Source of the DNA: Rhizobium sp. Q54 | Lineage (GTDB): Bacteria > Bacteroidota > Bacteroidia > Flavobacteriales > Flavobacteriaceae | Direction: 5' to 3' | Length of the DNA stretch: 64,000 nt | Assembly: GCA_943328505.2 (NCBI GenBank) | Contig: CALQAH020000001.1 | Span: forward strand, 62,001-126,000 | Part shown: piece after piece, positions 1 to 64,000 of the stretch | Position numbering within the stretch: the stretch's first letter is position 1 | Layout of the letters: the number at the start of each line of letters is the position of its first letter | Translations under genes and position numbers: made by a program | Notes under the pieces: model-generated | Seen by the model: the letters and a program-made list of their open reading frames with translations, nothing else | Database searches by the model: none | What the model was told of the DNA's origin: nothing

Positions 1-48
1 GCAGGAATTATAGTAGGTAAAGTAATGAGTAAAGACAATAATAAATAA
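1..48 (+). CDS. C-terminal fragment of an upstream gene (cut by window edge)
   Basis: Frame 1 is open from the first base to a TAA at 46-48 and encodes AGIIVGKVMSKDNNK. The glycine/valine-rich stretch followed by a charged tail could be the end of a membrane protein, but too little is present to assign a family. It ends 9 nt before hmgA with no promoter or terminator between them, so it is probably the preceding gene of the same operon. Confidence 0.4.
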   Translation, partial: AGIIVGKVMSKDNNK

Positions 49-57
49 TTTTTAATC

Positions 58-1215
58 ATGCCACTGTACCATAAACTTGGAAATTTTCCGCAAAAAAGAC
101 ATACGCAATTTGAAAAGCCAACAGGAGGTTTATACTATGAACAACTTTTTGGAACCGAAGGATTTCATGGACATTCTTCCCTTTTGTACCACGTATACAG
201 ACCAACACAAGTTAAAGAAATTTTAAAATCGTATAGTGTTGAACCCAAAATTGCTATAGATAAAAACATCAAATCATTACTTTTAAAAGGATTTGAGCTA
301 CAACCTAAACAAGATTTTCTTGAGAGCCGAAAAGCCATGTTGGTTAATAAAGATTGTATCATTGGATTGGCAGCACCCCAACAATCATTAACCACTTATT
401 TTTATAAAAATGCAGATGCCGATGAAATGATTTTTATCCATAAAGGGAAAGGAAAATTACGCACCATGTTGGGTAACATTTCTTTCGAATATGGAGATTA
501 TTTGATTATTCCTCGTGGTATGATTTACCAAATTGAGTTTGAATCATCAGAAAACAGATTGTTCTATGTTGAGTCCTATACGCCATTCTATACTCCAAAA
601 AGATATAAAAACGAATCGGGACAGCATTTGGAACACGCCCCATTTTGTGAACGCGATTTTAAATTGCCAACCGAATTAGAAACCCATGATGAAAAAGGAG
701 ATTTCCTTATTAAAATTAAAAAAGAAGGAATGATGCACGAAGTGGTATATGCGACACATCCCTTTGATGTAGTGGGTTGGGATGGATATAATTTTCCATA
801 TGGATTTAGTATTCATAATTTTGAACCAATAACGGGACGTATTCATCAACCGCCACCAGTACATCAAACATTTGAAACGGCAACTTTTGTAGTATGTTCT
901 TTCTGTCCAAGACTCTATGATTATCATCCAAAATCAATTCCAGCACCTTATAATCATAGTAATATCGATAGTGATGAGGTTTTGTATTATGTAGATGGCG
1001 ATTTTATGTCACGAAATAATATCGAACAAGGTCACATTACCTTACATCCAAAAGGAATTCCTCACGGACCAGCTCCTGGAGCAATGGAAAGAAGTATTGG
1101 TCATACCGAAACACAAGAATTAGCAGTTATGGTTGATACTTTTCGCCCCTTAATGGTAACAGAAGACGCCATGGGATTAGACGATGGAAAATATTATAAA
1201 TCCTGGCTAGAATAA
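58..1215 (+). CDS. hmgA: Homogentisate 1,2-dioxygenase
   Basis: Opens the ring of homogentisate to maleylacetoacetate in tyrosine/phenylalanine catabolism; cytosolic non-haem iron enzyme. The 385-residue protein has the two-part cupin layout of the family. The C-terminal part holds candidate iron ligands His300, Glu307 (PYNHSNIDSDE) and His336 (KGIPHGPAPG). It lies directly upstream of hppD, whose product is its substrate, which strongly supports the call. The ATG follows an upstream reading frame by 9 nt, so it is probably transcribed from outside the window. Length matches the short bacterial form rather than the roughly 440-residue animal and proteobacterial form. Confidence 0.93.
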   Translation: MPLYHKLGNFPQKRHTQFEKPTGGLYYEQLFGTEGFHGHSSLLYHVYRPTQVKEILKSYSVEPKIAIDKNIKSLLLKGFELQPKQDFLESRKAMLVNKDCIIGLAAPQQSLTTYFYKNADADEMIFIHKGKGKLRTMLGNISFEYGDYLIIPRGMIYQIEFESSENRLFYVESYTPFYTPKRYKNESGQHLEHAPFCERDFKLPTELETHDEKGDFLIKIKKEGMMHEVVYATHPFDVVGWDGYNFPYGFSIHNFEPITGRIHQPPPVHQTFETATFVVCSFCPRLYDYHPKSIPAPYNHSNIDSDEVLYYVDGDFMSRNNIEQGHITLHPKGIPHGPAPGAMERSIGHTETQELAVMVDTFRPLMVTEDAMGLDDGKYYKSWLE

Positions 1216-1350
1216 GGAGCTATTTGCTTCGCCAGTTCGCTCTTTAGGAGCTCGTGTCCTGCTGTCCGCTATATCTTTTTGTCTCGTTCCAAAAAACGAG
1301 ACAAAAAGGATGCCGCTGCCATCAGGGCTAAAAAATAAAATAACAACAAC
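1215..1350. repeat. Dispersed intergenic hairpin repeat, copy 1
   Basis: Fills the hmgA-hppD gap. It starts with GGAGCTATTT, contains a perfect 14-bp inverted repeat (1275-1288 CTTTTTGTCTCGTT, 1295-1308 AACGAGACAAAAAG, loop CCAAAA) and ends with GGGCTAAAAAA. The same order of words (GAAGCTATTT, TCCGC, TATCTTTTTTGTC, AAAAAAGGATA, GGGGCTAAAAAA) occurs at 59744-59870 between sucA and sucB. Copy 1 carries an extra segment starting GCTTCGCCAGTTCGC near its left end. Confidence 0.75.
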
Positions 1351-1398
1351 TATTCGGTTAATCAAATCAAAGAATAACCGAATCAATAAACAAATAAA

Positions 1399-2559
1399 AT
1401 GTCAAAAGAAGTAAAACCCGTTGAATACGGACTAGAAAAAATATTTGAAGGAGCACAAGATTTCCTTCCATTAATGGGAACTGACTATGTTGAATTTTAT
1501 GTTGGTAACGCAAAACAAGCTGCGCACTTTTATAAAACAGCTTTTGGTTTTCAATCACATGCTTATTGCGGACTAGAAACAGGCTCTCGAGACAGAGTTT
1601 CTTACGTTTTAAAACAAGACAAAATCCGTTTAGTACTTACAACGGCTTTAACTAGTGAAAATGTTGTAGGTGAACATGTTAAAAAACATGGTGATGGTGT
1701 TAAAATCATTGCGCTTTGGGTTGAAGATGCAAGAAAATCATTCGAAGAAACTACCAAACGAGGCGCTAAAGTTTTTATGGAACCTGTTGTGGAGAAAGAT
1801 GAGTTTGGAGAAGTAGTTCGAGCCGGTATTTATACTTATGGCGAAACAGTTCACATGTTTGTAGAAAGGAAAAACTATAGCGGCGCTTTCTTACCTGGAT
1901 TTGTAGAATGGAAATCAGATTATAATCCAACTACAGTAGGTTTAAAATATATTGACCATATGGTGGGAAATGTAGGTTGGAACCAAATGAATATATGGGT
2001 AAAATGGTATGAAGACGTCATGGGATTTGTAAATTTTCTATCTTTTGATGACAAACAAATCCATACGGAATATTCAGCACTAATGAGTAAAGTGATGAGC
2101 AATGGAAATGGAAGAATTAAATTTCCAATCAACGAACCAGCAAAAGGGAATAAACGTTCTCAAATTGAAGAATATCTAGATTTTTACGAAGGTTCTGGTG
2201 TGCAACATATTGCCATTGCTACAGATGATATTATTAAAACGGTTACCGAATTAAGAGCTAGAGGAATTGAATTCCTTTCAGCTCCACCACACGAATACTA
2301 TAAAGCAATTCCAGAACGATTAGGAGTTCACATGGAAATGATGCACGAAGATTTAAATGCTATTGAAAAATTAGCCATTATGGTTGATGCTGATGAAGAT
2401 GGTTATTTACTTCAAATTTTTACAAAACCAGTGGAAGACAGACCAACACTATTTTTTGAAATTATACAAAGAATGGGCGCTAAAGGATTTGGAGCTGGAA
2501 ATTTTAAAGCTTTATTTGAATCTATTGAAAGAGAACAAGCCAAAAGAGGAACTTTATAA
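1399..2559 (+). CDS. hppD: 4-hydroxyphenylpyruvate dioxygenase
   Basis: Converts 4-hydroxyphenylpyruvate to homogentisate, the step before HmgA. The 386-residue protein consists of two vicinal-oxygen-chelate (glyoxalase-fold) halves. The C-terminal half carries the iron ligands His187 (YIDHMVGNV), His270 (GVQHIAIATDD) and Glu354 (TLFFEIIQRMG), together with the family GYLLQIFTKP segment. It is in the same orientation as hmgA, separated from it by a repeat element. The reading frame is intact and of normal length. No promoter is obvious in the repeat-filled gap. Confidence 0.95.
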   Translation: MSKEVKPVEYGLEKIFEGAQDFLPLMGTDYVEFYVGNAKQAAHFYKTAFGFQSHAYCGLETGSRDRVSYVLKQDKIRLVLTTALTSENVVGEHVKKHGDGVKIIALWVEDARKSFEETTKRGAKVFMEPVVEKDEFGEVVRAGIYTYGETVHMFVERKNYSGAFLPGFVEWKSDYNPTTVGLKYIDHMVGNVGWNQMNIWVKWYEDVMGFVNFLSFDDKQIHTEYSALMSKVMSNGNGRIKFPINEPAKGNKRSQIEEYLDFYEGSGVQHIAIATDDIIKTVTELRARGIEFLSAPPHEYYKAIPERLGVHMEMMHEDLNAIEKLAIMVDADEDGYLLQIFTKPVEDRPTLFFEIIQRMGAKGFGAGNFKALFESIEREQAKRGTL

Positions 2560-2589
2560 TAATTATCCTTTTTTATTGAATAATTATTA
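2557..2589 (+). terminator. AT-only hairpin at the end of hppD
   Basis: A 10-bp perfect inverted repeat (TAATAATTAT / ATAATTATTA) begins at the hppD stop codon. It is AT-only and lacks a proper T tract, so it is a weak terminator candidate or an mRNA 3'-end structure. Confidence 0.4.
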
Positions 2590-2671
2590 AAATATAACGT
2601 TGTAGTCGTGCTATTTTTAATAAAAATATGTTAAAGTCAATTTTTTACTAAGAATAAATCAAAAGTTCAAC

Positions 2672-2679
2672 TATCTTTG
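2672..2679 (+). promoter_or_regulatory. Candidate -7 box of a small RNA
   Basis: TATCTTTG matches the Bacteroidetes TAnnTTTG consensus. Transcription would start near 2686. No clear -33 TTG is seen at the usual distance. Confidence 0.5.
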
Positions 2680-2685
2680 TGCCAA

Positions 2686-2798
2686 GAAAAACAAAAGGAG
2701 TGGTTTCTAGATGTTTTTTATATAAATTTTTTTGAATTTATAGTTTTTGGTTGGTTAATAGCATAAAAACTCAGTCAATATTTGACTGGGTTTTTTTG
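2686..2798 (+). ncRNA. Candidate small RNA between hppD and the DUF3108 gene
   Basis: The transcript would run from the TATCTTTG box to a strong intrinsic terminator, about 113 nt. It contains a second hairpin (2721-2728 TATAAATT with 2735-2742 AATTTATA) and a GGTTGGTTAATAGC segment before the terminator. The only short reading frames are trivial, such as ATG TTT TTT ATA TAA at 2711. The next gene has its own promoter past the terminator, so this looks like an independent unit. I do not recognise the RNA family. Confidence 0.45.
2765..2797 (+). terminator. Intrinsic terminator upstream of the DUF3108 gene
   Basis: CTCAGTCAA / TTGACTGGG form a 9-bp stem (one G-U) with a 3-nt loop, flanked by AAAAA and followed by TTTTTTTG. 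Confidence 0.8.
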
Positions 2799-2812
2799 TT
2801 TTAATACATTTG
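2781..2812 (+). promoter_or_regulatory. Promoter of the DUF3108-kynA operon
   Basis: -33 TTTG at 2781-2784 and -7 TACATTTG at 2805-2812, separated by 20 nt. The -33 box lies inside the stem of the preceding terminator. Confidence 0.6.
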
Positions 2813-2857
2813 GAACAGAAATTGTAATTACGCTATGTAAATCAATTTTTATAATAT

Positions 2858-3634
2858 ATGAAAAAAGGAATATTATTTTTATTACTTATAGCAATTTTAG
2901 GGTTTGACACACAAAAACCACCAGCTTATGACGTTGGCGAATGGTTTAAATTTAGAATTCATTACGGATTTATTAATGCAGGTTTTGCAACTCTTGAAAT
3001 AAAAGAAGGCTTAAAAGAAAATAAAAAAGTTTTTCACGCCATTGGTAAAGGATATACTGCTGGTATGTCTCGTTTCTTTTTTAAAGTAGACGACAATTAT
3101 GAAAGCTATTTTGATAAAGTAACCAACAAACCCTATCAATTTGTTAGAAAAATTGATGAAGGTGGATATTCTAAAAATCAAGAAGGGTTCTTTAATCAAG
3201 ATGATAATAAAGTAGTAGTAAAGAATTATAAAAATAAAACAGAGAAAACAATTTCAGTTACAGAAAATGTTCAAGATATTGTTTCGACATTTTATTTCTT
3301 AAGAAACCATCCCGCTGTTGACAATATGAAAGTTGGAGAATATATTGCTGTTGACATGTTTTTTGATGATGAGATTACAAAATTCAAGTTAAAATTTATA
3401 GGCAGAGAAGATTTAAATACTAAATTTGGAACAGTACCTACTTTGATTTTTAGACCCTTAGTACAATCTGGTAGAGTTTTTAAAGAAGAGGAAAGTTTAA
3501 CGGTTTGGATATCCGATGATGAAAACAAAATTCCACTACGAATCAAAGCAAGTTTGGCTGTAGGCTCTATAAAAGCTGACTTAGATGGTTTTAAAGGATT
3601 AAAAAATCCATTTATGATAAAAGTAAAAAAATAA
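2858..3634 (+). CDS. DUF3108 domain protein, exported
   Basis: A 258-residue protein with an N-terminal hydrophobic segment (KKGILFLLLIAILGF) suggesting export. It then shows the DUF3108 pattern: an early YDVGEWFKFRIHYGFINAG segment, alternating strands and a late DDENKIPLRIKA motif. Members are predicted periplasmic or outer-membrane-associated beta-rich proteins of unknown function. Its TAA overlaps the kynA ATG by one base (TAATG), so the two are translationally coupled although their roles appear unrelated. It has its own promoter at 2781-2812. Confidence 0.8.
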   Translation: MKKGILFLLLIAILGFDTQKPPAYDVGEWFKFRIHYGFINAGFATLEIKEGLKENKKVFHAIGKGYTAGMSRFFFKVDDNYESYFDKVTNKPYQFVRKIDEGGYSKNQEGFFNQDDNKVVVKNYKNKTEKTISVTENVQDIVSTFYFLRNHPAVDNMKVGEYIAVDMFFDDEITKFKLKFIGREDLNTKFGTVPTLIFRPLVQSGRVFKEEESLTVWISDDENKIPLRIKASLAVGSIKADLDGFKGLKNPFMIKVKK

Positions 3635-4566
3635 TGAACGATAATTCCAATCAAAAAACAATTTTAAATGCTTTAGACCAAAAATTCGAAGCAATCAATC
3701 AAAAAACCGCAACACATCTTGAAGGCCTGCTTTGGTCGAAACCCATTACTTATTGGGATTACATTCAAACAGATGTATTATTAAATCTTCAAACTCAAAG
3801 AACCACTTTGCCCGACGAAATGGTTTTTATTATGTACCATCAAGTCAATGAATTACTGTTCAAAATGATATTGTGGGAAATCAATCAATTGTGCGATATT
3901 GACCATCCTTCAACAGATTTTTTTACAGAAAGATTAGGAAGAATTAGTAGGTATTTTGATATGTTGACTACTTCATTCGATATTATGGGTGACGGAATGG
4001 AAGTAGAACAATATATGAAATTTAGAAATACACTAACACCAGCAAGTGGATTTCAAAGCGAACAATACCGTTTAATAGAGTTTGCTTCAACGGATTTGAT
4101 CAATTTAATTGATTATCGTTTTAGAGCAACAATTGATAGAAATACACCCTACGAACATGCCTTTGAACATTTGTATTGGCAAGCAGCAGGTAAAAATTAT
4201 GAAACAGGAGAAAAATCGTACTTACTATCGGCATTTGAAAATAAATACAAAGCTCATTTTTTGAGAGAAATGGAAAGATACAATACCATTAATCTATGGC
4301 AAAAATTCAAGCAATTACCCGAATCAGATCAAAAAAATCCAGCATTAATTAATGCAATGAGGCATTATGACCATACGGTAAATATTATATGGGTATTAGG
4401 TCATTTAAATGCAGCGCGAAAGTATATAGATAGCGGACAAGGTATTGCCGAAGCAACTGGGGGAAGCGATTGGAAAAAATACATGCATCCAAAATACCAA
4501 AGAAGAATATTTTTCCCCGAATTATGGAGCGAAGAAGAATTAAAAAATTGGGGTAGCGAAAATTAA
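3634..4566 (+). CDS. kynA: Tryptophan 2,3-dioxygenase
   Basis: Haem enzyme opening the tryptophan indole ring to N-formylkynurenine, first step of the kynurenine pathway. The 310-residue all-helical protein has the family active-site histidine at His69 (IMYHQVNELLFK), the haem-binding region HTVNIIWVLGH (residues 247-257) and the substrate-loop motif EATGGSDWKKYM. Length fits bacterial TDO. It starts in a TAATG overlap with the DUF3108 gene. A second kynurenine-pathway enzyme, 3-hydroxyanthranilate dioxygenase, is encoded 12 kb downstream; the middle enzymes are not in the window. Confidence 0.95.
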   Translation: MNDNSNQKTILNALDQKFEAINQKTATHLEGLLWSKPITYWDYIQTDVLLNLQTQRTTLPDEMVFIMYHQVNELLFKMILWEINQLCDIDHPSTDFFTERLGRISRYFDMLTTSFDIMGDGMEVEQYMKFRNTLTPASGFQSEQYRLIEFASTDLINLIDYRFRATIDRNTPYEHAFEHLYWQAAGKNYETGEKSYLLSAFENKYKAHFLREMERYNTINLWQKFKQLPESDQKNPALINAMRHYDHTVNIIWVLGHLNAARKYIDSGQGIAEATGGSDWKKYMHPKYQRRIFFPELWSEEELKNWGSEN

Positions 4567-4588
4567 TTTTACCCAAAAAAACACCACC

Positions 4589-5815
4589 TTGAAAAGAGTA
4601 TCTCTATTACTAATTGTATTGGTTTTTATTTTGTCTTGTAAAAAAGAAGAAGTAGAAACGGTGCAAACAATAAATCCTGTAACACCAGTGATTGAGTTTG
4701 GCTTCAAATTCAATGATTTTAATGTGCAACAAGATACTATTGAGAGTGGAGATACATTTGGAAGTATTATTGACGCACAAAATCTAGGTAAAAAGGAAGT
4801 TTTTGATATTGTTGAAAAAGTTAAAGATACTTTTGACGTTAGGATTATTAGGGAAGGAAAACCTTTTACAATACTAAGAACAAAAGATAAAACTAAAAAA
4901 TTGCAAGCCTTCATATATCAACCGGATAGATTAAATTATTACATAATTGATTTTAGAGATTCAATAGTAGTTCATAAAAAAACAAAACCTCTAACCTTCA
5001 AAACTAGAACCATTGCTGGCGCATTAAATGGTTCGCTTTCGGAAACATTAGCCAATGAAAAAGTGGACGCTTCTTTAGCCACTCGAATCGCTAAAGTTTA
5101 TGCTTGGTCAATCGACTTTTTCAAACTCCAAAAAGGAGATAAGTTTGCCATTACATTTACAGAAAGATACATTAGCGATTCTATTTATGATGGAGTTGAC
5201 AGCTTAAAAGCTTCCTATTTTGAATACAAAGGAAAAAATATTTATGCCTTTCCTTTTGAACATGATCTAAATTCAGGCAAATTAGAATACTATGATGAAG
5301 AAGGGAAAGCCTTAAAAAACTTCTTCTTAAAGGCACCTTTAAAATTTATAAACATTACTTCTCGATATACAAAAAGTAGATTTCACCCAGTGCAGCATCG
5401 ATGGAAGGCGCATAATGGAACTGATTATGCCGCATCAACAGGGACACCAATCATGACAACCGCTTCAGGAATTGTTGAACAAGCAGGTTTTACAACTGGG
5501 AATGGTAACTTTGTTAAAGTAAAACATGATAAAACCTATTCTACCCAATATTTACATATGTCTAAAATAGTAGTAAAAAGAGGGCAACGGGTAACACAAG
5601 GGCAAGTTATAGGGAAAGTTGGAAGTACAGGTTTAGCCACAGGTCCACATGTTTGCTATCGTTTTTGGAAAAATGGCGTGCAGGTTGATGCTTTGAAATT
5701 AAAATTACCAAACTCCACACCTATGGATTCAAAAAACAAACCTAGATTTATAGCACAAATGACTCCTCTCAAACGTGAATTGGATAGTGTATCCGCGTTA
5801 AAATTTAAAAAATAA
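4589..5815 (+). CDS. M23-family peptidoglycan metallopeptidase, lipoprotein
   Basis: Predicted zinc endopeptidase acting on peptidoglycan cross-links. The start is TTG: the preceding stretch has no in-frame ATG and this start gives a good lipoprotein signal (VFILSC, lipid Cys17). The N-terminal part is a non-catalytic domain and residues about 265-360 are the LytM/M23 fold. Zinc and catalytic residues visible are His275 and Asp279 (HNGTD), His323 (YLHMS) and His354. The usual HxH motif reads HVC, with Cys356 where the last zinc histidine is expected. It lies 22 nt after kynA in the same orientation, possibly in the same transcript. Confidence 0.85.
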   Translation: MKRVSLLLIVLVFILSCKKEEVETVQTINPVTPVIEFGFKFNDFNVQQDTIESGDTFGSIIDAQNLGKKEVFDIVEKVKDTFDVRIIREGKPFTILRTKDKTKKLQAFIYQPDRLNYYIIDFRDSIVVHKKTKPLTFKTRTIAGALNGSLSETLANEKVDASLATRIAKVYAWSIDFFKLQKGDKFAITFTERYISDSIYDGVDSLKASYFEYKGKNIYAFPFEHDLNSGKLEYYDEEGKALKNFFLKAPLKFINITSRYTKSRFHPVQHRWKAHNGTDYAASTGTPIMTTASGIVEQAGFTTGNGNFVKVKHDKTYSTQYLHMSKIVVKRGQRVTQGQVIGKVGSTGLATGPHVCYRFWKNGVQVDALKLKLPNSTPMDSKNKPRFIAQMTPLKRELDSVSALKFKK

Positions 5816-5878
5816 TTTTTTTTCATTACTACAACGTTACCTTAAAAATCAGATAGTATAGTTTACAAACTATTCTAT

Positions 5879-5886
5879 TAAATTTG
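5879..5886 (+). promoter_or_regulatory. -7 box of pgi
   Basis: TAAATTTG is an exact match to TAnnTTTG. It overlaps the TTG that the ORF track uses as start, so that TTG is not translated; the ATG at 5905 is the likely start. Confidence 0.6.
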
Positions 5887-5904
5887 CAAAAGAAAATCAA
5901 AATA

Positions 5905-7548
5905 ATGGCCTTAGACAAAATTAATCCGTCAACTACAACTGCTTGGCATCAATTACAAAATCATTATACAGAAATGCAAACGGCTTCTATGTCAGAAATG
6001 TTTGCCAATGATAGTAGTAGAACTGAAAAATTTCATATACAATGGAAAGATTTCTTAGTTGATTATTCCAAAAACATCATCAATCAAAAGACTATAGATT
6101 TACTTTTAAATTTAGCTAACGAAGTACATTTAAAAACAGCAATTGCAAGTTATTTCAATGGCGAAATCATCAATCAAACCGAAAACAGAGCAGTGCTACA
6201 TACCGCTTTACGAACTCCAGAAACAGCAACTGTTTTAGTTGATGGAAGTAATGTTATCCCTGAGATTTTTGAGGTTAAAAAAGCCGTTCAAAAATTTTCG
6301 AATGAAGTGATTTTAGGTGAAAGAAAAGGCTATACAGGAAAACCATTTACCGATATTGTCAATATAGGAATTGGAGGTTCCGATTTAGGACCAGCAATGG
6401 TTGTTGAAGCATTACAATTTTATAAAAATCACTTGAATGTTCATTTTGTCTCCAATGTTGATGGCGATCATGTAAATGAAATAATTAAAAAAATAAATCC
6501 TGAAACAACACTTTTTGTAATCGTTTCAAAAACATTCACAACCCAAGAAACACTTACAAATTCGGAAACCATTAGAGCTTGGTTTCTGAAAAACGCTTTG
6601 CAAGAAGATGTCGCCAAGCACTTTGTAGCAGTATCTACCAATATTCAAAGAGTTACGGAATTTGGAATTAATCCAGCCAATGTTTTTCCCATGTGGGATT
6701 GGGTTGGTGGACGATTTTCGCTTTGGAGTGCCGTTGGATTATCCGTTAGTTTAGCAGTAGGTTATGATAACTTTAACAAGTTATTAAAAGGGGCAAACGA
6801 AATGGATGAACATTTCAAAACTACTGATTTTGACAAAAATATTCCTGTAGTTTTGGCTTTATTAAGTATTTGGTACAACAACTTTTTTGGAGCCGAAAGC
6901 GAAGCCTTGATTCCATACACACAATATTTGCAAAAATTGGCGCCTTATTTACAACAAGGAATTATGGAAAGCAATGGGAAAAGCGTTGGGCGCGATGGGA
7001 AACCTGTAAATTATCAAACAGGATCTATTATTTGGGGTGAACCTGGCACCAATTCGCAACATGCCTTTTTTCAATTGATTCATCAAGGAACAAAATTAAT
7101 TCCAACCGATTTTATCGGATTTGTTAAGCCTTTATTCGGGAATCAAGACCATCACGAGAAGTTGATGTCCAACTTTTTTGCGCAAACAGAAGCTTTGTTA
7201 AACGGAAAAACTGCCTTTCAAGTTCAATCCGAATTTGATAAAAACAAGGTTCCTAAAGACAAAGCAGCCTATTTATTACCTTTTAAAGTTTTTGCAGGTA
7301 ACAAACCAACTACTACTTTATTGATTCAAAAATTAACTCCAGAAGCTTTAGGTTCTTTAATCGCCATGTATGAACATAAAATTTTCGTTCAAGGTATTAT
7401 TTGGAATATTTTCAGCTACGACCAATGGGGAGTTGAATTGGGAAAACAATTAGCCAATTCCATTTTAGATGAAATACACTCAAAATCTGTTAGTAGTCAC
7501 GATAGTTCAACGTCATTTTTACTAAACTATTATTTGGAAAATAAATAA
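5905..7548 (+). CDS. pgi: Glucose-6-phosphate isomerase
   Basis: Interconverts glucose-6-phosphate and fructose-6-phosphate in glycolysis and gluconeogenesis; cytosolic. The 547-residue product has the sugar-phosphate-binding motifs [16 protein letters not shown] and the signature [18 protein letters not shown], plus the C-terminal catalytic-lysine region around [15 protein letters not shown] moved the start from the track's TTG at 5884 to ATG 5905 because the TTG lies within the -7 promoter box. Own promoter and a strong terminator make it a single-gene unit. Confidence 0.96.
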
Positions 7549-7554
7549 ACACAT

Positions 7555-7582
7555 AAACCTCCTTTCAAAGTGAGGTTTTTTT
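7555..7582 (+). terminator. Intrinsic terminator of pgi
   Basis: AAACCTC / GAGGTTT stem with a 10-nt loop, followed by a T run. Confidence 0.8.
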
Positions 7583-7595
7583 ATGCCTTTTTCGT

Positions 7596-7603
7596 TATAT
7601 TTG
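7596..7603 (+). promoter_or_regulatory. -7 box of the small membrane protein gene
   Basis: TATATTTG, 19 nt upstream of the ATG at 7623 and just after the pgi terminator. Confidence 0.55.
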
Positions 7604-7622
7604 TTACTCTAAAAATTATTCT

Positions 7623-8048
7623 ATGTACACATTTATTCAAAAATTCCATTCAGGCTGGGCTTATTTAGCACTTTTATTACTTGTAATTGCGGTTGCAAAC
7701 TCCTTGATAGGAATGTCATCCAAAAAAGAATTCACTGCAAAAGATAGAAAAATTGCCATATTTGGTTTAATAGCTACTCACATTCAATTAGTAGTTGGAA
7801 TGATTTTATATTTTGTATCACCATTAGGTTCTGCAGTTTTCGGACAAATGAAAGACGCTGCTTTAAGGTTAACTTCATTAGAACATCCTTTAACCAATCT
7901 TATTGCCATTACTTTGATTACAATCGGTTGGTCCAAACATAAAAAAGCTACTACTAATGAAGCTAAGTTCAAATCGATTGCCATTTTTTTTGGGTTGGGA
8001 TTGCTTTTAATTTTAAGCAGGATTCCATGGTCTTTATGGTTTAAATAG
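7623..8048 (+). CDS. Four-helix membrane protein, possibly cytochrome-b-like
   Basis: A 141-residue integral membrane protein with four hydrophobic helices and charged loops between them. Histidines sit near membrane boundaries (FHSGWAY, ATHIQLVVGM, LEHPLTNLIAI). Such proteins are often labelled cytochrome B in Flavobacterium genomes, and the histidines would be compatible with haem, but I cannot confirm a haem pair. It is a single gene with its own promoter between pgi and the RlpA-like gene. Function unknown. Confidence 0.6.
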   Translation: MYTFIQKFHSGWAYLALLLLVIAVANSLIGMSSKKEFTAKDRKIAIFGLIATHIQLVVGMILYFVSPLGSAVFGQMKDAALRLTSLEHPLTNLIAITLITIGWSKHKKATTNEAKFKSIAIFFGLGLLLILSRIPWSLWFK

Positions 8049-8110
8049 AAACTGTTTAAAGATTTTCGCTAGGTTGATTAGCCTTGCTAGTAGTAACCAA
8101 TTCAAAACAA

Positions 8111-8635
8111 ATGAATAACAAAATAGTTATAGTATTACTTACAACCTTATCGTTTGTTATAACGACTAGTTTTACTTTGGATGTTCCACAACAAAAAAAT
8201 AAAAAGAAACACAAAACAAGCAAACACGTTGTAACTAAAAGTAAAATCGCAGTAGTTGATACAACAAAGCAAAAACTAAAACTTGAAATTGCACCTTTGG
8301 ATTCTTTACTTGTAACTAATAAAAAAGAAATTCTTAAAGCCTATAAAAAAGATGCCCATGCTTCTTACTATCATGACAAATTTAATGGTAAAAGAACCGC
8401 AAGCGGGAAACCTTTTGATAATTCTAAATATACTGCAGCCCATAAAAAATTACCTTTTGGAACAAGAGTTAAAATAACTAATGAAGCCAACGGGAAATCT
8501 GTAATCGTTGAAATAAATGACCGAGGTCCTTTTTCAAGAGTAAGAGAAATCGACTTAACTAAAAAAGCCTTTATGGATATTGCTTCTAATAAAAATTCAG
8601 GAGTTGTAATTGTTACTATTGAAGTTATTGAATAA
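8111..8635 (+). CDS. RlpA-like septal-ring lytic transglycosylase family protein
   Basis: A 174-residue exported protein. The track start is TTG 8084, but ATG 8111 begins a clean signal peptide (NNKIVIVLLTTLSFVITTS) and is preferred. A lysine-rich linker follows, then a double-psi beta-barrel domain (about residues 90-172) with family motifs ASYYHDKFNGKRTASGKPF, LPFGTRVKITN and VEINDRGPF, where the Asp is the proposed catalytic acid. RlpA proteins cleave naked glycan strands. There is no SPOR domain, so septal targeting is not shown. Confidence 0.85.
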   Translation: MNNKIVIVLLTTLSFVITTSFTLDVPQQKNKKKHKTSKHVVTKSKIAVVDTTKQKLKLEIAPLDSLLVTNKKEILKAYKKDAHASYYHDKFNGKRTASGKPFDNSKYTAAHKKLPFGTRVKITNEANGKSVIVEINDRGPFSRVREIDLTKKAFMDIASNKNSGVVIVTIEVIE

Positions 8636-8637
8636 AA

Positions 8638-9105
8638 TCACCATGATTTATAAGGTTTATGGCTTAAATAGGAGTTGTAAAATTTTGCGTCAGCGGTAAC
8701 TTCTTTTCCTAACCAATTTGGTCTTTCAAAAACTTCATCTTCAGATTTAAGTTCTACCTCTGCAAGTATGAGCCCTTCATTTTCGCCTGAAAAAACATCT
8801 ACTTCAAAAAGATGATTGCCTACCTTTATTTCATACCTAGTTTTATCAATATAAATATTTTCACAAAGGGGTAACAATTTTTCAGCTTCTGCAAAAGGAA
8901 TTTCTGTTTCCCACTCCAATCGTGTGGTACCACTTTCGTTTCCTTTCCCTTTGATAGTTAAGAAGCCTTTGTTTCCTTTAATTCTTATGCGAACTGTTCG
9001 TTCAGGATTGGAGTTTAAATACGCTTGTACAATTCTATTTTGCGTGAAAGAATACTTTATAAAATCGTTGGAAAGCACTAAAAATTTTCGTTCTATTTCT
9101 AACAT
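8638..9105 (-). CDS. CYTH-domain triphosphatase-like protein
   Basis: A 155-residue single-domain protein of the CYTH/triphosphate tunnel metalloenzyme superfamily. The start LEIERKFLV is the diagnostic alternating-Glu signature. Further family features are VRIRIKGNKGFLTIKGKG, RLEWETEIP, KTRYEIKVGNHLFEVDVF and GLILAEVEL. Characterised bacterial relatives are inorganic triphosphatases or class IV adenylate cyclases; which applies here cannot be told from sequence. It is divergent from dinB. A near-consensus TATCTTTA on the minus strand could be its -7 box. Confidence 0.88.
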   Translation of the reverse strand: MLEIERKFLVLSNDFIKYSFTQNRIVQAYLNSNPERTVRIRIKGNKGFLTIKGKGNESGTTRLEWETEIPFAEAEKLLPLCENIYIDKTRYEIKVGNHLFEVDVFSGENEGLILAEVELKSEDEVFERPNWLGKEVTADAKFYNSYLSHKPYKSW

Positions 9106-9134
9106 GGGATTGCCAATTTTATCTAAAGATACTA

Positions 9135-9142
9135 TAAATTTG
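9135..9142 (+). promoter_or_regulatory. -7 box of dinB, very close to the start codon
   Basis: TAAATTTG ends only 4 nt before the dinB ATG at 9147, placing the expected transcription start at or next to the start codon. Confidence 0.5.
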
Positions 9143-9146
9143 TGAG

Positions 9147-10229
9147 ATGCAGGAACTCCAATCCTACCGAAAAATCATCCATGTCGATATGGATGCTTTC
9201 TACGCTTCGGTGGAGCAATTGGACAATCCCGAACTTCGAGGAAAACCTTTGGCCGTAGGCGGAAGTGAAATTCGCGGCGTCGTTTCGGCAGCGAGTTATG
9301 AAGCTAGGAAATTTGGCGTTCGCAGTGCCATGAGTGGTGTTCAAGCAAGAAAAAACTGCCCAACTTTGATATTTGTTCCCCCAAGATTCGAACGGTATAA
9401 AGAAATTTCAAAGCACATTCGGAAAATATTTTATGACTATACCGATTTGGTTGAACCCTTGTCTTTAGATGAAGCTTATTTGGATGTTACTGAAAATAAA
9501 AAAGGAAATCCCAGTGCTACTTTGATAGCGCAAGAAATCAGAAAACGCATTTTTGACGAATTGGGTTTAACAGCTTCTGCAGGAATTTCAGTAAATAAAT
9601 TTGTTGCTAAAATAGCTAGTGACTATAATAAACCTAATGGTCAAAAAACAATTAATCCAGAAGAAGTAGCCTCTTTTTTAGAGGGTTTAGATGTCAAGAA
9701 ATTTTACGGAATTGGTAAGGTCACAACTGAGAAAATGTACCATCACGGGATTTTTACAGGAAAAGACTTAAAAGCTAAAACGCATGAGTATCTCGAAGAA
9801 CATTTTGGGAAAAGTGGTGCACAATATTATAACATTGTTAGAGGGATTCACAATAGTGAAGTGAAACCCAACAGAATCACAAAATCGGTAGCTGCAGAGC
9901 ATACCTTTAATGAGAATTTAACCTCAGAAGTATTCATGTCCGAACGATTGGAACGTATTGCACAAGAATTGGAAAAACGACTTAAAAAATATTCCATCTC
10001 AGGAAAAACGATAACTTTAAAAATAAAATACAGCGATTTCACCACACAAACCCGAAGCAAAACATTGCCTTATTTTATTGCAGACAAAGGTTTGTTGTTT
10101 GAAACCGCCAAGGAATTATTATACCAAGAGCGTATGAAAGAATCAGTACGGTTACTTGGAATTTCTTTGAATAATTTAAATACGGAAGTTAAAAAATCGG
10201 TGGTGGTGCAGCTGCGTTTTGAGTTTTGA
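9147..10229 (+). CDS. dinB: DNA polymerase IV (Y family)
   Basis: Error-prone translesion polymerase. The 360-residue protein has the palm motifs IIHVDMDAFYASVEQ (first metal Asp) and SLDEAYLDVT (catalytic Asp-Glu). It also has the GISVNKFVAKIASDYNKPNG segment, helix-hairpin-helix region FYGIGKVTTEKM and a C-terminal little-finger domain. The next Met would remove the region before the catalytic Asp, so the given start is required. The putative -7 box is almost adjacent to the ATG, suggesting a leaderless or very short-leader mRNA. No LexA-type site was recognised. No C-terminal clamp-binding motif was confirmed. Confidence 0.95.
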   Translation: MQELQSYRKIIHVDMDAFYASVEQLDNPELRGKPLAVGGSEIRGVVSAASYEARKFGVRSAMSGVQARKNCPTLIFVPPRFERYKEISKHIRKIFYDYTDLVEPLSLDEAYLDVTENKKGNPSATLIAQEIRKRIFDELGLTASAGISVNKFVAKIASDYNKPNGQKTINPEEVASFLEGLDVKKFYGIGKVTTEKMYHHGIFTGKDLKAKTHEYLEEHFGKSGAQYYNIVRGIHNSEVKPNRITKSVAAEHTFNENLTSEVFMSERLERIAQELEKRLKKYSISGKTITLKIKYSDFTTQTRSKTLPYFIADKGLLFETAKELLYQERMKESVRLLGISLNNLNTEVKKSVVVQLRFEF

Positions 10230-10241
10230 TTTATACATAAT

Positions 10242-10281
10242 AAAAAAAAATAGCCCCAAATAAATTGAGGCTATTTTTTTT
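10242..10281. terminator. Bidirectional terminator between dinB and the lipoprotein operon
   Basis: A(n)TAGCC-c-CAA / TTG-a-GGCTA-T(n). The A run on one side and T run on the other make it usable from both converging genes. Confidence 0.85.
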
Positions 10282-10298
10282 ATGAAGTAGACTTACTT

Positions 10299-11699
10299 TT
10301 AGTTAATAACAATATCATCTATTTGCATAGTTGTGGTTGGACCAGTTGTTCCATTCCCAACATATTCAAATATAAAGAAACCAGTACCAGTTAATGTAAT
10401 TGGATCAATGTTGTAATTTGTACTACTTGTAAAATTTGTTGGATAACCAGAAGGAGATCCAGGAGAAAAGGTAAACCCAGATGTTATATCCACTAAAGTT
10501 GCAGTCGATACATCAGAACCAGGGACATAATCAGTAGAATAATATACTTTCAAACAACTACTATCTCCAAAACCAGCTTTGGTTTTAAATGAAAATGTGT
10601 TGGCTGCAGAAAAATCTACAGGAACAAAAAACAATACTCTGTTAGCTTCTGGAGTTCCACCAAAAGAGGAAACTTGAATATATTTATTACCACTAAACGT
10701 TTTCACCTGCCAATATCTGCTACCTACATTAGCATCATTAACGTATTTAGGAAACACGGAAACATTGTTGCTATAGGAAGTAAAAGGTTCGTTTAAAGTC
10801 CCGTTATAAGCAATAGCGTCTCCAACAATTGGAGGATTAACATCAAATCGGTCTTCGGTTAATTGAATATCGCTTTCATATCGAACTATAAATTGAAAAT
10901 CGGTATCATATTTTGTTAAAACACCTCTAATTTTTCCGCTTTTAACAGGCACTTGATTTCCAGTAAAGGGACAAAAGCTACTAAAACGGATAATTTGTGC
11001 TGCACCACCATCAGATGAAATAAGTTCATGATTTGTTGCACCACCACCAGAATCAATATCGTAATAGGTTCTGTTGATTGACGCATCTGCAAACTGAACA
11101 TTTTCTAATTCTATCAAAGTGTTTTGTACCGCATCGGTGTAAGCATCGGCTAAACTAAATGTTCTAACCATTTCACTTTCAGCAACAATCGTTGCAGATG
11201 GGAACAAATGATTTTTCCATTCAAATTCTGATAATCTTCCAATCTCAGGAGGGTTAACAGTACTTGGTTGATAAAACGAACCAATTTGTAATGAACCATA
11301 AACAATAGCACTATACAAACCATTTAATTTGATATATACTTTTCTTCCCGGCGTAAACCCTTCACCAAAAAGAGTCGTTTCATTGATAGGAACACTAAAG
11401 CCTATTGGATCAGAACCATCCGTTGGAAGCGTTTGAAAAGATATAGACTTGTAAAAAGTTCCTTTTTCATCACTAGATGTGACATACGCTTCAATAATTT
11501 GATCAGTAGCCGAAGGTGAAAAAGCTACGGGGAAATTTGTTGCGGCATCTTGAACAGCTTCAACAGTAGTTGTAGTTGTTAATTCATAAGTAACCAATGT
11601 GCTACTCGGAGTATTATAGTTATCATCATTTACACAACTAGAAAATAATCCCGCTGTAACGGATAAAAATAAAACAGATTTAATAAATATATTTTTCAT
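10299..11699 (-). CDS. DUF5689 / choice-of-anchor-J type surface lipoprotein
   Basis: A 466-residue lipoprotein (signal ending LFSSC). The middle, residues about 40-285, reads like a DUF5689 domain with a predicted OB-like core around SGKIRGVLTKYDTDFQFIVR. The C-terminal part resembles a choice-of-anchor-J jelly roll (NRVLFFVPVDFSAANTFSFK ... MQIDDIVIN). It is last of three minus-strand genes after the TonB receptor and a smaller lipoprotein, so it is probably the surface-exposed binding or processing partner of that receptor. An OB-like fold would suit nucleic-acid binding; this is inference. Confidence 0.7.
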   Translation of the reverse strand: MKNIFIKSVLFLSVTAGLFSSCVNDDNYNTPSSTLVTYELTTTTTVEAVQDAATNFPVAFSPSATDQIIEAYVTSSDEKGTFYKSISFQTLPTDGSDPIGFSVPINETTLFGEGFTPGRKVYIKLNGLYSAIVYGSLQIGSFYQPSTVNPPEIGRLSEFEWKNHLFPSATIVAESEMVRTFSLADAYTDAVQNTLIELENVQFADASINRTYYDIDSGGGATNHELISSDGGAAQIIRFSSFCPFTGNQVPVKSGKIRGVLTKYDTDFQFIVRYESDIQLTEDRFDVNPPIVGDAIAYNGTLNEPFTSYSNNVSVFPKYVNDANVGSRYWQVKTFSGNKYIQVSSFGGTPEANRVLFFVPVDFSAANTFSFKTKAGFGDSSCLKVYYSTDYVPGSDVSTATLVDITSGFTFSPGSPSGYPTNFTSSTNYNIDPITLTGTGFFIFEYVGNGTTGPTTTMQIDDIVIN

Positions 11700-11710
11700 A
11701 GTGCAAACTT

Positions 11711-12343
11711 TTATTTTTCGTTAAAAATTCTAATGTTATCAATTTCATAAGTTCCATCCAAAGAAAAATTAGTACCAGAACCTTTGCATCTAAACGCTAA
11801 ATTAATATTTCCTGTAAAGATATCTTTATCTGATAAATCAATTTTTCCAGAACTGAAGAAATCGAAATTGGTATCGTAATCTAAAGGTGGTTTAGTGAAC
11901 GTTAAAGGAATCCAGGTAGCAGCGGTTACATTAGTTCCATCATAATTTGTAGAATAAAGTAATTCGATAGAATTTGATGAAGAGGATACATAGGCTTGGG
12001 CTACATCGAAAGCTAATTTTTCGTTTTCAAGTAAATCCATATTAATCGGAGGCGAAATTAACCAAGCAATATTTGAAGGCTCATTCGATTGATAAGAAGT
12101 GAACTCAGCATATTTTGTACCACTATAAAATCCTTGGTTCCATTTAACTGTTCCTGCTTGAGCAAAATTTGTCCATCCTAAAATATTAAGAGGATCTCCT
12201 TCTGTTTCTTCTTTAACGCTTAAAAACTCTTCATAAAAAAGATAAGGAGATAAATCAGAATTTTTAATATCGTCCTCTGGAGCACATCCTGTGAAAGGTG
12301 TAATAGCGACAAGCGCTAGTATTAATAATTTTATTGTTTTCAT
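11711..12343 (-). CDS. Choice-of-anchor-J type lipoprotein
   Basis: A 210-residue lipoprotein (LVAITPFTGC lipobox region). The mature part resembles the C-terminal jelly-roll of the next gene: SNIAWLISPPINMDLLENEK near the middle and GTYEIDNIRIFNEK at the end. It sits 10 nt downstream of the TonB receptor stop and 11 nt upstream of the DUF5689 lipoprotein, so the three form one operon. Choice-of-anchor domains are common in secreted or surface Bacteroidetes proteins and probably bind a ligand; the ligand is unknown. Confidence 0.65.
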   Translation of the reverse strand: MKTIKLLILALVAITPFTGCAPEDDIKNSDLSPYLFYEEFLSVKEETEGDPLNILGWTNFAQAGTVKWNQGFYSGTKYAEFTSYQSNEPSNIAWLISPPINMDLLENEKLAFDVAQAYVSSSSNSIELLYSTNYDGTNVTAATWIPLTFTKPPLDYDTNFDFFSSGKIDLSDKDIFTGNINLAFRCKGSGTNFSLDGTYEIDNIRIFNEK

Positions 12344-12353
12344 AGCTATTCGT

Positions 12354-15191
12354 TTAAAAATTAATATAAAAATTTAAGAAATATGTTCTTCCATAACCGT
12401 AAAAGTATCTCGGAGCAAAAGCAGGTGTACCACTCGATACATCTTGATTTACTTCTCTAAAGTTGGCGTTTCTAGTTTGTTCGAAACCACCTGTTTTATA
12501 GACAACATCTAATACATTATTAATACTTGCAAAAAACCCAAAAGTTTGACTTCCAACTTTCCATGATTTTCCTCCAGTTAAATTGAAAAGCATAAAATCA
12601 TCAAATTTTTCTTGTTTTAATAATTCTTTTGCTCTTTCATTAGTCGCTTCTGGAAAAGGCAGTCCTTCTGAATCTAATGGGTTTTTAAAGAAATTATCGG
12701 TTCTTAGTAATGAAGAAATATCTAAATAATTATTTCCAAGATAATTAGCATTTGCTCCAATCCACCAAAATTTAGGATCTCTATATTCAATTCCAAACGA
12801 TGCTGCAGTTTGAGGCCCACCAGATAATCGATATCCTTTTAATTTTGCAGATCCAAAATCTGTAACCGGATTAGTATTTGTGTCGGATGCTAAATTGTCG
12901 TTATTAAGGGATACATTAGGATTATTGTTGTAAGTATTTTCTCCATAAGCACCAGTAAGGGAAAGTTTAATGGTAGAAGTTATTTGATATTCCATTCCTA
13001 ATTCAAAACCAACATTCTGTTTCTCAATACCAGTAACCGTTTCAGCAACAAAGGCATCTCCACCATCTCCATTATCATCTTCAAAAATACCTTCTCCAAA
13101 AAAGAAAGAAGTTTCGGTTGAATTTTTAATATTGGTATAATAAGCAGTAAATCTTGATTTAAATTTTGAGGCTTTTATGATATAACTAAAATCAGCACTT
13201 GTTATGTTTTCAGATTCAAGACCTTCAGGTGTGTTTTCATTAATACGAGTATTAGGAAAAACATTTTTCAAAGTTGGTGCTTTTGTCAAATAGGCAGCAT
13301 TTGCAGTAAGAAATTGTCTTCCTGAGATTTTATAAGTCATACCACCTTTGAAAGCAAAGTTTTCGTATATAAATTTATCGCTTTTTCCAAAAGAATTAGT
13401 AGGGTATAAACCGTTTTTGTATAATCCTTCTCTTTGATATTGAGTTCTAGTAAAAGCTTCGGCTAAATAAAAATCTATTTTTTTGTATGTAAATTTGAAT
13501 TGGGTAAAAGCATCAATAGTATTAGCTAATAAATTGTAATTATAACCAAAAGTATCTCCTACATAAACTTTTCTGTATTGATTGTTAATATCATTTGGAT
13601 TTAAAGAAGTGTTATTTAGATCAGGTTGTTGTTCAGAACCAACCTGAAAATTATCATAATCTAGGTAAAAATCGCCACCTAAAAGGTCTAAAAGACTAGC
13701 GAAATTATGAGAGTTTAATTTTCTTAAAGAAACACCAGCATTCATATTAATATTATCTGCCAATTGAGAATTTAAAACTGAATTTGCGGACCAAACTTTA
13801 TCGTCTGTTCTGTCCTCATACAATATATAAGCACTATGTCCATCAGAAGTTTTATTTGCTTCATATAAAGCATTCCAATTTATTTGTGGATTGGCTAAAA
13901 ATTTTGACTTTGCATTAATGGCATTGAAAATATTCAAAGGGTCATCTCCTTGAAAATCGGTATAATCATCTGGATTATAAGCTGATGTATAATAACTAGG
14001 AAGATTTCTGTAATAGATTGGATCTGGACTATCAGCACCTTGATTATCAAGTCTGCTATTTCCTATTTTACCAAATTGATAAGCAACACTGGTATTTAAG
14101 TTTGTTTTATCAGATATTTTCCAATAATGTGTTAGCATTAATATTGGCTCTTCAATATCTTTATCTCTTGAGTTTCTCTTTTTACCATCTTGCCATCCCC
14201 AATACGAATTGTATTTTTCCCCTACTAAACGAGTTACTTCATCCGAATTTGGAGAGCTTTTTCCTCTGCTATTTTGAGCAAAAATTGAAGTAAAATTTAA
14301 GGAATGCTTTTCATTAATTTTCTTTTCTACTGCTGCAAAAAATGAATTGGCACTATAATCAGTTCCTTCGAAATAACCTTCTTGGGCCCATCTTCTTGAC
14401 GCCGAAACAACAAAAGCCCAGCCATCTCTATTCATACCGGAAGCATGAGTTCCCATAGTTCTCCAGCTATAATTAGTGTTGGTTCCCGAAAACGAAATCC
14501 TTGACCCTTTTCTATAAATAGACGCTCTTGTATTAATTTCTTGTGTTCCCAATATACCTCCAAAAGTATAATCAGATGGAGATGTACCCGTTGTGAATTC
14601 TTGATTTCTAGTGGCATCATTTAATCCACCCCAATTGCTCCACTGAGGTCTTCCATCGTAGATTTTATTCATTGTTACACCATTTACCATAGTAGTAGCG
14701 TATTCATTGTCTAAACCACGAATTCTAAATCGAGCTTGTCCCCAATTGAAAGCAGCTGCTTGTTGAAAAGCATCTCGAGAAGCTTGTAGCAATCCAGATG
14801 TGGTCTCAGAACCACTATTGTCATCGCCTAAATCGCTTTCAGTAATGGTAATTAAGCTAAGTTGTCGTTCGGAAGTAATATCTTCTTCCATAACGATAAC
14901 TCCTAAGTCCAACATTTTTCCTGTTTCAACTTCTACTACTAAAAGTTGCTCTTTGAATCCATCGCTTTTAATTTGTACTAATTGACTTCCTTGACTTACT
15001 TCTTTAAAACTAAAAGTTCCATTTGCATCCGTTAAAGAAGTAAAGTTTGTGTTTTGAATTGACGCTACAACATTTTGTAATGGTTTTTGAGTTTTTGAAT
15101 CAACAACTTTTCCGGTTATCCCTGTTGTTGTTTGTGCAAAAGCAAAAAACACCTGCATTACAAATAATGTACTAATAACAATTTTTTTCAT
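12354..15191 (-). CDS. TonB-dependent outer-membrane receptor with carboxypeptidase-like N-terminal domain
   Basis: A 945-residue outer-membrane receptor. Signal peptide (residues 1-19) is followed by a carboxypeptidase-regulatory-like domain (about 22-110, GITGKVVDSKTQKPLQNVVA), a plug region (about 130-230, with FRIRGLDNEYATTMVNGV), and a long beta-barrel ending in the aromatic terminus FYINF. It imports a ligand too large for porins using TonB energy. No SusD gene follows; two anchor-J/DUF5689 lipoproteins occupy that position. A divergent gene encodes a secreted EEP nuclease/phosphatase, suggesting a phosphodiester or nucleic-acid ligand. It is first gene of the operon with its own promoter. 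Confidence 0.9.
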   Translation of the reverse strand: MKKIVISTLFVMQVFFAFAQTTTGITGKVVDSKTQKPLQNVVASIQNTNFTSLTDANGTFSFKEVSQGSQLVQIKSDGFKEQLLVVEVETGKMLDLGVIVMEEDITSERQLSLITITESDLGDDNSGSETTSGLLQASRDAFQQAAAFNWGQARFRIRGLDNEYATTMVNGVTMNKIYDGRPQWSNWGGLNDATRNQEFTTGTSPSDYTFGGILGTQEINTRASIYRKGSRISFSGTNTNYSWRTMGTHASGMNRDGWAFVVSASRRWAQEGYFEGTDYSANSFFAAVEKKINEKHSLNFTSIFAQNSRGKSSPNSDEVTRLVGEKYNSYWGWQDGKKRNSRDKDIEEPILMLTHYWKISDKTNLNTSVAYQFGKIGNSRLDNQGADSPDPIYYRNLPSYYTSAYNPDDYTDFQGDDPLNIFNAINAKSKFLANPQINWNALYEANKTSDGHSAYILYEDRTDDKVWSANSVLNSQLADNINMNAGVSLRKLNSHNFASLLDLLGGDFYLDYDNFQVGSEQQPDLNNTSLNPNDINNQYRKVYVGDTFGYNYNLLANTIDAFTQFKFTYKKIDFYLAEAFTRTQYQREGLYKNGLYPTNSFGKSDKFIYENFAFKGGMTYKISGRQFLTANAAYLTKAPTLKNVFPNTRINENTPEGLESENITSADFSYIIKASKFKSRFTAYYTNIKNSTETSFFFGEGIFEDDNGDGGDAFVAETVTGIEKQNVGFELGMEYQITSTIKLSLTGAYGENTYNNNPNVSLNNDNLASDTNTNPVTDFGSAKLKGYRLSGGPQTAASFGIEYRDPKFWWIGANANYLGNNYLDISSLLRTDNFFKNPLDSEGLPFPEATNERAKELLKQEKFDDFMLFNLTGGKSWKVGSQTFGFFASINNVLDVVYKTGGFEQTRNANFREVNQDVSSGTPAFAPRYFYGYGRTYFLNFYINF

Positions 15192-15249
15192 AAATAAAAT
15201 TAAGTTAATTTCTCTTATAGCTAAGTCTTAATGAAAACTTAACAGACGA

Positions 15250-15257
15250 CAAAGGTA
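15250..15257 (-). promoter_or_regulatory. -7 box of the TonB receptor operon
   Basis: TACCTTTG on the minus strand, exact TAnnTTTG. Predicted leader is about 55 nt. Confidence 0.6.
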
Positions 15258-15277
15258 CATCTTTTAATAATATTATC

Positions 15278-15285
15278 TACTTTTG
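15278..15285 (+). promoter_or_regulatory. -7 box of the EEP nuclease gene
   Basis: TACTTTTG on the plus strand, 20 bp from the divergent receptor promoter. The two promoters are close enough to share a regulator. Confidence 0.55.
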
Positions 15286-15330
15286 ACGCAAAGTTTGTAA
15301 TAAACTTGACAATAAATTAATATACGTTTT

Positions 15331-16440
15331 ATGAGAATTAAAAATCTAATTGCCCTTTTCTTTGTTTTATCTGTAGCTTATGTAGCAAAAGCACAAGAAA
15401 AAAAATACATAGTGCATACAGTAGCATTTTATAATTTTGAAAATCTTTTCGATACGATCAACCAATCAAACAACGATGAAGAGTGGTTGCCAAATGGAGC
15501 TCAAAATTGGACTTCAAAAAAGTACCGCCAAAAACTTCATAATTTGGCTAGAGTTTTAACTGAAATCGGAATAAATGAAAAACAGCCCAATTCGCCAACA
15601 TTTATTGGTGGTTGTGAAATCGAAAACCGAGGTGTTTTGGAAGATTTAATTAAGGAGCCTTTGTTAATAGCTAAAGATTATGGAATTGTTCATTTTGATT
15701 CCCCTGATAAAAGAGGAATTGATGTTGCCTTTTTGTACCAAAAGAAACATTTTAAACCTACAAGTTATAAAAACATTCCATTGCTTATTTATAAAAATCA
15801 AATCAATAAATCAGCCAAAGAAAAAGATCAAAAAGACGACATTTCTGATGATAAATCAGAAGTAGATAAAGATTTAGACCGAGTCTTTACCCGTGATCAA
15901 CTTTTAGTAACTGGTTTTTTAGATGGTGAAGAAATTAATATTATTGTTAACCACTGGCCTTCTCGTTCAGGCGGTGAAAAGAAAAGCTCTCCTTTTCGTG
16001 AACAAGCTGGAAGATTAAATAGAACAATTATGGATTCAATCTATAAAATTAATCCTAATGCAAAAATCATAACTATGGGTGATTTAAATGATGGAAGTTA
16101 TAATAAAAGTGTTAAAGAAGGTATAGGAGCAAAAAGAACAAAAGAGGAAGTACAACAATTTGGAGTTTATAATCCTTTTGAACAAATGGCAAAAGAAGGC
16201 AATGCATCTTTGTTTTATCGTGATGCGGGAGATATTTTTGACCAAATTATGGTCTCAGAAACCTTACTTAATAAAGATTACAAAGCGTTTCACTATTGGA
16301 AATCTGGAATCTGGAATAAACCATATATGATAACAACTGTCGGACAGTATAAAGGCTATCCACTTCGACATTCCATGACAGAAGTTGGATATAGTGATCA
16401 CTTCCCAGTGTATATTTATTTAATTAAACAAGGAAATTAA
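15331..16440 (+). CDS. Secreted endonuclease/exonuclease/phosphatase family protein
   Basis: A 369-residue exported hydrolase with the DNase-I-like EEP fold. A signal peptide (VLSVAYVAKAQ) is followed by the ordered motifs FYNFENLFD, GCEIENR (metal Glu), RGIDVAFLY, NHWPSRSGG (catalytic His), MGDLNDGS and SDHFPVY (catalytic Asp-His). Family members cleave phosphodiester bonds of DNA, RNA or other phosphorylated compounds; substrate is not readable. It is transcribed divergently from the TonB receptor operon, so likely releases the ligand that the receptor imports. A strong terminator follows. Confidence 0.85.
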   Translation: MRIKNLIALFFVLSVAYVAKAQEKKYIVHTVAFYNFENLFDTINQSNNDEEWLPNGAQNWTSKKYRQKLHNLARVLTEIGINEKQPNSPTFIGGCEIENRGVLEDLIKEPLLIAKDYGIVHFDSPDKRGIDVAFLYQKKHFKPTSYKNIPLLIYKNQINKSAKEKDQKDDISDDKSEVDKDLDRVFTRDQLLVTGFLDGEEINIIVNHWPSRSGGEKKSSPFREQAGRLNRTIMDSIYKINPNAKIITMGDLNDGSYNKSVKEGIGAKRTKEEVQQFGVYNPFEQMAKEGNASLFYRDAGDIFDQIMVSETLLNKDYKAFHYWKSGIWNKPYMITTVGQYKGYPLRHSMTEVGYSDHFPVYIYLIKQGN

Positions 16441-16450
16441 AAACATAAAT

Positions 16451-16482
16451 AAAAAAGGTTAGTTCTCGCTAACCTTTTTTTA
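16451..16482 (+). terminator. Intrinsic terminator of the EEP nuclease gene
   Basis: GGTTAG / CTAACC stem flanked by A and T runs, loop TTCTCG. Confidence 0.9.
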
Positions 16483-16507
16483 TTTTTAGTAAATTCGTAA
16501 AAAAATT

Positions 16508-17047
16508 ATGGCAATTCCAAAACCTTTCAATCTTACCAAATGGATTGAAGACAATCGGCACTTACTAAAACCACCAGTTGGCAATAAAAATCTTTACATA
16601 GACTCCGATGATTATATTGTAATGATTGTTGCTGGACCTAATGCACGAAAAGACTATCATTATAACGAAACAGAAGAATTATTCTATCAACTCGAAGGAG
16701 AAATCACAGTATATGTTCAAGATGAAGGAGAAAAGAAAGCCATGAAACTTTCCGCAGGCGATATGTATTTACATCCTGCTAAAGTACCACATTCTCCAAC
16801 CAGAACAGTAGGGTCAATAGGTTTGGTTATCGAAAGAAAACGATTAGCCAAAGGAGCAAAAGACGGTTTACTTTGGTTTTGTGAAAACTGCAATCATAAA
16901 TTATACGATGTCTATTTTGAATTACAAGACATTGAAAAAGATTTTCAACATCACTTCAATCATTTTTACAATTCGGTAGCATTAAGAACTTGTTCGAATT
17001 GCGGCACTGTTATGGAAACGGATCCAAAGTTTGTAACTAAAACCTAA
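16508..17047 (+). CDS. nbaC: 3-hydroxyanthranilate 3,4-dioxygenase
   Basis: Non-haem iron cupin that opens 3-hydroxyanthranilate to aminocarboxymuconate semialdehyde in tryptophan catabolism or quinolinate synthesis. The 179-residue protein has cupin ligands His51 and Glu57 (HYNETEE) and His95 (KVPHSPTRT). It also has the extra rubredoxin-like metal site of bacterial enzymes: Cys125/Cys128 (CENC) and Cys162/Cys165 (CSNC). Together with kynA this gives two kynurenine-pathway enzymes in the window. It lies 79 nt before an aldehyde dehydrogenase gene of the same orientation. Confidence 0.94.
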   Translation: MAIPKPFNLTKWIEDNRHLLKPPVGNKNLYIDSDDYIVMIVAGPNARKDYHYNETEELFYQLEGEITVYVQDEGEKKAMKLSAGDMYLHPAKVPHSPTRTVGSIGLVIERKRLAKGAKDGLLWFCENCNHKLYDVYFELQDIEKDFQHHFNHFYNSVALRTCSNCGTVMETDPKFVTKT

Positions 17048-17126
17048 TGCTATTAATTTGTGATAATTCACCTTTTAATAATATCTTCGCAAAAATTTTC
17101 AATTCATTCAAAATACAACACTAATA

Positions 17127-18680
17127 ATGGCAACAATTGCGCAACAATTCGGAATGACCGAAGCATTAGAAATATTAGGCGTAAAAGCCATAAACGAAGG
17201 AACTTCAACAGGAAACAATTGGTTTTCATCAGGAGATTTGATTGAAAGTTATTCGCCTGTAGATGGTCAACTTATAGCAAAAGTAAAAACTACAACTGCT
17301 GCTGATTATGAAAGGGTAATGCAAACTGCAACAGCAGCTTTCCTTACTTTTAGAGCAATGCCAGCACCACAGCGTGGAGAAATTGTGCGCCAGTTTGGTA
17401 ATAAACTAAGAGAATTAAAAGAACCTTTGGGGAAATTAGTCTCTTATGAAATGGGAAAATCTTTGCAAGAAGGTTACGGCGAAGCGCAAGAGATGATTGA
17501 CATCTGTGATTTTGCAGTTGGTTTATCTCGTCAATTAAACGGACAAACTATTCCATCTGAACGACCAGGACATGTTATGAGAGAACAATGGCATTCTATT
17601 GGAGTAGTTGGTATTATTTCTGCATTTAACTTTCCGGTTGCTGTTTGGGCATGGAATACTGCCTTGGCTTGGATTTGTGGTGATGTTTGTGTTTGGAAAG
17701 GTTCAGAAAAAGCACCTATTTGTACTATTGCCTGTCAAAATATTATTGCAGCTGTTCTAAAAGAAAATAATTTACCTGAAGGAATTTCTTGTATTATCAA
17801 TGGCGATTATAAAGTGGGTGAAATGATGACAGTTGATACTCGAATTCCTTTAATTTCTGCAACTGGATCTACCAGAATGGGAAGAATTGTTGGCGCAACA
17901 GTGGCACAACGTTTCGGAAAATCATTATTAGAGTTAGGTGGAAATAATGCTATTATCATTACACCAACCGCCGATTTAAAAGTAGTTGTTCCAGGTGCTG
18001 TTTTTGGTGCTGTAGGAACTTGTGGACAACGTTGTACTTCAACTAGAAGGCTAATCATACACGAATCGGTTTATGATAAAGTCAGAGATGCTATTGTTGG
18101 AGCTTATGGTCAATTGACGATTGGAAATCCATTAGATCAAAAAAATCATATCGGACCATTAATAGATACCGAAGCTGTAATTACCTATTTAGCGGCCATT
18201 GAAAAAGCAAAAGCGGAAGGTGGAAAAGTACTTGTTGAAGGTGGTGTTTTACAAGGGGAAGGATTTGAAAGTGGTTGTTATGTAAAACCAGCTATTATTG
18301 AAGCGCAAAACAGTTTTGCAATAGTACAACACGAAACTTTTGCCCCTATTTTATATTTAATGAAATACAGTGGTGAAGTTGAAAATGCCATTGAATTGCA
18401 AAATGGTGTTGCACAAGGGTTATCCTCAGCAATTATGACAAATGAAATGAAAGAAGCTGAAAAATTCTTGTCATTTGCAGGTTCCGATTGTGGAATTGCC
18501 AATGTAAACATTGGAACTTCAGGTGCTGAAATTGGGGGTGCTTTTGGTGGTGAAAAAGAAACTGGTGGCGGTAGAGAATCAGGTTCTGATGCATGGAAAG
18601 TCTACATGAGAAGACAAACAAATACAGTAAATTATTCGGATCAATTGCCTTTGGCTCAAGGAATAAAATTCGATTTGTAA
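17127..18680 (+). CDS. amaB: ALDH7-type aldehyde dehydrogenase (aminoadipate-semialdehyde dehydrogenase-like)
   Basis: NAD(P)-dependent aldehyde oxidation. The 517-residue protein has general-base Glu269 (LLELGGNN) and catalytic Cys303 (GTCGQRCTSTRR). Antiquitin-like features include SAFNFPVAVWAWNTALA, KGSEKAPI and the C-terminal GGGRESGSDAWKVYMRRQ. The closest family is the piperideine-6-carboxylate/aminoadipate-semialdehyde dehydrogenase of lysine catabolism. Because it follows 3-hydroxyanthranilate dioxygenase, a role on an aminomuconate-type semialdehyde was considered, but the motifs fit ALDH7 better. A terminator follows. Confidence 0.82.
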   Translation: MATIAQQFGMTEALEILGVKAINEGTSTGNNWFSSGDLIESYSPVDGQLIAKVKTTTAADYERVMQTATAAFLTFRAMPAPQRGEIVRQFGNKLRELKEPLGKLVSYEMGKSLQEGYGEAQEMIDICDFAVGLSRQLNGQTIPSERPGHVMREQWHSIGVVGIISAFNFPVAVWAWNTALAWICGDVCVWKGSEKAPICTIACQNIIAAVLKENNLPEGISCIINGDYKVGEMMTVDTRIPLISATGSTRMGRIVGATVAQRFGKSLLELGGNNAIIITPTADLKVVVPGAVFGAVGTCGQRCTSTRRLIIHESVYDKVRDAIVGAYGQLTIGNPLDQKNHIGPLIDTEAVITYLAAIEKAKAEGGKVLVEGGVLQGEGFESGCYVKPAIIEAQNSFAIVQHETFAPILYLMKYSGEVENAIELQNGVAQGLSSAIMTNEMKEAEKFLSFAGSDCGIANVNIGTSGAEIGGAFGGEKETGGGRESGSDAWKVYMRRQTNTVNYSDQLPLAQGIKFDL

Positions 18681-18695
18681 ATAGTAATTAATTAT

Positions 18696-18728
18696 AAAAA
18701 AAGTTCCTTATTTTAAGGGACTTTTTTT
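18696..18728. terminator. Terminator between convergent ALDH and threonine dehydrogenase genes
   Basis: AGTTCCTTA / TAAGGGACT stem with a G-U pair, flanked by A and T runs. It reaches the stop of the minus-strand gene and probably serves both directions. Confidence 0.8.
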
Positions 18729-19665
18729 ATTTCAAATTTTCCAACATATCGGTAGTTATCATTTCCAAATCAAATTCATGTTTCCAATTCCAATCGTCTC
18801 TTGCGCTTGAATCATCTATAGATGCAGGCCAACTGTCTGCAATTTTTTGTCGGAAGTCGGGTTTATAAGTAATTGTAAAATTTGGGATGTGTTTGATAAT
18901 GGTTGCTGCAATTTCTTTTGGTGTGAAGCTAACACCCCCTAAATTATAGGAAGAACGTATTTTTATTTTTTCACTTGGTGCTTGCATGATTTGAATTGTA
19001 GCTCGAATAGCATCATCCATATACATCATGGGCAAGGCTGTGTTTTCGGAAAGGAAACACTCATAAGTTGCGTCACTTAAAGCTTTGTGATAAATATCTA
19101 CGGCATAATCTGTTGTGCCACCACCAGGTTCAGTGGACCAACTTATCAATCCAGGATAACGAATACTGCGAACATCAACTCCATATATATTGTGATAGTA
19201 TTCACACCAACGTTCACCTGTTTGTTTTGAAATTCCATACACTGTTGAAGGTTCCATGATTGTATATTGTGGTGTATTTATTCTTGGAGTTGTTGGGCCA
19301 AAAACGGCAATACTTGAAGGCCAAAATATTTTTTTAATCTTTTTTGCTTTTGCCAAATTCAATACGTGAAACAGCGAATTCATATTCAAATCCCAAGCAA
19401 ATGCTGGATTTTTTTCGGCTGTTGCCGATAAAAGAGCCGCCATTAAATAAACTTCTTCTATTTGATGCACTTCCACAATATGCTCAATTTGATTAAAATC
19501 CAAAGCATTCACCACTTCAAAGGGTCCAGAATTCACCACATCGTTATTCAATTTTCGAATATCGGAAGCAATAACATTTTCAATACCATAAAGAGCACGT
19601 AACTTTTTGGTAAGTTCCGTTCCAATTTGTCCGCAGGCACCAATGATTAGGATTTTTGTACTCAT
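18727..19665 (-). CDS. L-threonine 3-dehydrogenase, SDR type
   Basis: A 312-residue extended short-chain dehydrogenase with N-terminal Rossmann motif (GACGQIGTEL) and catalytic Tyr/Lys (VYGISKQTGERW). It also has the characteristic RYPGLISWSTEPGGGTTDYA segment of the SDR-type threonine dehydrogenase known from Flavobacterium frigidimaris. It oxidises threonine to 2-amino-3-ketobutyrate. It has its own promoter on the minus strand (TATATTTG at 19684-19691). It differs from the zinc-dependent medium-chain Tdh of E. coli; a generic NAD-dependent epimerase annotation would be less specific. Confidence 0.87.
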   Translation of the reverse strand: MSTKILIIGACGQIGTELTKKLRALYGIENVIASDIRKLNNDVVNSGPFEVVNALDFNQIEHIVEVHQIEEVYLMAALLSATAEKNPAFAWDLNMNSLFHVLNLAKAKKIKKIFWPSSIAVFGPTTPRINTPQYTIMEPSTVYGISKQTGERWCEYYHNIYGVDVRSIRYPGLISWSTEPGGGTTDYAVDIYHKALSDATYECFLSENTALPMMYMDDAIRATIQIMQAPSEKIKIRSSYNLGGVSFTPKEIAATIIKHIPNFTITYKPDFRQKIADSWPASIDDSSARDDWNWKHEFDLEMITTDMLENLK

Positions 19666-19683
19666 AATTTTATTTATCTATTA

Positions 19684-19691
19684 CAAATATA
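19684..19691 (-). promoter_or_regulatory. -7 box of the threonine dehydrogenase gene
   Basis: TATATTTG on the minus strand. The expected leader is only about a dozen nucleotides. Confidence 0.55.
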
Positions 19692-19763
19692 CTATTTTCA
19701 TAAATGTCTTTTTTCTAATATTTAACTATAATTTATTAAAATTATACCAAGGAAGTTTCCGCT

Positions 19764-19779
19764 TACCTTTGTACTTTTG
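19764..19779 (+). promoter_or_regulatory. Two adjacent -7 boxes upstream of the lipoprotein-mfd pair
   Basis: TACCTTTG (19764-19771) is followed at once by TACTTTTG (19772-19779). Both match TAnnTTTG and both precede the ATG at 19799. Confidence 0.55.
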
Positions 19780-19798
19780 TATTTTTAATAAACAAATA

Positions 19799-20398
19799 AT
19801 GAAAACAAAGGTTTTCGGGTTACTTTTTACTTTTCTGCTTTTTTTATCTTGTCAAGACGAGACACAACTTCGTATTATAGAACAAAAAAAAGAAGCTCAA
19901 AAAAAAGAAATTGTTTTTATCAATATTAATAAAGGTTGGAATTTTAATGCGCAACCTATAAACGAGACCTCTAGAAATCTTGTGACAAAATGGGCAGAAT
20001 GGCGTATTTTTCTTAAAGAGCTTTCACAAAAACCCAAAAGTAGTATTGGTGCATTTCAACAAAAAGCAAAAATGCTCTCACAAAGAGCGTTATATTTAAA
20101 CAATCATATTCCTTCAGTTTACAATAAGCCCGAAATTAAAAGCAGAATTGCAGTCATTACTACTAAAGTTAATGCCATTGATTTATTCATTCATCTAGAT
20201 CAAATACCAGATAAAAAAGTTGTTCAATTGGTTCAGGAAGTTAATGAGGAGTTAAATTCTATGCAACGACAATTGGATGAGATTGATCGAAAAAGTAAAA
20301 TAAAAACGGAAGATGGCGAAGCGGATATGATTAAAATGTTAGACACCGTTCGTGCTATTCCTACTTTCTCGGAACCAAAATTTAAACCACAAAAATAG
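19799..20398 (+). CDS. Uncharacterised lipoprotein upstream of mfd
   Basis: The track ORF starts at 19607 inside the divergent gene, but ATG 19799 gives a clean lipoprotein signal (FLLFLSC) and lies just past two -7 boxes. The mature protein is about 180 residues, highly charged and predicted mostly helical, with a possible coiled coil near QEVNEELNSMQRQLDEIDRK. I do not recognise a family. It ends 3 nt before mfd, so the two are probably co-transcribed, though a functional link is not evident. Confidence 0.7.
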   Translation: MKTKVFGLLFTFLLFLSCQDETQLRIIEQKKEAQKKEIVFININKGWNFNAQPINETSRNLVTKWAEWRIFLKELSQKPKSSIGAFQQKAKMLSQRALYLNNHIPSVYNKPEIKSRIAVITTKVNAIDLFIHLDQIPDKKVVQLVQEVNEELNSMQRQLDEIDRKSKIKTEDGEADMIKMLDTVRAIPTFSEPKFKPQK

Positions 20399-20401
20399 AC
20401 C

Positions 20402-23400
20402 TTGAGCCAGTCATCGCTTATAAAAAGCTACACTACTTCTGAAAAAGTAAAGCAAATTGTTGACAGTTTAGTACCAGATGCTTCAAAAATACATTTGAAA
20501 GGATTGATAGGTTCTTCCTTATCAATGGTAATGCAAGCCGTTTTTAAAAAAACTGAAAAACCGTTACTTTTAATAATAAACGAAAAGGAAGCAGCTGCCT
20601 ATTATCTCAACGATTTAGAGCAAATGGTTGGTACAAACGATGTCTTGTTTTACCCAAGTTCCTACCGGCGTCCCTATCAAATCGAAGAAACGGATAATGC
20701 CAATATTCTTTTACGATCGGAAGTTTTAAACCGCATCAATTCTCGAAAAAAGCCAGCCGTAATTGTTACCTATCCCGAAGCACTTTTTGAAAAAGTTGTC
20801 ACCAGAAAAGAATTAGAGAAGAATACTTTAAAAGTTGCTGTGGGCGATCAAATATCAATTGATTTTATAAACGAAGTTTTATTTGAATACGAATTCAAAC
20901 GCGTTGATTTTATTACTGAACCTGGTGAGTTTTCAGTTCGTGGAGGTATCTTGGATGTCTTTTCCTTTTCCAATGATAATCCCTATCGAATTGAGTTTTT
21001 TGGAAACGAAGTAGAAAGTATTCGAACCTTTGATGTGGCCACTCAATTATCAGTTGCGACACAAAGCAAGATTACCATTATTCCAAATCTGGAGAATAAA
21101 TTCATCAAAGAAAACCGAGAAAGTTTTCTGGATTATATACATGATAAAACCATTATTTGTATTGAGAGTTTTGAAGTATTGGGCTCACAATTGGACAAAC
21201 TTTATGGAAAAGCAGTCGAGACATTTGATAAGTTATCAAAAGACGTAAAGCATGCTTCTCCAGAGCAATTGTTTCTCAATCGATCGAGTTTTAATAAAAA
21301 AGCTTTGGACTTTTCTATCATTGAATTGTCTAATACATCGCTTTTTAAAGCAAGTAAAACCTTTGAATTTCACATAAAACCACAACCGTCATTTAACAAA
21401 CAATTTGATTTGTTGTTGAACAATTTGAGCGATAATCATTTTAATGGATATACGAATTATTTGTTTTGTTCTAATGAGGCACAGGCTAACAGATTTTATG
21501 ATATTTTTGAAAGTTTGGATGAAGAGAATCACGAAAACATTCGTAAACAATACCACACCATTGTTTTACCTTTGTATCAGGGATTTATTGATGAAGAAAA
21601 TCAAATTACCTGTTATACCGACCATCAAATTTTTGAACGCTATCATAAGTTTTCTATCAAAAACGGTTATTCCAAAAAACAAACACTAACACTAAAAGAA
21701 CTTAATACACTTTCCGTTGGCGATTATGTAACGCATATCGACCATGGAATTGGAAAGTTTGGAGGATTGCAAAAAATTCAAGTCGAAGGCAAAACACAGG
21801 AAGCCATAAAATTGGTTTATGCCGATAATGATATTGTATATGTAAGCATTCATTCCTTGCATAAAATTTCAAAATACACCGGTAAAGACGGAACGCCACC
21901 CAAAATTTATAAACTGGGTTCGAATGCCTGGAAAGTTTTAAAACAAAAAACAAAAGCACGTGTAAAACATATTGCCTTCAACTTAATTCAACTATATGCT
22001 AAGCGAAGATTAGAAAAAGGATTTGCATTTGCACCGGATAGTTATTTGCAAAAAGAATTGGAAAGTTCCTTTATTTATGAAGATACACCCGATCAAATCA
22101 CCGCTACGCGCGATGTAAAAATCGATATGGAAAAAGATCGTCCAATGGATCGATTGGTTTGTGGCGATGTAGGTTTTGGAAAAACAGAAGTCGCCATTCG
22201 CGCTGCTTTTAAAGCTGTAGATAATAGTAAGCAAGTGGCTATTTTGGTGCCAACCACCATTTTAGCCTACCAACATTACAGAACTTTCACAGAACGATTG
22301 AAAGACATGCCAGTAAATGTGGGTTACTTAAACCGATTTAGAACTGCCAAAGAAAAAACCAAAACCTTAGAAGAATTAGCCTCTGGGAAACTCGATATTA
22401 TTATTGGAACGCATCAATTGGTCAATAAAAATGTAGTTTTTAAAGACTTGGGTTTACTCATTGTGGACGAAGAGCAAAAATTTGGTGTGAATGTAAAAGA
22501 CAAACTCAAAACCATTGCTGCCAATGTTGATACGTTGACATTAACTGCAACACCAATTCCAAGAACATTACAATTTTCGTTAATGGCCGCTCGAGATTTA
22601 TCCGTAATTACAACAGCGCCACCCAATCGTTACCCTATAGAAACACAGGTAGTAGCTTTCAACGAAGAATTAATTCGGGATGCCATTTCTTATGAAATTC
22701 AACGTAACGGACAAATTTTTTTTATCAATAACCGCATCGAAAATATAAAAGAAATTGCTGGAATGATTCAACGACTGGTTCCCGATGCTCGTGTTGGAAT
22801 TGGTCACGGACAAATGGAAGGCAATAAATTGGAAGAGCTAATGCTCGGATTTATGAATGGGGAATTTGATGTTTTGGTAGCCACAACCATTATCGAAAGT
22901 GGATTGGATGTGCCCAATGCAAATACTATTTTCATCAACAATGCCAATAATTTTGGACTTTCCGATTTGCATCAAATGCGTGGTCGAGTGGGAAGAAGTA
23001 ATAAAAAAGCCTTTTGTTATTTTATTTGTCCACCCTATTCAATGATGACGGATGACGCACGAAAACGAATTCAAGCTTTAGAACAATTTAGTGAATTGGG
23101 CGGTGGATTTAACATTGCCATGAAGGATTTGGAAATTCGTGGTGCAGGTGATTTATTGGGTGGTGAGCAAAGTGGTTTTATCAATGAGATTGGTTTTGAA
23201 ACCTATCAAAAAATCATGAACGAAGCTATTGAGGAATTGAAAGAAACTGAATTCAAAGAATTGTACGATGACGAAAATGAAGATGAAAATAAAGAATATG
23301 TCAAAGAGTTGCAAATAGATACCGATTTTGAATTGTTGTTTCCAGATGAATATATCAATAACATCTCAGAGCGATTGAATTTATACAATGAGTTAGGAGC

Positions 23401-23764
23401 CATCAAAGACGAAGCTGGTTTATTGGCTTATGAAGCTAAACTAATTGACCGATTTGGACCTTTACCCAAAGAAGCCAAAGCCTTACTCAATAGCATTCGC
23501 ATTAAATGGATAGCGACCAAAATGGGAATTGAAAAAATCATCATGAAAAATGGAAAGCTAATTGGTTATTTTGTTGCCGACCAACAATCAGCCTATTATA
23601 ATTCCAAGCAGTTCCGACAAATGTTGCAATTTGTACAACAAAACGGGAACATCTGTAAAATGAAAGAGAAAGAAACTAAGAATGGCTTAAGATTATTGTT
23701 GACTTTTGAGAATGTGAAAAGTATTGGTAAGGCTTTGGACATGATGGAATTGATGGAAAAATAA
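20402..23764 (+). CDS. mfd: Transcription-repair coupling factor
   Basis: Removes RNA polymerase stalled at DNA lesions and recruits UvrA. The 1120-residue protein has a UvrB-homology N-terminal part, the RNA-polymerase-interacting domain (YVTHIDHGIGKFGGL, about residue 440), a superfamily 2 helicase core with Walker A GDVGFGKTE and Walker B VDEEQKFG, the RecG-like TATPIPRTL and MRGRVGRS motifs, and a C-terminal TRCF domain. The start is TTG, 3 nt after the preceding stop; this is the first codon giving the standard N-terminus. Confidence 0.97.
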   Translation: MSQSSLIKSYTTSEKVKQIVDSLVPDASKIHLKGLIGSSLSMVMQAVFKKTEKPLLLIINEKEAAAYYLNDLEQMVGTNDVLFYPSSYRRPYQIEETDNANILLRSEVLNRINSRKKPAVIVTYPEALFEKVVTRKELEKNTLKVAVGDQISIDFINEVLFEYEFKRVDFITEPGEFSVRGGILDVFSFSNDNPYRIEFFGNEVESIRTFDVATQLSVATQSKITIIPNLENKFIKENRESFLDYIHDKTIICIESFEVLGSQLDKLYGKAVETFDKLSKDVKHASPEQLFLNRSSFNKKALDFSIIELSNTSLFKASKTFEFHIKPQPSFNKQFDLLLNNLSDNHFNGYTNYLFCSNEAQANRFYDIFESLDEENHENIRKQYHTIVLPLYQGFIDEENQITCYTDHQIFERYHKFSIKNGYSKKQTLTLKELNTLSVGDYVTHIDHGIGKFGGLQKIQVEGKTQEAIKLVYADNDIVYVSIHSLHKISKYTGKDGTPPKIYKLGSNAWKVLKQKTKARVKHIAFNLIQLYAKRRLEKGFAFAPDSYLQKELESSFIYEDTPDQITATRDVKIDMEKDRPMDRLVCGDVGFGKTEVAIRAAFKAVDNSKQVAILVPTTILAYQHYRTFTERLKDMPVNVGYLNRFRTAKEKTKTLEELASGKLDIIIGTHQLVNKNVVFKDLGLLIVDEEQKFGVNVKDKLKTIAANVDTLTLTATPIPRTLQFSLMAARDLSVITTAPPNRYPIETQVVAFNEELIRDAISYEIQRNGQIFFINNRIENIKEIAGMIQRLVPDARVGIGHGQMEGNKLEELMLGFMNGEFDVLVATTIIESGLDVPNANTIFINNANNFGLSDLHQMRGRVGRSNKKAFCYFICPPYSMMTDDARKRIQALEQFSELGGGFNIAMKDLEIRGAGDLLGGEQSGFINEIGFETYQKIMNEAIEELKETEFKELYDDENEDENKEYVKELQIDTDFELLFPDEYINNISERLNLYNELGAIKDEAGLLAYEAKLIDRFGPLPKEAKALLNSIRIKWIATKMGIEKIIMKNGKLIGYFVADQQSAYYNSKQFRQMLQFVQQNGNICKMKEKETKNGLRLLLTFENVKSIGKALDMMELMEK

Positions 23765-23765
23765 C

Positions 23766-24125
23766 TTAAAAATGATAGAAGGCATCTTCAATATGTTCAA
23801 TAGTATACTCTTTCCCTTCTTTACTAATCGCAATAATATCAAACCGAATTTCTACATCCAAATCATTGGAAATAACATATTCATTCACAGCTTTAACGAG
23901 TAGTTGGATTTTTTTGGGTTTTACAAAGTCTTGTGGCAAACCAAAACCAATAGTGGAACGCGTTTTCACTTCCACAATTGCCAAGACATTTTCTTTTTGA
24001 GCAATAATATCTATTTCGGCCTTTTGAAAAACCCAGTTGGTTTCCAGAATTTTGTAGCCATTTTTTTGCAGAAAATCCACAGCCAATTCTTCTCCTAGTT
24101 TTCCTAAATCATTATGGTCTGCCAT
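23766..24125 (-). CDS. YraN-family (UPF0102) endonuclease-fold protein
   Basis: A 119-residue protein of the UPF0102/YraN family, restriction-endonuclease-like fold. Visible family motifs are GKLGEELAVDFLQKNGYKIL, the Asp of AEIDIIA and the VEVKTR motif, which together give a D-x(n)-ExK active-site pattern. The biological role is not established. It converges on mfd with a 1-nt gap. Downstream of the S66 peptidase gene on the same strand, separated by an 81-nt spacer with a perfect inverted repeat. Confidence 0.9.
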   Translation of the reverse strand: MADHNDLGKLGEELAVDFLQKNGYKILETNWVFQKAEIDIIAQKENVLAIVEVKTRSTIGFGLPQDFVKPKKIQLLVKAVNEYVISNDLDVEIRFDIIAISKEGKEYTIEHIEDAFYHF

Positions 24126-24161
24126 CCTTTAGCTTGTTAGATTATTAGAAAGTTAGACCTC

Positions 24162-24184
24162 TTAGATTTTTTCTAAAAATCTAA
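24162..24184 (-). terminator. Perfect 10-bp inverted repeat between S66 peptidase and yraN
   Basis: TTAGATTTTT-TCT-AAAAATCTAA. It is AT-rich but long, and the surrounding spacer repeats words such as TTAGA and TCTAA. It may be an attenuating terminator or a repeat-derived hairpin. Confidence 0.5.
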
Positions 24185-24206
24185 CTGGCTAATTAGTATA
24201 AAATAT

Positions 24207-25163
24207 CTATTCAAATATCAGTTTACTTTCTTTATCATTCACTTCCATGGTAACCTGTCGTCCAAAAATAAGAGCACGATTGTCCTGAATGTGTCCGGCT
24301 GGGAAATTATAAATCACAGGAATTTTCAAATCTTTAGTAATATCTTCAATGATTTCCAGCGCATTTTTTCCCCAGGGGATATCGTTATCATTCATTTTTG
24401 TCATGGCGCCAACTACAATTCCTTTCAAACTGGAGAGACAACCGTTGCGTTTTAAATTCATCAACATCCTATCGATATGGTATAAATATTCATCTAAATC
24501 TTCGATAAATAAAATTTTGTCCTTGCAATCAATCGCCGATTCGGAACCTAAAAGGCTATACAAAATAGATAGATTTCCTCCAACCAATTCGCCCTTTGCT
24601 TTCCCTTTATGATTGATAGCATCACAAGTCAAAGTGTATTCCAAGTGTTCGCCAAAAAGCGCTTTACAAAAGGAATATATAGCTTCATTAGTCGCTCTTG
24701 GAACACTCACTGGCATAATTGCGTGCAACGATTCGTAGCCCATTCGGTTTAACTGACTGTGCAAAACAGTAACATCGCTAAAGCCAACAATCCATTTTGG
24801 ACTTTGTTTGAACTTTGTGAAATCCAACATATCAATCATTCTAACTGTTCCATAACCGCCACGAACACACCAAATGGCTTTGATGTTTGGATTGTCTAAT
24901 TGTTCCTGAAAATCGGCAGCGCGTTGTTCATCGGTTCCTGCCAATTGAAAATGGTCTAAACCAATTGTTTTTCCAATTTTAACTTTCAAACCCCAATTTT
25001 CTAGCAAATTAATCGTTGGTTTTAAATTGTCCTCTATGTTTTTTCGCGCTGTGGAAACGATGGCAACCGTGTCGCCTTTTTGTAAATACGGTGGTGTGAT
25101 CATCTTTTTTTGTGAATAAGAAGAAATTGAAATTAGATAAAAGAGTAGTAATAACTTTCTCAT
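24207..25163 (-). CDS. S66-family LD-carboxypeptidase
   Basis: Serine peptidase cleaving the terminal D-Ala from murein tetrapeptide (LdcA/muramoyltetrapeptide carboxypeptidase family). The catalytic Ser is in [12 protein letters not shown] and the C-terminal Glu/His region is around [15 protein letters not shown] use the start at 25163, which gives a signal peptide ([17 protein letters not shown]) and follows a -7 box at 25207-25214. The track start at 25196 would leave almost no leader. A signal peptide suggests the enzyme acts outside the cytoplasm, unlike E. coli LdcA. Confidence 0.87.
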
Positions 25164-25206
25164 TAAGCGTAAATAATGGCTTTTGTGATTTTTCAAAAGT
25201 GCTTTT

Positions 25207-25214
25207 CAAAAGTA
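25207..25214 (-). promoter_or_regulatory. -7 box of the S66 peptidase gene within an 11-bp direct repeat
   Basis: TACTTTTG on the minus strand. The word TTTTCAAAAGT occurs twice at 25190-25200 and 25203-25213 (period 13), the second overlapping the box. Confidence 0.5.
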
Positions 25215-25255
25215 AACAAATAAGAAATAAATTCGTGAATTCGTGGCTAAAAAGT

Positions 25256-25263
25256 TATTTTTG
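25256..25263 (+). promoter_or_regulatory. -7 box of metG
   Basis: TATTTTTG, 43 nt upstream of ATG 25307. It supports that start over the upstream ATG at 25112 used by the ORF track. Confidence 0.55.
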
Positions 25264-25306
25264 CATTCACTCTGACCTCGTTCAGAAGCTAATTTTAATC
25301 TTTACA

Positions 25307-27370
25307 ATGTTAGAAAATCCAAAAAGATATACCATTACAGCGGCATTGCCGTATACCAACGGACCGATTCATATTGGTCATTTGGCAGGCGTTTATGTGC
25401 CCTCTGATATATATGCGCGTTATTTGAGATTACAAGGAAAAGATGTAGCGTTTATTTGTGGCAGCGATGAACATGGCGTTGCTATTTCGATGAAAGCTAA
25501 AAAGGAAGGCATAACGCCGCAAGAAGTAATAGATAAATACGATGGAATAATTCGCAAATCTTTTCTTGATTTTGGTATTTCGTTTGATAATTATTCCAGA
25601 ACATCTTCCAAAATTCATCACGATACGGCTTCGGAATTTTTTAGAACTTTATATGATAAAGGCGATTTTATTGAAGAAGTAACCGAGCAATTGTATGATG
25701 CCAAAGCAGATCAATTCTTAGCCGATAGATTTGTAGTGGGAACGTGTCCAAAATGCGAAAATCCAGAAGCCTATGGCGACCAATGTGAGCGTTGTGGTTC
25801 AACATTAAATGCTACCGATTTAATCAATCCAAAATCGACTATTACTGGTGAAACACCCATATTGAAATCAACGAAACATTGGTTTTTGCCTTTAGATAGA
25901 TATCAAGATTTTTTAAAAGAATGGATTTTGGTGGGTCATGCTAAAGATTGGAAAGTAAATGTTTTAGGGCAAGTAAAATCTTGGATTGATGGTGGTTTGG
26001 AACCTCGAGCGGTAACACGTGATTTGGATTGGGGAATTGATGTTCCCGTTGAAGGTGCCGAAGGGAAGAAATTGTATGTGTGGTTTGATGCGCCAATAGG
26101 TTATATTTCGTCAACCAAAGAATGGGCGGCGCGCGAAGGAAAAGACTGGAAACCATATTGGAAAGATGCTGGAACAAAACTTGTTCATTTTATTGGGAAG
26201 GACAATATTGTATTTCATTGTATTATTTTCCCAGCGATGTTAAAAGCGGAAGGAAGTTATATTTTACCCGATAATGTTCCCGCCAATGAGTTCTTAAACT
26301 TGGAAGGCAATAAATTATCGACGTCTAAAAACTGGGCGGTATGGTTGCACGAATACCTAGAAGATTTTCCAGATAAGCAGGATTCCTTGCGTTATGCACT
26401 GACATCCAATGCACCGGAAACGAAGGATAATGATTTTACTTGGAAAGATTTTCAAGCAAGAAATAATAATGAATTGGCTTCTATTTTTGGTAATTTCATC
26501 AATCGTGTGGTGGTTTTAACCAATAAATATTACGAAGGTGTTGTACCTGTCCCGAACGAATTTACAGAAGTAGATATACAAACTTTAGCCGAATTAAAAG
26601 CCTATCCTGCAGTGATTTCAAGTTCCATTGAACGTTATAGATTTAGGGAAGCACAAAGCGAATTAATGAATGTTGCCCGTTTGGGAAATAAATATTTAGC
26701 CGATGAAGAGCCTTGGAAAATGGTAAAAACCAATCCAGAACGTGTGCCAACCCAAATGTATGTTGCGTTGCAAATTGCAACAGCTTTACAAATTTTATGC
26801 GAACCATTTTTACCGTTTACTTCCAATACATTAGGTAAAATGCTTCAACAAGCGCAGCATGATAATGGGTGGAAAAACGTTTCGGAAACATCGGAGTTAA
26901 TAAAATCGGGACATCAAATTGGAAGAGCTGAAATATTATTTGCACAAATTGAAGATGCTGAAATCCAAAAACAAATAGACAAACTAGAAGCTACCAAAGT
27001 AGCTAATAAAGCAGAAAATAAAGTGATAGAGCCACAAAAAGAAACCACCACTTTTGAAGATTTTTCCAAACTCGATTTGCGTGTGGGAACCATCATTGAA
27101 GCCGAAAAAATGCCAAAAGCAAATAAACTATTGGTTTTAAAAGTGGATACTGGAATGGATGTTCGAACCATTGTTTCTGGAATTGCCGAAAGCTTTTCGC
27201 CAGAAGAAATAATTGGTAAACGCGTAACGGTTTTAGTGAATTTGGCTCCAAGAAACCTAAGAGGAGTAGAGAGTCAAGGCATGATTTTAATGGCCAATAA
27301 CGCCGAAGGGAAATTGATTTTTGTAAATCCGGATGCTGATGGTGTTGGGAATGGAACGATTATTAGTTAA
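25307..27370 (+). CDS. metG: Methionyl-tRNA synthetase
   Basis: Charges tRNA-Met. The 687-residue class I enzyme has PIHIGHLAG (HIGH motif), a zinc knuckle CPKC...[15 protein letters not shown] (KMSKS variant) and an anticodon-binding helical domain. A C-terminal EMAP-II/OB tRNA-binding domain ([20 protein letters not shown], about residues 585-687) used for dimerisation follows. The family N-terminus [18 protein letters not shown] begins at the ATG at 25307; the extra 65 residues in the track overlap the divergent S66 gene and its promoter and are not real. Confidence 0.97.
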
Positions 27371-27452
27371 AAAAACAAGATAACAAATTCACAAATTTTC
27401 TTTTTTTAAAGTTTAAAATAATTTGCAAAATTGCGGTAAAATAAAACAATAA

Positions 27453-28142
27453 ATGAACCTCAAAGTAATTGCTTTCGACGCCGATGACACACTGTTTGTC
27501 AACGAACCTTATTTTCAAGAAGTAGAACAAAAATTTTGTATTTTGATGAGTGACTATCTATCGAAACAAGGTTTGTCACAAGAGCTTCTTATTACTGAAG
27601 TTGGCAACTTGAATTTGTATGGTTATGGCATAAAAGGATACATTCTTTCGATGATTGAAGCAGCCATGAAAATTTCTAACAATACAATTTCCATTGAAAT
27701 TATTGAAAAGATTATTGACTATGGAAAAGATTTACTTCAAAAACCAATTGAATTATTAGAGGGTGTTGAAGAAACTTTGGCGCAACTTCATGGTAAATAC
27801 AAATTGATTGTGGCTACCAAAGGCGATTTAAAAGACCAACAAAGTAAACTGCACCGTTCGGGTTTAGGGCATTATTTTCATCATATTGAAGTAATGAGTG
27901 ACAAACAAGAAATCAATTATATCCATTTATTAAACAGATTGGAAATCGGACCGAATGAGTTTTTTATGATTGGTAACTCCTTAAAATCTGATGTGTTACC
28001 CGTTTTAGGAGTTGGTGGTTACGCAGTTCATATCCCGTTTCATACCACTTGGGCTCATGAAAAAATTGATCATAAAATTGAGCATGTAAATTTTAGAACG
28101 GTAGAGAAAATATCAGACGTTTTACCTTTTTTGTTATCCTAA
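27453..28142 (+). CDS. HAD-family hydrolase
   Basis: A 229-residue haloacid-dehalogenase-type phosphatase. Motif I is AFDADDTLF (nucleophile Asp and acid/base Asp), motif II the VATKG region, and motif IV MIGNSLKSD. A helical cap (about residues 15-90) places it in the C1-cap subfamily. Substrate is unknown. It ends 1 nt before the acetyltransferase gene, so they form a pair. Confidence 0.85.
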   Translation: MNLKVIAFDADDTLFVNEPYFQEVEQKFCILMSDYLSKQGLSQELLITEVGNLNLYGYGIKGYILSMIEAAMKISNNTISIEIIEKIIDYGKDLLQKPIELLEGVEETLAQLHGKYKLIVATKGDLKDQQSKLHRSGLGHYFHHIEVMSDKQEINYIHLLNRLEIGPNEFFMIGNSLKSDVLPVLGVGGYAVHIPFHTTWAHEKIDHKIEHVNFRTVEKISDVLPFLLS

Positions 28143-28143
28143 C

Positions 28144-28770
28144 TTGAAAAAGAAACTTGACTTAGCAACATGGAAAAGGAAAGAGCATTTTCTTTTTTTC
28201 AAACAAATGGAAGAGCCTTTTTTTGGTATAACAACTACTGTTGATTGTACAAATGCCTATAAATCGGCTAAAGATTTGGGCGTATCTTTTTTTGTCTATT
28301 ATTTGCACAAAACATTGCTTGCGGTGAATGCTATTGAAGCTTTTCGCTATCGAATACTTGAAGGCGACATTTACCTTTTTGATGAAATAAATGCTTCAGC
28401 AACAATCATGAGGGAAGACGAAACATTTGGTTTTTCATTCATGGAATTCAAAAAAAATATAAAAGATTTTGATGTAATAGTACAAACAGAAATTAGCAGA
28501 ATTCAAACTACAACTGGACTTTTTACCCGAGAATATCCAGAAAATTTAATTCACTTCTCAGCATTACCTTGGATTAATTTCACTTCGTTTTCACACGCAA
28601 GAAGTTTTACTTTTGAAGACAGTTGTCCCAAAATATCTTTTGGCAAAATGATGGTTTCTGATACAGGAATTAGAACAATGAACATATCAGTTCATGTACA
28701 CCACGGTTTAGTGGATGGCTTACACGTTGGGCAATTTGTAGATTGTTTACAACAATTGATGAACGAATAA
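28144..28770 (+). CDS. Chloramphenicol-acetyltransferase-fold protein
   Basis: A 208-residue protein resembling type A CAT along its length: early TWKRKEHFLFF, middle SALPWINFTSF, and the catalytic HHxxxDG motif (His186-His187, Asp191; VHHGLVDGLHV). CAT trimers transfer acetyl from acetyl-CoA to chloramphenicol. Here the gene is chromosomal with ordinary context and paired with a HAD gene, so a housekeeping acetyltransferase is possible. The start is TTG, 1 nt after the HAD stop. Its stop codon abuts the nuoN stop with no spacer. Confidence 0.83.
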   Translation: MKKKLDLATWKRKEHFLFFKQMEEPFFGITTTVDCTNAYKSAKDLGVSFFVYYLHKTLLAVNAIEAFRYRILEGDIYLFDEINASATIMREDETFGFSFMEFKKNIKDFDVIVQTEISRIQTTTGLFTREYPENLIHFSALPWINFTSFSHARSFTFEDSCPKISFGKMMVSDTGIRTMNISVHVHHGLVDGLHVGQFVDCLQQLMNE

Positions 28771-30141
28771 CTAATTCAATAAATTGGTTAACAATGAAGG
28801 GGAAAGTCCAAGGATGATATTCAATACAATGGCGACAACTGCTACGAAATAATACACAAATGGAACTGCTTGTTTCTCCTCGCTTGATTCTTTGGTATAC
28901 ATCGCCAAAATCAATTTGAAGTAATATCCAACACTAATTATTGAATTGACAACCCCAACTATTACTAGGAATAAGTATCCTGCTTTAATGGTTTGTGTAA
29001 ACAACATAAACTTGGCAAAAAATCCTGAAAAGATTGGTATACCAGCCATAGATAATAAAGAAGCAGTTAATATCGCTGCCATTAATGGATTGGTTTTCCC
29101 AAGACCATTGAAGTTTACGATATCTTCATTTTCTTTATTCTTTGTTATATAAATGATCACAGCAAAGGAGGCGATTCCAGCTAAAGCGTAGGCTGCAGTA
29201 TAATATAAAAGAGTCGATGCTGCTGATGAAAGACTTAAGATTGCCATTAACATAAAACCTGCATGAGATATTCCTGAAAAAGCAAGCATTCGTTTTACAT
29301 TTTTTTGACGTAATGCCATAATATTTCCAACCGTCATTGAGAGTATGGAAACAATTATAATCACCATTTCGAATGTTGGTGTTAGACTTGCGTTCATACC
29401 GCTTAAAAGTTTGTATAAAGTTGCCATAGCAACAACTTTTGCCAATGTACTCATGGTAGCGGTTGTTAAAGCTGGAGAACCTTCGTAAACATCGGGTGCC
29501 CAAAAATGGAAAGGAACAGCCGCAATTTTGAATAGCATTCCAACGATAATCAAAGTAATTCCGATTGGAAACCAACTCGGCAATCCTGCACCTTGTGATA
29601 AATCGTATATTTCTGCAATATCAAATGTTCCAGTAGCACCGTAAACCAAACAAATACCAAATAGTATAATTCCTGAGGCAAAAGAACCCATCAAGAAGTA
29701 TTTCATTCCGGCTTCGTTGCTTTTTAAATTTAAACGTTCACTGGCGGCTAGTATATATAATGATATCGATAAGACTTCAATTCCTAAGAAAAACATCGAT
29801 AAGTTCCCGAAGGATACCATAGCAACTGCACCAGACAGAAGGAATATTTTTATGGCTACAAAGTCAGATATTTTTGTGGGATGTTCTTTGTAAACATCAT
29901 GGCTTAAGGTCAATAAAAAAACAGTCAAAAGAATAAATAAACTCGAAAAAGCCACCGAAAATTTATCGACAACTATCATATTATTATAGAAACTTCCCGG
30001 CGCACTGAATTCAGTTAGATTTAATCCAAGTATGGTTAAAAGCCCAATTACTGCAACAGGTACAAGTAATTTTCTTAAATTAAAAATTTCAGCGATAAGG
30101 CAAAAAACACCTAAACCTGCTATTGCTATTAATGTATTCAT
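28771..30141 (-). CDS. nuoN: NADH-quinone oxidoreductase subunit N
   Basis: Antiporter-like membrane subunit of complex I that contributes to proton translocation. 456 residues and about 14 transmembrane helices. Family features are FLGIEVLSISLYILAAS, KYFLMGSFASGIILFG, the conserved Lys region PFHFWAPDVYEGSP and MLAFSGISHAGFML. It is last gene of the nuo operon, 6 nt after nuoM. No intrinsic terminator is visible; the gene ends directly against the convergent acetyltransferase gene. Confidence 0.96.
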   Translation of the reverse strand: MNTLIAIAGLGVFCLIAEIFNLRKLLVPVAVIGLLTILGLNLTEFSAPGSFYNNMIVVDKFSVAFSSLFILLTVFLLTLSHDVYKEHPTKISDFVAIKIFLLSGAVAMVSFGNLSMFFLGIEVLSISLYILAASERLNLKSNEAGMKYFLMGSFASGIILFGICLVYGATGTFDIAEIYDLSQGAGLPSWFPIGITLIIVGMLFKIAAVPFHFWAPDVYEGSPALTTATMSTLAKVVAMATLYKLLSGMNASLTPTFEMVIIIVSILSMTVGNIMALRQKNVKRMLAFSGISHAGFMLMAILSLSSAASTLLYYTAAYALAGIASFAVIIYITKNKENEDIVNFNGLGKTNPLMAAILTASLLSMAGIPIFSGFFAKFMLFTQTIKAGYLFLVIVGVVNSIISVGYYFKLILAMYTKESSEEKQAVPFVYYFVAVVAIVLNIILGLSPSLLTNLLN

Positions 30142-30147
30142 TAGGAC

Positions 30148-31590
30148 TTAATTAAATCTATTTATATTTAATAAAATTTCTTTTAAACTTGGAGTTACAA
30201 AATCTACTATAGGTTTTGGATACAAACCGAAGAATAATAAAAAGGCTAGGATAATGACTAAAACTATCGCTTCGTTACTTGTTATCTCTGCAAATACTTT
30301 TGCGTTTGTCTCACCAAGCATAACGTTTTGGAACATTTTCAACATATAGTAAGCTCCAAATATAATGGTTGATCCACCTAAAATAACAAACCAAATGTTG
30401 GTTTGCGCTAAGCTGTATAAAACTGTAAACTCTCCAACAAAATTGAAAGTTCCAGGTAATGCCACCGAAGCTAAAACCAATATCATAAACATCGATGTAA
30501 ACTTTGGCGTTTGAGAACGAATTCCACCCATTTCGCTAATGGTTCTTGTTTCGTATCTTCTATAAATAATTTCCGCTACAAAGAATAAACCAACAATAAC
30601 AAAACCGTGGGCTATCATTTGTGAAACGGCACCACTTAACCCGTCAAGAGTTAACGTATAACAACCAGCAGCAATCAACCCAACGTGTGCTAAAGAAGAA
30701 TAAGCTAATAATTTTTTCAAGTCTTTTTGACGAAGTGCTACAATGGAACCATAAATGACACCAGCAATACTAACTCCAATGAAAACATTCATATATTCTT
30801 TTGCTGCCAACGGAGCTATTTGTAATTGCCAACGAATTACGCTGTACAACCCCATTTTTAGCATGATACCTGATAATAGCATGGTGCCAACCGTAGGTGC
30901 TTTTTGGTACACTTTTGCTTGCCAAGTATGAAAAGGAATTAAAGGAATTTTAATGGCATAAGCCAAAAAGAACGCAAGGAAAATCCAAAATTGTTCGGTG
31001 GATGATAGATTAACTTTACTTAAATCGCTCAACAAAAAGCTGTTTGTTTTTTGATATAAATAAGCAAAAGCAACCAACATAAAAAGAGAGCCAGCTAAAG
31101 TGTAAATGAAGAATTTAACCACTGCTTTTCTTCTTTCATCAGCATCGCCATTACCCCAAATTAAAGCTATAAAATAAATTGGAATTAATGATAACTCCCA
31201 AAAGATATAATATAATAAGCCATCAGCGGCAAGAAAAGTTCCCGTCATCGCAAATGCCATGAAAAGCACTAATGAATAAAAACTTTTTGCGTTTGGATAA
31301 GTAGTACCAAATGATGAAAAGAGTATTAAAGGCGTTAATGTTGTCGTTAATAACACCATCGCTATAGAAAGCCCATCAGCTTGAAAAGCTAAAGCAACTT
31401 CGGGATTTTCTATCCAACTTCCCATATAACTAATGTTAACTCCTTGTGTAAAATCATGAAGTAGTTTTAGGGAAACTCCTAAAGTTATAACACTAAATGC
31501 TAAAGCAACTTTTGAAGCTAATTTATCTCCAGAAAAATAGGTTGCGATTGCGCCAACTAAAAGTAAAAGTAATAGAGTAGTTACATCCAT
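30148..31590 (-). CDS. nuoM: NADH-quinone oxidoreductase subunit M
   Basis: Antiporter-like proton-pumping subunit of complex I; 480 residues, about 14 transmembrane helices. It shows the FWELSLIPIYFIALIWG segment containing the conserved TM5 Glu, the TM7 Lys region AIKIPLIPFHTWQAKVYQKA, and LLAYSSLAHVGLIAAG. It lies 12 nt after nuoL and 6 nt before nuoN in the standard nuo order. Confidence 0.96.
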   Translation of the reverse strand: MDVTTLLLLLLVGAIATYFSGDKLASKVALAFSVITLGVSLKLLHDFTQGVNISYMGSWIENPEVALAFQADGLSIAMVLLTTTLTPLILFSSFGTTYPNAKSFYSLVLFMAFAMTGTFLAADGLLYYIFWELSLIPIYFIALIWGNGDADERRKAVVKFFIYTLAGSLFMLVAFAYLYQKTNSFLLSDLSKVNLSSTEQFWIFLAFFLAYAIKIPLIPFHTWQAKVYQKAPTVGTMLLSGIMLKMGLYSVIRWQLQIAPLAAKEYMNVFIGVSIAGVIYGSIVALRQKDLKKLLAYSSLAHVGLIAAGCYTLTLDGLSGAVSQMIAHGFVIVGLFFVAEIIYRRYETRTISEMGGIRSQTPKFTSMFMILVLASVALPGTFNFVGEFTVLYSLAQTNIWFVILGGSTIIFGAYYMLKMFQNVMLGETNAKVFAEITSNEAIVLVIILAFLLFFGLYPKPIVDFVTPSLKEILLNINRFN

Positions 31591-31602
31591 TAGGTAAAAT
31601 TA

Positions 31603-33480
31603 TTAAACTAAAAATAAATAAATTATTATGCTACAAACACCAATTACAAAAGCAAAAAGATACAATCCCACGCTTCCGTTATGCGCTTTCTTCCCTTGGT
31701 TTGCCATAACATACGTAACATTGGCTAGTTTGAAAACCGTTTTTGATAAGGCAGGTTCCAGTGTTGTTCTAAAGAAATTGGAAAGCCCATTTATAGGTCT
31801 AACAATTAAAAAAGTATAAAATTCATCCACATAGTATTTGTTGTACACTATTTTGGTCAAACCTTTAATTTCATTATCTTCATTAGGGACAACATTTTGT
31901 TTAATGTATTTGCTAAAAGCCAAACCAATACCAAGTATTGCTCCAGCTAATGCAATACCCATAAGCATATACTCTGTGTTTCCTAATACATGTTCTTCAT
32001 GAGAAACAGTTGCAAATATTGGTTCCAAATAATGATTTAACCACATGCTTCCAGGAAGATTAATCGCACCACCAATTGTTGCAAGTATTGCCAAAACAAT
32101 TAAAGGGATAGTTATTAAAGTGGGACTTTCGTGTAGATGATGTTTTTGTTCTTCCGTTCCTCTAAATGATTTAAAGAAGGTTAAATACATCAATCGGAAC
32201 ATATAAAAAGCGGTCATAATTGAGGCAATTGAACCGACAATCCAAAGCACTTTATTTTCGTGAAAGGCTGTGATTAAAATTTCGTCTTTAGACCAAAAAC
32301 CTGCAAAAGGGAAAATACCCGCAATAGCAAGTGTTGAAATTAGCATAGTCCAAAATGTAATAGGCATTGCTTTTTTCAATCCACCCATTTTTCGCATGTC
32401 TTGTTCACCGTGTAAGGCATGAATAACAGAACCTGAACCCAAGAATAAGCAAGCTTTGAAAAAGGCATGTGTAATTACGTGAAAAACAGCAACGTTATAA
32501 GCCCCGAGACCTAATGCCAAGAACATTAATCCCAATTGAGAAACGGTTGAATAGGCGAGTACTTTTTTGATATCATTTTGTGCTAAACCAATGGTTGCAG
32601 CAACTAAAGCCGTTATAGCTCCAACAATTGCAATTATATTTTGAACATCGGGAGTGATGTCAAATAAGAAATTCATTCTAGTAATCATAAAAATACCAGC
32701 GGTAACCATGGTTGCAGCATGTATTAATGCTGAAACTGGTGTTGGTCCAGCCATCGCATCGGGTAACCAAGTGTATAAAGGTAATTGAGCTGATTTTCCG
32801 CATGCACCAATAAACAAACAAAGAGCAGCTAATCCTAGCATTCCTGTATTTGCAGTTCCAACGTTAAGACCGTTTTCCATTTGAACAAAATCCAAAGTTG
32901 AAAACACGCTTCCGAGAATAAATATTCCAATTAGAAAACCTAAATCTCCAATTCTGTTCATGATAAAAGCTTTCTTAGCCGCATCATTATAATCTTGATT
33001 TTTGTGCCAAAATCCAATTAACAAATAGGAGCACAGACCCACGCCTTCCCATCCAATAAACATGATTAATAAATTGCTTCCAACAACCAAAGTAATCATG
33101 AAGAACACAAACAAATTTAAATAGGCAAAAAACTTATGCATATTCTCATCGTCATGCATATAACTGATGGAATACAAATGAATAAGCGACCCAATTCCTG
33201 TTACAAACAATAACCATAACAATGACAATTGGTCCAATAATATTCCAAAATCTAACTTGAAATTACTAACCGAAATCCAATCAAATAAAGAAATCTGAAT
33301 AGGTTTTCCTGTTTGATTGAGTTGCATGAAAAAGTAAATACTTATAACAAAAGATACCACTATTGAAAGTGTTCCAATGGCACCAGACATTGCTTTTCCA
33401 ACTTTTTCCCCAAAGAAGACATTGAATAAAAACCCAACAAATGGGGTTAATAATAATAGTAAAACTAAATTCTGCTCCAT
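31603..33480 (-). CDS. nuoL: NADH-quinone oxidoreductase subunit L
   Basis: Distal proton-pumping subunit of complex I; 625 residues with about 15-16 transmembrane helices plus the long lateral helix at the C-terminus. Diagnostic segments are LLIMFIGWEGVGLCSYLLIG (TM5 Glu), GKSAQLPLYTWLPDAMAGPT (TM7 Lys) and LAYSTVSQLGLMFLALG. It is 6 nt after nuoK. Intact, normal length. Confidence 0.97.
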   Translation of the reverse strand: MEQNLVLLLLLTPFVGFLFNVFFGEKVGKAMSGAIGTLSIVVSFVISIYFFMQLNQTGKPIQISLFDWISVSNFKLDFGILLDQLSLLWLLFVTGIGSLIHLYSISYMHDDENMHKFFAYLNLFVFFMITLVVGSNLLIMFIGWEGVGLCSYLLIGFWHKNQDYNDAAKKAFIMNRIGDLGFLIGIFILGSVFSTLDFVQMENGLNVGTANTGMLGLAALCLFIGACGKSAQLPLYTWLPDAMAGPTPVSALIHAATMVTAGIFMITRMNFLFDITPDVQNIIAIVGAITALVAATIGLAQNDIKKVLAYSTVSQLGLMFLALGLGAYNVAVFHVITHAFFKACLFLGSGSVIHALHGEQDMRKMGGLKKAMPITFWTMLISTLAIAGIFPFAGFWSKDEILITAFHENKVLWIVGSIASIMTAFYMFRLMYLTFFKSFRGTEEQKHHLHESPTLITIPLIVLAILATIGGAINLPGSMWLNHYLEPIFATVSHEEHVLGNTEYMLMGIALAGAILGIGLAFSKYIKQNVVPNEDNEIKGLTKIVYNKYYVDEFYTFLIVRPINGLSNFFRTTLEPALSKTVFKLANVTYVMANQGKKAHNGSVGLYLFAFVIGVCSIIIYLFLV

Positions 33481-33486
33481 TTTGGA

Positions 33487-33807
33487 TTATCCTTTTAAGT
33501 TTTTTAAATTAGCGATATCGATCGACCCTAAATTTCTAAATACCGAAACAAGAATTGCCAAACCAACTGCAACTTCTGCTGCTGCAACTGCCATTGAGAA
33601 AAACACAAAAACTTGTCCTTGTGAATCTTGATGATAGGTTGAAAACGCTACAAACAATAGGTTTACAGCATTCAGCATTATTTCAATAGACATGAATACG
33701 ATGATTGCATTACGTCTGTATAAAACTCCAAATATTCCGATACAAAAAAGTAAAACAGAAAGAAAGAGATAGTTTTCTATACCAATTTCATTTAAAATAT
33801 TATTCAT
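33487..33807 (-). CDS. nuoK: NADH-quinone oxidoreductase subunit K
   Basis: Small membrane subunit of complex I; 106 residues, three transmembrane helices. It has the conserved intramembrane Glu residues in [14 protein letters not shown] and the later [13 protein letters not shown]. Located between nuoJ (1-nt gap) and nuoL. Confidence 0.96.
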
Positions 33808-33808
33808 A

Positions 33809-34321
33809 TTATTTAGTAGTATTTTCTTTTTTAGACAATAAAACCGTTCCTATCATAGCTACCAATAATAAGATGGAAGCAAATTCAAACGGAACCATAT
33901 ATTCATTCAGCAATACTTTTCCAAGTACTTTTATTGATTGAAAATCCTCACCCGTGATGTCGTATTCTCCAACAATAGGTTTAGAGTTCATGAAAATAGC
34001 AATCAAAACCAAACTCATTAAACAAAATACCGCTATGGCGCCAAGCCTTGTAATTCGTGGTTTGTGTACTTCATCTTCTTTATTTAAATTCATTAACATG
34101 ATGGTAAATAAAAACAATACCATAATCGCTCCTGAATAAACAATGACGTGAACAATGGCTAAAAATTGCGCATTGAATAATAAATAATGACCAGCAATAG
34201 AGAAAAAACAAATCACTAAATAAATAGCACTGTGTATTGGATTTCTACTGTAGATAGTTAAAAATGCTGTCGCCAAAGTGATGGCTGCCAAAAAATAAAA
34301 TATGATAAGTATTGGAGACAT
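33809..34321 (-). CDS. nuoJ: NADH-quinone oxidoreductase subunit J
   Basis: Membrane subunit of complex I; 170 residues, five transmembrane helices. Family segments are [14 protein letters not shown] and [20 protein letters not shown]. Its start overlaps the nuoI stop by one base, indicating translational coupling. Confidence 0.95.
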
Positions 34322-34872
34322 TAGTTAGCGTTTTTAATTTGAGCGTTCTTCATCGCCATTTCTAGTGGCATCACTAATTTATCTTTTCCAAAAATAAAAT
34401 CTTCTCTATCGTAACTTGATGGAACTAATTCTTTTGAAATCGTTAGATAAACAGCATCTTTTGGACACGCTTCTTCACACAATCCACAAAAAATACAGCG
34501 CAACATATTAATTTCATAAACTGAAGCATATTTCTCTTCACGGTACAAATGTTCTTCTCCTTTTTGACGCTCTGCTGCTGTCATCGTGATAGCTTCGGCT
34601 GGACAAGAAAGCGCACACAATCCACAAGCCGTACAATTTTCACGACCTTGTTCATCGCGTTTCAACATATGTTGACCACGGTAAACAGGACTAAATTCAC
34701 GAATTTGTTCCGGATATTGTATCGTTGCTTTCTTTCTAAAAAAGTGTTTGATCGTAATGAGCAAGCCTTTTATGATGGCTACCAGATATAAACTTTCCCA
34801 AAAGGTCATTTCCTTATTGGAAACTTGCTTTTTTCTGCCTGATAATGATATTGATTGTATTGACGCTGACAT
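34321..34872 (-). CDS. nuoI: NADH-quinone oxidoreductase subunit I
   Basis: Peripheral-arm subunit carrying two [4Fe-4S] clusters (N6a/N6b). 183 residues with two ferredoxin motifs, CTACGLCALSCP and CIFCGLCEEACP. An N-terminal amphipathic/hydrophobic segment anchors it near the membrane arm. Between nuoH (7 nt) and nuoJ (1-nt overlap). Confidence 0.96.
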   Translation of the reverse strand: MSASIQSISLSGRKKQVSNKEMTFWESLYLVAIIKGLLITIKHFFRKKATIQYPEQIREFSPVYRGQHMLKRDEQGRENCTACGLCALSCPAEAITMTAAERQKGEEHLYREEKYASVYEINMLRCIFCGLCEEACPKDAVYLTISKELVPSSYDREDFIFGKDKLVMPLEMAMKNAQIKNAN

Positions 34873-34879
34873 TGTTCTT

Positions 34880-35911
34880 TTATTTAAAAGCTAAAATGCA
34901 AATTCCTGTTATAATAATATTCAGAATAGAAAGTGGAATTAATATCTTCCAACCTAAATTCATTAATTGATCGTATCTAAATCTTGGTATGGTCCATCGC
35001 ACCCACATGTAGAAAAATATAAATCCACATATTTTAATAAATAACACAACGATTCCAAGTATGTTTGCAATGTTAACACCAACATTTTCAACCATCCATT
35101 GCATTCCAGGATAGTTATAACCTCCAAAGAATAAAATGGCTAAAATAGCAGAGGAGATAAACATGTTGGCATATTCAGCAAATAAATAAAATCCCATTTT
35201 CATAGAAGAATACTCGGTATGATAACCTCCAATTAATTCGGTTTCGCATTCTGCTAAATCAAAAGGAGTTCTATTGGTTTCAGCAAAAGCACAAATTAAG
35301 AAGATTAAAAAGGAAAGTGGTTGATAAAATACATTCCAATTCATTCCTGATTGTTGCATGGAGATTTCTTTTAAACTCAGTGTTCCTGTCATCATCAACA
35401 ATGCAATTATGGATAATCCCATAGCTACTTCATAAGAAACCATTTGTGATGCAGCACGAACAGCCCCAATCAATGAAAACTTATTATTAGAAGCCCAACC
35501 ACCAATCATTATGCCGTAAACACCAACAGAGATTACGCCAAAAATGTATAATAATGCTACATCTATATCAGTAGCTTGAAGTACAACATCTCTTCCAAAA
35601 ACATGTAATTTATCACCCCAAGGAATCACTGCACTAGTCATCAACGCAGTACTCATAGCGATTGCTGGCCCAACGAAAAACAAAAATCTATTTGGCGTAT
35701 TAGGTTCAAATTCTTCTTTTGCAAAAAGTTTCATACCATCGGCAAGAGGTTGTAATAATCCTCCCCAACCGGCACGATTCGGACCCACTCTATCTTGCAA
35801 AAATGCCGCAACTTTGCGTTCTGCCCATGTAGAATACATTGCCATAAGCATAGTTATTGCAAAAACTACAAAAATCACAACGCTTTTTTCTATAATAAAG
35901 GCACTATCCAT
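34880..35911 (-). CDS. nuoH: NADH-quinone oxidoreductase subunit H
   Basis: Membrane subunit forming much of the quinone-binding chamber; 343 residues, eight transmembrane helices. Diagnostic segments are AFLQDRVGPNRAGWGGLLQP, FAETNRTPFDLAECETELIG and PRFRYDQLMNLGWK. It follows nuoG after 3 nt. Confidence 0.97.
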   Translation of the reverse strand: MDSAFIIEKSVVIFVVFAITMLMAMYSTWAERKVAAFLQDRVGPNRAGWGGLLQPLADGMKLFAKEEFEPNTPNRFLFFVGPAIAMSTALMTSAVIPWGDKLHVFGRDVVLQATDIDVALLYIFGVISVGVYGIMIGGWASNNKFSLIGAVRAASQMVSYEVAMGLSIIALLMMTGTLSLKEISMQQSGMNWNVFYQPLSFLIFLICAFAETNRTPFDLAECETELIGGYHTEYSSMKMGFYLFAEYANMFISSAILAILFFGGYNYPGMQWMVENVGVNIANILGIVVLFIKICGFIFFYMWVRWTIPRFRYDQLMNLGWKILIPLSILNIIITGICILAFK

Positions 35912-35914
35912 TGT

Positions 35915-36937
35915 TTATGATTTTGATTTTTTGTCTAAAGGGACGCTTGCCATACTAATTTTATCTCTATCGATATCTCTACCTAGAAGAATTCCTTTTT
36001 CGGTAGCGATTTCCACTTTTTCTAATTTTTGAGTATAGTTGTTTTGATTGACAACCGAATCTTTCTCGAATTTTCTGGGTCCTTCAATGATCCAATCCGC
36101 AACATTTTTGTGGTCAAAACGACAACCGTTGCAAATGAATTCTTCCACTTCGTGAAACTCATCTTTACGAGCCGTTACTCTTTGAATTTCTCCGCCAAAC
36201 ATCCAAAGTGTTGTTTTTCCACAACATTTGTCACAATCTCTGTGCGCATTGTAAGGTTTGTTGAACCAAACTCTCGATTTGAATCGGAACGTTTTATCCG
36301 TTAAGGCGCCAACAGGACATACATCTATCATGTTTCCTGAGAATTCATTATCAACAGCTGCTGAAACACAAGTTGAAATTTGTGAATGATCACCACGGTT
36401 TAAAACCCCGTGAACTCTTCCGTCGGTTAATTGATCTGCAACTTCCACACATCGCTGGCAAACAATGCAACGGTTCATGTGCAATTGAATTTTGTCACCA
36501 ATATCTTCTGGTTCAAAAGTTCTTTTATCTTCGATGAAACGTTGTTGTAATTTTCCGTGTTCGAAACTTAAATTCTGTAAATCACATTCACCAGCTTGGT
36601 CGCAAACGGGACAATCTAATGGATGATTGATTAAAAGGAATTCTGTTACTGCATTTCTTGCATCACGAACGCGTTCAGAAGATTTGCTGGCTATTTCCAT
36701 TCCGTCTTGACAACCCGTTACACAGGACGCCATTAATTTTGGCATTGGTCTTGGATCGGCTTCGCTTCCTTTGGTAACGTCTACTAAACAACAACGGCAT
36801 TTGCCTCCGGTTCCTTTTAGTTTAGAATAATAACACATGGCTGGCGGAACAGATTCTCCACCAATCATACGAGCAGCTTGCAGGATAGTTGTTCCTGGAG
36901 TTACTTCAATTTCTTGACCGTCAATGGTTACTTTCAT
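35915..36937 (-). CDS. nuoG: NADH-quinone oxidoreductase subunit G, short form
   Basis: Electron-transfer subunit of the complex I N-module. Iron-sulfur motifs appear in order: a [2Fe-2S] ferredoxin domain (CYYSKLKGTGGKCRCC, then C at CVTG), the His/Cys cluster HPLDCPVCDQAGEC, and the 4Fe-4S cluster CIVCQRC...CPVG. A start of the molybdopterin-oxidoreductase-like part with Cys motif CDKCC follows. It stops at 340 residues, lacking the large molybdopterin-fold domain of E. coli NuoG (about 900 residues). The frame is clean up to the stop, so this is a short form rather than a frameshift. Its leader is made of tandem 8-mers from the upstream repeat cluster. Confidence 0.92.
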   Translation of the reverse strand: MKVTIDGQEIEVTPGTTILQAARMIGGESVPPAMCYYSKLKGTGGKCRCCLVDVTKGSEADPRPMPKLMASCVTGCQDGMEIASKSSERVRDARNAVTEFLLINHPLDCPVCDQAGECDLQNLSFEHGKLQQRFIEDKRTFEPEDIGDKIQLHMNRCIVCQRCVEVADQLTDGRVHGVLNRGDHSQISTCVSAAVDNEFSGNMIDVCPVGALTDKTFRFKSRVWFNKPYNAHRDCDKCCGKTTLWMFGGEIQRVTARKDEFHEVEEFICNGCRFDHKNVADWIIEGPRKFEKDSVVNQNNYTQKLEKVEIATEKGILLGRDIDRDKISMASVPLDKKSKS

Positions 36938-36947
36938 TTATTATTAT

Positions 36948-37030
36948 GTCTTAAGGTCTTAAGGTCTTAAAGTCTTAAAGTCATTCCCGATACGGACATT
37001 ATGACATTATGACTTTCGACATTATGACTT
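36948..37030. repeat. Repeat cluster on the nuoG side of the four-helix-bundle gene
   Basis: Tandem 8-mers (GTCTTAAG x2, GTCTTAAA x2, GTCATT; 36948-36985) are followed by GACATTATGACATTATGAC and GACATTATGACTT (36995-37030). The four-helix-bundle stop codon (37022-37024) lies inside the last repeat unit. Confidence 0.8.
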
Positions 37031-37387
37031 ATTCAAATATTTTATAAACCCACTTATTAATTTTGAAATATCTGACACATCTTCAAATAATTCGTCAAAT
37101 TCTATTTTTGTAATATAATTTAAATCCAATGCTAAATATAATTGTGAACGTACTTCACCTGCCGATGCTTTAGCAATAAATAAAAAATATAAAAATTCTT
37201 TATCTGTATTTCTTTCAAATCCTTCAGCAATATTTGAAGAAATCGATATTGATGCTCTTCTTATTTGCCTTGATAAATCATAATCTTTTTTAAAAACCTC
37301 TTTATCTGTTATTTCATAAATTCGTTTGTTAAATAATCTGGCTTTTTGCCAAGAATTGATTTCTTCAAATGAATTAAATTTCCCCAT
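37022..37387 (-). CDS. Four-helix-bundle protein (23S rRNA IVS / Avd-like family)
   Basis: A 121-residue protein of the 23S-rRNA-intervening-sequence family: SWQKARLFNKRIYEIT, the motif YDLSRQIRRASISISSNIAEGF and FLFIAKASAGEVRSQL are characteristic. Members form pentameric four-helix bundles; relatives occur inside 23S rRNA genes and as the accessory Avd protein of diversity-generating retroelements. The role of solitary copies is unknown. It lies in the nuo operon between nuoF and nuoG, same strand, flanked on both sides by GACATTATGAC-type repeats, as expected for a mobile passenger. No reverse transcriptase or transposase is nearby. Confidence 0.9.
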   Translation of the reverse strand: MGKFNSFEEINSWQKARLFNKRIYEITDKEVFKKDYDLSRQIRRASISISSNIAEGFERNTDKEFLYFLFIAKASAGEVRSQLYLALDLNYITKIEFDELFEDVSDISKLISGFIKYLNKS

Positions 37388-37400
37388 TTATTTTATTTTA

Positions 37401-37472
37401 GTCTCAAAGTCATAAAGAATTTGACATTTTCATTTGACATTATGACTTTTAGACATTCGACATTACGACTTT
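37401..37472. repeat. Repeat cluster on the nuoF side of the four-helix-bundle gene
   Basis: GTCTCAAAGTCATAAAG, TTGACATTTTCATTTGACATT, GACATTATGACTTTTAGACATT and CGACATTACGACTTT lie in succession. The part from 37449 to 37472 encodes the last seven residues (KVVMSNV) and stop of NuoF. Confidence 0.8.
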
Positions 37473-38804
37473 AGAAAAAGGTTCAGCTACAAAGTGATCT
37501 CTATTCTTTATTTTTTCTGGAAAACGAATGTGGTATTCAAATTCCTCTTTAAAATGTCGAATTGCCGCTGCTACAGGCCATGCTGCAGCATCGCCTAAGG
37601 GACAAATCGTGTTTCCTTCAATTTTTGATTGAATGCTCCACAACAATTCAATATCTTCTTCACGACCGTGACCGTTTTCAATTCGGTGCAGTACTTTTTC
37701 TAACCAACCAGTTCCTTCGCGGCATGGCGTACATTGACCACAACTTTCGTGATGGTAAAATCTGGAGAAATTCCAAGTGTTACGAACAATACAAGCTCGG
37801 TCATCATATACGATAAATCCTCCTGAACCTAACATCGAACCAGTAGCAAATCCACCGTCAGATAAACTTTCGTAAGACATCAAACGATCTTCACCTGCAG
37901 CCGTTTTGTAGATTAAATGGGTTGGTAAAATGGGCACCGAACTTCCTCCTGGCACTAATGCTTTCAAAGGTCTGTCGGTTTGCATTCCCCCACAATATTC
38001 ATCAGAATTCATAAATTCGTAAACCGATAATCCCAAATCAATTTCGTAAACGCCTTGATTTTTAATGTTTCCAGATGCAGAAATTAACTTGGTTCCTGTA
38101 GAACGACCGATTCCGATAGCAGCATAATCTGCACCTGAATTGTTCACAATCCATGGCACAGCAGCAATAGTTTCTACATTGTTCACCACTGTTGGATTGG
38201 CCCAAAGTCCTGAAACAGCTGGGAATGGTGGTTTAATTCGAGGATTTCCACGTTTTCCTTCCAGGCTTTCAATTAAGGCAGTTTCTTCTCCGCAAATGTA
38301 AGCTCCAGCACCAATTTGAACATATAATTCCAAATCGTAACCAGAACCTAATATATTTTTACCCAACCAACCAGCAGCTTTTGCTTCGGCGATGGCTCTT
38401 TCTAAAATTTTGTATACCCACATGTATTCTCCACGAATGTATATGTAGGATAAATTGGCACCCAAGGCATAACTGGATGTAATCATTCCTTCAATTAAAA
38501 GGTGAGGAATGTATTCCATCAAATAGCGGTCCTTGAAAGTTCCCGGTTCCGATTCGTCAGCGTTGCAAACTAAATGTCTTGGTTTTCCTGATTTTTTATC
38601 AATAAAACTCCATTTCATTCCACATGGAAATCCTGCACCACCACGACCGCGTAAGCCCGAAGTTTTCACTTCTTCTACAACTTCATCAGGAGTCATTTTT
38701 TTTAGGGCTTTTTCAACCGAAGCATAACCGCCTTCTTTGCGGTACACGTCATAAGTTTTAATTCCCGGAACATTTATTTTGTCTAATAATATTTTTCTTC
38801 CCAT
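37449..38804 (-). CDS. nuoF: NADH-quinone oxidoreductase subunit F
   Basis: NADH-oxidising flavoprotein subunit of complex I with FMN and one [4Fe-4S] cluster. 451 residues from the ATG at 38804 (GRKILLDKINVPG), which sits 4 nt from the nuoE stop; the track's longer start overlaps nuoE. Motifs are GLRGRGGAGFPCGMKW (nucleotide/FMN), YICGEETALIESLEG and ESCGQCTPCREGTGW (cluster). The last residues, KVVMSNV, and the stop are encoded by intergenic-type repeat DNA, so the native C-terminus was probably replaced. Confidence 0.96.
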   Translation of the reverse strand: MGRKILLDKINVPGIKTYDVYRKEGGYASVEKALKKMTPDEVVEEVKTSGLRGRGGAGFPCGMKWSFIDKKSGKPRHLVCNADESEPGTFKDRYLMEYIPHLLIEGMITSSYALGANLSYIYIRGEYMWVYKILERAIAEAKAAGWLGKNILGSGYDLELYVQIGAGAYICGEETALIESLEGKRGNPRIKPPFPAVSGLWANPTVVNNVETIAAVPWIVNNSGADYAAIGIGRSTGTKLISASGNIKNQGVYEIDLGLSVYEFMNSDEYCGGMQTDRPLKALVPGGSSVPILPTHLIYKTAAGEDRLMSYESLSDGGFATGSMLGSGGFIVYDDRACIVRNTWNFSRFYHHESCGQCTPCREGTGWLEKVLHRIENGHGREEDIELLWSIQSKIEGNTICPLGDAAAWPVAAAIRHFKEEFEYHIRFPEKIKNRDHFVAEPFSKVVMSNV

Positions 38805-38808
38805 GATA

Positions 38809-39339
38809 TTATTTATCGTGTAAAGTGATTTTTCCGTCTTTGCAATCAGCAATTAACTGATCAATTTTTTCTTCATTCAAATGCTCTTGGAAGAAATCTC
38901 CCAACTGCATCATTGGAGCATAACCACAAGCACCTAGGCATTCTACTCCACGAACTTCAAAAAGCCCGTCAGATGTTGGTTCACCTACTTTTACGCCTAA
39001 TTTGTTACACGTATAATCCATCAAATCTTCTAACCCATTTTGACAACAAGGAGAGGTTTGACAAAATTCAAACATGTATTTACCAATTGGTCTTTGATTG
39101 TACATGGTGTAAAAAGTTACCACTTCAAAAACTTCAATAGGTTGAATTTCTAAAATTTCTGCAACTTTTATTTGTAAATCGGTACTCAACCAATTGTCAT
39201 GTGCGTCTTGGACTTCGTGTAAAACAGGCAATAAAGCTGATTTTCTTTTATCGGCTGGATAATGACTTATTAGTTCATTGATACGATTCATCAAAGTATC
39301 AGTGATATTTATTTCTTGTTTAATGTCTGATCTTTCCAT
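38809..39339 (-). CDS. nuoE: NADH-quinone oxidoreductase subunit E
   Basis: Thioredoxin-like [2Fe-2S] subunit (N1a cluster) of complex I; 176 residues. Cluster cysteines are CQTSPCCQNG and CLGACGYAPMM. The helical N-terminal ISHYPADKRKSALLPVLHEVQ region is typical. It is separated from nuoD by a 73-nt repeat-rich spacer. Confidence 0.95.
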   Translation of the reverse strand: MERSDIKQEINITDTLMNRINELISHYPADKRKSALLPVLHEVQDAHDNWLSTDLQIKVAEILEIQPIEVFEVVTFYTMYNQRPIGKYMFEFCQTSPCCQNGLEDLMDYTCNKLGVKVGEPTSDGLFEVRGVECLGACGYAPMMQLGDFFQEHLNEEKIDQLIADCKDGKITLHDK

Positions 39340-39412
39340 TTCTAATGTTAGATATTAAATTTTAAATGTTAGATTTTTCAATCTGCATTCTAAAATCTGT
39401 ATTCTTTATTCT
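39340..39412. repeat. Degenerate short repeats between nuoD and nuoE
   Basis: The spacer is built from variants of TTAGAT / ATCTAACATT and AAATCTGNATTCT (GTTAGATATTAAATTTTAAA, GTTAGATTTTTC, CATTCTAAAATCTGTATTCT). Coding potential is absent. Confidence 0.55.
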
Positions 39413-40651
39413 TTAAGCGTCTAATTCGCCAGCAATTACATTTAAACTTGATAATATTACGATGGCATCGGATAACAATGCTCCTTTAATCATTTCGGGA
39501 TAGGCTTGATAATAGATAAAACAAGGCCGTCTAAAATGCAAGCGATACGGCGTTCTACTTCCGTCTGTAACCAAATAAAATCCTAATTCTCCATTTCCGC
39601 CTTCAACAGCTTGGTAAACTTCTGAAACAGGAACAGGAACTTCTCCCATCACAATTTTGAAGTGATAAATTAAGCTTTCCATATTGTTGTACACATCTTC
39701 TTTTGGAGGTAAATAATAATCTGGAACATCGGCATGGAAAACATTTCCCTCAGGCATTTTGTCCAATGCTTGACGAATGATGCTCAAGCTTTCCCATACT
39801 TCGGCATTACGAACGCAAAAACGGTCGTAAGTATCTCCTGATTTTCCAACCGGAACTTTAAAATCAAAATCTTCATAAGAAGAATAAGGTTCCGCTACAC
39901 GAACATCATAATCAACACCAGCGGCACGTAAATTTGGACCTGTAAATCCATATTGCATCGCTTTTTCAGCAGTGATTGGACCAACGTTGGCAGTTCTATC
40001 AATAAAAATTCTATTTCTTTCAAACAGGTTTTCAAATTCTTTCCAAGCTTCTGGGAAATCTTGTAAAAAGGTGTTCAGTAATTCGAAAGTTTTTGGAGAC
40101 CAATCTCTTTCAAAACCACCAATTCTTCCCATATTGGTTGTCAAACGAGCTCCACAAATTTCTTCGTAGATTTCGTATACTTTTTCTCTGAATTGAAATA
40201 CATAAAGGAAACCTGTATAGGCTCCAGTATCTACACCAAGTATGGAATTACAAATTAAATGATCGGTGATTCGAGCCAATTCCATTACAATAACTCGTAA
40301 ATATTGTACTCTTTTAGGAACTTCAATATCTAATAATTTCTCCAAAGTCATCCACCAAGCCATATTGTTGATAGGCGATGAACAATAATTTAATCGATCT
40401 GTTAAAGGTGTGATTTGGTAAAACGGACGGTTTTCTGCAATTTTTTCAAAAGCACGATGAATATATCCAACAGTGGGTTCAGCATCCAAAATTCTTTCTC
40501 CATCCATCAAAAGGATGTTTTGAAAAATTCCGTGAGTTGCAGGGTGTGTTGGTCCTAAATTTAGGATGGAATATTCACTTCCGTCGTCATTTCGGCTTTC
40601 GGCAATTATTTTAGCATAACGATGCTCAGGCGGTAATAATAGTTCTGACAT
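39413..40651 (-). CDS. nuoD: NADH-quinone oxidoreductase subunit D
   Basis: Quinone-site subunit of complex I related to NiFe-hydrogenase large subunits; 412 residues. Signature segments are LNLGPTHPATHGIFQ, EKIAENRPFYQITPLTDRLNY and the C-terminal RLHFRRPCFIYYQAYPEMIKG. It follows nuoC after 2 nt. Separate nuoC and nuoD genes are present, not the fused form of E. coli. Confidence 0.96.
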   Translation of the reverse strand: MSELLLPPEHRYAKIIAESRNDDGSEYSILNLGPTHPATHGIFQNILLMDGERILDAEPTVGYIHRAFEKIAENRPFYQITPLTDRLNYCSSPINNMAWWMTLEKLLDIEVPKRVQYLRVIVMELARITDHLICNSILGVDTGAYTGFLYVFQFREKVYEIYEEICGARLTTNMGRIGGFERDWSPKTFELLNTFLQDFPEAWKEFENLFERNRIFIDRTANVGPITAEKAMQYGFTGPNLRAAGVDYDVRVAEPYSSYEDFDFKVPVGKSGDTYDRFCVRNAEVWESLSIIRQALDKMPEGNVFHADVPDYYLPPKEDVYNNMESLIYHFKIVMGEVPVPVSEVYQAVEGGNGELGFYLVTDGSRTPYRLHFRRPCFIYYQAYPEMIKGALLSDAIVILSSLNVIAGELDA

Positions 40652-40653
40652 TT

Positions 40654-41172
40654 TTAACTATTTATTGTTGTTCTTCCAAAGAAACGATCGTCTTTGTCTG
40701 TTCGGCCACTATCTTCCATTGGAAATTCTTTTCGCATAGGATGAGAAATCATTTCATCCATATTTAAAATTCTTTTTAACTGAGGATGTCCTTTGAAATT
40801 GATTCCGTAAAAATCCCAAGTTTCTCTTTCCATCCAATTGGAGCATAAAAACAAATCGGTTATGGTATCTATTTCTGGATTTCCGGTTAAATAAGTTTTT
40901 ATTCTGATTCTTACATTTTCAATCCAATTGTGCAAATGGTAAACTACTGCAAACTGATGGTTTTCATCATTATCAGGAAAGTGAATGCCACACAAATCGG
41001 TTAGAAAGTGAAAGTTTAAATCTTGATCTTCTTTTAGGAATTGAATTACTTCATGCATTGAATTTGAATCAACTTCGAAAGAAAAAACACCTTTTTGTGT
41101 TTCAAAGTTTAGCGCATTGGAGCCAAATTTTTGCGTTATTTTTTCTTGTATTTGTAAAGTTTCTAAAGCCAT
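40654..41172 (-). CDS. nuoC: NADH-quinone oxidoreductase subunit C
   Basis: Peripheral-arm 30-kDa-type subunit; 172 residues. The family signature ERETWDFYGINFKGHPQLKR is followed by the expected RKEFPMEDSGR end. Two nucleotides from both nuoB and nuoD. Confidence 0.94.
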   Translation of the reverse strand: MALETLQIQEKITQKFGSNALNFETQKGVFSFEVDSNSMHEVIQFLKEDQDLNFHFLTDLCGIHFPDNDENHQFAVVYHLHNWIENVRIRIKTYLTGNPEIDTITDLFLCSNWMERETWDFYGINFKGHPQLKRILNMDEMISHPMRKEFPMEDSGRTDKDDRFFGRTTINS

Positions 41173-41174
41173 TT

Positions 41175-41720
41175 TTATAGGTTATAAGAAGCTAATAATT
41201 CTATATATTCAGCAGAACTACGTCGTCTAACCGATTCGTTTCTCACTAATTCTTGCAATTGCATAACGCCGTCTACAATTTGTTCAGGTCGAGGAGGGCA
41301 ACCAGGAACGTAAACATCTACTGGAATTACTTTATCTATTCCTTGTAAAACAGAATACGTATCAAAAATTCCGCCCGACGATGCACAAGCTCCAACTGCT
41401 ATAACCCAACGAGGTTCTGCCATTTGCTCATATACTTGACGTAAAATAGGCGCCATTTTTTTTGAGATAGTTCCCATTACCATCAACATATCCGCTTGAC
41501 GAGGAGAGAAACTTACTCTTTCTGAGCCAAAACGAGCTAAATCGTAATGAGAAGCCATTGTTGCCATAAATTCAATGCCGCAACACGAAGTTGCAAACGG
41601 CAATGGCCAAAGTGAATTAGCGCGCGCCATGCCTACAACATCATTGAGTTTTGTTGCGAAGAAACCTTCTCCTGTAACGCCTTCTGGTGGCGCAACCATA
41701 TTTATTTTAGATTCAGTCAT
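41175..41720 (-). CDS. nuoB: NADH-quinone oxidoreductase subunit B
   Basis: Carries cluster N2, the electron donor to quinone; 181 residues. The cluster cysteines are the pair in ATSCCGIEFMA, the one in VGACASSGG and the one in VPGCPPRPEQI. It follows nuoA after 26 nt. Confidence 0.96.
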   Translation of the reverse strand: MTESKINMVAPPEGVTGEGFFATKLNDVVGMARANSLWPLPFATSCCGIEFMATMASHYDLARFGSERVSFSPRQADMLMVMGTISKKMAPILRQVYEQMAEPRWVIAVGACASSGGIFDTYSVLQGIDKVIPVDVYVPGCPPRPEQIVDGVMQLQELVRNESVRRRSSAEYIELLASYNL

Positions 41721-41746
41721 AATTTATAAGTTCTATTTTTCTGAAT

Positions 41747-42112
41747 TTATTCCCAAACTAATGCTTTCTTCTTGATAATATAGAAGAATCCAACCAATAA
41801 CAGTAACATAAAAATGACCATTTTAATCATTCCATCCACTCCTAACTCTTTAAAATTAATTGCCCAAGGATATAGAAAAATAACTTCAACATCAAAAAGT
41901 ACAAACAGTATGGCAACCAGGAAATATTTTACAGAGAAAGGAATACGGGCATTTCCAATGGATTCTATCCCGCACTCAAAGTTAACATCTTTATTTTTAG
42001 AATGTCTTTTTGGGCCCAATTTGCCTGAAATAACAATCATCCCAACAACAAATCCAACGGCTAAGAGCATTTGCATTAATATTGGGAAATAGTCTAATTG
42101 ATTGGTGTGCAT
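41747..42112 (-). CDS. nuoA: NADH-quinone oxidoreductase subunit A
   Basis: Small membrane subunit of complex I; 121 residues with three transmembrane helices. Family motifs are FECGIESIGNARIPFSVKYF and ILFVLFDVEVIFLYPWA. The start at 42112 (HTNQLDYFPILMQ) is chosen because the track's longer frame runs through the promoter at 42134-42163. First gene of the nuo operon. Confidence 0.95.
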   Translation of the reverse strand: MHTNQLDYFPILMQMLLAVGFVVGMIVISGKLGPKRHSKNKDVNFECGIESIGNARIPFSVKYFLVAILFVLFDVEVIFLYPWAINFKELGVDGMIKMVIFMLLLLVGFFYIIKKKALVWE

Positions 42113-42133
42113 GTGTATTTTTTTAAAACAGTA

Positions 42134-42163
42134 CAAATATACATCGCAATATTTAAAACGCAA
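42134..42163 (-). promoter_or_regulatory. Promoter of the nuo operon
   Basis: -33 TTG (complement of 42161-42163), 19-nt spacer, -7 TATATTTG (complement of 42134-42141): a complete Bacteroidetes-type promoter. Leader to nuoA is about 15-20 nt. Confidence 0.75.
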
Positions 42164-42243
42164 GAAACATTTTGAAAAACGTTTTGTATTAAGTACTTAA
42201 AAACACTTTATTTAAATTGATTTTAAATAGTAAAGTTTAGGTA

Positions 42244-42273
42244 TAAAAAAACGTCCCGATAAATCGAGACGTT
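42244..42273 (-). terminator. Intrinsic terminator of the cold-shock gene
   Basis: Minus-strand AACGTCTCGAT-TT-ATCGGGACGTT followed by TTTTT. The G-U pair forms only on the minus-strand RNA, which assigns it to the cold-shock gene. Confidence 0.85.
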
Positions 42274-42306
42274 AAGTCATTTTAGGTAATCAAAAAATAA
42301 TATATA

Positions 42307-42507
42307 TTAGTCTTCGATAGCTACTACTTGAGCTGCTACTTTACCTTTTCTTCCTTCTTCTTCTTCGTAAGAAACTTTATCACCTTCATTTAGTGACTCA
42401 GCTTTAATTCCTGAAGCGTGAACAAAAATGTCTTTTCCAGTTTCATCATCTGTGATGAAACCATAACCTTTAGACTCATTGAAAAATTTAACTGTACCTG
42501 TACGCAT
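42307..42507 (-). CDS. Cold-shock-domain protein
   Basis: A 66-residue single OB-fold RNA/ssDNA-binding protein of the CspA type. RNP1 is KGYGFI and RNP2 is DIFVHAS; the start TGTVKFFNESKGYGF is canonical. Acts as an RNA chaperone. It has its own complete promoter with a leader of about 25 nt, much shorter than the long leader of E. coli cspA, so the classical cold-sensing leader is absent. Confidence 0.95.
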   Translation of the reverse strand: MRTGTVKFFNESKGYGFITDDETGKDIFVHASGIKAESLNEGDKVSYEEEEGRKGKVAAQVVAIED

Positions 42508-42536
42508 TGTAATTGTAATAATAATTTATAATGTGG

Positions 42537-42568
42537 CAAATGTAGTATTAATTACTATACGAAATCAA
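42537..42568 (-). promoter_or_regulatory. Promoter of the cold-shock gene
   Basis: -33 TTG (complement of 42566-42568), 21-nt spacer, -7 TACATTTG (complement of 42537-42544). Confidence 0.65.
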
Positions 42569-42634
42569 TTTTTGTTATTTCTTTTTTGAAAATTATTGAT
42601 TTACAGCGTTTTCGACCTTTTTTTTGACAAATAT

Positions 42635-44386
42635 TTATTTCAAATCAACTTTAATATGTAATTCATTTAACTGAGTGTCATCAATTTTAGAGGGTGCGTC
42701 GATCATCACATCGCGTCCTGAATTATTTTTTGGAAACGCAATAAAATCACGAATGGTTTCTTGTCCTCCTAAAATGGCCACCAATCTGTCCAATCCAAAT
42801 GCTAATCCTCCGTGTGGTGGTGCTCCGAATTGAAAGGCATTCATCAAGAAACCAAATTGATCCTCGGCTTGTTCGGGTGTAAATCCTAATAAGGCAAACA
42901 TTCTACTTTGTAAATCTTTATCATGAATACGAATAGATCCTCCTCCAATTTCGTTCCCATTTAAAACCATATCGTAAGCATTGGCGCGAACTTTACCTGG
43001 ATTGCTGTGAATCAAATCTAAATCTTCAGGTTTAGGAGACGTAAAAGGATGGTGCATGGCATGATAGCGGCCGCTCTCTTCATCAAATTCTAATAGCGGA
43101 AAATCAACTACCCAAAGTGGAGCAAATTCATTTGGATTACGTAATCCTAAACGTGTTGCTAATTCCATTCTTAAAGCAGAAAGTTGGGTTCTTGTTTTAT
43201 CAGCTGGACCTGAAAGCACAAAAATCATATCGCCAGATTTTGCGCCTGTTGTTTTTGCCCAATTCGCTAAATCATCTTGGTCGTAGAATTTATCTACAGA
43301 TGATTTGTAAGTTTCATCTTCGTTGCATTTTACGTATACCATTCCACTAGCGCCAACTTGAGGACGTTTTATCCAATCAATCAAGCCATCAATTTCTTTA
43401 CGTGTATATTCTCCAGCATTGGGAACAGCTATTCCTACCACCAATTCTGCCGAGTTAAAAACAGGAAAATCTTTGTGTTGTGAAAATGCATTTAACTCGC
43501 CAAATTCCATTCCGAAACGAATGTCTGGCTTGTCATTTCCATAGGTTTTCATGGCATGATCATAGGTCATTCGAGGGAATTTTTCTACTTCAATACCTTT
43601 AATTTCTTTAAGTAAATGACGCGTTAATCCTTCAAAAACATTTAAAATATCTTCCTGTTCCACGAAAGCCATTTCACAATCGATTTGGGTAAATTCGGGT
43701 TGTCTATCGGCTCGTAAATCTTCATCGCGGAAACATTTTACAATTTGAAAATATTTATCCATTCCGCCAACCATCAACAATTGTTTGAAGGTTTGTGGTG
43801 ATTGCGGTAAGGCGTAAAATTGTCCTTCGTTCATGCGGCTTGGTACCACGAAATCTCTGGCGCCTTCAGGAGTAGACTTGATTAAATAGGGCGTTTCCAC
43901 TTCGCAAAAATCCAAATCGGATAAATATTTACGAACTTCCATGGCCACTTTGTGACGGAACAGCAAACTGTTTTTCACAGGATTTCTTCGGATGTCCAAA
44001 TAACGGTATTTCATTCGAATATCTTCCCCACCATCAGTATCATCTTCAATGGTGAAAGGTGGCGTAAGCGCTGCGTTAAGTATGTTTAATTCGGTAACTA
44101 AAATTTCAATTTCTCCAGTAGGTATGTTTTTGTTTTTGGCTTCACGTTCAATAACAGTTCCTTTTACCTGAATCACAAATTCACGTCCAAGATTTTTAGC
44201 CGATTCAAAAACGGTTTTTTCAGTACGACTTTCGTCAAAAATTAATTGTGTAATTCCATAGCGGTCACGCAAATCTACCCAATTCATAAAACCCTTATCA
44301 CGAGATTTTTGAACCCAACCAGCAAGTGTAACTTCTTTGTTGACATGTGAGGCGTTTAATTCACCACAATTATGACTTCTATACAT
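42635..44386 (-). CDS. aspS: Aspartyl-tRNA synthetase
   Basis: Charges tRNA-Asp; class IIb, bacterial type. 583 residues: an N-terminal OB anticodon-binding domain ([21 protein letters not shown]), class II motif 2 ([20 protein letters not shown]), an inserted GAD-type domain in the middle, and motif 3 ([15 protein letters not shown]). Own promoter and a leader of about 45 nt containing an imperfect hairpin (AATTCGCCTTGGCGGAGAATT region). Confidence 0.97.
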
Positions 44387-44435
44387 TGGAATATTTATTT
44401 AATTTATATAATTCTCCGCCAAGGCGAATTGGGTG

Positions 44436-44443
44436 CAAAAGTA
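44436..44443 (-). promoter_or_regulatory. -7 box of aspS
   Basis: TACTTTTG on the minus strand. Confidence 0.5.
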
Positions 44444-44534
44444 AAAACAAAAATTAAATTAATAGGGTAAAACTTCATCACATATTGGATATTAAATTTT
44501 ATGTTAATGTTTTACAACAGAATATAAAATAAAG

Positions 44535-44542
44535 TACATTTG
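44535..44542 (+). promoter_or_regulatory. -7 box of the TlpA-like gene
   Basis: TACATTTG, 29 nt upstream of the ATG at 44572. Confidence 0.5.
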
Positions 44543-44571
44543 GGTTTATTAATAATTAAAAACTATAGTTT

Positions 44572-45564
44572 ATGAAAAAAATATTCTTCTTTTTAACCTT
44601 GATACCTGCTACTATTGGCTTTGCTCAAGGGAAAGTAAATTTTCGTGCAGATATTTTGAATAGAAATGGTGATGTAATTTACATCAATACACCTGCAAAT
44701 AAAACAATAAAGGAAATAAAAGTTAATGACAAAGGAATTTTCGAAGCTTCTTTTGAAGTTGCAGATGGAGACTACATGATGTTTGATGGCGTTGAATATG
44801 CCCAATTGTATTTAAAAGACGGTTATGATTTGAAGTTAAAAATGGACGCTGCAGCGTTTGACGAAAGCATTGTTTTTAAAGGAAATGGAGCTGAAGAAAA
44901 TAATTATTTAGCGCAAACTACGCTTTTAGAAGAAAAATTAAACCCTACTGAAATGATGGCTTTAGGTGAAGATGATTTTAACAAAGCGGTTGATCAAATG
45001 CAGAAATCGGATATTGAACGATTAGAAAAAGCCAAGTTAGATTCGAAATTTACCGAGTCACAAAAGAAAAGTATTGTGCAAAATTTAATGGGTTTGAAAC
45101 AATACTACAATCAAAAAAAGGGAGCAAACAAATTGGACAATACTGCTTCAGCAACGTTTGACTATGAAAATCATAAAGGGGGTAAAACCAAGTTAGAAGA
45201 TTTGCGAGGAAAGTATGTTTATATTGACGTTTGGGCTACTTGGTGCGGACCGTGTAGAGCTGAGATCCCTTTTCTTAAAAAAGTAGAAGAGAAATATCAC
45301 GGAAAAAACATTGAATTTGTAAGCATTTCTGTTGATGTAGATAAAGACCATGAAAAATGGGTCAACTTTGTAAATGAAAAAGGATTAGGTGGAATACAAT
45401 TATTTGCGGATAAAAACTGGAATTCTGAATTTATGAAGAGTTACAATATCAATAGTATTCCAAGATTTATTTTAATTGACCCAAAAGGGAATATTGTAAA
45501 ATCTGATGCAGAGCGTCCTTCTTCTCCAGCATTAACTGTGGAATTAGATAAGTTATTGAACTAA
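44572..45564 (+). CDS. TlpA-like exported thioredoxin-fold protein
   Basis: A 330-residue secreted disulfide oxidoreductase. A signal peptide (residues 1-18) is followed by a beta-rich N-terminal domain like DUF4369 (about 20-110), a helical linker and a thioredoxin domain (about 195-330) with redox motif WCGPC (Cys225/Cys228; DVWATWCGPCRAEIPF) and the cis-Pro loop INSIPRFILID. It resembles ResA/TlpA-type thiol-disulfide proteins of the periplasm. Single gene with its own promoter and terminator. Confidence 0.88.
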   Translation: MKKIFFFLTLIPATIGFAQGKVNFRADILNRNGDVIYINTPANKTIKEIKVNDKGIFEASFEVADGDYMMFDGVEYAQLYLKDGYDLKLKMDAAAFDESIVFKGNGAEENNYLAQTTLLEEKLNPTEMMALGEDDFNKAVDQMQKSDIERLEKAKLDSKFTESQKKSIVQNLMGLKQYYNQKKGANKLDNTASATFDYENHKGGKTKLEDLRGKYVYIDVWATWCGPCRAEIPFLKKVEEKYHGKNIEFVSISVDVDKDHEKWVNFVNEKGLGGIQLFADKNWNSEFMKSYNINSIPRFILIDPKGNIVKSDAERPSSPALTVELDKLLN

Positions 45565-45590
45565 AGATTTAGAGTATTTTATAAAACAGA

Positions 45591-45624
45591 AAACCGCCTT
45601 GTTAAAGCAACAAGGCGGTTTTTT
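45591..45624. terminator. Bidirectional terminator between TlpA-like and RND genes
   Basis: A 13-bp perfect stem AAACCGCCTTGTT / AACAAGGCGGTTT, loop AAAGC, then T run. It serves both converging genes. Confidence 0.92.
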
Positions 45625-45638
45625 ATTTCATCAGTAAC

Positions 45639-48600
45639 TTAAAGCGCTACTTCTTTTCTATCTCTTAACCAATATTTAGTTCGTTTTACTAAGAAGAACA
45701 TTACCGGAACCATTACCAAAGTTAATACCGTGGCATAGGTTAATCCAAAGATAATCGTCCAAGCCAATGGTCCCCAGAAAATAACGTTATCACCACCCAT
45801 AAAGAAGTGCGGATTTAAATCGGTTACCAACGTAAAGAAGTCAAAGTTTAAACCGATAGCTAACGGTATTAATCCCAAAACCGCGGTTAAAGCGGTTAGC
45901 AATACTGGGCGAAGTCTTGATTTTCCTGATTCAATTATAACTTCTTTTATTTCATCTAAAGATAAATCGTTGTGGCTTTCTAGTTGTTTGTCTTCCACTT
46001 TTTTGTCTAAAAGCAATACAAAGAAATCCATTAATACAATACCGTTTTTCACTACAATACCCGCTAACGAAATAATTCCCATCATGGTCATCAAGATTAC
46101 AAAATCCATATTGGCAATTACATAACCGTAGAAAACACCGCTGAAACTTAGTAATACGGTAAACAAAATAACCATCGTTTTAGAAACCGAATTGAACTGC
46201 AATACAATAATAATTGTAATACCTGCCAACGCTAAGAAAAGGGCATACATTAAGAAACTTTGGTTTTTACCTTGTTCTTCTTGCACTCCAGAAAACGAGT
46301 ACGTCAAACCTTTTGACATTTCATAACCTTTTAATTCTGTTTCAATTTGTTTTGAAATTTCATCCCCATTAAAACCCGTTAATACATTGGAATACACCGT
46401 TAAAACCCGGTTGTAATTTTTTCTTTTAATTTGGTTATAGGTAGTTGTTTTCTCGGTTTTAGAAACTGCAGAAATCGGAATTTGCATCATTTGCCCATTG
46501 TTTTGATTTCTGAAAGTCAACGATTGGTTGAATAAAATATTCTCGTTTTTACGTTGATCTTCTTGCATTCTAACAACAATATTATAATCGTCATCACCTT
46601 CTTTGTAGGTAGAAATTTCTTGACCATATACCGAACGGCGTAAATTGAAACCCAATTGCCCTGTTGAAACTCCTAAACTTCCAGCATTCACTCGATCTAC
46701 TTTTACTTCCAATTCGGGACTTTGATTGTTGACATCGACGCTCAATTTTTCAATACCTGGAATGTTTTTCGAATCAATAAACGCAATCATTTTATCAGCT
46801 TCGGAAATCATTTGATCATAATCATCGCCAGTAACTTGAATACTAATTGGATAACCTGCTGGTGGTCCATCGGCATTTTTTTCAACCGTTACAATTGCTC
46901 CAGCGATGCCTTTTACTTTTCCTCTAATTTCCTCTAAAACATCCGAAGTGTTGATGCCTTTTCGGAATTTGAATTCGGAGAAATTTACCGTTACTTTTCC
47001 TTTAAAAGGCGTTTCCGATGCCGAACCTGCATCTACATTTGGATTTCCAGCACCAACACCCACTTGTGACACGATGCTTTCTGCCAAAAAGTTTTCTTTG
47101 GTTGTAGGTTCGATGTATTTTTTCATCACATCAATCACCTGATTTTCTACAAATAGGGTGGCTTTGTTGGTTTTGTTGATATCCGTTCCTTGTGGATATT
47201 CGATATAAACTATGGCTTGATTAGGAATATTGTCTGGGAAAAACAATACTTTTCTTGGAAAGATACCTAACAGAATGAATGAGAAAAATAACATTCCAAT
47301 AATACTTACCAATGCTATCCACGCATTTCTACCCGTCAATATTTTTCTTAAAAAACCTTGGTATTTTAATTCCATTTTAGGGAAAAAGCTATGCTGAAAA
47401 TCTTGTGTCCATTGGTATAATTTAATTTTATACAACCACATTAATCCCAATGAAATTAGAGATAAATGTCCAATGGCACGTGCTGGTTTTACATCGTAAA
47501 TATTTCCGATTAGGATAAAAACAAGTGCCAATGTCCCAAAAATAACAGTATATAATTTGAGTGATTTTTTTGATATATTTCTGTCTTCAATGTCCATAGA
47601 ACCTCCTGTCATGGCTGCGTTTACAATCATAGCTACGAATAAGGAGGAACTCAAGGTAATGGTTAACGTAATTGGAAAATATTTCATGAATTTACCCATG
47701 GTTCCAGGCCATAAGGCGAAAGGTAAAAACGCCATTAAAGTAGTTGCTGTTGAGGAAATAACTGGCCAAGCAATTTCGCCAATACCAATTTTTGAAGCTT
47801 GTACTCTAGACAATCCCTTTTTCATATTGGCAAATACGTTATCGACGACAACAATTCCATCATCAACCAACATTCCCAATCCCATTACCAATCCGAAAAG
47901 GACCATCGTGTTTAAGGTTAGTCCAAAAGCGGATAGAATGGTAAATGCCATCAACATCGAAAGCGGAATCGCAGCACCAACAAATAAGGAGTTTCGCAAT
48001 CCCATAGTAAACATCAAAACAATCATCACCAACACAATTCCGAAGATAATGTGATTGGAAAGTTCATCCACTTGGTGCTCCACTCGCGAGGATTGGTCGT
48101 TGGAAAGTTCTAATTTTAGGTTTTTAGGCAAATAGCTTTCTTGAGCTATTTTTATTTTTTCTTTTACTTGCTCAATAGCAGAAATCATGTTTTGACCCGA
48201 ACGTTTTTTTACGTTAAGCATCACAACTTCATTGCCTTTTTCTCGAGCATACGTGGTTTTTTCTTTTTCTTTAAATGCAATAGTGGCGATGTCTTTTAGG
48301 TAAATTACTCCGCCATTATGTTTTACGATTACATTTTCTAGTTCTTTAGGGTCTTTTATTTCACCCACAATTCGAATGTTATTTCGTGAACCTTGAGAGA
48401 TTAAATTTCCGCCTGAAAGCGTCATGTTTTCGTATTTCACTGCGTTTTGAATGTCGTCAAACGATACTTGAGCCGCAGTCATTTTAAAGATATCAACGGC
48501 AATTTCAACTTCTTTATCATCTACACCAAGGATGTCAACTTTTTTTACTTCGGCAATTTCTTCAATATCATCTTGAAGCAATTCGCCATATTTTTTAAGT

Positions 48601-49094
48601 TGTTGTGTCGTATAATTTCCTTGAAGGTTAATATTTAAAATGGGCACTTCTTCCGAAATATTCAATTCAAAAACCGTAGGTTCTACTTTGCTTCCGTTGT
48701 CCAAATTAGGCCAATCGGTATCGGCTTTGGTATTGTCAACTTTGTCTTTGATTTTTACTTTGGCGTCTTCAATTTTAACTTTATCATTAAATTCAACTAC
48801 TATCATTCCGTAATCTTGGAATGAACTTGCTGTTACTTTTTCAACACCACTAATGTTTTTTATTTCTTTTTCAAGGGGTTTGATGATTAACTTCTCGACA
48901 TCTTCGGCAGAATTTCCAGGGAAAACAGAGGAGATATATACTTTATTTTCGATGATTTCTGGGAAATCTTCTCGAGGCATGGTTACATAGGCAATTAATC
49001 CTGTTACTACAATTAGCAACGTGAAAATATAAACCGTTACACGATTGTCGATAGCCCAACTTGATATAGCGAATTCTTTATTTTTTTGACTCAT
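45639..49094 (-). CDS. RND-family efflux permease
   Basis: Inner-membrane proton-driven pump of a tripartite efflux system. 1151 residues with the RND N-terminus (WAIDNRVTVYIFTLLIVVTG), the TM4 proton-relay motif GMLVDDGIVVVDN, large periplasmic loops after TM1 and TM7, and a repeated second half. It is about 100 residues longer than typical (about 1040). The excess includes two extra hydrophobic segments near residues 500-560 (LYTVIFGTLALVFILIG and IGHLSLISLGLMWLYKI), between the first and second halves. Last gene of the tetR-tolC-adaptor-RND operon. Substrate unknown. Confidence 0.93.
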   Translation of the reverse strand: MSQKNKEFAISSWAIDNRVTVYIFTLLIVVTGLIAYVTMPREDFPEIIENKVYISSVFPGNSAEDVEKLIIKPLEKEIKNISGVEKVTASSFQDYGMIVVEFNDKVKIEDAKVKIKDKVDNTKADTDWPNLDNGSKVEPTVFELNISEEVPILNINLQGNYTTQQLKKYGELLQDDIEEIAEVKKVDILGVDDKEVEIAVDIFKMTAAQVSFDDIQNAVKYENMTLSGGNLISQGSRNNIRIVGEIKDPKELENVIVKHNGGVIYLKDIATIAFKEKEKTTYAREKGNEVVMLNVKKRSGQNMISAIEQVKEKIKIAQESYLPKNLKLELSNDQSSRVEHQVDELSNHIIFGIVLVMIVLMFTMGLRNSLFVGAAIPLSMLMAFTILSAFGLTLNTMVLFGLVMGLGMLVDDGIVVVDNVFANMKKGLSRVQASKIGIGEIAWPVISSTATTLMAFLPFALWPGTMGKFMKYFPITLTITLSSSLFVAMIVNAAMTGGSMDIEDRNISKKSLKLYTVIFGTLALVFILIGNIYDVKPARAIGHLSLISLGLMWLYKIKLYQWTQDFQHSFFPKMELKYQGFLRKILTGRNAWIALVSIIGMLFFSFILLGIFPRKVLFFPDNIPNQAIVYIEYPQGTDINKTNKATLFVENQVIDVMKKYIEPTTKENFLAESIVSQVGVGAGNPNVDAGSASETPFKGKVTVNFSEFKFRKGINTSDVLEEIRGKVKGIAGAIVTVEKNADGPPAGYPISIQVTGDDYDQMISEADKMIAFIDSKNIPGIEKLSVDVNNQSPELEVKVDRVNAGSLGVSTGQLGFNLRRSVYGQEISTYKEGDDDYNIVVRMQEDQRKNENILFNQSLTFRNQNNGQMMQIPISAVSKTEKTTTYNQIKRKNYNRVLTVYSNVLTGFNGDEISKQIETELKGYEMSKGLTYSFSGVQEEQGKNQSFLMYALFLALAGITIIIVLQFNSVSKTMVILFTVLLSFSGVFYGYVIANMDFVILMTMMGIISLAGIVVKNGIVLMDFFVLLLDKKVEDKQLESHNDLSLDEIKEVIIESGKSRLRPVLLTALTAVLGLIPLAIGLNFDFFTLVTDLNPHFFMGGDNVIFWGPLAWTIIFGLTYATVLTLVMVPVMFFLVKRTKYWLRDRKEVAL

Positions 49095-49165
49095 TTTATT
49101 GGTTGTTGGTTGTCGTTTGTTGGTTGTCGGTTACTGACAACTGAAAACAGACAACTATTTTACAT
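49095..49165. repeat. GTTGGTTGTC-type short repeats between adaptor and RND genes
   Basis: The spacer consists of repeated words GGTTGTTGGTTGTCG, TTTGTTGGTTGTCGG, then the inverse words ACTGACAAC and AGACAAC. The central GTTGTCGGTTACTGACAAC is an inverted repeat. Confidence 0.6.
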
Positions 49166-50305
49166 TTAGAAATTTAATTTCATACCATCCGAAATAGTAT
49201 TGACTCCTTCAGTTACAATAATTTCATCAGCTGCTAATCCGCTCAAAATTTCAGTAACATTATCCGAAGATTGTCCCACTTTTACATTGACTTTTTTTGC
49301 TGTTCCCGTTTTCCCATTAGAATTGATTACGGTATAGACAAATTTATTTTTTTCGCCATCTTCTTGAATCACACCTGTTGGTACAACTACAGCATCTTTG
49401 CTAACATAATCAATGATTTTAAGTTTCGCTACTTGATTAGGGCGTAATAAATTCTCTGGGTTTGGAACACTCACCTCTATGCCAAAGCTTCTGTTGTTAG
49501 GATTGATGAAATTTCCAATTTGACGTACTTTTCCTTTATAGGTTTTTCCTAAAGAAGTTAAATAAACATCAACTTCAGTTCCAACTTTAAGTTTTCCAAT
49601 ATAGGATTCAGGAACAGAGGTAGACACAAACATATTTCCAAGATTCACTATTCGCATTAAACCTTGTTGACTCGGAGCAACTACTTGTCCTTTTTCTACA
49701 AATACTTCGTCAATTGTTCCCGTAAATGGAGCGCGAATTACTGTTTTTGATAATTGTGCTTTCATTTGGGCTACACTTTTTTGGGCTGAAACCATAAGAG
49801 TTTGCGCCTGAAGAAATTGAATTTCAGACCCAATTTTTTTATCCCAAAGATTTTTTTGTCTTTCAAAAGTTGTTTTTGCCAAGGCATATTGATTTTCGAA
49901 TTGTGCCAATTGCTGACTCATTCCAGCATCGTCAACACGGCCAAGAATTTGTCCTTTGGAAACTTTTTGTCCCGCTTTTACAGTTAATGAAGTTAACGTT
50001 CCACTAAATTCAGGTTGTACCAGAATGTTTTCTTTAGTATCTACATTTCCTTGAATATCTAAATAATGGTTAAAAACGGTGTCTTTTACGGTCAATATCG
50101 AAACTAATGCTTCTTCTTTTTTTACATTTAATGAAGCTAAAGCTTCTTCAATTGTAGTAATTTCTGCTTGTAAAGCTGATTTTTTTTCTTGTAAAGCTTT
50201 GACGTTTTTAGTGCTAATTAAAGTTTCAATAGAGGTGTTATTGTCTTTTCCTCCGCAGGAAAATACTATTATTGAAGTAATTGTAATTAAAATAATTTTT
50301 TTCAT
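49166..50305 (-). CDS. RND periplasmic adaptor, lipoprotein
   Basis: Membrane-fusion protein linking the RND pump to the TolC channel. 379 residues with a lipobox (IIVFSCGG), an N-terminal heptad-like helix (KALQEKKSALQAEITTIEEA), a split lipoyl/hairpin region (LVQPEFSGTLTSLTVKAGQK ... TVIRAPFTGTIDEVFVEKGQ) and beta-barrel and membrane-proximal domains at the C-terminus. It lies 18 nt after the tolC-like gene. The extra coiled coil before the lipoyl half is common in Bacteroidetes adaptors. Confidence 0.92.
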   Translation of the reverse strand: MKKIILITITSIIVFSCGGKDNNTSIETLISTKNVKALQEKKSALQAEITTIEEALASLNVKKEEALVSILTVKDTVFNHYLDIQGNVDTKENILVQPEFSGTLTSLTVKAGQKVSKGQILGRVDDAGMSQQLAQFENQYALAKTTFERQKNLWDKKIGSEIQFLQAQTLMVSAQKSVAQMKAQLSKTVIRAPFTGTIDEVFVEKGQVVAPSQQGLMRIVNLGNMFVSTSVPESYIGKLKVGTEVDVYLTSLGKTYKGKVRQIGNFINPNNRSFGIEVSVPNPENLLRPNQVAKLKIIDYVSKDAVVVPTGVIQEDGEKNKFVYTVINSNGKTGTAKKVNVKVGQSSDNVTEILSGLAADEIIVTEGVNTISDGMKLNF

Positions 50306-50323
50306 TGCTATTGATTTTGAATT

Positions 50324-51658
50324 TTAGTTTGTTATTTTTTCTAAGGCTGCTTTTTTATTAATTACATCCACCATTGTTTGTAAATAATTTTGTTGTGAAG
50401 TATACAATTGACGTTGTGCATCCGTAAAATCGAAACTGCTTGAAAGACCTTCTTTAAATTTTATTTCTTGCTTTTTCTCAATTCGCTCGGCTAATTGTAG
50501 GCTTTCTTTAGAACTATTGTACTGTTCCACACTAAATTCATAATCGCTTTTAGCATTTTGGTAGGCTAATTTTAATTTTTGTTCTGTTTCCGTCAAATCG
50601 GTTTTTGCTTTTTCTAAAGCTATTTTAGCCTGTTGTGTTCTGGCACTTCTTGCAAAACTGCTAAAAATGGGCACATTTAAATTAACACCAAGATTTGAAA
50701 AGTTAAAATAACGTTGGTCAGCATTTAAAAAAGTGAATTCATTTCCAAATGAGTTGTAGCCAAAATTTACGCCAACAGCTAGTGAAGGCAATGCTTTACT
50801 TTTTTCTAATTTTAATTCTAAACTTCGTTGTTCAACAAAATTTTGAGTAATGATATAATTGATGTTTCCTGAAGCTTTAAAATCACTATTCTGTATCGCT
50901 AAATCTAAATTGTTATTAGCCAAAACATCTAACTTATCTGTTAATTTCAAGTCGTCATCAATGGCAATTCCTAAATTTATTTTTAACATTTTTAAACTAA
51001 TATCTTTTAAACGTGTAACATAATTAATGTTGCTATTCAAAGAGGCTAAAGTGATTTTTAATTGTTCTACATTTTCCTCTTCTATTAAGCCGTTTTTATA
51101 GGTTTGGTCAGTTTCAAAAAGTGTTTTGTCCAAAACGGTTTTGTTTTTTTGAAGAATTTGTAAACTTTCATCTGCTAAAAGTACACTGCCATATGAGTTA
51201 ACAATCATTTCTTTAATATCAGCATCTGTTTTTTTCTTGTAATTTTCATAAAACTGCAAATAAGTTTTAGAGGCTTGTAAAGCCACAATATAAGAGCCGT
51301 CAAACAATAATTGAGACAAAGCCAAACTACCGGTTAAATTATGTTTGGTTCCGAAAGTAACTTCGGCAAATTCACCCGGAATTCCCCCAAAAATTTCAGC
51401 AGGAATTAAAGAGGTTTGAAGTTTAAAATTATTTTGATAATTTATGGAACCATTTATTTGAGGTAATCCCATTGCTGTGGTTTCCCATTTTTTCTTCTTG
51501 GCAATTTCAATATCGCGGCCAGCATTTATAGCGGTTCGATTATTTGTCATCGCATGTGCAATGGCTTGTTCTAAGCTAAATGAATAGTTTTGTTTTTGAT
51601 CTTGAGCTTGTATGATACTCGCAAAAAGGAGCAGGAGAAAGGTTAATTGTTTCTTCAT
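50324..51658 (-). CDS. TolC-family outer-membrane efflux protein
   Basis: Outer-membrane channel of the tripartite pump. 444 residues with a signal peptide (FLLLLFASIIQAQ) and two homologous helical halves rich in Ala/Gln/Lys (for example KTDLTETEQKLKLAYQNAKS). Barrel-forming segments include FGTKHNLTGSLALSQLLFDG. It starts 2 nt after the tetR stop, so co-transcription is certain by spacing. Confidence 0.92.
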   Translation of the reverse strand: MKKQLTFLLLLFASIIQAQDQKQNYSFSLEQAIAHAMTNNRTAINAGRDIEIAKKKKWETTAMGLPQINGSINYQNNFKLQTSLIPAEIFGGIPGEFAEVTFGTKHNLTGSLALSQLLFDGSYIVALQASKTYLQFYENYKKKTDADIKEMIVNSYGSVLLADESLQILQKNKTVLDKTLFETDQTYKNGLIEEENVEQLKITLASLNSNINYVTRLKDISLKMLKINLGIAIDDDLKLTDKLDVLANNNLDLAIQNSDFKASGNINYIITQNFVEQRSLELKLEKSKALPSLAVGVNFGYNSFGNEFTFLNADQRYFNFSNLGVNLNVPIFSSFARSARTQQAKIALEKAKTDLTETEQKLKLAYQNAKSDYEFSVEQYNSSKESLQLAERIEKKQEIKFKEGLSSSFDFTDAQRQLYTSQQNYLQTMVDVINKKAALEKITN

Positions 51659-51659
51659 T

Positions 51660-52256
51660 TTATATATTTGATTGATGTAAATGTTTTTCTAATTCAAGTA
51701 TTCCTTTTGGAGTTGCCAAGGCACGAGTATGGTATTCTAATGCATCATATTCTAATGCAAACACCTCTTTTTCTGATTTGGTAGTTTCGTTGATACTGAA
51801 GATTATAGTGTAATAAAACTTCACAAAAGAATCGACATTAATGTTTTCACGATACAATCCTTGTTCAATCCCTTTAATGATATTTTGTCTAAAAACCATA
51901 TTACATTCTTCAGTTTCCCGACACATAAATTGATCATGAATTTCTGGATAATGTTTTTTTAACTGATAAATAGGCGAATTGTCTAATGAGTTAAACATCT
52001 CTTTAAACATTTTTCTAATTTCAAAATTTTCTTGAATAGCATTGTGATTTTGAGCAACAATAGTTGATATGGTTTCGTGAATTTTTTCATGCACCATCAT
52101 CGTGCCTTCAGTAATCAACAATTCTTTGTTTTCAAAATACTTGTATATGGTTTTTTTTGAAATACACATTTCGCTAGCAATATCATCCATAGTAACGCTT
52201 TTGAACCCAAGTTTCAAAAACATATCAGTTGCTTTAGCTATTATTTTACACTTCAT
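51660..52256 (-). CDS. TetR/AcrR-family transcriptional regulator
   Basis: Probable repressor of its own efflux operon. 198 residues from the ATG at 52256; the track start at 52316 would lie upstream of the promoter. The N-terminal helix-turn-helix is VTMDDIASEMCISKKTIYKYF (about residues 25-45), followed by a helical ligand-binding domain without recognisable ligand specificity. First gene of the operon tetR-tolC-adaptor-RND. A GGAAACT inverted repeat overlaps its promoter. Confidence 0.9.
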   Translation of the reverse strand: MKCKIIAKATDMFLKLGFKSVTMDDIASEMCISKKTIYKYFENKELLITEGTMMVHEKIHETISTIVAQNHNAIQENFEIRKMFKEMFNSLDNSPIYQLKKHYPEIHDQFMCRETEECNMVFRQNIIKGIEQGLYRENINVDSFVKFYYTIIFSINETTKSEKEVFALEYDALEYHTRALATPKGILELEKHLHQSNI

Positions 52257-52274
52257 TAGTAGTAATTTTCGGTG

Positions 52275-52304
52275 CAAATATAAAGCGGAAACTTTTAACA
52301 CCAA
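52275..52304 (-). promoter_or_regulatory. Promoter of the tetR-efflux operon
   Basis: -33 TTG (complement of 52302-52304), 19-nt spacer, -7 TATATTTG (complement of 52275-52282). Confidence 0.7.
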
Positions 52305-52314
52305 AATAGTTTCC
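52287..52314. promoter_or_regulatory. Candidate TetR operator
   Basis: Inverted repeat GGAAACT (52287-52293) / AGTTTCC (52308-52314) separated by 14 nt. It straddles the promoter spacer and the -33 box, ideally placed for autorepression. Confidence 0.55.
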
Positions 52315-52400
52315 AAAGTATTTACAATTATTTAACATATCATTCCACCACGATCTTTGTAATAAAGATGGAATACTGTAAATTAGCCAAAAATTACTTT

Positions 52401-53375
52401 ATGCACTCTATTTATCAGTATCAACAATACATTTCAGACTATTTGGAATCTCAATATGAAACCAAAGAACCTCGAAATTTATACGCGCCCATTCACTATA
52501 TTTTAAAATTGGGAGGTAAAAGAATGCGTCCTGTTTTAACATTAATGAGTGCTGAGGTTTTTGATACCAATTATATTGAAGCATTACCAGCAGCATTAGC
52601 AGTAGAAGTTTTTCATAATTTTTCATTAGTACACGATGACATAATGGATGATGCACCTCTACGAAGAGGAAACGAAACGGTACACGAAAAATGGAATACC
52701 AACACAGCAATTCTTTCGGGCGATGCCATGCTCATTTTAGCCTATCAATATTTCGAAAAATACAAAACCGATGTTTTTAGAGATTTAGCTAAACTTTTTA
52801 GCAAAACGGCACTTGAAGTTTGTGAAGGTCAACAATGGGATGTGGATTTTGAAACTCGCGATGATGTAACCATTCCCGAATATTTAAAAATGATTGAATA
52901 TAAAACGGCTGTTTTAGTAGCTGCAGCTATGAAAATGGGCGCAATTGTAGCAGAGACGTCAGAAGAAAATGCCGATTTGATTTATAATTTTGGATTAAAT
53001 TTAGGATTGGCTTTTCAATTACAAGACGATTATTTAGATGCTTTTGGCAATCCTGAAACTTTTGGCAAACAAGTGGGTGGTGATATTATCGAAAACAAAA
53101 AAACGTATTTATACCTAAAAGCAATTGAGTTTGCTTCTCCAACCCAAAAAGAACAATTACTCCATTTATTCTCTATTCATCCCAACGATAATGTCGATAA
53201 AATTGCTTCGGTAAAAGAGATTTTCAATGAAACTGGCGCTTCAAAAGCAACACAGCAAGCCATTTTGGACTATACCTTAAAAGCTTTCGAAACGTTGCAA
53301 AAGTTACCTATTGATAATGAGAAAAAAGATATGCTTCATTCTTTTGGAGAGAATTTAATGGGTAGAAAAGTTTAA
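52401..53375 (+). CDS. Polyprenyl (all-trans) diphosphate synthase
   Basis: Chain-elongating prenyltransferase making a quinone side chain or a related isoprenoid. The 324-residue enzyme has GGKRMRPVL, the first aspartate-rich motif HDDIMDDAPLRRG and the second LQDDYLDAFGNPETFGK. I prefer ATG 52401 (HSIYQYQQYISDYLES), the usual N-terminus, to the track's 52368; the longer form adds only 11 residues and cannot be excluded. Product length cannot be read from sequence. It is followed by two unknown genes in the same orientation. Confidence 0.9.
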   Translation: MHSIYQYQQYISDYLESQYETKEPRNLYAPIHYILKLGGKRMRPVLTLMSAEVFDTNYIEALPAALAVEVFHNFSLVHDDIMDDAPLRRGNETVHEKWNTNTAILSGDAMLILAYQYFEKYKTDVFRDLAKLFSKTALEVCEGQQWDVDFETRDDVTIPEYLKMIEYKTAVLVAAAMKMGAIVAETSEENADLIYNFGLNLGLAFQLQDDYLDAFGNPETFGKQVGGDIIENKKTYLYLKAIEFASPTQKEQLLHLFSIHPNDNVDKIASVKEIFNETGASKATQQAILDYTLKAFETLQKLPIDNEKKDMLHSFGENLMGRKV

Positions 53376-53379
53376 ATTC

Positions 53380-54114
53380 ATGAACTGGCTTTTAGCATTG
53401 CCCATTTTCAATACACTGGAAAGTAAAAAAGAAAAAGCCTTTGTGTTTGCCTATTTATTTCCCTTTTTTACCATTTTAGCACTTTTAATTGATTCTGTTT
53501 ATTTCCAAAAAAAATATTTCGACGGGAGAATGCTAACCAATATTTTAGCAATTATTTACTTCTGTTTGTTCTTTTTTTCGGCGCAATCCTATCTGAGGAA
53601 ACTCATGTTTGTTATGGTTTTTTTATCCTACATCGGAGAACTTATTTTTTGTAAATTACTCGGAATGTATGCGTACAGAACTTCAGACATTCCACTTTAT
53701 GTCCCTTTTGGGCATGCCATTGTTTATGCATCAGGTTTTGTAATTGCAGAAATGCCTTTTGTTGTAAAGAATGAGAACAAGCTTAAAAAAATCTTCTTAG
53801 TTTGCTTTACGGCACTTTTTTTAATAGTTGGATTATTTTTAAATGATATTTTTTCGCTTGTTTTTGGAGCTTTGTTTTTTGTTTTAATGAAAAGAAAAAA
53901 AGGGCAAAACGTTTATTATACCATTGCACTTTGTGTTATCTTTATCGAATTGGTTGGAACGTTTTTCAAATGTTGGACTTGGGTTCCTAAAACCTTTAAT
54001 CTAATTCCAGCAGTAAATCCGCCAATGGGAGCTGTTTTTTTCTATGCCGGTGGCGATGTAATTTTGGCTAAAATAGTGAGCTATTGGAAAGACAAAAATG
54101 AAATTATAAATTAA
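53380..54114 (+). CDS. Uncharacterised integral membrane protein
   Basis: A 244-residue protein with about seven hydrophobic helices. Distinctive segments are LLGMYAYRTSDIPLYVPFGH, FFKCWTWVPKTFNLIPAVNP and FFYAGGDVILAKI near the C-terminus; the conserved-looking Trp, Pro, His and Asp residues suggest a membrane enzyme or lipid/isoprenoid-related protein rather than a transporter. I do not recognise the family. It starts 4 nt after the polyprenyl synthase stop, so is co-transcribed with it. Confidence 0.65.
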   Translation: MNWLLALPIFNTLESKKEKAFVFAYLFPFFTILALLIDSVYFQKKYFDGRMLTNILAIIYFCLFFFSAQSYLRKLMFVMVFLSYIGELIFCKLLGMYAYRTSDIPLYVPFGHAIVYASGFVIAEMPFVVKNENKLKKIFLVCFTALFLIVGLFLNDIFSLVFGALFFVLMKRKKGQNVYYTIALCVIFIELVGTFFKCWTWVPKTFNLIPAVNPPMGAVFFYAGGDVILAKIVSYWKDKNEIIN

Positions 54115-54123
54115 AAAACAAAC

Positions 54124-54477
54124 ATGAATTTCCCAATTCCTTTTTCGATAGATGAACTTTTGGCAACCGCTGAAAGTGAATTTTTGTATTCAAAATTGAT
54201 TGACCAAATCAACAAGGATTTCAATTTGGCCAATGAAGCGGTGGATTTTCCACAAAGTACTTCACCCAACGAATTAAAAATTCAATTACACGAAAAAGTA
54301 TACCGTTTAATTCAATATAAATTTGCCGAATATTTGAACCTACTTTACATTATTGACGTGCCCGAAGACCAAGTCAAAAAACTGGATGGCTCCGATTTGG
54401 CGGAACTTTCCCAACAAGTGGCGTTTCTAATTTTAAAAAGAGAATGGATGAAAGTGTGGTTTAGAAATCGCTTTTAA
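54124..54477 (+). CDS. Uncharacterised small protein whose 3' end is duplicated downstream
   Basis: A 117-residue soluble, acidic, mostly helical protein starting NFPIPFSIDELLATAESEF and ending LKREWMKVWFRNRF. No family recognised. It is 9 nt after the membrane protein gene, same operon. Its last 25 codons or so (54395-54468) recur at 56236-56309 with 66 of 74 identical bases and no gaps, where they overlap the end of the convergent outer-membrane gene. The downstream copy looks like the original end of this gene. Confidence 0.7.
   Translation: MNFPIPFSIDELLATAESEFLYSKLIDQINKDFNLANEAVDFPQSTSPNELKIQLHEKVYRLIQYKFAEYLNLLYIIDVPEDQVKKLDGSDLAELSQQVAFLILKREWMKVWFRNRF
54395..54468 (+). repeat. 74-nt direct repeat, copy 1 (functional gene end)
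   Basis: Begins ATTTGGCGGAACTTTCCCA and ends TTTAGAAAT. It aligns without gaps to 56236-56309 with 8 substitutions by my count. Confidence 0.85.
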
Positions 54478-54534
54478 TTTTTGAGTATTGTAAATCAAAA
54501 TAGTTAAAAGTAATTTTCACATTGTGTATAATAC

Positions 54535-54717
54535 TTATTCATCAACAGAAAATGTAACATTAGAATTAGTAGTAAAATAATAAACAACCTCCCAACTATT
54601 TAATAAATCATTTTGAATGTTATTATTCTCAAAGTCCATAATTAGATTATCAATATCACAATCACTAAAGATTTTATTTAGATGTTGAGGTTTGATAGTA
54701 TACCTTTTCCTATTGTT
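54535..54717 (-). pseudogene. Remnant of a coding sequence without a start
   Basis: A 60-codon open stretch on the minus strand reads NNRKRYTIKPQHLNKIF ... NSWEVVYYFTTNSNVTFSVDE and stop. It is preceded by an in-frame TGA and has no start codon near its 5' end; the only internal ATG is at about codon 27. Composition looks protein-like (aromatic and acidic residues, amphipathic strands). It is likely the tail of a broken gene. Family not recognised. Confidence 0.4.
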
Positions 54718-54750
54718 TCATTTCTTAATTTCATTTAGTATGTATAAAAG

Positions 54751-54784
54751 AAAAGAGGATTGATTTATATACCAATCCTCTTTT
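54751..54784 (-). terminator. Terminator of the island lipoprotein gene
   Basis: AAAAGAGGATTG / CAATCCTCTTTT, a 12-bp perfect stem with a 10-nt loop just downstream of the minus-strand lipoprotein stop. Confidence 0.85.
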
Positions 54785-54802
54785 AGAAAGAACTTATTGA
54801 GA

Positions 54803-55462
54803 TTATTCTTTATCGATAAATTTCGGCATTTCTTTTTTAAGTTCAGCAATTATTTTGTCAAAAACGTCTTTGTCTTCCCCATTTAAAGTCCACCCCTCAG
54901 TATAGCCATTGTTCATATAGTGAGCATCTGGCATACATTTTGGTCTAGATTCTTCAGGATTATCTTCAGGGTCCAATCTAATCCCATTTTTATTATCCCA
55001 TTTAACAGTTATATCCCATCCGCTACTATATGGATGGTTTATCTGAGCTGTGTAATAATTAAAAAATTTTCCGTCTTTCATTTCCAAATAGGATTCTATA
55101 GTGTTCTCTTCCAAATCAATACTAATTTCATATCCATTAAAATTTTCGTCGTTTACATAATTCATATCACGTTGAACAATGTATTTACCATTTAATTTCA
55201 CTTTCGCTTTCTCGTAAATTTTATAACCATTTTTATATTTCTGTGATAGAATGATAGTGTCATTTTGATCTTTATCGGCACAAGTTCCCGTATAGGGTTT
55301 TCCATGTAATTTACCTCCTTGTAATTCGCCACACCCGCAATCCGCAACTTCAACAGATTCTGTCTTAGAATCTGTTTTAGATTCTTCTTCTTTCTCGTTT
55401 TTACCACCACAAGAAATAGTTAAAATACCTAATATCACTAATAATCCAAATTGTTTTTTCAT
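54803..55462 (-). CDS. Uncharacterised lipoprotein in the accessory island
   Basis: A 219-residue lipoprotein (ILTISCGGK) with an acidic linker rich in Glu/Lys/Ser, then a Cys-containing motif CGCGELQGGKLHGKPYTGTC. That region (KLHGKPYTGTCADK) is reminiscent of MORN-like antitoxin/phosphoinositide-kinase repeats (G-x-x-Y-x-G), and a C-terminal domain follows that I cannot assign. It ends the two-gene set with the DUF1566-like gene, 11 nt downstream of it. Confidence 0.65.
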   Translation of the reverse strand: MKKQFGLLVILGILTISCGGKNEKEEESKTDSKTESVEVADCGCGELQGGKLHGKPYTGTCADKDQNDTIILSQKYKNGYKIYEKAKVKLNGKYIVQRDMNYVNDENFNGYEISIDLEENTIESYLEMKDGKFFNYYTAQINHPYSSGWDITVKWDNKNGIRLDPEDNPEESRPKCMPDAHYMNNGYTEGWTLNGEDKDVFDKIIAELKKEMPKFIDKE

Positions 55463-55473
55463 AATTTTCTAAT

Positions 55474-55998
55474 TTATTTATAATTTTTGTTTTTTTTTAA
55501 ATTTTGATTTGGAGCAATGCTCCTCACAGCTCTAACGTTATTATGATCTGTTACCTGACTCGGAGATTCATTAGCGGCGTATCTATCATTTGACAATTCA
55601 GCACTCAAATATGTGTCACAAGAGCAATTGGCATCTTTACGGAGTGTTGAACTCCAATAATAGAATTCAGCATCAAAACCGCCAATTATCTTTTTGTTGA
55701 CCTTGAGAATAAGTAATTCTTTTATCGTTGGTAAACGCCATCCACCGCCTAATTTCGAAATACCCGCGTTAGCATCGTCCCAATTAAAAAGACCAAGGTC
55801 TTTCTTCATAATCTCCAAATTTCCGATTTTAATAGTTTGACCAACACTATTAGAATTTATTAAATCAACCTTGGGATTACGCTGTGAAACCTCTTCCTGT
55901 CCTTGAAAAGTGCTCTCTTCATATTCATTTTGACCTTGACCATTCATTGTAAGGGTCATAAACCCTATTAAAAGGAAAAGTTTTTTCATTTTTTTCAT
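55474..55998 (-). CDS. Exported DUF1566/Lcl-C-like protein
   Basis: A 174-residue secreted protein. The signal peptide (KKLFLLIGFMTLTMNGQGQ) is followed by a domain with the family hallmarks FNWDDANAGISKLGGGWRLP, TIKELLIL, YYWSST and the terminal NNVRAVRSI. This is a C-type-lectin-like fold found in many Bacteroidetes surface proteins; ligand unknown. It has its own promoter and a leader of about 60 nt containing a CGCAA/TTGCG hairpin, and is first of two genes. Confidence 0.72.
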   Translation of the reverse strand: MKKMKKLFLLIGFMTLTMNGQGQNEYEESTFQGQEEVSQRNPKVDLINSNSVGQTIKIGNLEIMKKDLGLFNWDDANAGISKLGGGWRLPTIKELLILKVNKKIIGGFDAEFYYWSSTLRKDANCSCDTYLSAELSNDRYAANESPSQVTDHNNVRAVRSIAPNQNLKKNKNYK

Positions 55999-56301
55999 TT
56001 ATTTAATTATTTTACATTCATAAAACAAAACACCGCAATCACCTTGCGATACAAAAATTTATGTTCCAAATATAAAAAAATATTTAATACTATTCATACA
56101 TGATTAGATAAATTTTACAATCTTAAAGGTTGTAAGAATTGATATACACAAAGGATAAGGCGTATTTAGTATCGTTTGGGAAACATTTAAAAAAGATGTG
56201 AGAGGGAAAAGCTTTGTGCCAAGAAGCACTTGCCAATTTGGCGGAACTTTCCCAGCAAGTAGTATTCTTGATTTTAAAAAGAGAATGGATGAAAGTTTGG
56301 T
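55999..56301. other. Intergenic region containing a promoter and the duplicated gene end
   Basis: 303 nt without an intact gene. From left: leader of the DUF1566-like gene with a CGCAA-TCACC-TTGCG hairpin (about 56036-56050), its promoter at 56067-56074, a stretch with no recognisable feature (56075-56200), then the pseudogene fragment from 56202. Confidence 0.6.
56067..56074 (-). promoter_or_regulatory. -7 box of the DUF1566-like gene
   Basis: TATATTTG on the minus strand. Confidence 0.5.
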
Positions 56302-56318
56302 TTAGAAATAAGCTCTAA
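56202..56318 (+). pseudogene. C-terminal fragment duplicating the 117-residue protein gene
   Basis: Open from just after an in-frame TGA, without a start codon. From 56235 it reads NLAELSQQVVFLILKREWMK then VWFRNKL and stop, against DLAELSQQVAFLILKREWMK and VWFRNRF in the intact gene at 54124-54477. The 74-nt core 56236-56309 is the second direct-repeat copy. Its last 17 nt overlap the 3' end of the minus-strand outer-membrane gene, so this copy is embedded in the native junction. Confidence 0.8.
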
Positions 56319-56847
56319 TAAATGGCATAAATCCTTCGGCATAAACCGTTTTGTCTTTGTCAAAAAGTAAATTATACCTGGCGCCAACGGTAATATTATC
56401 TACCCGATAACCTCCGCCAACAAAAACCGCAGTATTCCAAAAATTATCTTTGTATTCGGATCCAATATAATCAACAACCGAATTTACCCTAAGCTGTTCC
56501 ACTTCCAAAGAAACCTGAACTTCCTCAACAGGATTAATCAACACCACTGCGTTGGCACCATAAATCCATGAACTGTATTCATTTTTTATGGCCACTCGAC
56601 TTCCTTGAAGCCCAAATCCAAGCCCAATATAATTGTTAACATTATAAATAGCGCTTGGCGCCAAAGTAATATCAGTAAAGCCAGAGCCAACATTAATTCC
56701 AAATCCTCCACCAAATTGTACTTTCTCCCAAAAAACACTTTTAGATTTTGGAAGTGGCGTTTGTTGCGCACTTCCAATAATTGAAAAACTAACAAATAAA
56801 AAGGCAAGTTTCAATCTTAAAGAAGTAGAATAAATGTGTTTTTTCAT
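56302..56847 (-). CDS. Outer-membrane beta-barrel-like protein
   Basis: A 181-residue exported protein. The signal region ends SFSIIGSAQQ. The mature part alternates hydrophobic strands with Gly turns (FGGGFGINVGSGFTDITLAP, IGLGFGLQGS, FVGGGYRVDNITVGARYNLL) and ends in Phe (FIRAYF), typical for an eight-strand barrel. Function unknown. Its 3' end overlaps the duplicated fragment of the 117-residue protein gene, which suggests that the two genes were once direct convergent neighbours. Confidence 0.72.
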   Translation of the reverse strand: MKKHIYSTSLRLKLAFLFVSFSIIGSAQQTPLPKSKSVFWEKVQFGGGFGINVGSGFTDITLAPSAIYNVNNYIGLGFGLQGSRVAIKNEYSSWIYGANAVVLINPVEEVQVSLEVEQLRVNSVVDYIGSEYKDNFWNTAVFVGGGYRVDNITVGARYNLLFDKDKTVYAEGFMPFIRAYF

Positions 56848-56918
56848 TAAATACTATAGATTATATTTTAAAAGTTAAAAGTAGCTAAAAAATTATTAAT
56901 ATTTTATTGCATTTATTG

Positions 56919-56926
56919 TACTTTTG
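56919..56926 (+). promoter_or_regulatory. -7 box of sucA
   Basis: TACTTTTG, 38 nt upstream of the ATG at 56965. Confidence 0.5.
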
Positions 56927-56964
56927 CGTAACTATTTTTCAAATCAGGACATTCAACAAATTTT

Positions 56965-59736
56965 ATGGATAGGTTTTCCTTTTTAAACGCAGCACATACT
57001 CAATTTTTTGCCGATTTATACGAGCAATATCTTCAAAATCCGGATAGTGTAGAACCTAGTTGGCGCGCCTTTTTTCAAGGTTTCGATTTTGGAATGACAA
57101 CTTCTAACGAAGAATTATCGCAAGAACAAACGGTACATTTCACACCTAATTCTTCAAACAACAGTCAGGTTTCAGATAAAATTCAAAAAGAGTTTAATGT
57201 ACTTAAACTGATAGATGGTTATCGAACTCGTGGTCACCTTTTTACAGAAACAAATCCAGTTAGAGACAGAAGAACATATACTCCAACTTTGGATCTAGAA
57301 AATTTTGGACTTACAACAGCTGATTTGAATACCGTTTTTGATGCCGCTAAAATTTTAGGACATCAACCAGCAACTCTTCAAGAAATATTAAATCATCTTA
57401 AAAATGTGTATTGCCAACATATTGGTATTGAATACATGTATATGAGAAAACCTGAAGTAATTCAGTGGATTCAAGATAAAATCAACATCAATGATAATCT
57501 TCCCAACTTTACTGTTGACCAAAAGAAAAACATTCTTAGAAAACTAAACGAAGCGGTTTCCTTTGAGAACTTTTTGCACACCAAATACGTAGGACAAAAA
57601 AGATTCTCACTTGAAGGTGGCGAAAGCATCATTCCAGCCCTTGATGCTTTAATCGAAAGTGCTGCCGAGAAAGGGGTAGAACAATTTGTAATGGGAATGG
57701 CACACCGTGGAAGATTAAATATTTTAGCCAATATTTTTGGTAAAGCAACACAAGATATTTTTTCAGAATTTGATGGGAAAGATTACGATAAAGAATATTT
57801 CGATGGCGATGTTAAGTACCATTTAGGTTTAACCTCCGAAAGAAAAACGCAATCAGGTAAAAAAATCATCATCAATTTAGCACCCAATCCTTCACATCTT
57901 GAAACGGTTGGAGCAGTAATTGAAGGAATTACAAGAGCCAAACAAGATAAATATTTTCCAGACAATTTTTCAAAAGTATTGCCCATAGCGGTTCACGGAG
58001 ATGCTGCAGTTGCTGGTCAAGGAATTGTGTACGAAATTGTTCAAATGGCACAATTAGAGGGCTATAAAACGGGTGGCACAATTCACATTGTGATTAACAA
58101 TCAAGTAGGATTTACAACGAATTATCTAGATGCGCGTTCATCAACGTATTGTACCGATGTTGCTAAAGTAACTTTATCACCAGTGCTTCATGTAAATTCA
58201 GACGATTCAGAAGCAGTAGTTCATGCCATGCTTTTTGCGCTTGATTTCAGAATGGAATTTGGCAGAGATGTGTTTATTGATTTATTAGGATATAGAAAAT
58301 ATGGTCATAACGAAGGTGATGAACCCCGTTTTACACAACCGGTTTTGTATAAAATCATTGCTAAGCATAAAAATCCTCGCGATATTTATGTAGAGAAATT
58401 AATAGCGGAAGGTATTATTGACAATGATTACATTGCTAAATTAGAAAGCGATTACAAAGATAATTTAGATGTAAATCTTCAAGCTTCGCGCAAAAAAGAC
58501 AAGACGATTATAACGCCATTTATGCAAGAGGAATGGAAAGGTTTTGTGCAGGTTTCTGATGAAGAAATGCTGAAAAAAGTGGATACTACATTCGATAAAA
58601 AGAAATTAGATGGAGTTGCAAAAGAGATTTCATCTTTGCCTTCTGATAAAAAATTTATTAGTAAAATTCAAAAAATTGTTTCCGATAGGATCACCATGTA
58701 TAACAACAATACTATCGATTGGGGAACAGCAGAATCTTTGGCCTATGGATCCTTGTTATTAGAAGGATACGATGTTAGAGTTTCAGGGCAAGATGTTGAA
58801 AGAGGAACGTTTTCACACCGTCACGCAGTTGTTAAAGTGGAAGACAGCGAAGAAGAAGTAATTCTGTTAAATTCAATAAAAGGTAAAAAAGGAAAGTTCA
58901 ATGTTTTCAATTCCTTCCTTTCAGAATATGGTGTTTTAGGATTTGATTATGGTTATGCCTTAACCAATCCAAAAGCATTGACCATTTGGGAAGCACAATT
59001 TGGAGATTTCTCCAATGGCGCGCAAATCATGATTGACCAATATATTTCATGTGGTGAAGACAAATGGAACAACCAAAACGGAATCGTACTTTTATTGCCT
59101 CACGGGTACGAAGGACAAGGCGCGGAGCATTCATCGGCAAGAATGGAACGCTTTTTACAATTATGCGCACGTCACAATATGTATGTTGCCGATTGTACCA
59201 CACCAGCCAATTTTTATCACTTGTTGCGCCGACAAATGAAAACCAATTTCCGTAAACCGTTAGTAGTTTTCACGCCAAAAAGTTTATTGCGCCATCCGTT
59301 ATGTGTTTCCACGCAAGACGAATTGGCCAATGGAAGTTTCCAAGAAACGATTGACGACCAATCGGTTGACAAGAAAAAAGTGAAAACATTAGTTTTCTGT
59401 ACCGGAAAATTCTATTATGATATCCTTGCAGAAAGAGAAAATTTAAATAGAAATGATGTAGCTTTGGTTCGTATCGAGCAATTATTTCCATTGCCAGTAG
59501 AACAATTGAAAGCCATTATTGCAAGTTATCCAAACGCCGATGATTATGTTTGGGCACAAGAAGAACCAAAAAACATGGGAGCTTATAGTTTTATGTTGAT
59601 GAATTTTGATTTCATACAATGGCGATTAGCATCACTAAAAGCCTACGCAGCACCAGCAGCAGGAAGTCATACCAGAGATAGAAGACGTCATGCCGATGCC
59701 CTACGAATGGTTTTTGATAAAAATTTATTTAGATAA
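56965..59736 (+). CDS. sucA: 2-oxoglutarate dehydrogenase E1 component
   Basis: Thiamine-diphosphate-dependent decarboxylase of the 2-oxoglutarate dehydrogenase complex (TCA cycle). 923 residues: the N-terminal FLNAAHTQFFADLYEQYLQN segment that binds E2, the central active-site region (MGMAHRGRLNILANIFGK, HGDAAVAGQGIVYE), the ThDP/Mg region (YRKYGHNEGDEP) and the C-terminal transketolase domain (GYEGQGAEHSSARMERFLQL). It is followed by the E2 gene after a repeat-filled gap. Confidence 0.97.
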   Translation: MDRFSFLNAAHTQFFADLYEQYLQNPDSVEPSWRAFFQGFDFGMTTSNEELSQEQTVHFTPNSSNNSQVSDKIQKEFNVLKLIDGYRTRGHLFTETNPVRDRRTYTPTLDLENFGLTTADLNTVFDAAKILGHQPATLQEILNHLKNVYCQHIGIEYMYMRKPEVIQWIQDKININDNLPNFTVDQKKNILRKLNEAVSFENFLHTKYVGQKRFSLEGGESIIPALDALIESAAEKGVEQFVMGMAHRGRLNILANIFGKATQDIFSEFDGKDYDKEYFDGDVKYHLGLTSERKTQSGKKIIINLAPNPSHLETVGAVIEGITRAKQDKYFPDNFSKVLPIAVHGDAAVAGQGIVYEIVQMAQLEGYKTGGTIHIVINNQVGFTTNYLDARSSTYCTDVAKVTLSPVLHVNSDDSEAVVHAMLFALDFRMEFGRDVFIDLLGYRKYGHNEGDEPRFTQPVLYKIIAKHKNPRDIYVEKLIAEGIIDNDYIAKLESDYKDNLDVNLQASRKKDKTIITPFMQEEWKGFVQVSDEEMLKKVDTTFDKKKLDGVAKEISSLPSDKKFISKIQKIVSDRITMYNNNTIDWGTAESLAYGSLLLEGYDVRVSGQDVERGTFSHRHAVVKVEDSEEEVILLNSIKGKKGKFNVFNSFLSEYGVLGFDYGYALTNPKALTIWEAQFGDFSNGAQIMIDQYISCGEDKWNNQNGIVLLLPHGYEGQGAEHSSARMERFLQLCARHNMYVADCTTPANFYHLLRRQMKTNFRKPLVVFTPKSLLRHPLCVSTQDELANGSFQETIDDQSVDKKKVKTLVFCTGKFYYDILAERENLNRNDVALVRIEQLFPLPVEQLKAIIASYPNADDYVWAQEEPKNMGAYSFMLMNFDFIQWRLASLKAYAAPAAGSHTRDRRRHADALRMVFDKNLFR

Positions 59737-59743
59737 TTTTTTT

Positions 59744-59870
59744 AGAAGCTATTTCCCGCTTTCCGCAGTATCTTTTTTGTCACGTCGAGCATTATCGAGC
59801 GACAATTTCAAACAAAAAAGGATACTTGCTTCAATCGGGGCTAAAAAAGTAGACACAACAACAATAATAT
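59744..59870. repeat. Dispersed intergenic hairpin repeat, copy 2
   Basis: It shares with copy 1 (1215-1350) the ordered words GAAGCTATTTCCCGC, TTCCGC, TATCTTTTTTGTC, a CG-rich inverted core (GTCG...CGAC region), AAAAAAGGATA, ATCGGGGCTAAAAAA and ACAACAAC. The core stem is less perfect than in copy 1. It lies between sucA and sucB. Confidence 0.75.
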
Positions 59871-59896
59871 AAAGTTCATAATTTAAAATAAATACG

Positions 59897-61105
59897 ATGA
59901 TTTTAGAAATGAAAGTGCCTTCACCAGGCGAATCGATAAAAGAAGTTGAAATTGCAACTTGGTTAGTAAAAGATGGCGATTATGTTGAGAAAGACCAAGC
60001 CATTGCGGAAGTCGATTCTGATAAAGCAACCCTTGAATTGCCTGCAGAAGCGAGTGGAATAATTACTCTAAAAGCCGAAGAAGGTGACGCAGTAGCTGTT
60101 GGTGCTGTCGTTTGCTTGATTGATACAAGCGCAGCAAAACCAAGTGGAAATGCTCCGGTAAAAACGGAAGAGAAAAAAGTGGAAGAGAAAAAAGCTGAAG
60201 TAAAAGTTGAAGCTCCAAAAGTGACTTATGCAGCAAGTACACCCTCACCAGCTGCTAAAAAAATATTAGACGAAAAAAACATCCAACCTTCTGACATTAT
60301 TGGTTCAGGTAAAGACGGAAGAATTACCAAAGACGACGCTGTAAACGCAGTGCCATCAATGGGAACTCCAACTGGTGGAAGTCGCGGTTCCGAAAGAACG
60401 AAACTATCCATGTTGCGTCGTAAAGTAGCCGAAAGATTAGTAGCGGCCAAAAATGAAACTGCCATGTTAACTACGTTTAATGAGGTAGACATGACGGCTA
60501 TTTATGCGTTACGGGAAGAATATAAAGAAGCGTTCAAAGCAAAACACAGTTTAGGTTTAGGCTTTATGTCTTTCTTTACTAAAGCAGTAACACGCGCACT
60601 AAAATTATACCCAGATGTGAATTCGATGATAGATGGTCAAGAGAAAATTACTTTTGACTTTTGTGATATTTCTGTGGCTGTTTCTGGTCCAAAAGGGTTA
60701 ATGGTTCCCGTAATGAGAAGTGCAGAAACATTATCTTTCCGCGGAGTTGAAGCTGAAATCAAACGATTGGCAATTCGTGCTCGTGACGGACAAATTACCG
60801 TGGATGAAATGACTGGCGGAACATTTACCATTTCTAATGGTGGTGTTTTTGGCAGTATGTTGAGTACGCCAATTATCAATCCTCCACAATCAGGAATATT
60901 AGGAATGCACAATGTAGTAGAAAGAGCGATTGTTAAAAACGGACAAATTGTTATTGCACCCGTTATGTTTGTAGCTTTATCTTATGACCACAGAATTATT
61001 GATGGTCGTGAGTCAGTTGGATTCTTGGTGGCTGTGAAGGAAGCATTGGAAAAACCAGAAGAATTATTGATGGATAACAACGTCAAGAAAGCTTTAGAGC
61101 TATAA
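59897..61105 (+). CDS. sucB: 2-oxoglutarate dehydrogenase E2 (dihydrolipoyl succinyltransferase)
   Basis: Core acyltransferase of the complex, passing succinyl to CoA. 402 residues: a lipoyl domain (1-80, lipoylated Lys43 in DSDKATLEL), a Lys/Glu/Ala-rich linker, a peripheral subunit-binding domain (SPAAKKILDEKNIQPSDIIG, about 115-150) and the catalytic domain ending with YDHRIIDGRESVG (catalytic His365, Asp369). Same orientation as sucA, 160 nt downstream with a repeat between. E3 is not in the window. Confidence 0.96.
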   Translation: MILEMKVPSPGESIKEVEIATWLVKDGDYVEKDQAIAEVDSDKATLELPAEASGIITLKAEEGDAVAVGAVVCLIDTSAAKPSGNAPVKTEEKKVEEKKAEVKVEAPKVTYAASTPSPAAKKILDEKNIQPSDIIGSGKDGRITKDDAVNAVPSMGTPTGGSRGSERTKLSMLRRKVAERLVAAKNETAMLTTFNEVDMTAIYALREEYKEAFKAKHSLGLGFMSFFTKAVTRALKLYPDVNSMIDGQEKITFDFCDISVAVSGPKGLMVPVMRSAETLSFRGVEAEIKRLAIRARDGQITVDEMTGGTFTISNGGVFGSMLSTPIINPPQSGILGMHNVVERAIVKNGQIVIAPVMFVALSYDHRIIDGRESVGFLVAVKEALEKPEELLMDNNVKKALEL

Positions 61106-61115
61106 AACAATACTT

Positions 61116-61155
61116 TGTCATTGCTTCGCCAATTTGAGCATAGCTCTCGGGTCTG
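61116..61155. repeat. Partial repeat sharing the GCTTCGCCA word with copy 1
   Basis: TTGCTTCGCCAATTTGAGCA followed by TAGCTCTCGGGTCTG resembles the extra segment of copy 1 (TTGCTTCGCCAGTTCGC ... GAGCTCGTGTCCTG). Only the first 11 bases match exactly, so the relation is tentative. Confidence 0.35.
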
Positions 61156-61165
61156 ACTAAAGAAG

Positions 61166-61209
61166 TGACTAGTCCTAAATAATCGATACAGATTATTTAG
61201 GACTAGTCA
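61166..61209. terminator. 19-bp perfect inverted repeat between convergent genes
   Basis: TGACTAGTCCTAAATAATC / GATTATTTAGGACTAGTCA with loop GATACA lies between sucB and the minus-strand lipoprotein. It is positioned as a shared transcription end, but has no clean T run on either side. Confidence 0.6.
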
Positions 61210-61219
61210 TTATGTTTCT

Positions 61220-62209
61220 TTAAGGTAAGGCATTTATAGCTGCTGTCAATTGGGCTTGAGTAACCACTGTGGTTTCACTTAAAGTAAAATTATAAACAGC
61301 ACCCTCAGAAATAGTTACTTGTTTAATAGCATATCGCGGCTTTCCGTTTTCTTCTGTAGCAAAAATGATATGACAATTTAAACCAATTGGAATTTGTCCA
61401 TAATGCTCACTGAATAATTCAGTAACATTGTCATAAGTATCTAATTTAGCTAAAGCATTCCCGTTTCCGTCATAATGTAAATATACAGCTGAGTTTAGAT
61501 TGTCATATCCTTCTGGAACAGAAACTAAAATAGTGGTTTTAGGTCTTAAATCATTATAAAAGCAATCTACATTAGTCCACCCAAAATTTCCAACAAAGGC
61601 ATAGTAAGCGGGACCTTCTATAAAAACGCCATTTTGTCCAAGTTGTTCTGTCTCGGCAACAGCCCATACAGAGTCATTCTCGACAAGATTCCATAAAGTC
61701 ATATCGGGGTTTCCACCATTATCATCCGTTAAATTAGTTGGTATTCCTAATGTGATTGAACCATTCAATTCTAATTGTTGTCCGTTTTGTGTAGCATTGA
61801 TGTAAAATTCTCCGCCAGATAGCAAAATAGATCTTTTACCGTCAGGCATTTTACCCATGGTATGTTTACCAGTAGCCACCATGTTACCTCCATCAAAAAT
61901 TTCAATGTATTTCAAATCAACAATACCTGTCACAGGATTTCCGTTTAAAGTTAAAGAACTTGCGCTAATAGTTAACACAACTCCCTTAACAGATGTAAAA
62001 CTTGCTGAACCATTTGTTGTATTGAATTGAAAATTTTGGATTAAAGAGGTGAGTGCCGAAGTTTTTATATTATTAAATTCAGCAGCAGTTGGAAAATTGC
62101 TCCCTTTATCGGAATTACTACAGCTAATAGTGAAAAGGATTAAAATTAAAGTAGCCAAAATAGAATGGGTTGCTTTTTTAGAGTTGAATTGTGTAATTAG
62201 GTCTTTCAT
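61220..62209 (-). CDS. Uncharacterised surface lipoprotein
   Basis: A 329-residue lipoprotein; 30 residues precede the lipid Cys (LILILFTISCSN), a long but acceptable signal. The mature protein is beta-rich with Asn/Gly turns, for example KYIEIFDGGNMVATGKHTMG and YAFVGNFGWTNVDCFYNDLR, and has no motif I recognise. Single gene with a promoter box at 62262-62269. Function unknown; the sequence style fits an extracellular beta-sandwich protein. Confidence 0.65.
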   Translation of the reverse strand: MKDLITQFNSKKATHSILATLILILFTISCSNSDKGSNFPTAAEFNNIKTSALTSLIQNFQFNTTNGSASFTSVKGVVLTISASSLTLNGNPVTGIVDLKYIEIFDGGNMVATGKHTMGKMPDGKRSILLSGGEFYINATQNGQQLELNGSITLGIPTNLTDDNGGNPDMTLWNLVENDSVWAVAETEQLGQNGVFIEGPAYYAFVGNFGWTNVDCFYNDLRPKTTILVSVPEGYDNLNSAVYLHYDGNGNALAKLDTYDNVTELFSEHYGQIPIGLNCHIIFATEENGKPRYAIKQVTISEGAVYNFTLSETTVVTQAQLTAAINALP

Positions 62210-62261
62210 AAGTGTTTTTTTATTATACTAAAATTCTGTGAAATTATTGCATTGTTTTTCT

Positions 62262-62269
62262 CAAATGTA
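62262..62269 (-). promoter_or_regulatory. -7 box of the lipoprotein gene
   Basis: TACATTTG on the minus strand; leader of about 50 nt. Confidence 0.5.
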
Positions 62270-62355
62270 GTAAAAAAAAATTACATTCTATTTGTATTGT
62301 AATTTGACAATTAAAATGTAATGTTTTTTGTTTATTTGTATAACATTTTTTTAAT

Positions 62356-63603
62356 ATGAAAAAAAACCAAAAGCAAGCGGCGATAGGATTTATTTTTATC
62401 ACCATGCTGATCGATATTACGGGCTGGGGAATTATCATTCCTGTGATTCCAAAATTAATTAAAGAATTAATCAATGGTGATATTAGCGAAGCTGCAAAAT
62501 ATGGAGGTTGGTTAACCTTTGCCTATGCCTTTACGCAATTTATTTTTGCCCCATTAATTGGAAACTTAAGTGATAAATTTGGAAGACGTCCCATTATTTT
62601 AATTTCGCTTTTTGCCTTTGCCTTAGATTATCTTTTATTGGCTTTTTCACCTACTATTGTTTGGTTATTCATAGGAAGAATAATTGCGGGTTTAACAGGC
62701 GCAAGCATCACAACAGCGTCTGCCTATATTGCCGATGTAAGCACACCTGAAAACCGAGCCAAAAACTTCGGAATGATTGGCGCTGCTTTTGGTTTGGGAT
62801 TTATTATTGGCCCTGTAATTGGAGGTTTGTTAGGACAATTTGGTTCACGAGTACCTTTTTATGCTGCTGCTGTTTTGTGTATGTTGAACTTCATATATGG
62901 GTATTTTATACTTCCTGAATCACTTTCAAAAGAAAATAGAAGAACTTTCGAATGGAAACGTGCCAATCCAATTGGAGCTTTTATAAACCTTAAAAAGCAT
63001 CCAACATTAATTGGTTTAATGCTTGCCATATTTTTGCTTTATGTTGGATCACATGCGGTACATAGTAATTGGTCATATTTTACTATGTATCGTTTCCATT
63101 GGGATGAAAAAATGGTTGGGATTTCTCTTGGTGCTGTCGGACTTTTAGTGGGAATAGTTCAAGGAGGATTAATTCGTTGGACAAGCCCAAGGTTGGGTAA
63201 TAATAAAAGTATTTATTTGGGATTAGCACTTTATACCCTTGGAATGTTACTTTTTGCCTTTGCAATTGATAGTTGGATGATGTTTGTGTTTTTAATTCCT
63301 TATTGCTTGGGAGGAATTGCTGGACCAGCATTACAAAGTGTGGTTTCTGGAAAAGTACCACCCAATGAACAAGGGGAAATTCAAGGAACATTAGCCAGTT
63401 TAATGAGTGCTTCAGCAATTATTGGCCCGCCTATGATGACCAATACTTTTTATTTTTTCACACATAAAGATGCACCATTTCAGTTTGCTGGTGCTCCGTT
63501 TATTTTAGGTGGATTTTTGATGTTGTTGAGTACGCTTATTGCGTATTATTCGTTGAGAAAAAAACCTACTTCAAATACAAACAGTGATTATAATAATCAA
63601 TAA
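62356..63603 (+). CDS. MFS efflux transporter, TetA-like
   Basis: A 415-residue, 12-helix major facilitator protein of the drug:proton antiporter (TCR/Tet) type. It shows the TM1 motif [16 protein letters not shown], the loop 2-3 motif A ([14 protein letters not shown]) and the TM5 motif C-like [15 protein letters not shown]. Substrate cannot be told from sequence and many chromosomal homologues do not transport tetracycline. Divergent from the lipoprotein gene; its 3' end overlaps the convergent protease gene by 38 nt. Confidence 0.88.
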
Positions 63604-64000
63604 TGCCTTTTCCCTCCAATAAAACATCGGCTCCAATAATGCCTTGAACGGGTTTGGCTTTGTATTGTTGTAACGCTTGATTCACGTGGGATAAATCAAA
63701 AATTACTAAGTGAAATTCATTTTCTTTCCAGCGACCAATTTTTAAAGTGTTGTTTTTGGCAATTTGAGTCAGCATTCCGGTAGCTCCAGCACCAGAAGCT
63801 TTTGTTTTTGATTTACCTGCTTTAAGTTTAAAAAGCTCAATACATTCAAAACCCACACAACTATTGGAAGCACCAGTATCTAGAATAAAATTTCCAGTGA
63901 CGCCATTAATAGTTGCTTTAATTAATAAATGCTGGGTTTTGGAAACTTTAAATTTTATTTTTTTGTAGTTTTCTTTGTTTAAAATTTCTTGAAGTTGTTT
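63566..64000 (-). CDS. Retropepsin-like aspartic protease (5' end beyond window)
   Basis: The track lists only 96 codons from an internal GTG, but the frame continues upstream to the window edge ([17 protein letters not shown] at the left end). It contains the active-site motif [10 protein letters not shown] and the later hydrophobic-Gly element [11 protein letters not shown], the two hallmarks of single-domain retropepsin/clan AA proteases. At least 144 residues are present; start and any signal peptide are missing. The stop lies 38 nt inside the convergent MFS gene. Substrate unknown. Confidence 0.8.

Follow-up and report, generated by a model that had tools for sequence, protein, structure and literature searches.

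A probable integrase-less descendant of Flavobacterium elements that replace the last codons of a conserved 117-residue gene

Why does the 3' end of a complete gene recur a short distance downstream, beyond two genes for secreted proteins, at a locus that carries no integrase? The question is raised by a stretch of 64,000 nt (here called the window), which is part of the metagenome-derived Flavobacterium draft genome G000, an assembly of 87 contigs. The gene is an intact ORF of 117 amino acids (54124-54477, plus strand) that is conserved in Flavobacterium and that takes its last codons (RF-stop) from the island. In a preliminary description, a gap-free repeat of 74 nt with 8 substitutions was reported; a repeat search recovers it and extends it to 77 nt, with the upstream copy forming the 3' part of the intact gene (54392-54468) and the downstream copy lying at 56233-56309 (both on the plus strand; spacing 1841; 88% identity). 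The copies differ at 9 of 77 nt, 8 of which fall within the 74 nt described earlier. The downstream copy is the sole other match to the gene within its own genome, and its E value of 1e-21 is far beyond chance. It overlaps the tail of an outer-membrane protein gene, as had been noted, and the overlap is now attributed to a convergent ORF (56302-56847, minus strand) that also overlaps the end of the target gene at empty sites. Between the copies, all the parts previously listed are found, namely two secreted-protein genes, a terminator, and a coding remnant, the last of which proves to come from the 5' end of a regulator gene of the XRE type. The hairpin terminator (54751-54784; a 34-nt self-complementary match, 88%) is located 3' of the cargo, which consists of gene A for a 219-aa lipoprotein (54803-55462, minus strand) and gene B for a 174-aa signal-peptide protein in which a profile match indicates an Lcl_C-like domain (55474-55998, minus strand). 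The reported absence of an integrase holds for the ORFs of the island, and the integrase matches in its own genome are 26-29% identical and located elsewhere.

The 117-aa gene was matched in 141 of 148 genus genomes and shows no Pfam or NCBIfam family above cut-off. In a comparison set of 80 Flavobacterium-type loci fetched from public genomes, the site is empty in 31: the gene and the convergent outer-membrane gene overlap by 4 or 17 nt, which leaves no space for an insert. In 23 of the 80 loci, more than 500 nt separate the two genes. An empty site, whose existence in related strains had been proposed as a check, is also found in the closest relative, L075/L004 (gene 91% identical), where the gene end resembles the downstream copy. 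In particular, 95 nt that comprise the downstream copy and the adjoining outer-membrane tail are 93.7% identical to L075, so that this copy is the original end of the gene, still in its native surroundings, in agreement with the earlier proposal that the ancestral gene ended beside the outer-membrane gene. Over the 58 nt of this copy that precede the core, L075 clearly matches best (54 of 58; next 49). The ancestral ending is RNKL-stop (56302-56318; also in L075), whereas the window gene, a complete 117-aa ORF with an element-supplied 3' end, terminates in RNRF-stop. All surviving insertions leave a complete 117-aa gene, which suggests that the gene may be needed. The outer-membrane protein is 55% identical to that of L075, whereas both flanks are approx. 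86% identical at the DNA level and the nearby isp and sucA exceed 90%; thus, the outer-membrane gene is either fast-evolving or separately exchanged. No tRNA was found near the site, and a tRNA as the target was rejected.

On the left side of the island, the repeat is followed by an element-derived left end (54469-54509, plus strand), which comprises the replacement codons, a stop, and then ...GTATTGTAAATCA, a motif also present in L132. Alignment of window positions 54328-54509 with the gene end and left end of L048 gives an 80% match that reaches 32 nt past the stop; together with RNRF-stop in place of the ancestral ending, this accords with the previous view that the arriving segment brought a replacement 3' end. 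The terminator and the left region can also be aligned with L042, where another species carries an island of 1.7 kb that lacks an integrase; the counterpart of the terminator lies there at 4536-4586. On the right side, tblastn and DNA alignment with L042 and L048 assign the coding remnant (approx. 56139-56236, plus strand) to the first ~33 codons of an XRE gene that is intact in both. The tblastn match is 74% over residues 1-38 of the L042 XRE protein, the last few residues being inside a microhomology. This microhomology, ATTTGGCnGAAnTTTC, is common to xre and the target gene and marks the fusion joint (56236-56251, plus strand); xre of L048 and the gene match at 14 of 16 positions, and among random joints the fraction that attains 13 of 16 is 7.5e-5. 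Since the left end matches and the start of XRE is fused to the 3' end of the gene, the island very probably derives from an element of the type present in L048, G112, and G144. As the window contains neither an integrase nor terminal repeats, its descent is traced through the left end and the XRE fragment.

Elements of this type encode related tyrosine integrases that share 71-85% identity. The L048 insert (4.9 kb) encodes a tyrosine recombinase with Phage_integrase and SAM-like domains, a serine recombinase, and a secreted Kelch protein; its empty counterpart, L057/L011, matches its right junction at 87% over 85 nt. The element of G112 (L130; 12-14 kb) has an integrase of 71% and a resolvase of 90% identity. 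It also encodes a homolog of cargo A, a secreted protein of the Fib_succ_major type, a nuclease of the Mrr type, and a protein with a RES domain. The region L130 4296-14565, with the Mrr-type nuclease, the RES-domain protein, GIY-YIG, and possible replication proteins (a single weak match, E 0.005, below cut-off), resembles defence or toxin cargo; PADLOC gave no match for the three proteins of this element that were tested. In G144 (L131/L132), the two element ends lie on two contig ends: one contig ends 104 nt past the gene, inside the left end, and the other carries an integrase (85% identical) together with a right junction that includes the gene's last codons. Synteny differs in G144, as the gene after the right junction is not the outer-membrane gene. 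The close integrase family was found in 2 of 397 genus genomes and in L048, in all three cases at this gene end; the other integrases found are at most 33% identical. A family-wide sample of 300 genomes yielded nothing at E <= 1e-40, and the viral contigs, phages, and plasmids searched yielded no useful relative. Conjugation or mobilization genes were not found among the ORFs (at least 80 aa) of the window island or L048. The preliminary description had asked whether other strains carry different cargo; unrelated inserts do occur at the same point in other species, and the integrase elements of L048, G112, and G144 are there.

Several elements share a serine recombinase at 87-95% identity, although most of their tyrosine integrases are only 27-34% identical (L048 7881-8501; L130 15538-16158; L136 843-1460; L167 4456-5073; L174 3001-3612; L175 10132-10749). 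Most elements sharing it have no 117-aa target in the stretch read. It appears that integrase and target have been swapped while the resolvase module was retained.

Both junctions of L048, G112, and G144 share, within approx. 11-22 nt of the last codons of the gene, the core GTTTGGTTT[AC]G. The attL/attR stretch common to these elements, GTnTGGTTTAG, encodes V-W-F-R and lies in the window at 54454-54464 (plus strand). After integration, the host codons are replaced by element-supplied endings (RNRF-stop, RNKYSS-stop, or RNRFLS-stop). Moreover, L048, L130, and L131/L132 carry two GTGTCGTTT repeats near each end, paired as expected for the arm sites of an integrase; none of these terminal repeats is present in the window or in L042. 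The commonest core in the genus is GTTTGGTTTAG (32 loci), GTTTGG being the commonest form. In the window, the repeat spans 77 nt and the fusion is located at the left edge of the downstream copy, whereas the core shared by the relatives spans approx. 11-22 nt. Because the integrase-bearing elements have just this much in common at the right junction, a plain attR is an unlikely description of the 77-nt copy; a repeat longer than the core, together with a microhomology fusion, implies that the copies are not a simple attL/attR pair and that a recombination or deletion step was required. Thus, the earlier concept of a target-restoring insertion is supported, but the repeat can hardly be read as a simple pair of att sites; decay of the element or homologous exchange had already been allowed for.

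Further independent integrase-less islands occupy the site in L042/L169, L085, L117, and L166. The island of L042 and L169 has the same right junction in two species, and in L085/L017 and L117 the gene-end remnants exceed the core and differ in length and start. Such varied joints inside the gene end fit repeated homology-anchored capture with an illegitimate join on the other side. In L085 (5340-6215), a gene for a 164-aa cysteine-rich lipoprotein is flanked on both sides by copies of the gene end and of approx. 70 nt from the tail of the outer-membrane gene, and the second gene-end copy contains a stop and an indel. A 147-aa secreted gene is common to L166 (G106; 4400-6117) and L117 (G026; 4588-5031), at the same site in both species; in L166, a small secreted gene and a counterpart of gene B of the window are present in addition, which makes three genes. 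One and the same two-gene cargo is found at this site in two species, in L043 (5359-6031) and L079 (1381-2041).

The cargo proteins of the window point to the cell surface or to export. The AlphaFold2 model of lipoprotein A is a predicted beta-meander (pLDDT 78.8, confident); no PDB structure matched it below E 0.001 in a fold search. Besides G000, 6 of 357 genus genomes contain homologs of A, and in 4 of these an XRE gene belonging to the same family lies no more than approx. 1.4 kb away; identity is 50% in G611 and 34-36% in G004, G560, G604, G477, and G115. The homolog in the G112 element is 31% identical. Protein B matches PF07603 (Lcl_C-like) at E 1e-5, below the curated cut-off, and its structure model is poor (pLDDT 55); homologs of B are found in G106 at the same site and in G611 beside A. 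PADLOC returned nothing for either A or B, nor for the further cargo submitted to it. B and the cargo of L042 and L048 begin alike, with a common start and signal peptide (MKK.LLLIGF.SLTMN.Q), but differ in the mature protein; alignment of the N-termini with those of L042, L048, and L169 places this conserved segment at 55932-55998 (minus strand). Its counterparts (L042 5573-5627; L048 7391-7448; and L169) are conserved at the DNA level and are followed by unrelated mature proteins. At 11 XRE loci the 5' flank could be read, and in all of these but L136 (10 of 11) the first divergent ORF carries, by eye, a signal peptide or lipobox. Judged from their sequences, A and B may form, at most, a regulated surface or exported module. 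A more tentative idea, with somewhat less than an even chance of being correct, is that of an exchangeable export cassette in which XRE, the divergent promoter region, and the signal peptide are kept while mature proteins (Lcl_C-like, LamG with a T9SS tail, Kelch) are swapped, the module moving between elements with different integrases and targets alongside a near-constant serine resolvase.

The island is very probably an integrase-less descendant of Flavobacterium elements that replace the last codons of the 117-aa gene, its right edge being a microhomology fusion of XRE and the gene end, most likely acquired via homology-anchored capture. This reading draws on the repeat, the empty sites, the integrase-bearing relatives at the site, the common left end, and the XRE fusion; from these, we infer the order of events and the recombination route. 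An element of the ancestral type would insert in the last codons of the gene and supply codons of its own, so that the gene stays intact, while the original 3' end would be pushed downstream, still abutting the outer-membrane gene. A piece of donor DNA, composed of a donor gene end and the left part of an element, would have been anchored on its left side by homology in the target gene and joined on its right side by microhomology inside the gene end of the recipient. In the window lineage, the integrase and resolvase are missing, as are the terminal repeats and the greater part of the XRE gene; the left end, the terminator, the two exported-protein genes, and the start of XRE are all that is left. 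The illegitimate joint at the right edge suggests homology-anchored capture rather than integrase action. Homology-facilitated illegitimate recombination, in which one end is anchored by homology and the other is joined illegitimately, has been described (PMC3240628).

Alternatively, an integrase may have inserted an element whose attP homology was exceptionally long (77 nt or more), and the resolvase and integrase may then have been removed by an internal deletion that began in the XRE gene and reached into the right end. Related elements integrate exactly at this gene end, microhomology deletions are common, and at one site the upstream copy reads GTGTGG, like L075, and the downstream copy GTTTGG, like the elements, in keeping with attL/attR logic; however, this site is weak because of the frequency of GTTTGG in the genus, and the three integrase-bearing elements share only approx. 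11-22 nt at the right junction, as opposed to 77 nt, L075-like, here. The upstream copy is no more distant from L075 than the rest of the gene, and the few informative gene-end sites in the 77 nt do not separate capture from insertion followed by deletion; overall, the latter is considered unlikely, albeit with appreciable weight. It is less probable still that ordinary homologous exchange across the flanking core genes introduced a pre-existing island with no mobile element involved at the locus. Integrase-free hotspots that turn over via flanking core genes are known (PMC5635113), an integrase-less island with one right junction is present in two species (L042/L169), and cargo recurs between species (L043/L079; L117/L166). 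Nevertheless, exchange leaves unexplained the element-derived left end, the XRE remnant, and a left boundary in the same last codons used by integrases; moreover, the upstream flank is uniformly approx. 86% identical to L075, with no donor or exchange tract visible.

The copies in L085, which hold the gene end and the outer-membrane tail at high identity, look like a short duplication, and a tandem duplication of the gene end with cargo inserted later between the copies might be envisaged for the window as well. There, however, XRE rather than gene sequence lies to the left of the downstream copy, and element sequence rather than the outer-membrane tail follows the upstream copy, which makes this origin highly improbable. 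A tandem duplication spanning the cargo, which the preliminary description had named as the event that would speak against it, is not needed; it is rejected for the window, where the second copy has the start of XRE on its left. An assembly or binning artefact might be suspected in a metagenome-derived draft of many contigs, but the same architecture, with the XRE and left-end sequences at the same site, recurs in the independent assemblies L042, L048, and L169, and an artefact is thus the least credible explanation of all. Homology-anchored capture of part of an integrase-bearing element remains the likeliest route.

Gene-end targeting with restoration of the target is a known kind of integration. 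In Streptococcus, tyrosine-integrase ICEs and IMEs reside in the 3' end of protein genes (rplL, guaA, and others) and are flanked by direct repeats of 12-54 bp (PMC4701971). As in Flavobacterium, the 3' end of a conserved gene is targeted, the product stays intact or little changed, and the direct repeats are short and derived from the gene end; in contrast, the target here is a 117-aa Flavobacterium gene, the integrase family is different, no conjugation genes are seen in L048, and the window has no integrase and a repeat longer than the core. The 10K genomic island of Riemerella anatipestifer (PMC6764341) is likewise a tyrosine-integrase island of the Bacteroidota with direct-repeat flanks, but it targets an Arg-tRNA (53-bp att) instead of a gene for a protein. 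Integration hotspots without mobile elements, which are often integrase-free (Oliveira et al. 2017; PMC5635113), similarly consist of the same core-gene pair around different cargo in different genomes; unlike them, the site described here provides direct evidence of the route of cargo arrival, namely an integrase-bearing family at the same point and gene-end remnants. Displaced gene remnants are also known from the immunity arrays of Vibrio cholerae (PMC5361080), which share with the window one homologous anchor, an illegitimate joint, and an old gene part displaced downstream of the newcomer; the effector/immunity role belongs to the Vibrio case. Nothing specific was found in the literature on this element family in Flavobacterium, and both the family and its 117-aa target appear to be undescribed.

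A single locus thus provides a stepwise series, from the empty site through the integrase-bearing element and the integrase-less island to gene-end remnants, which shows cargo persisting after the mobility genes have been lost. In such a series, a gene-end remnant can flag the event when no integrase is left. The findings also point to a family of Flavobacterium integrases that appears to be undescribed and whose target is defined, as well as to exported proteins that move as a set and have a regulator and signal peptide in common.
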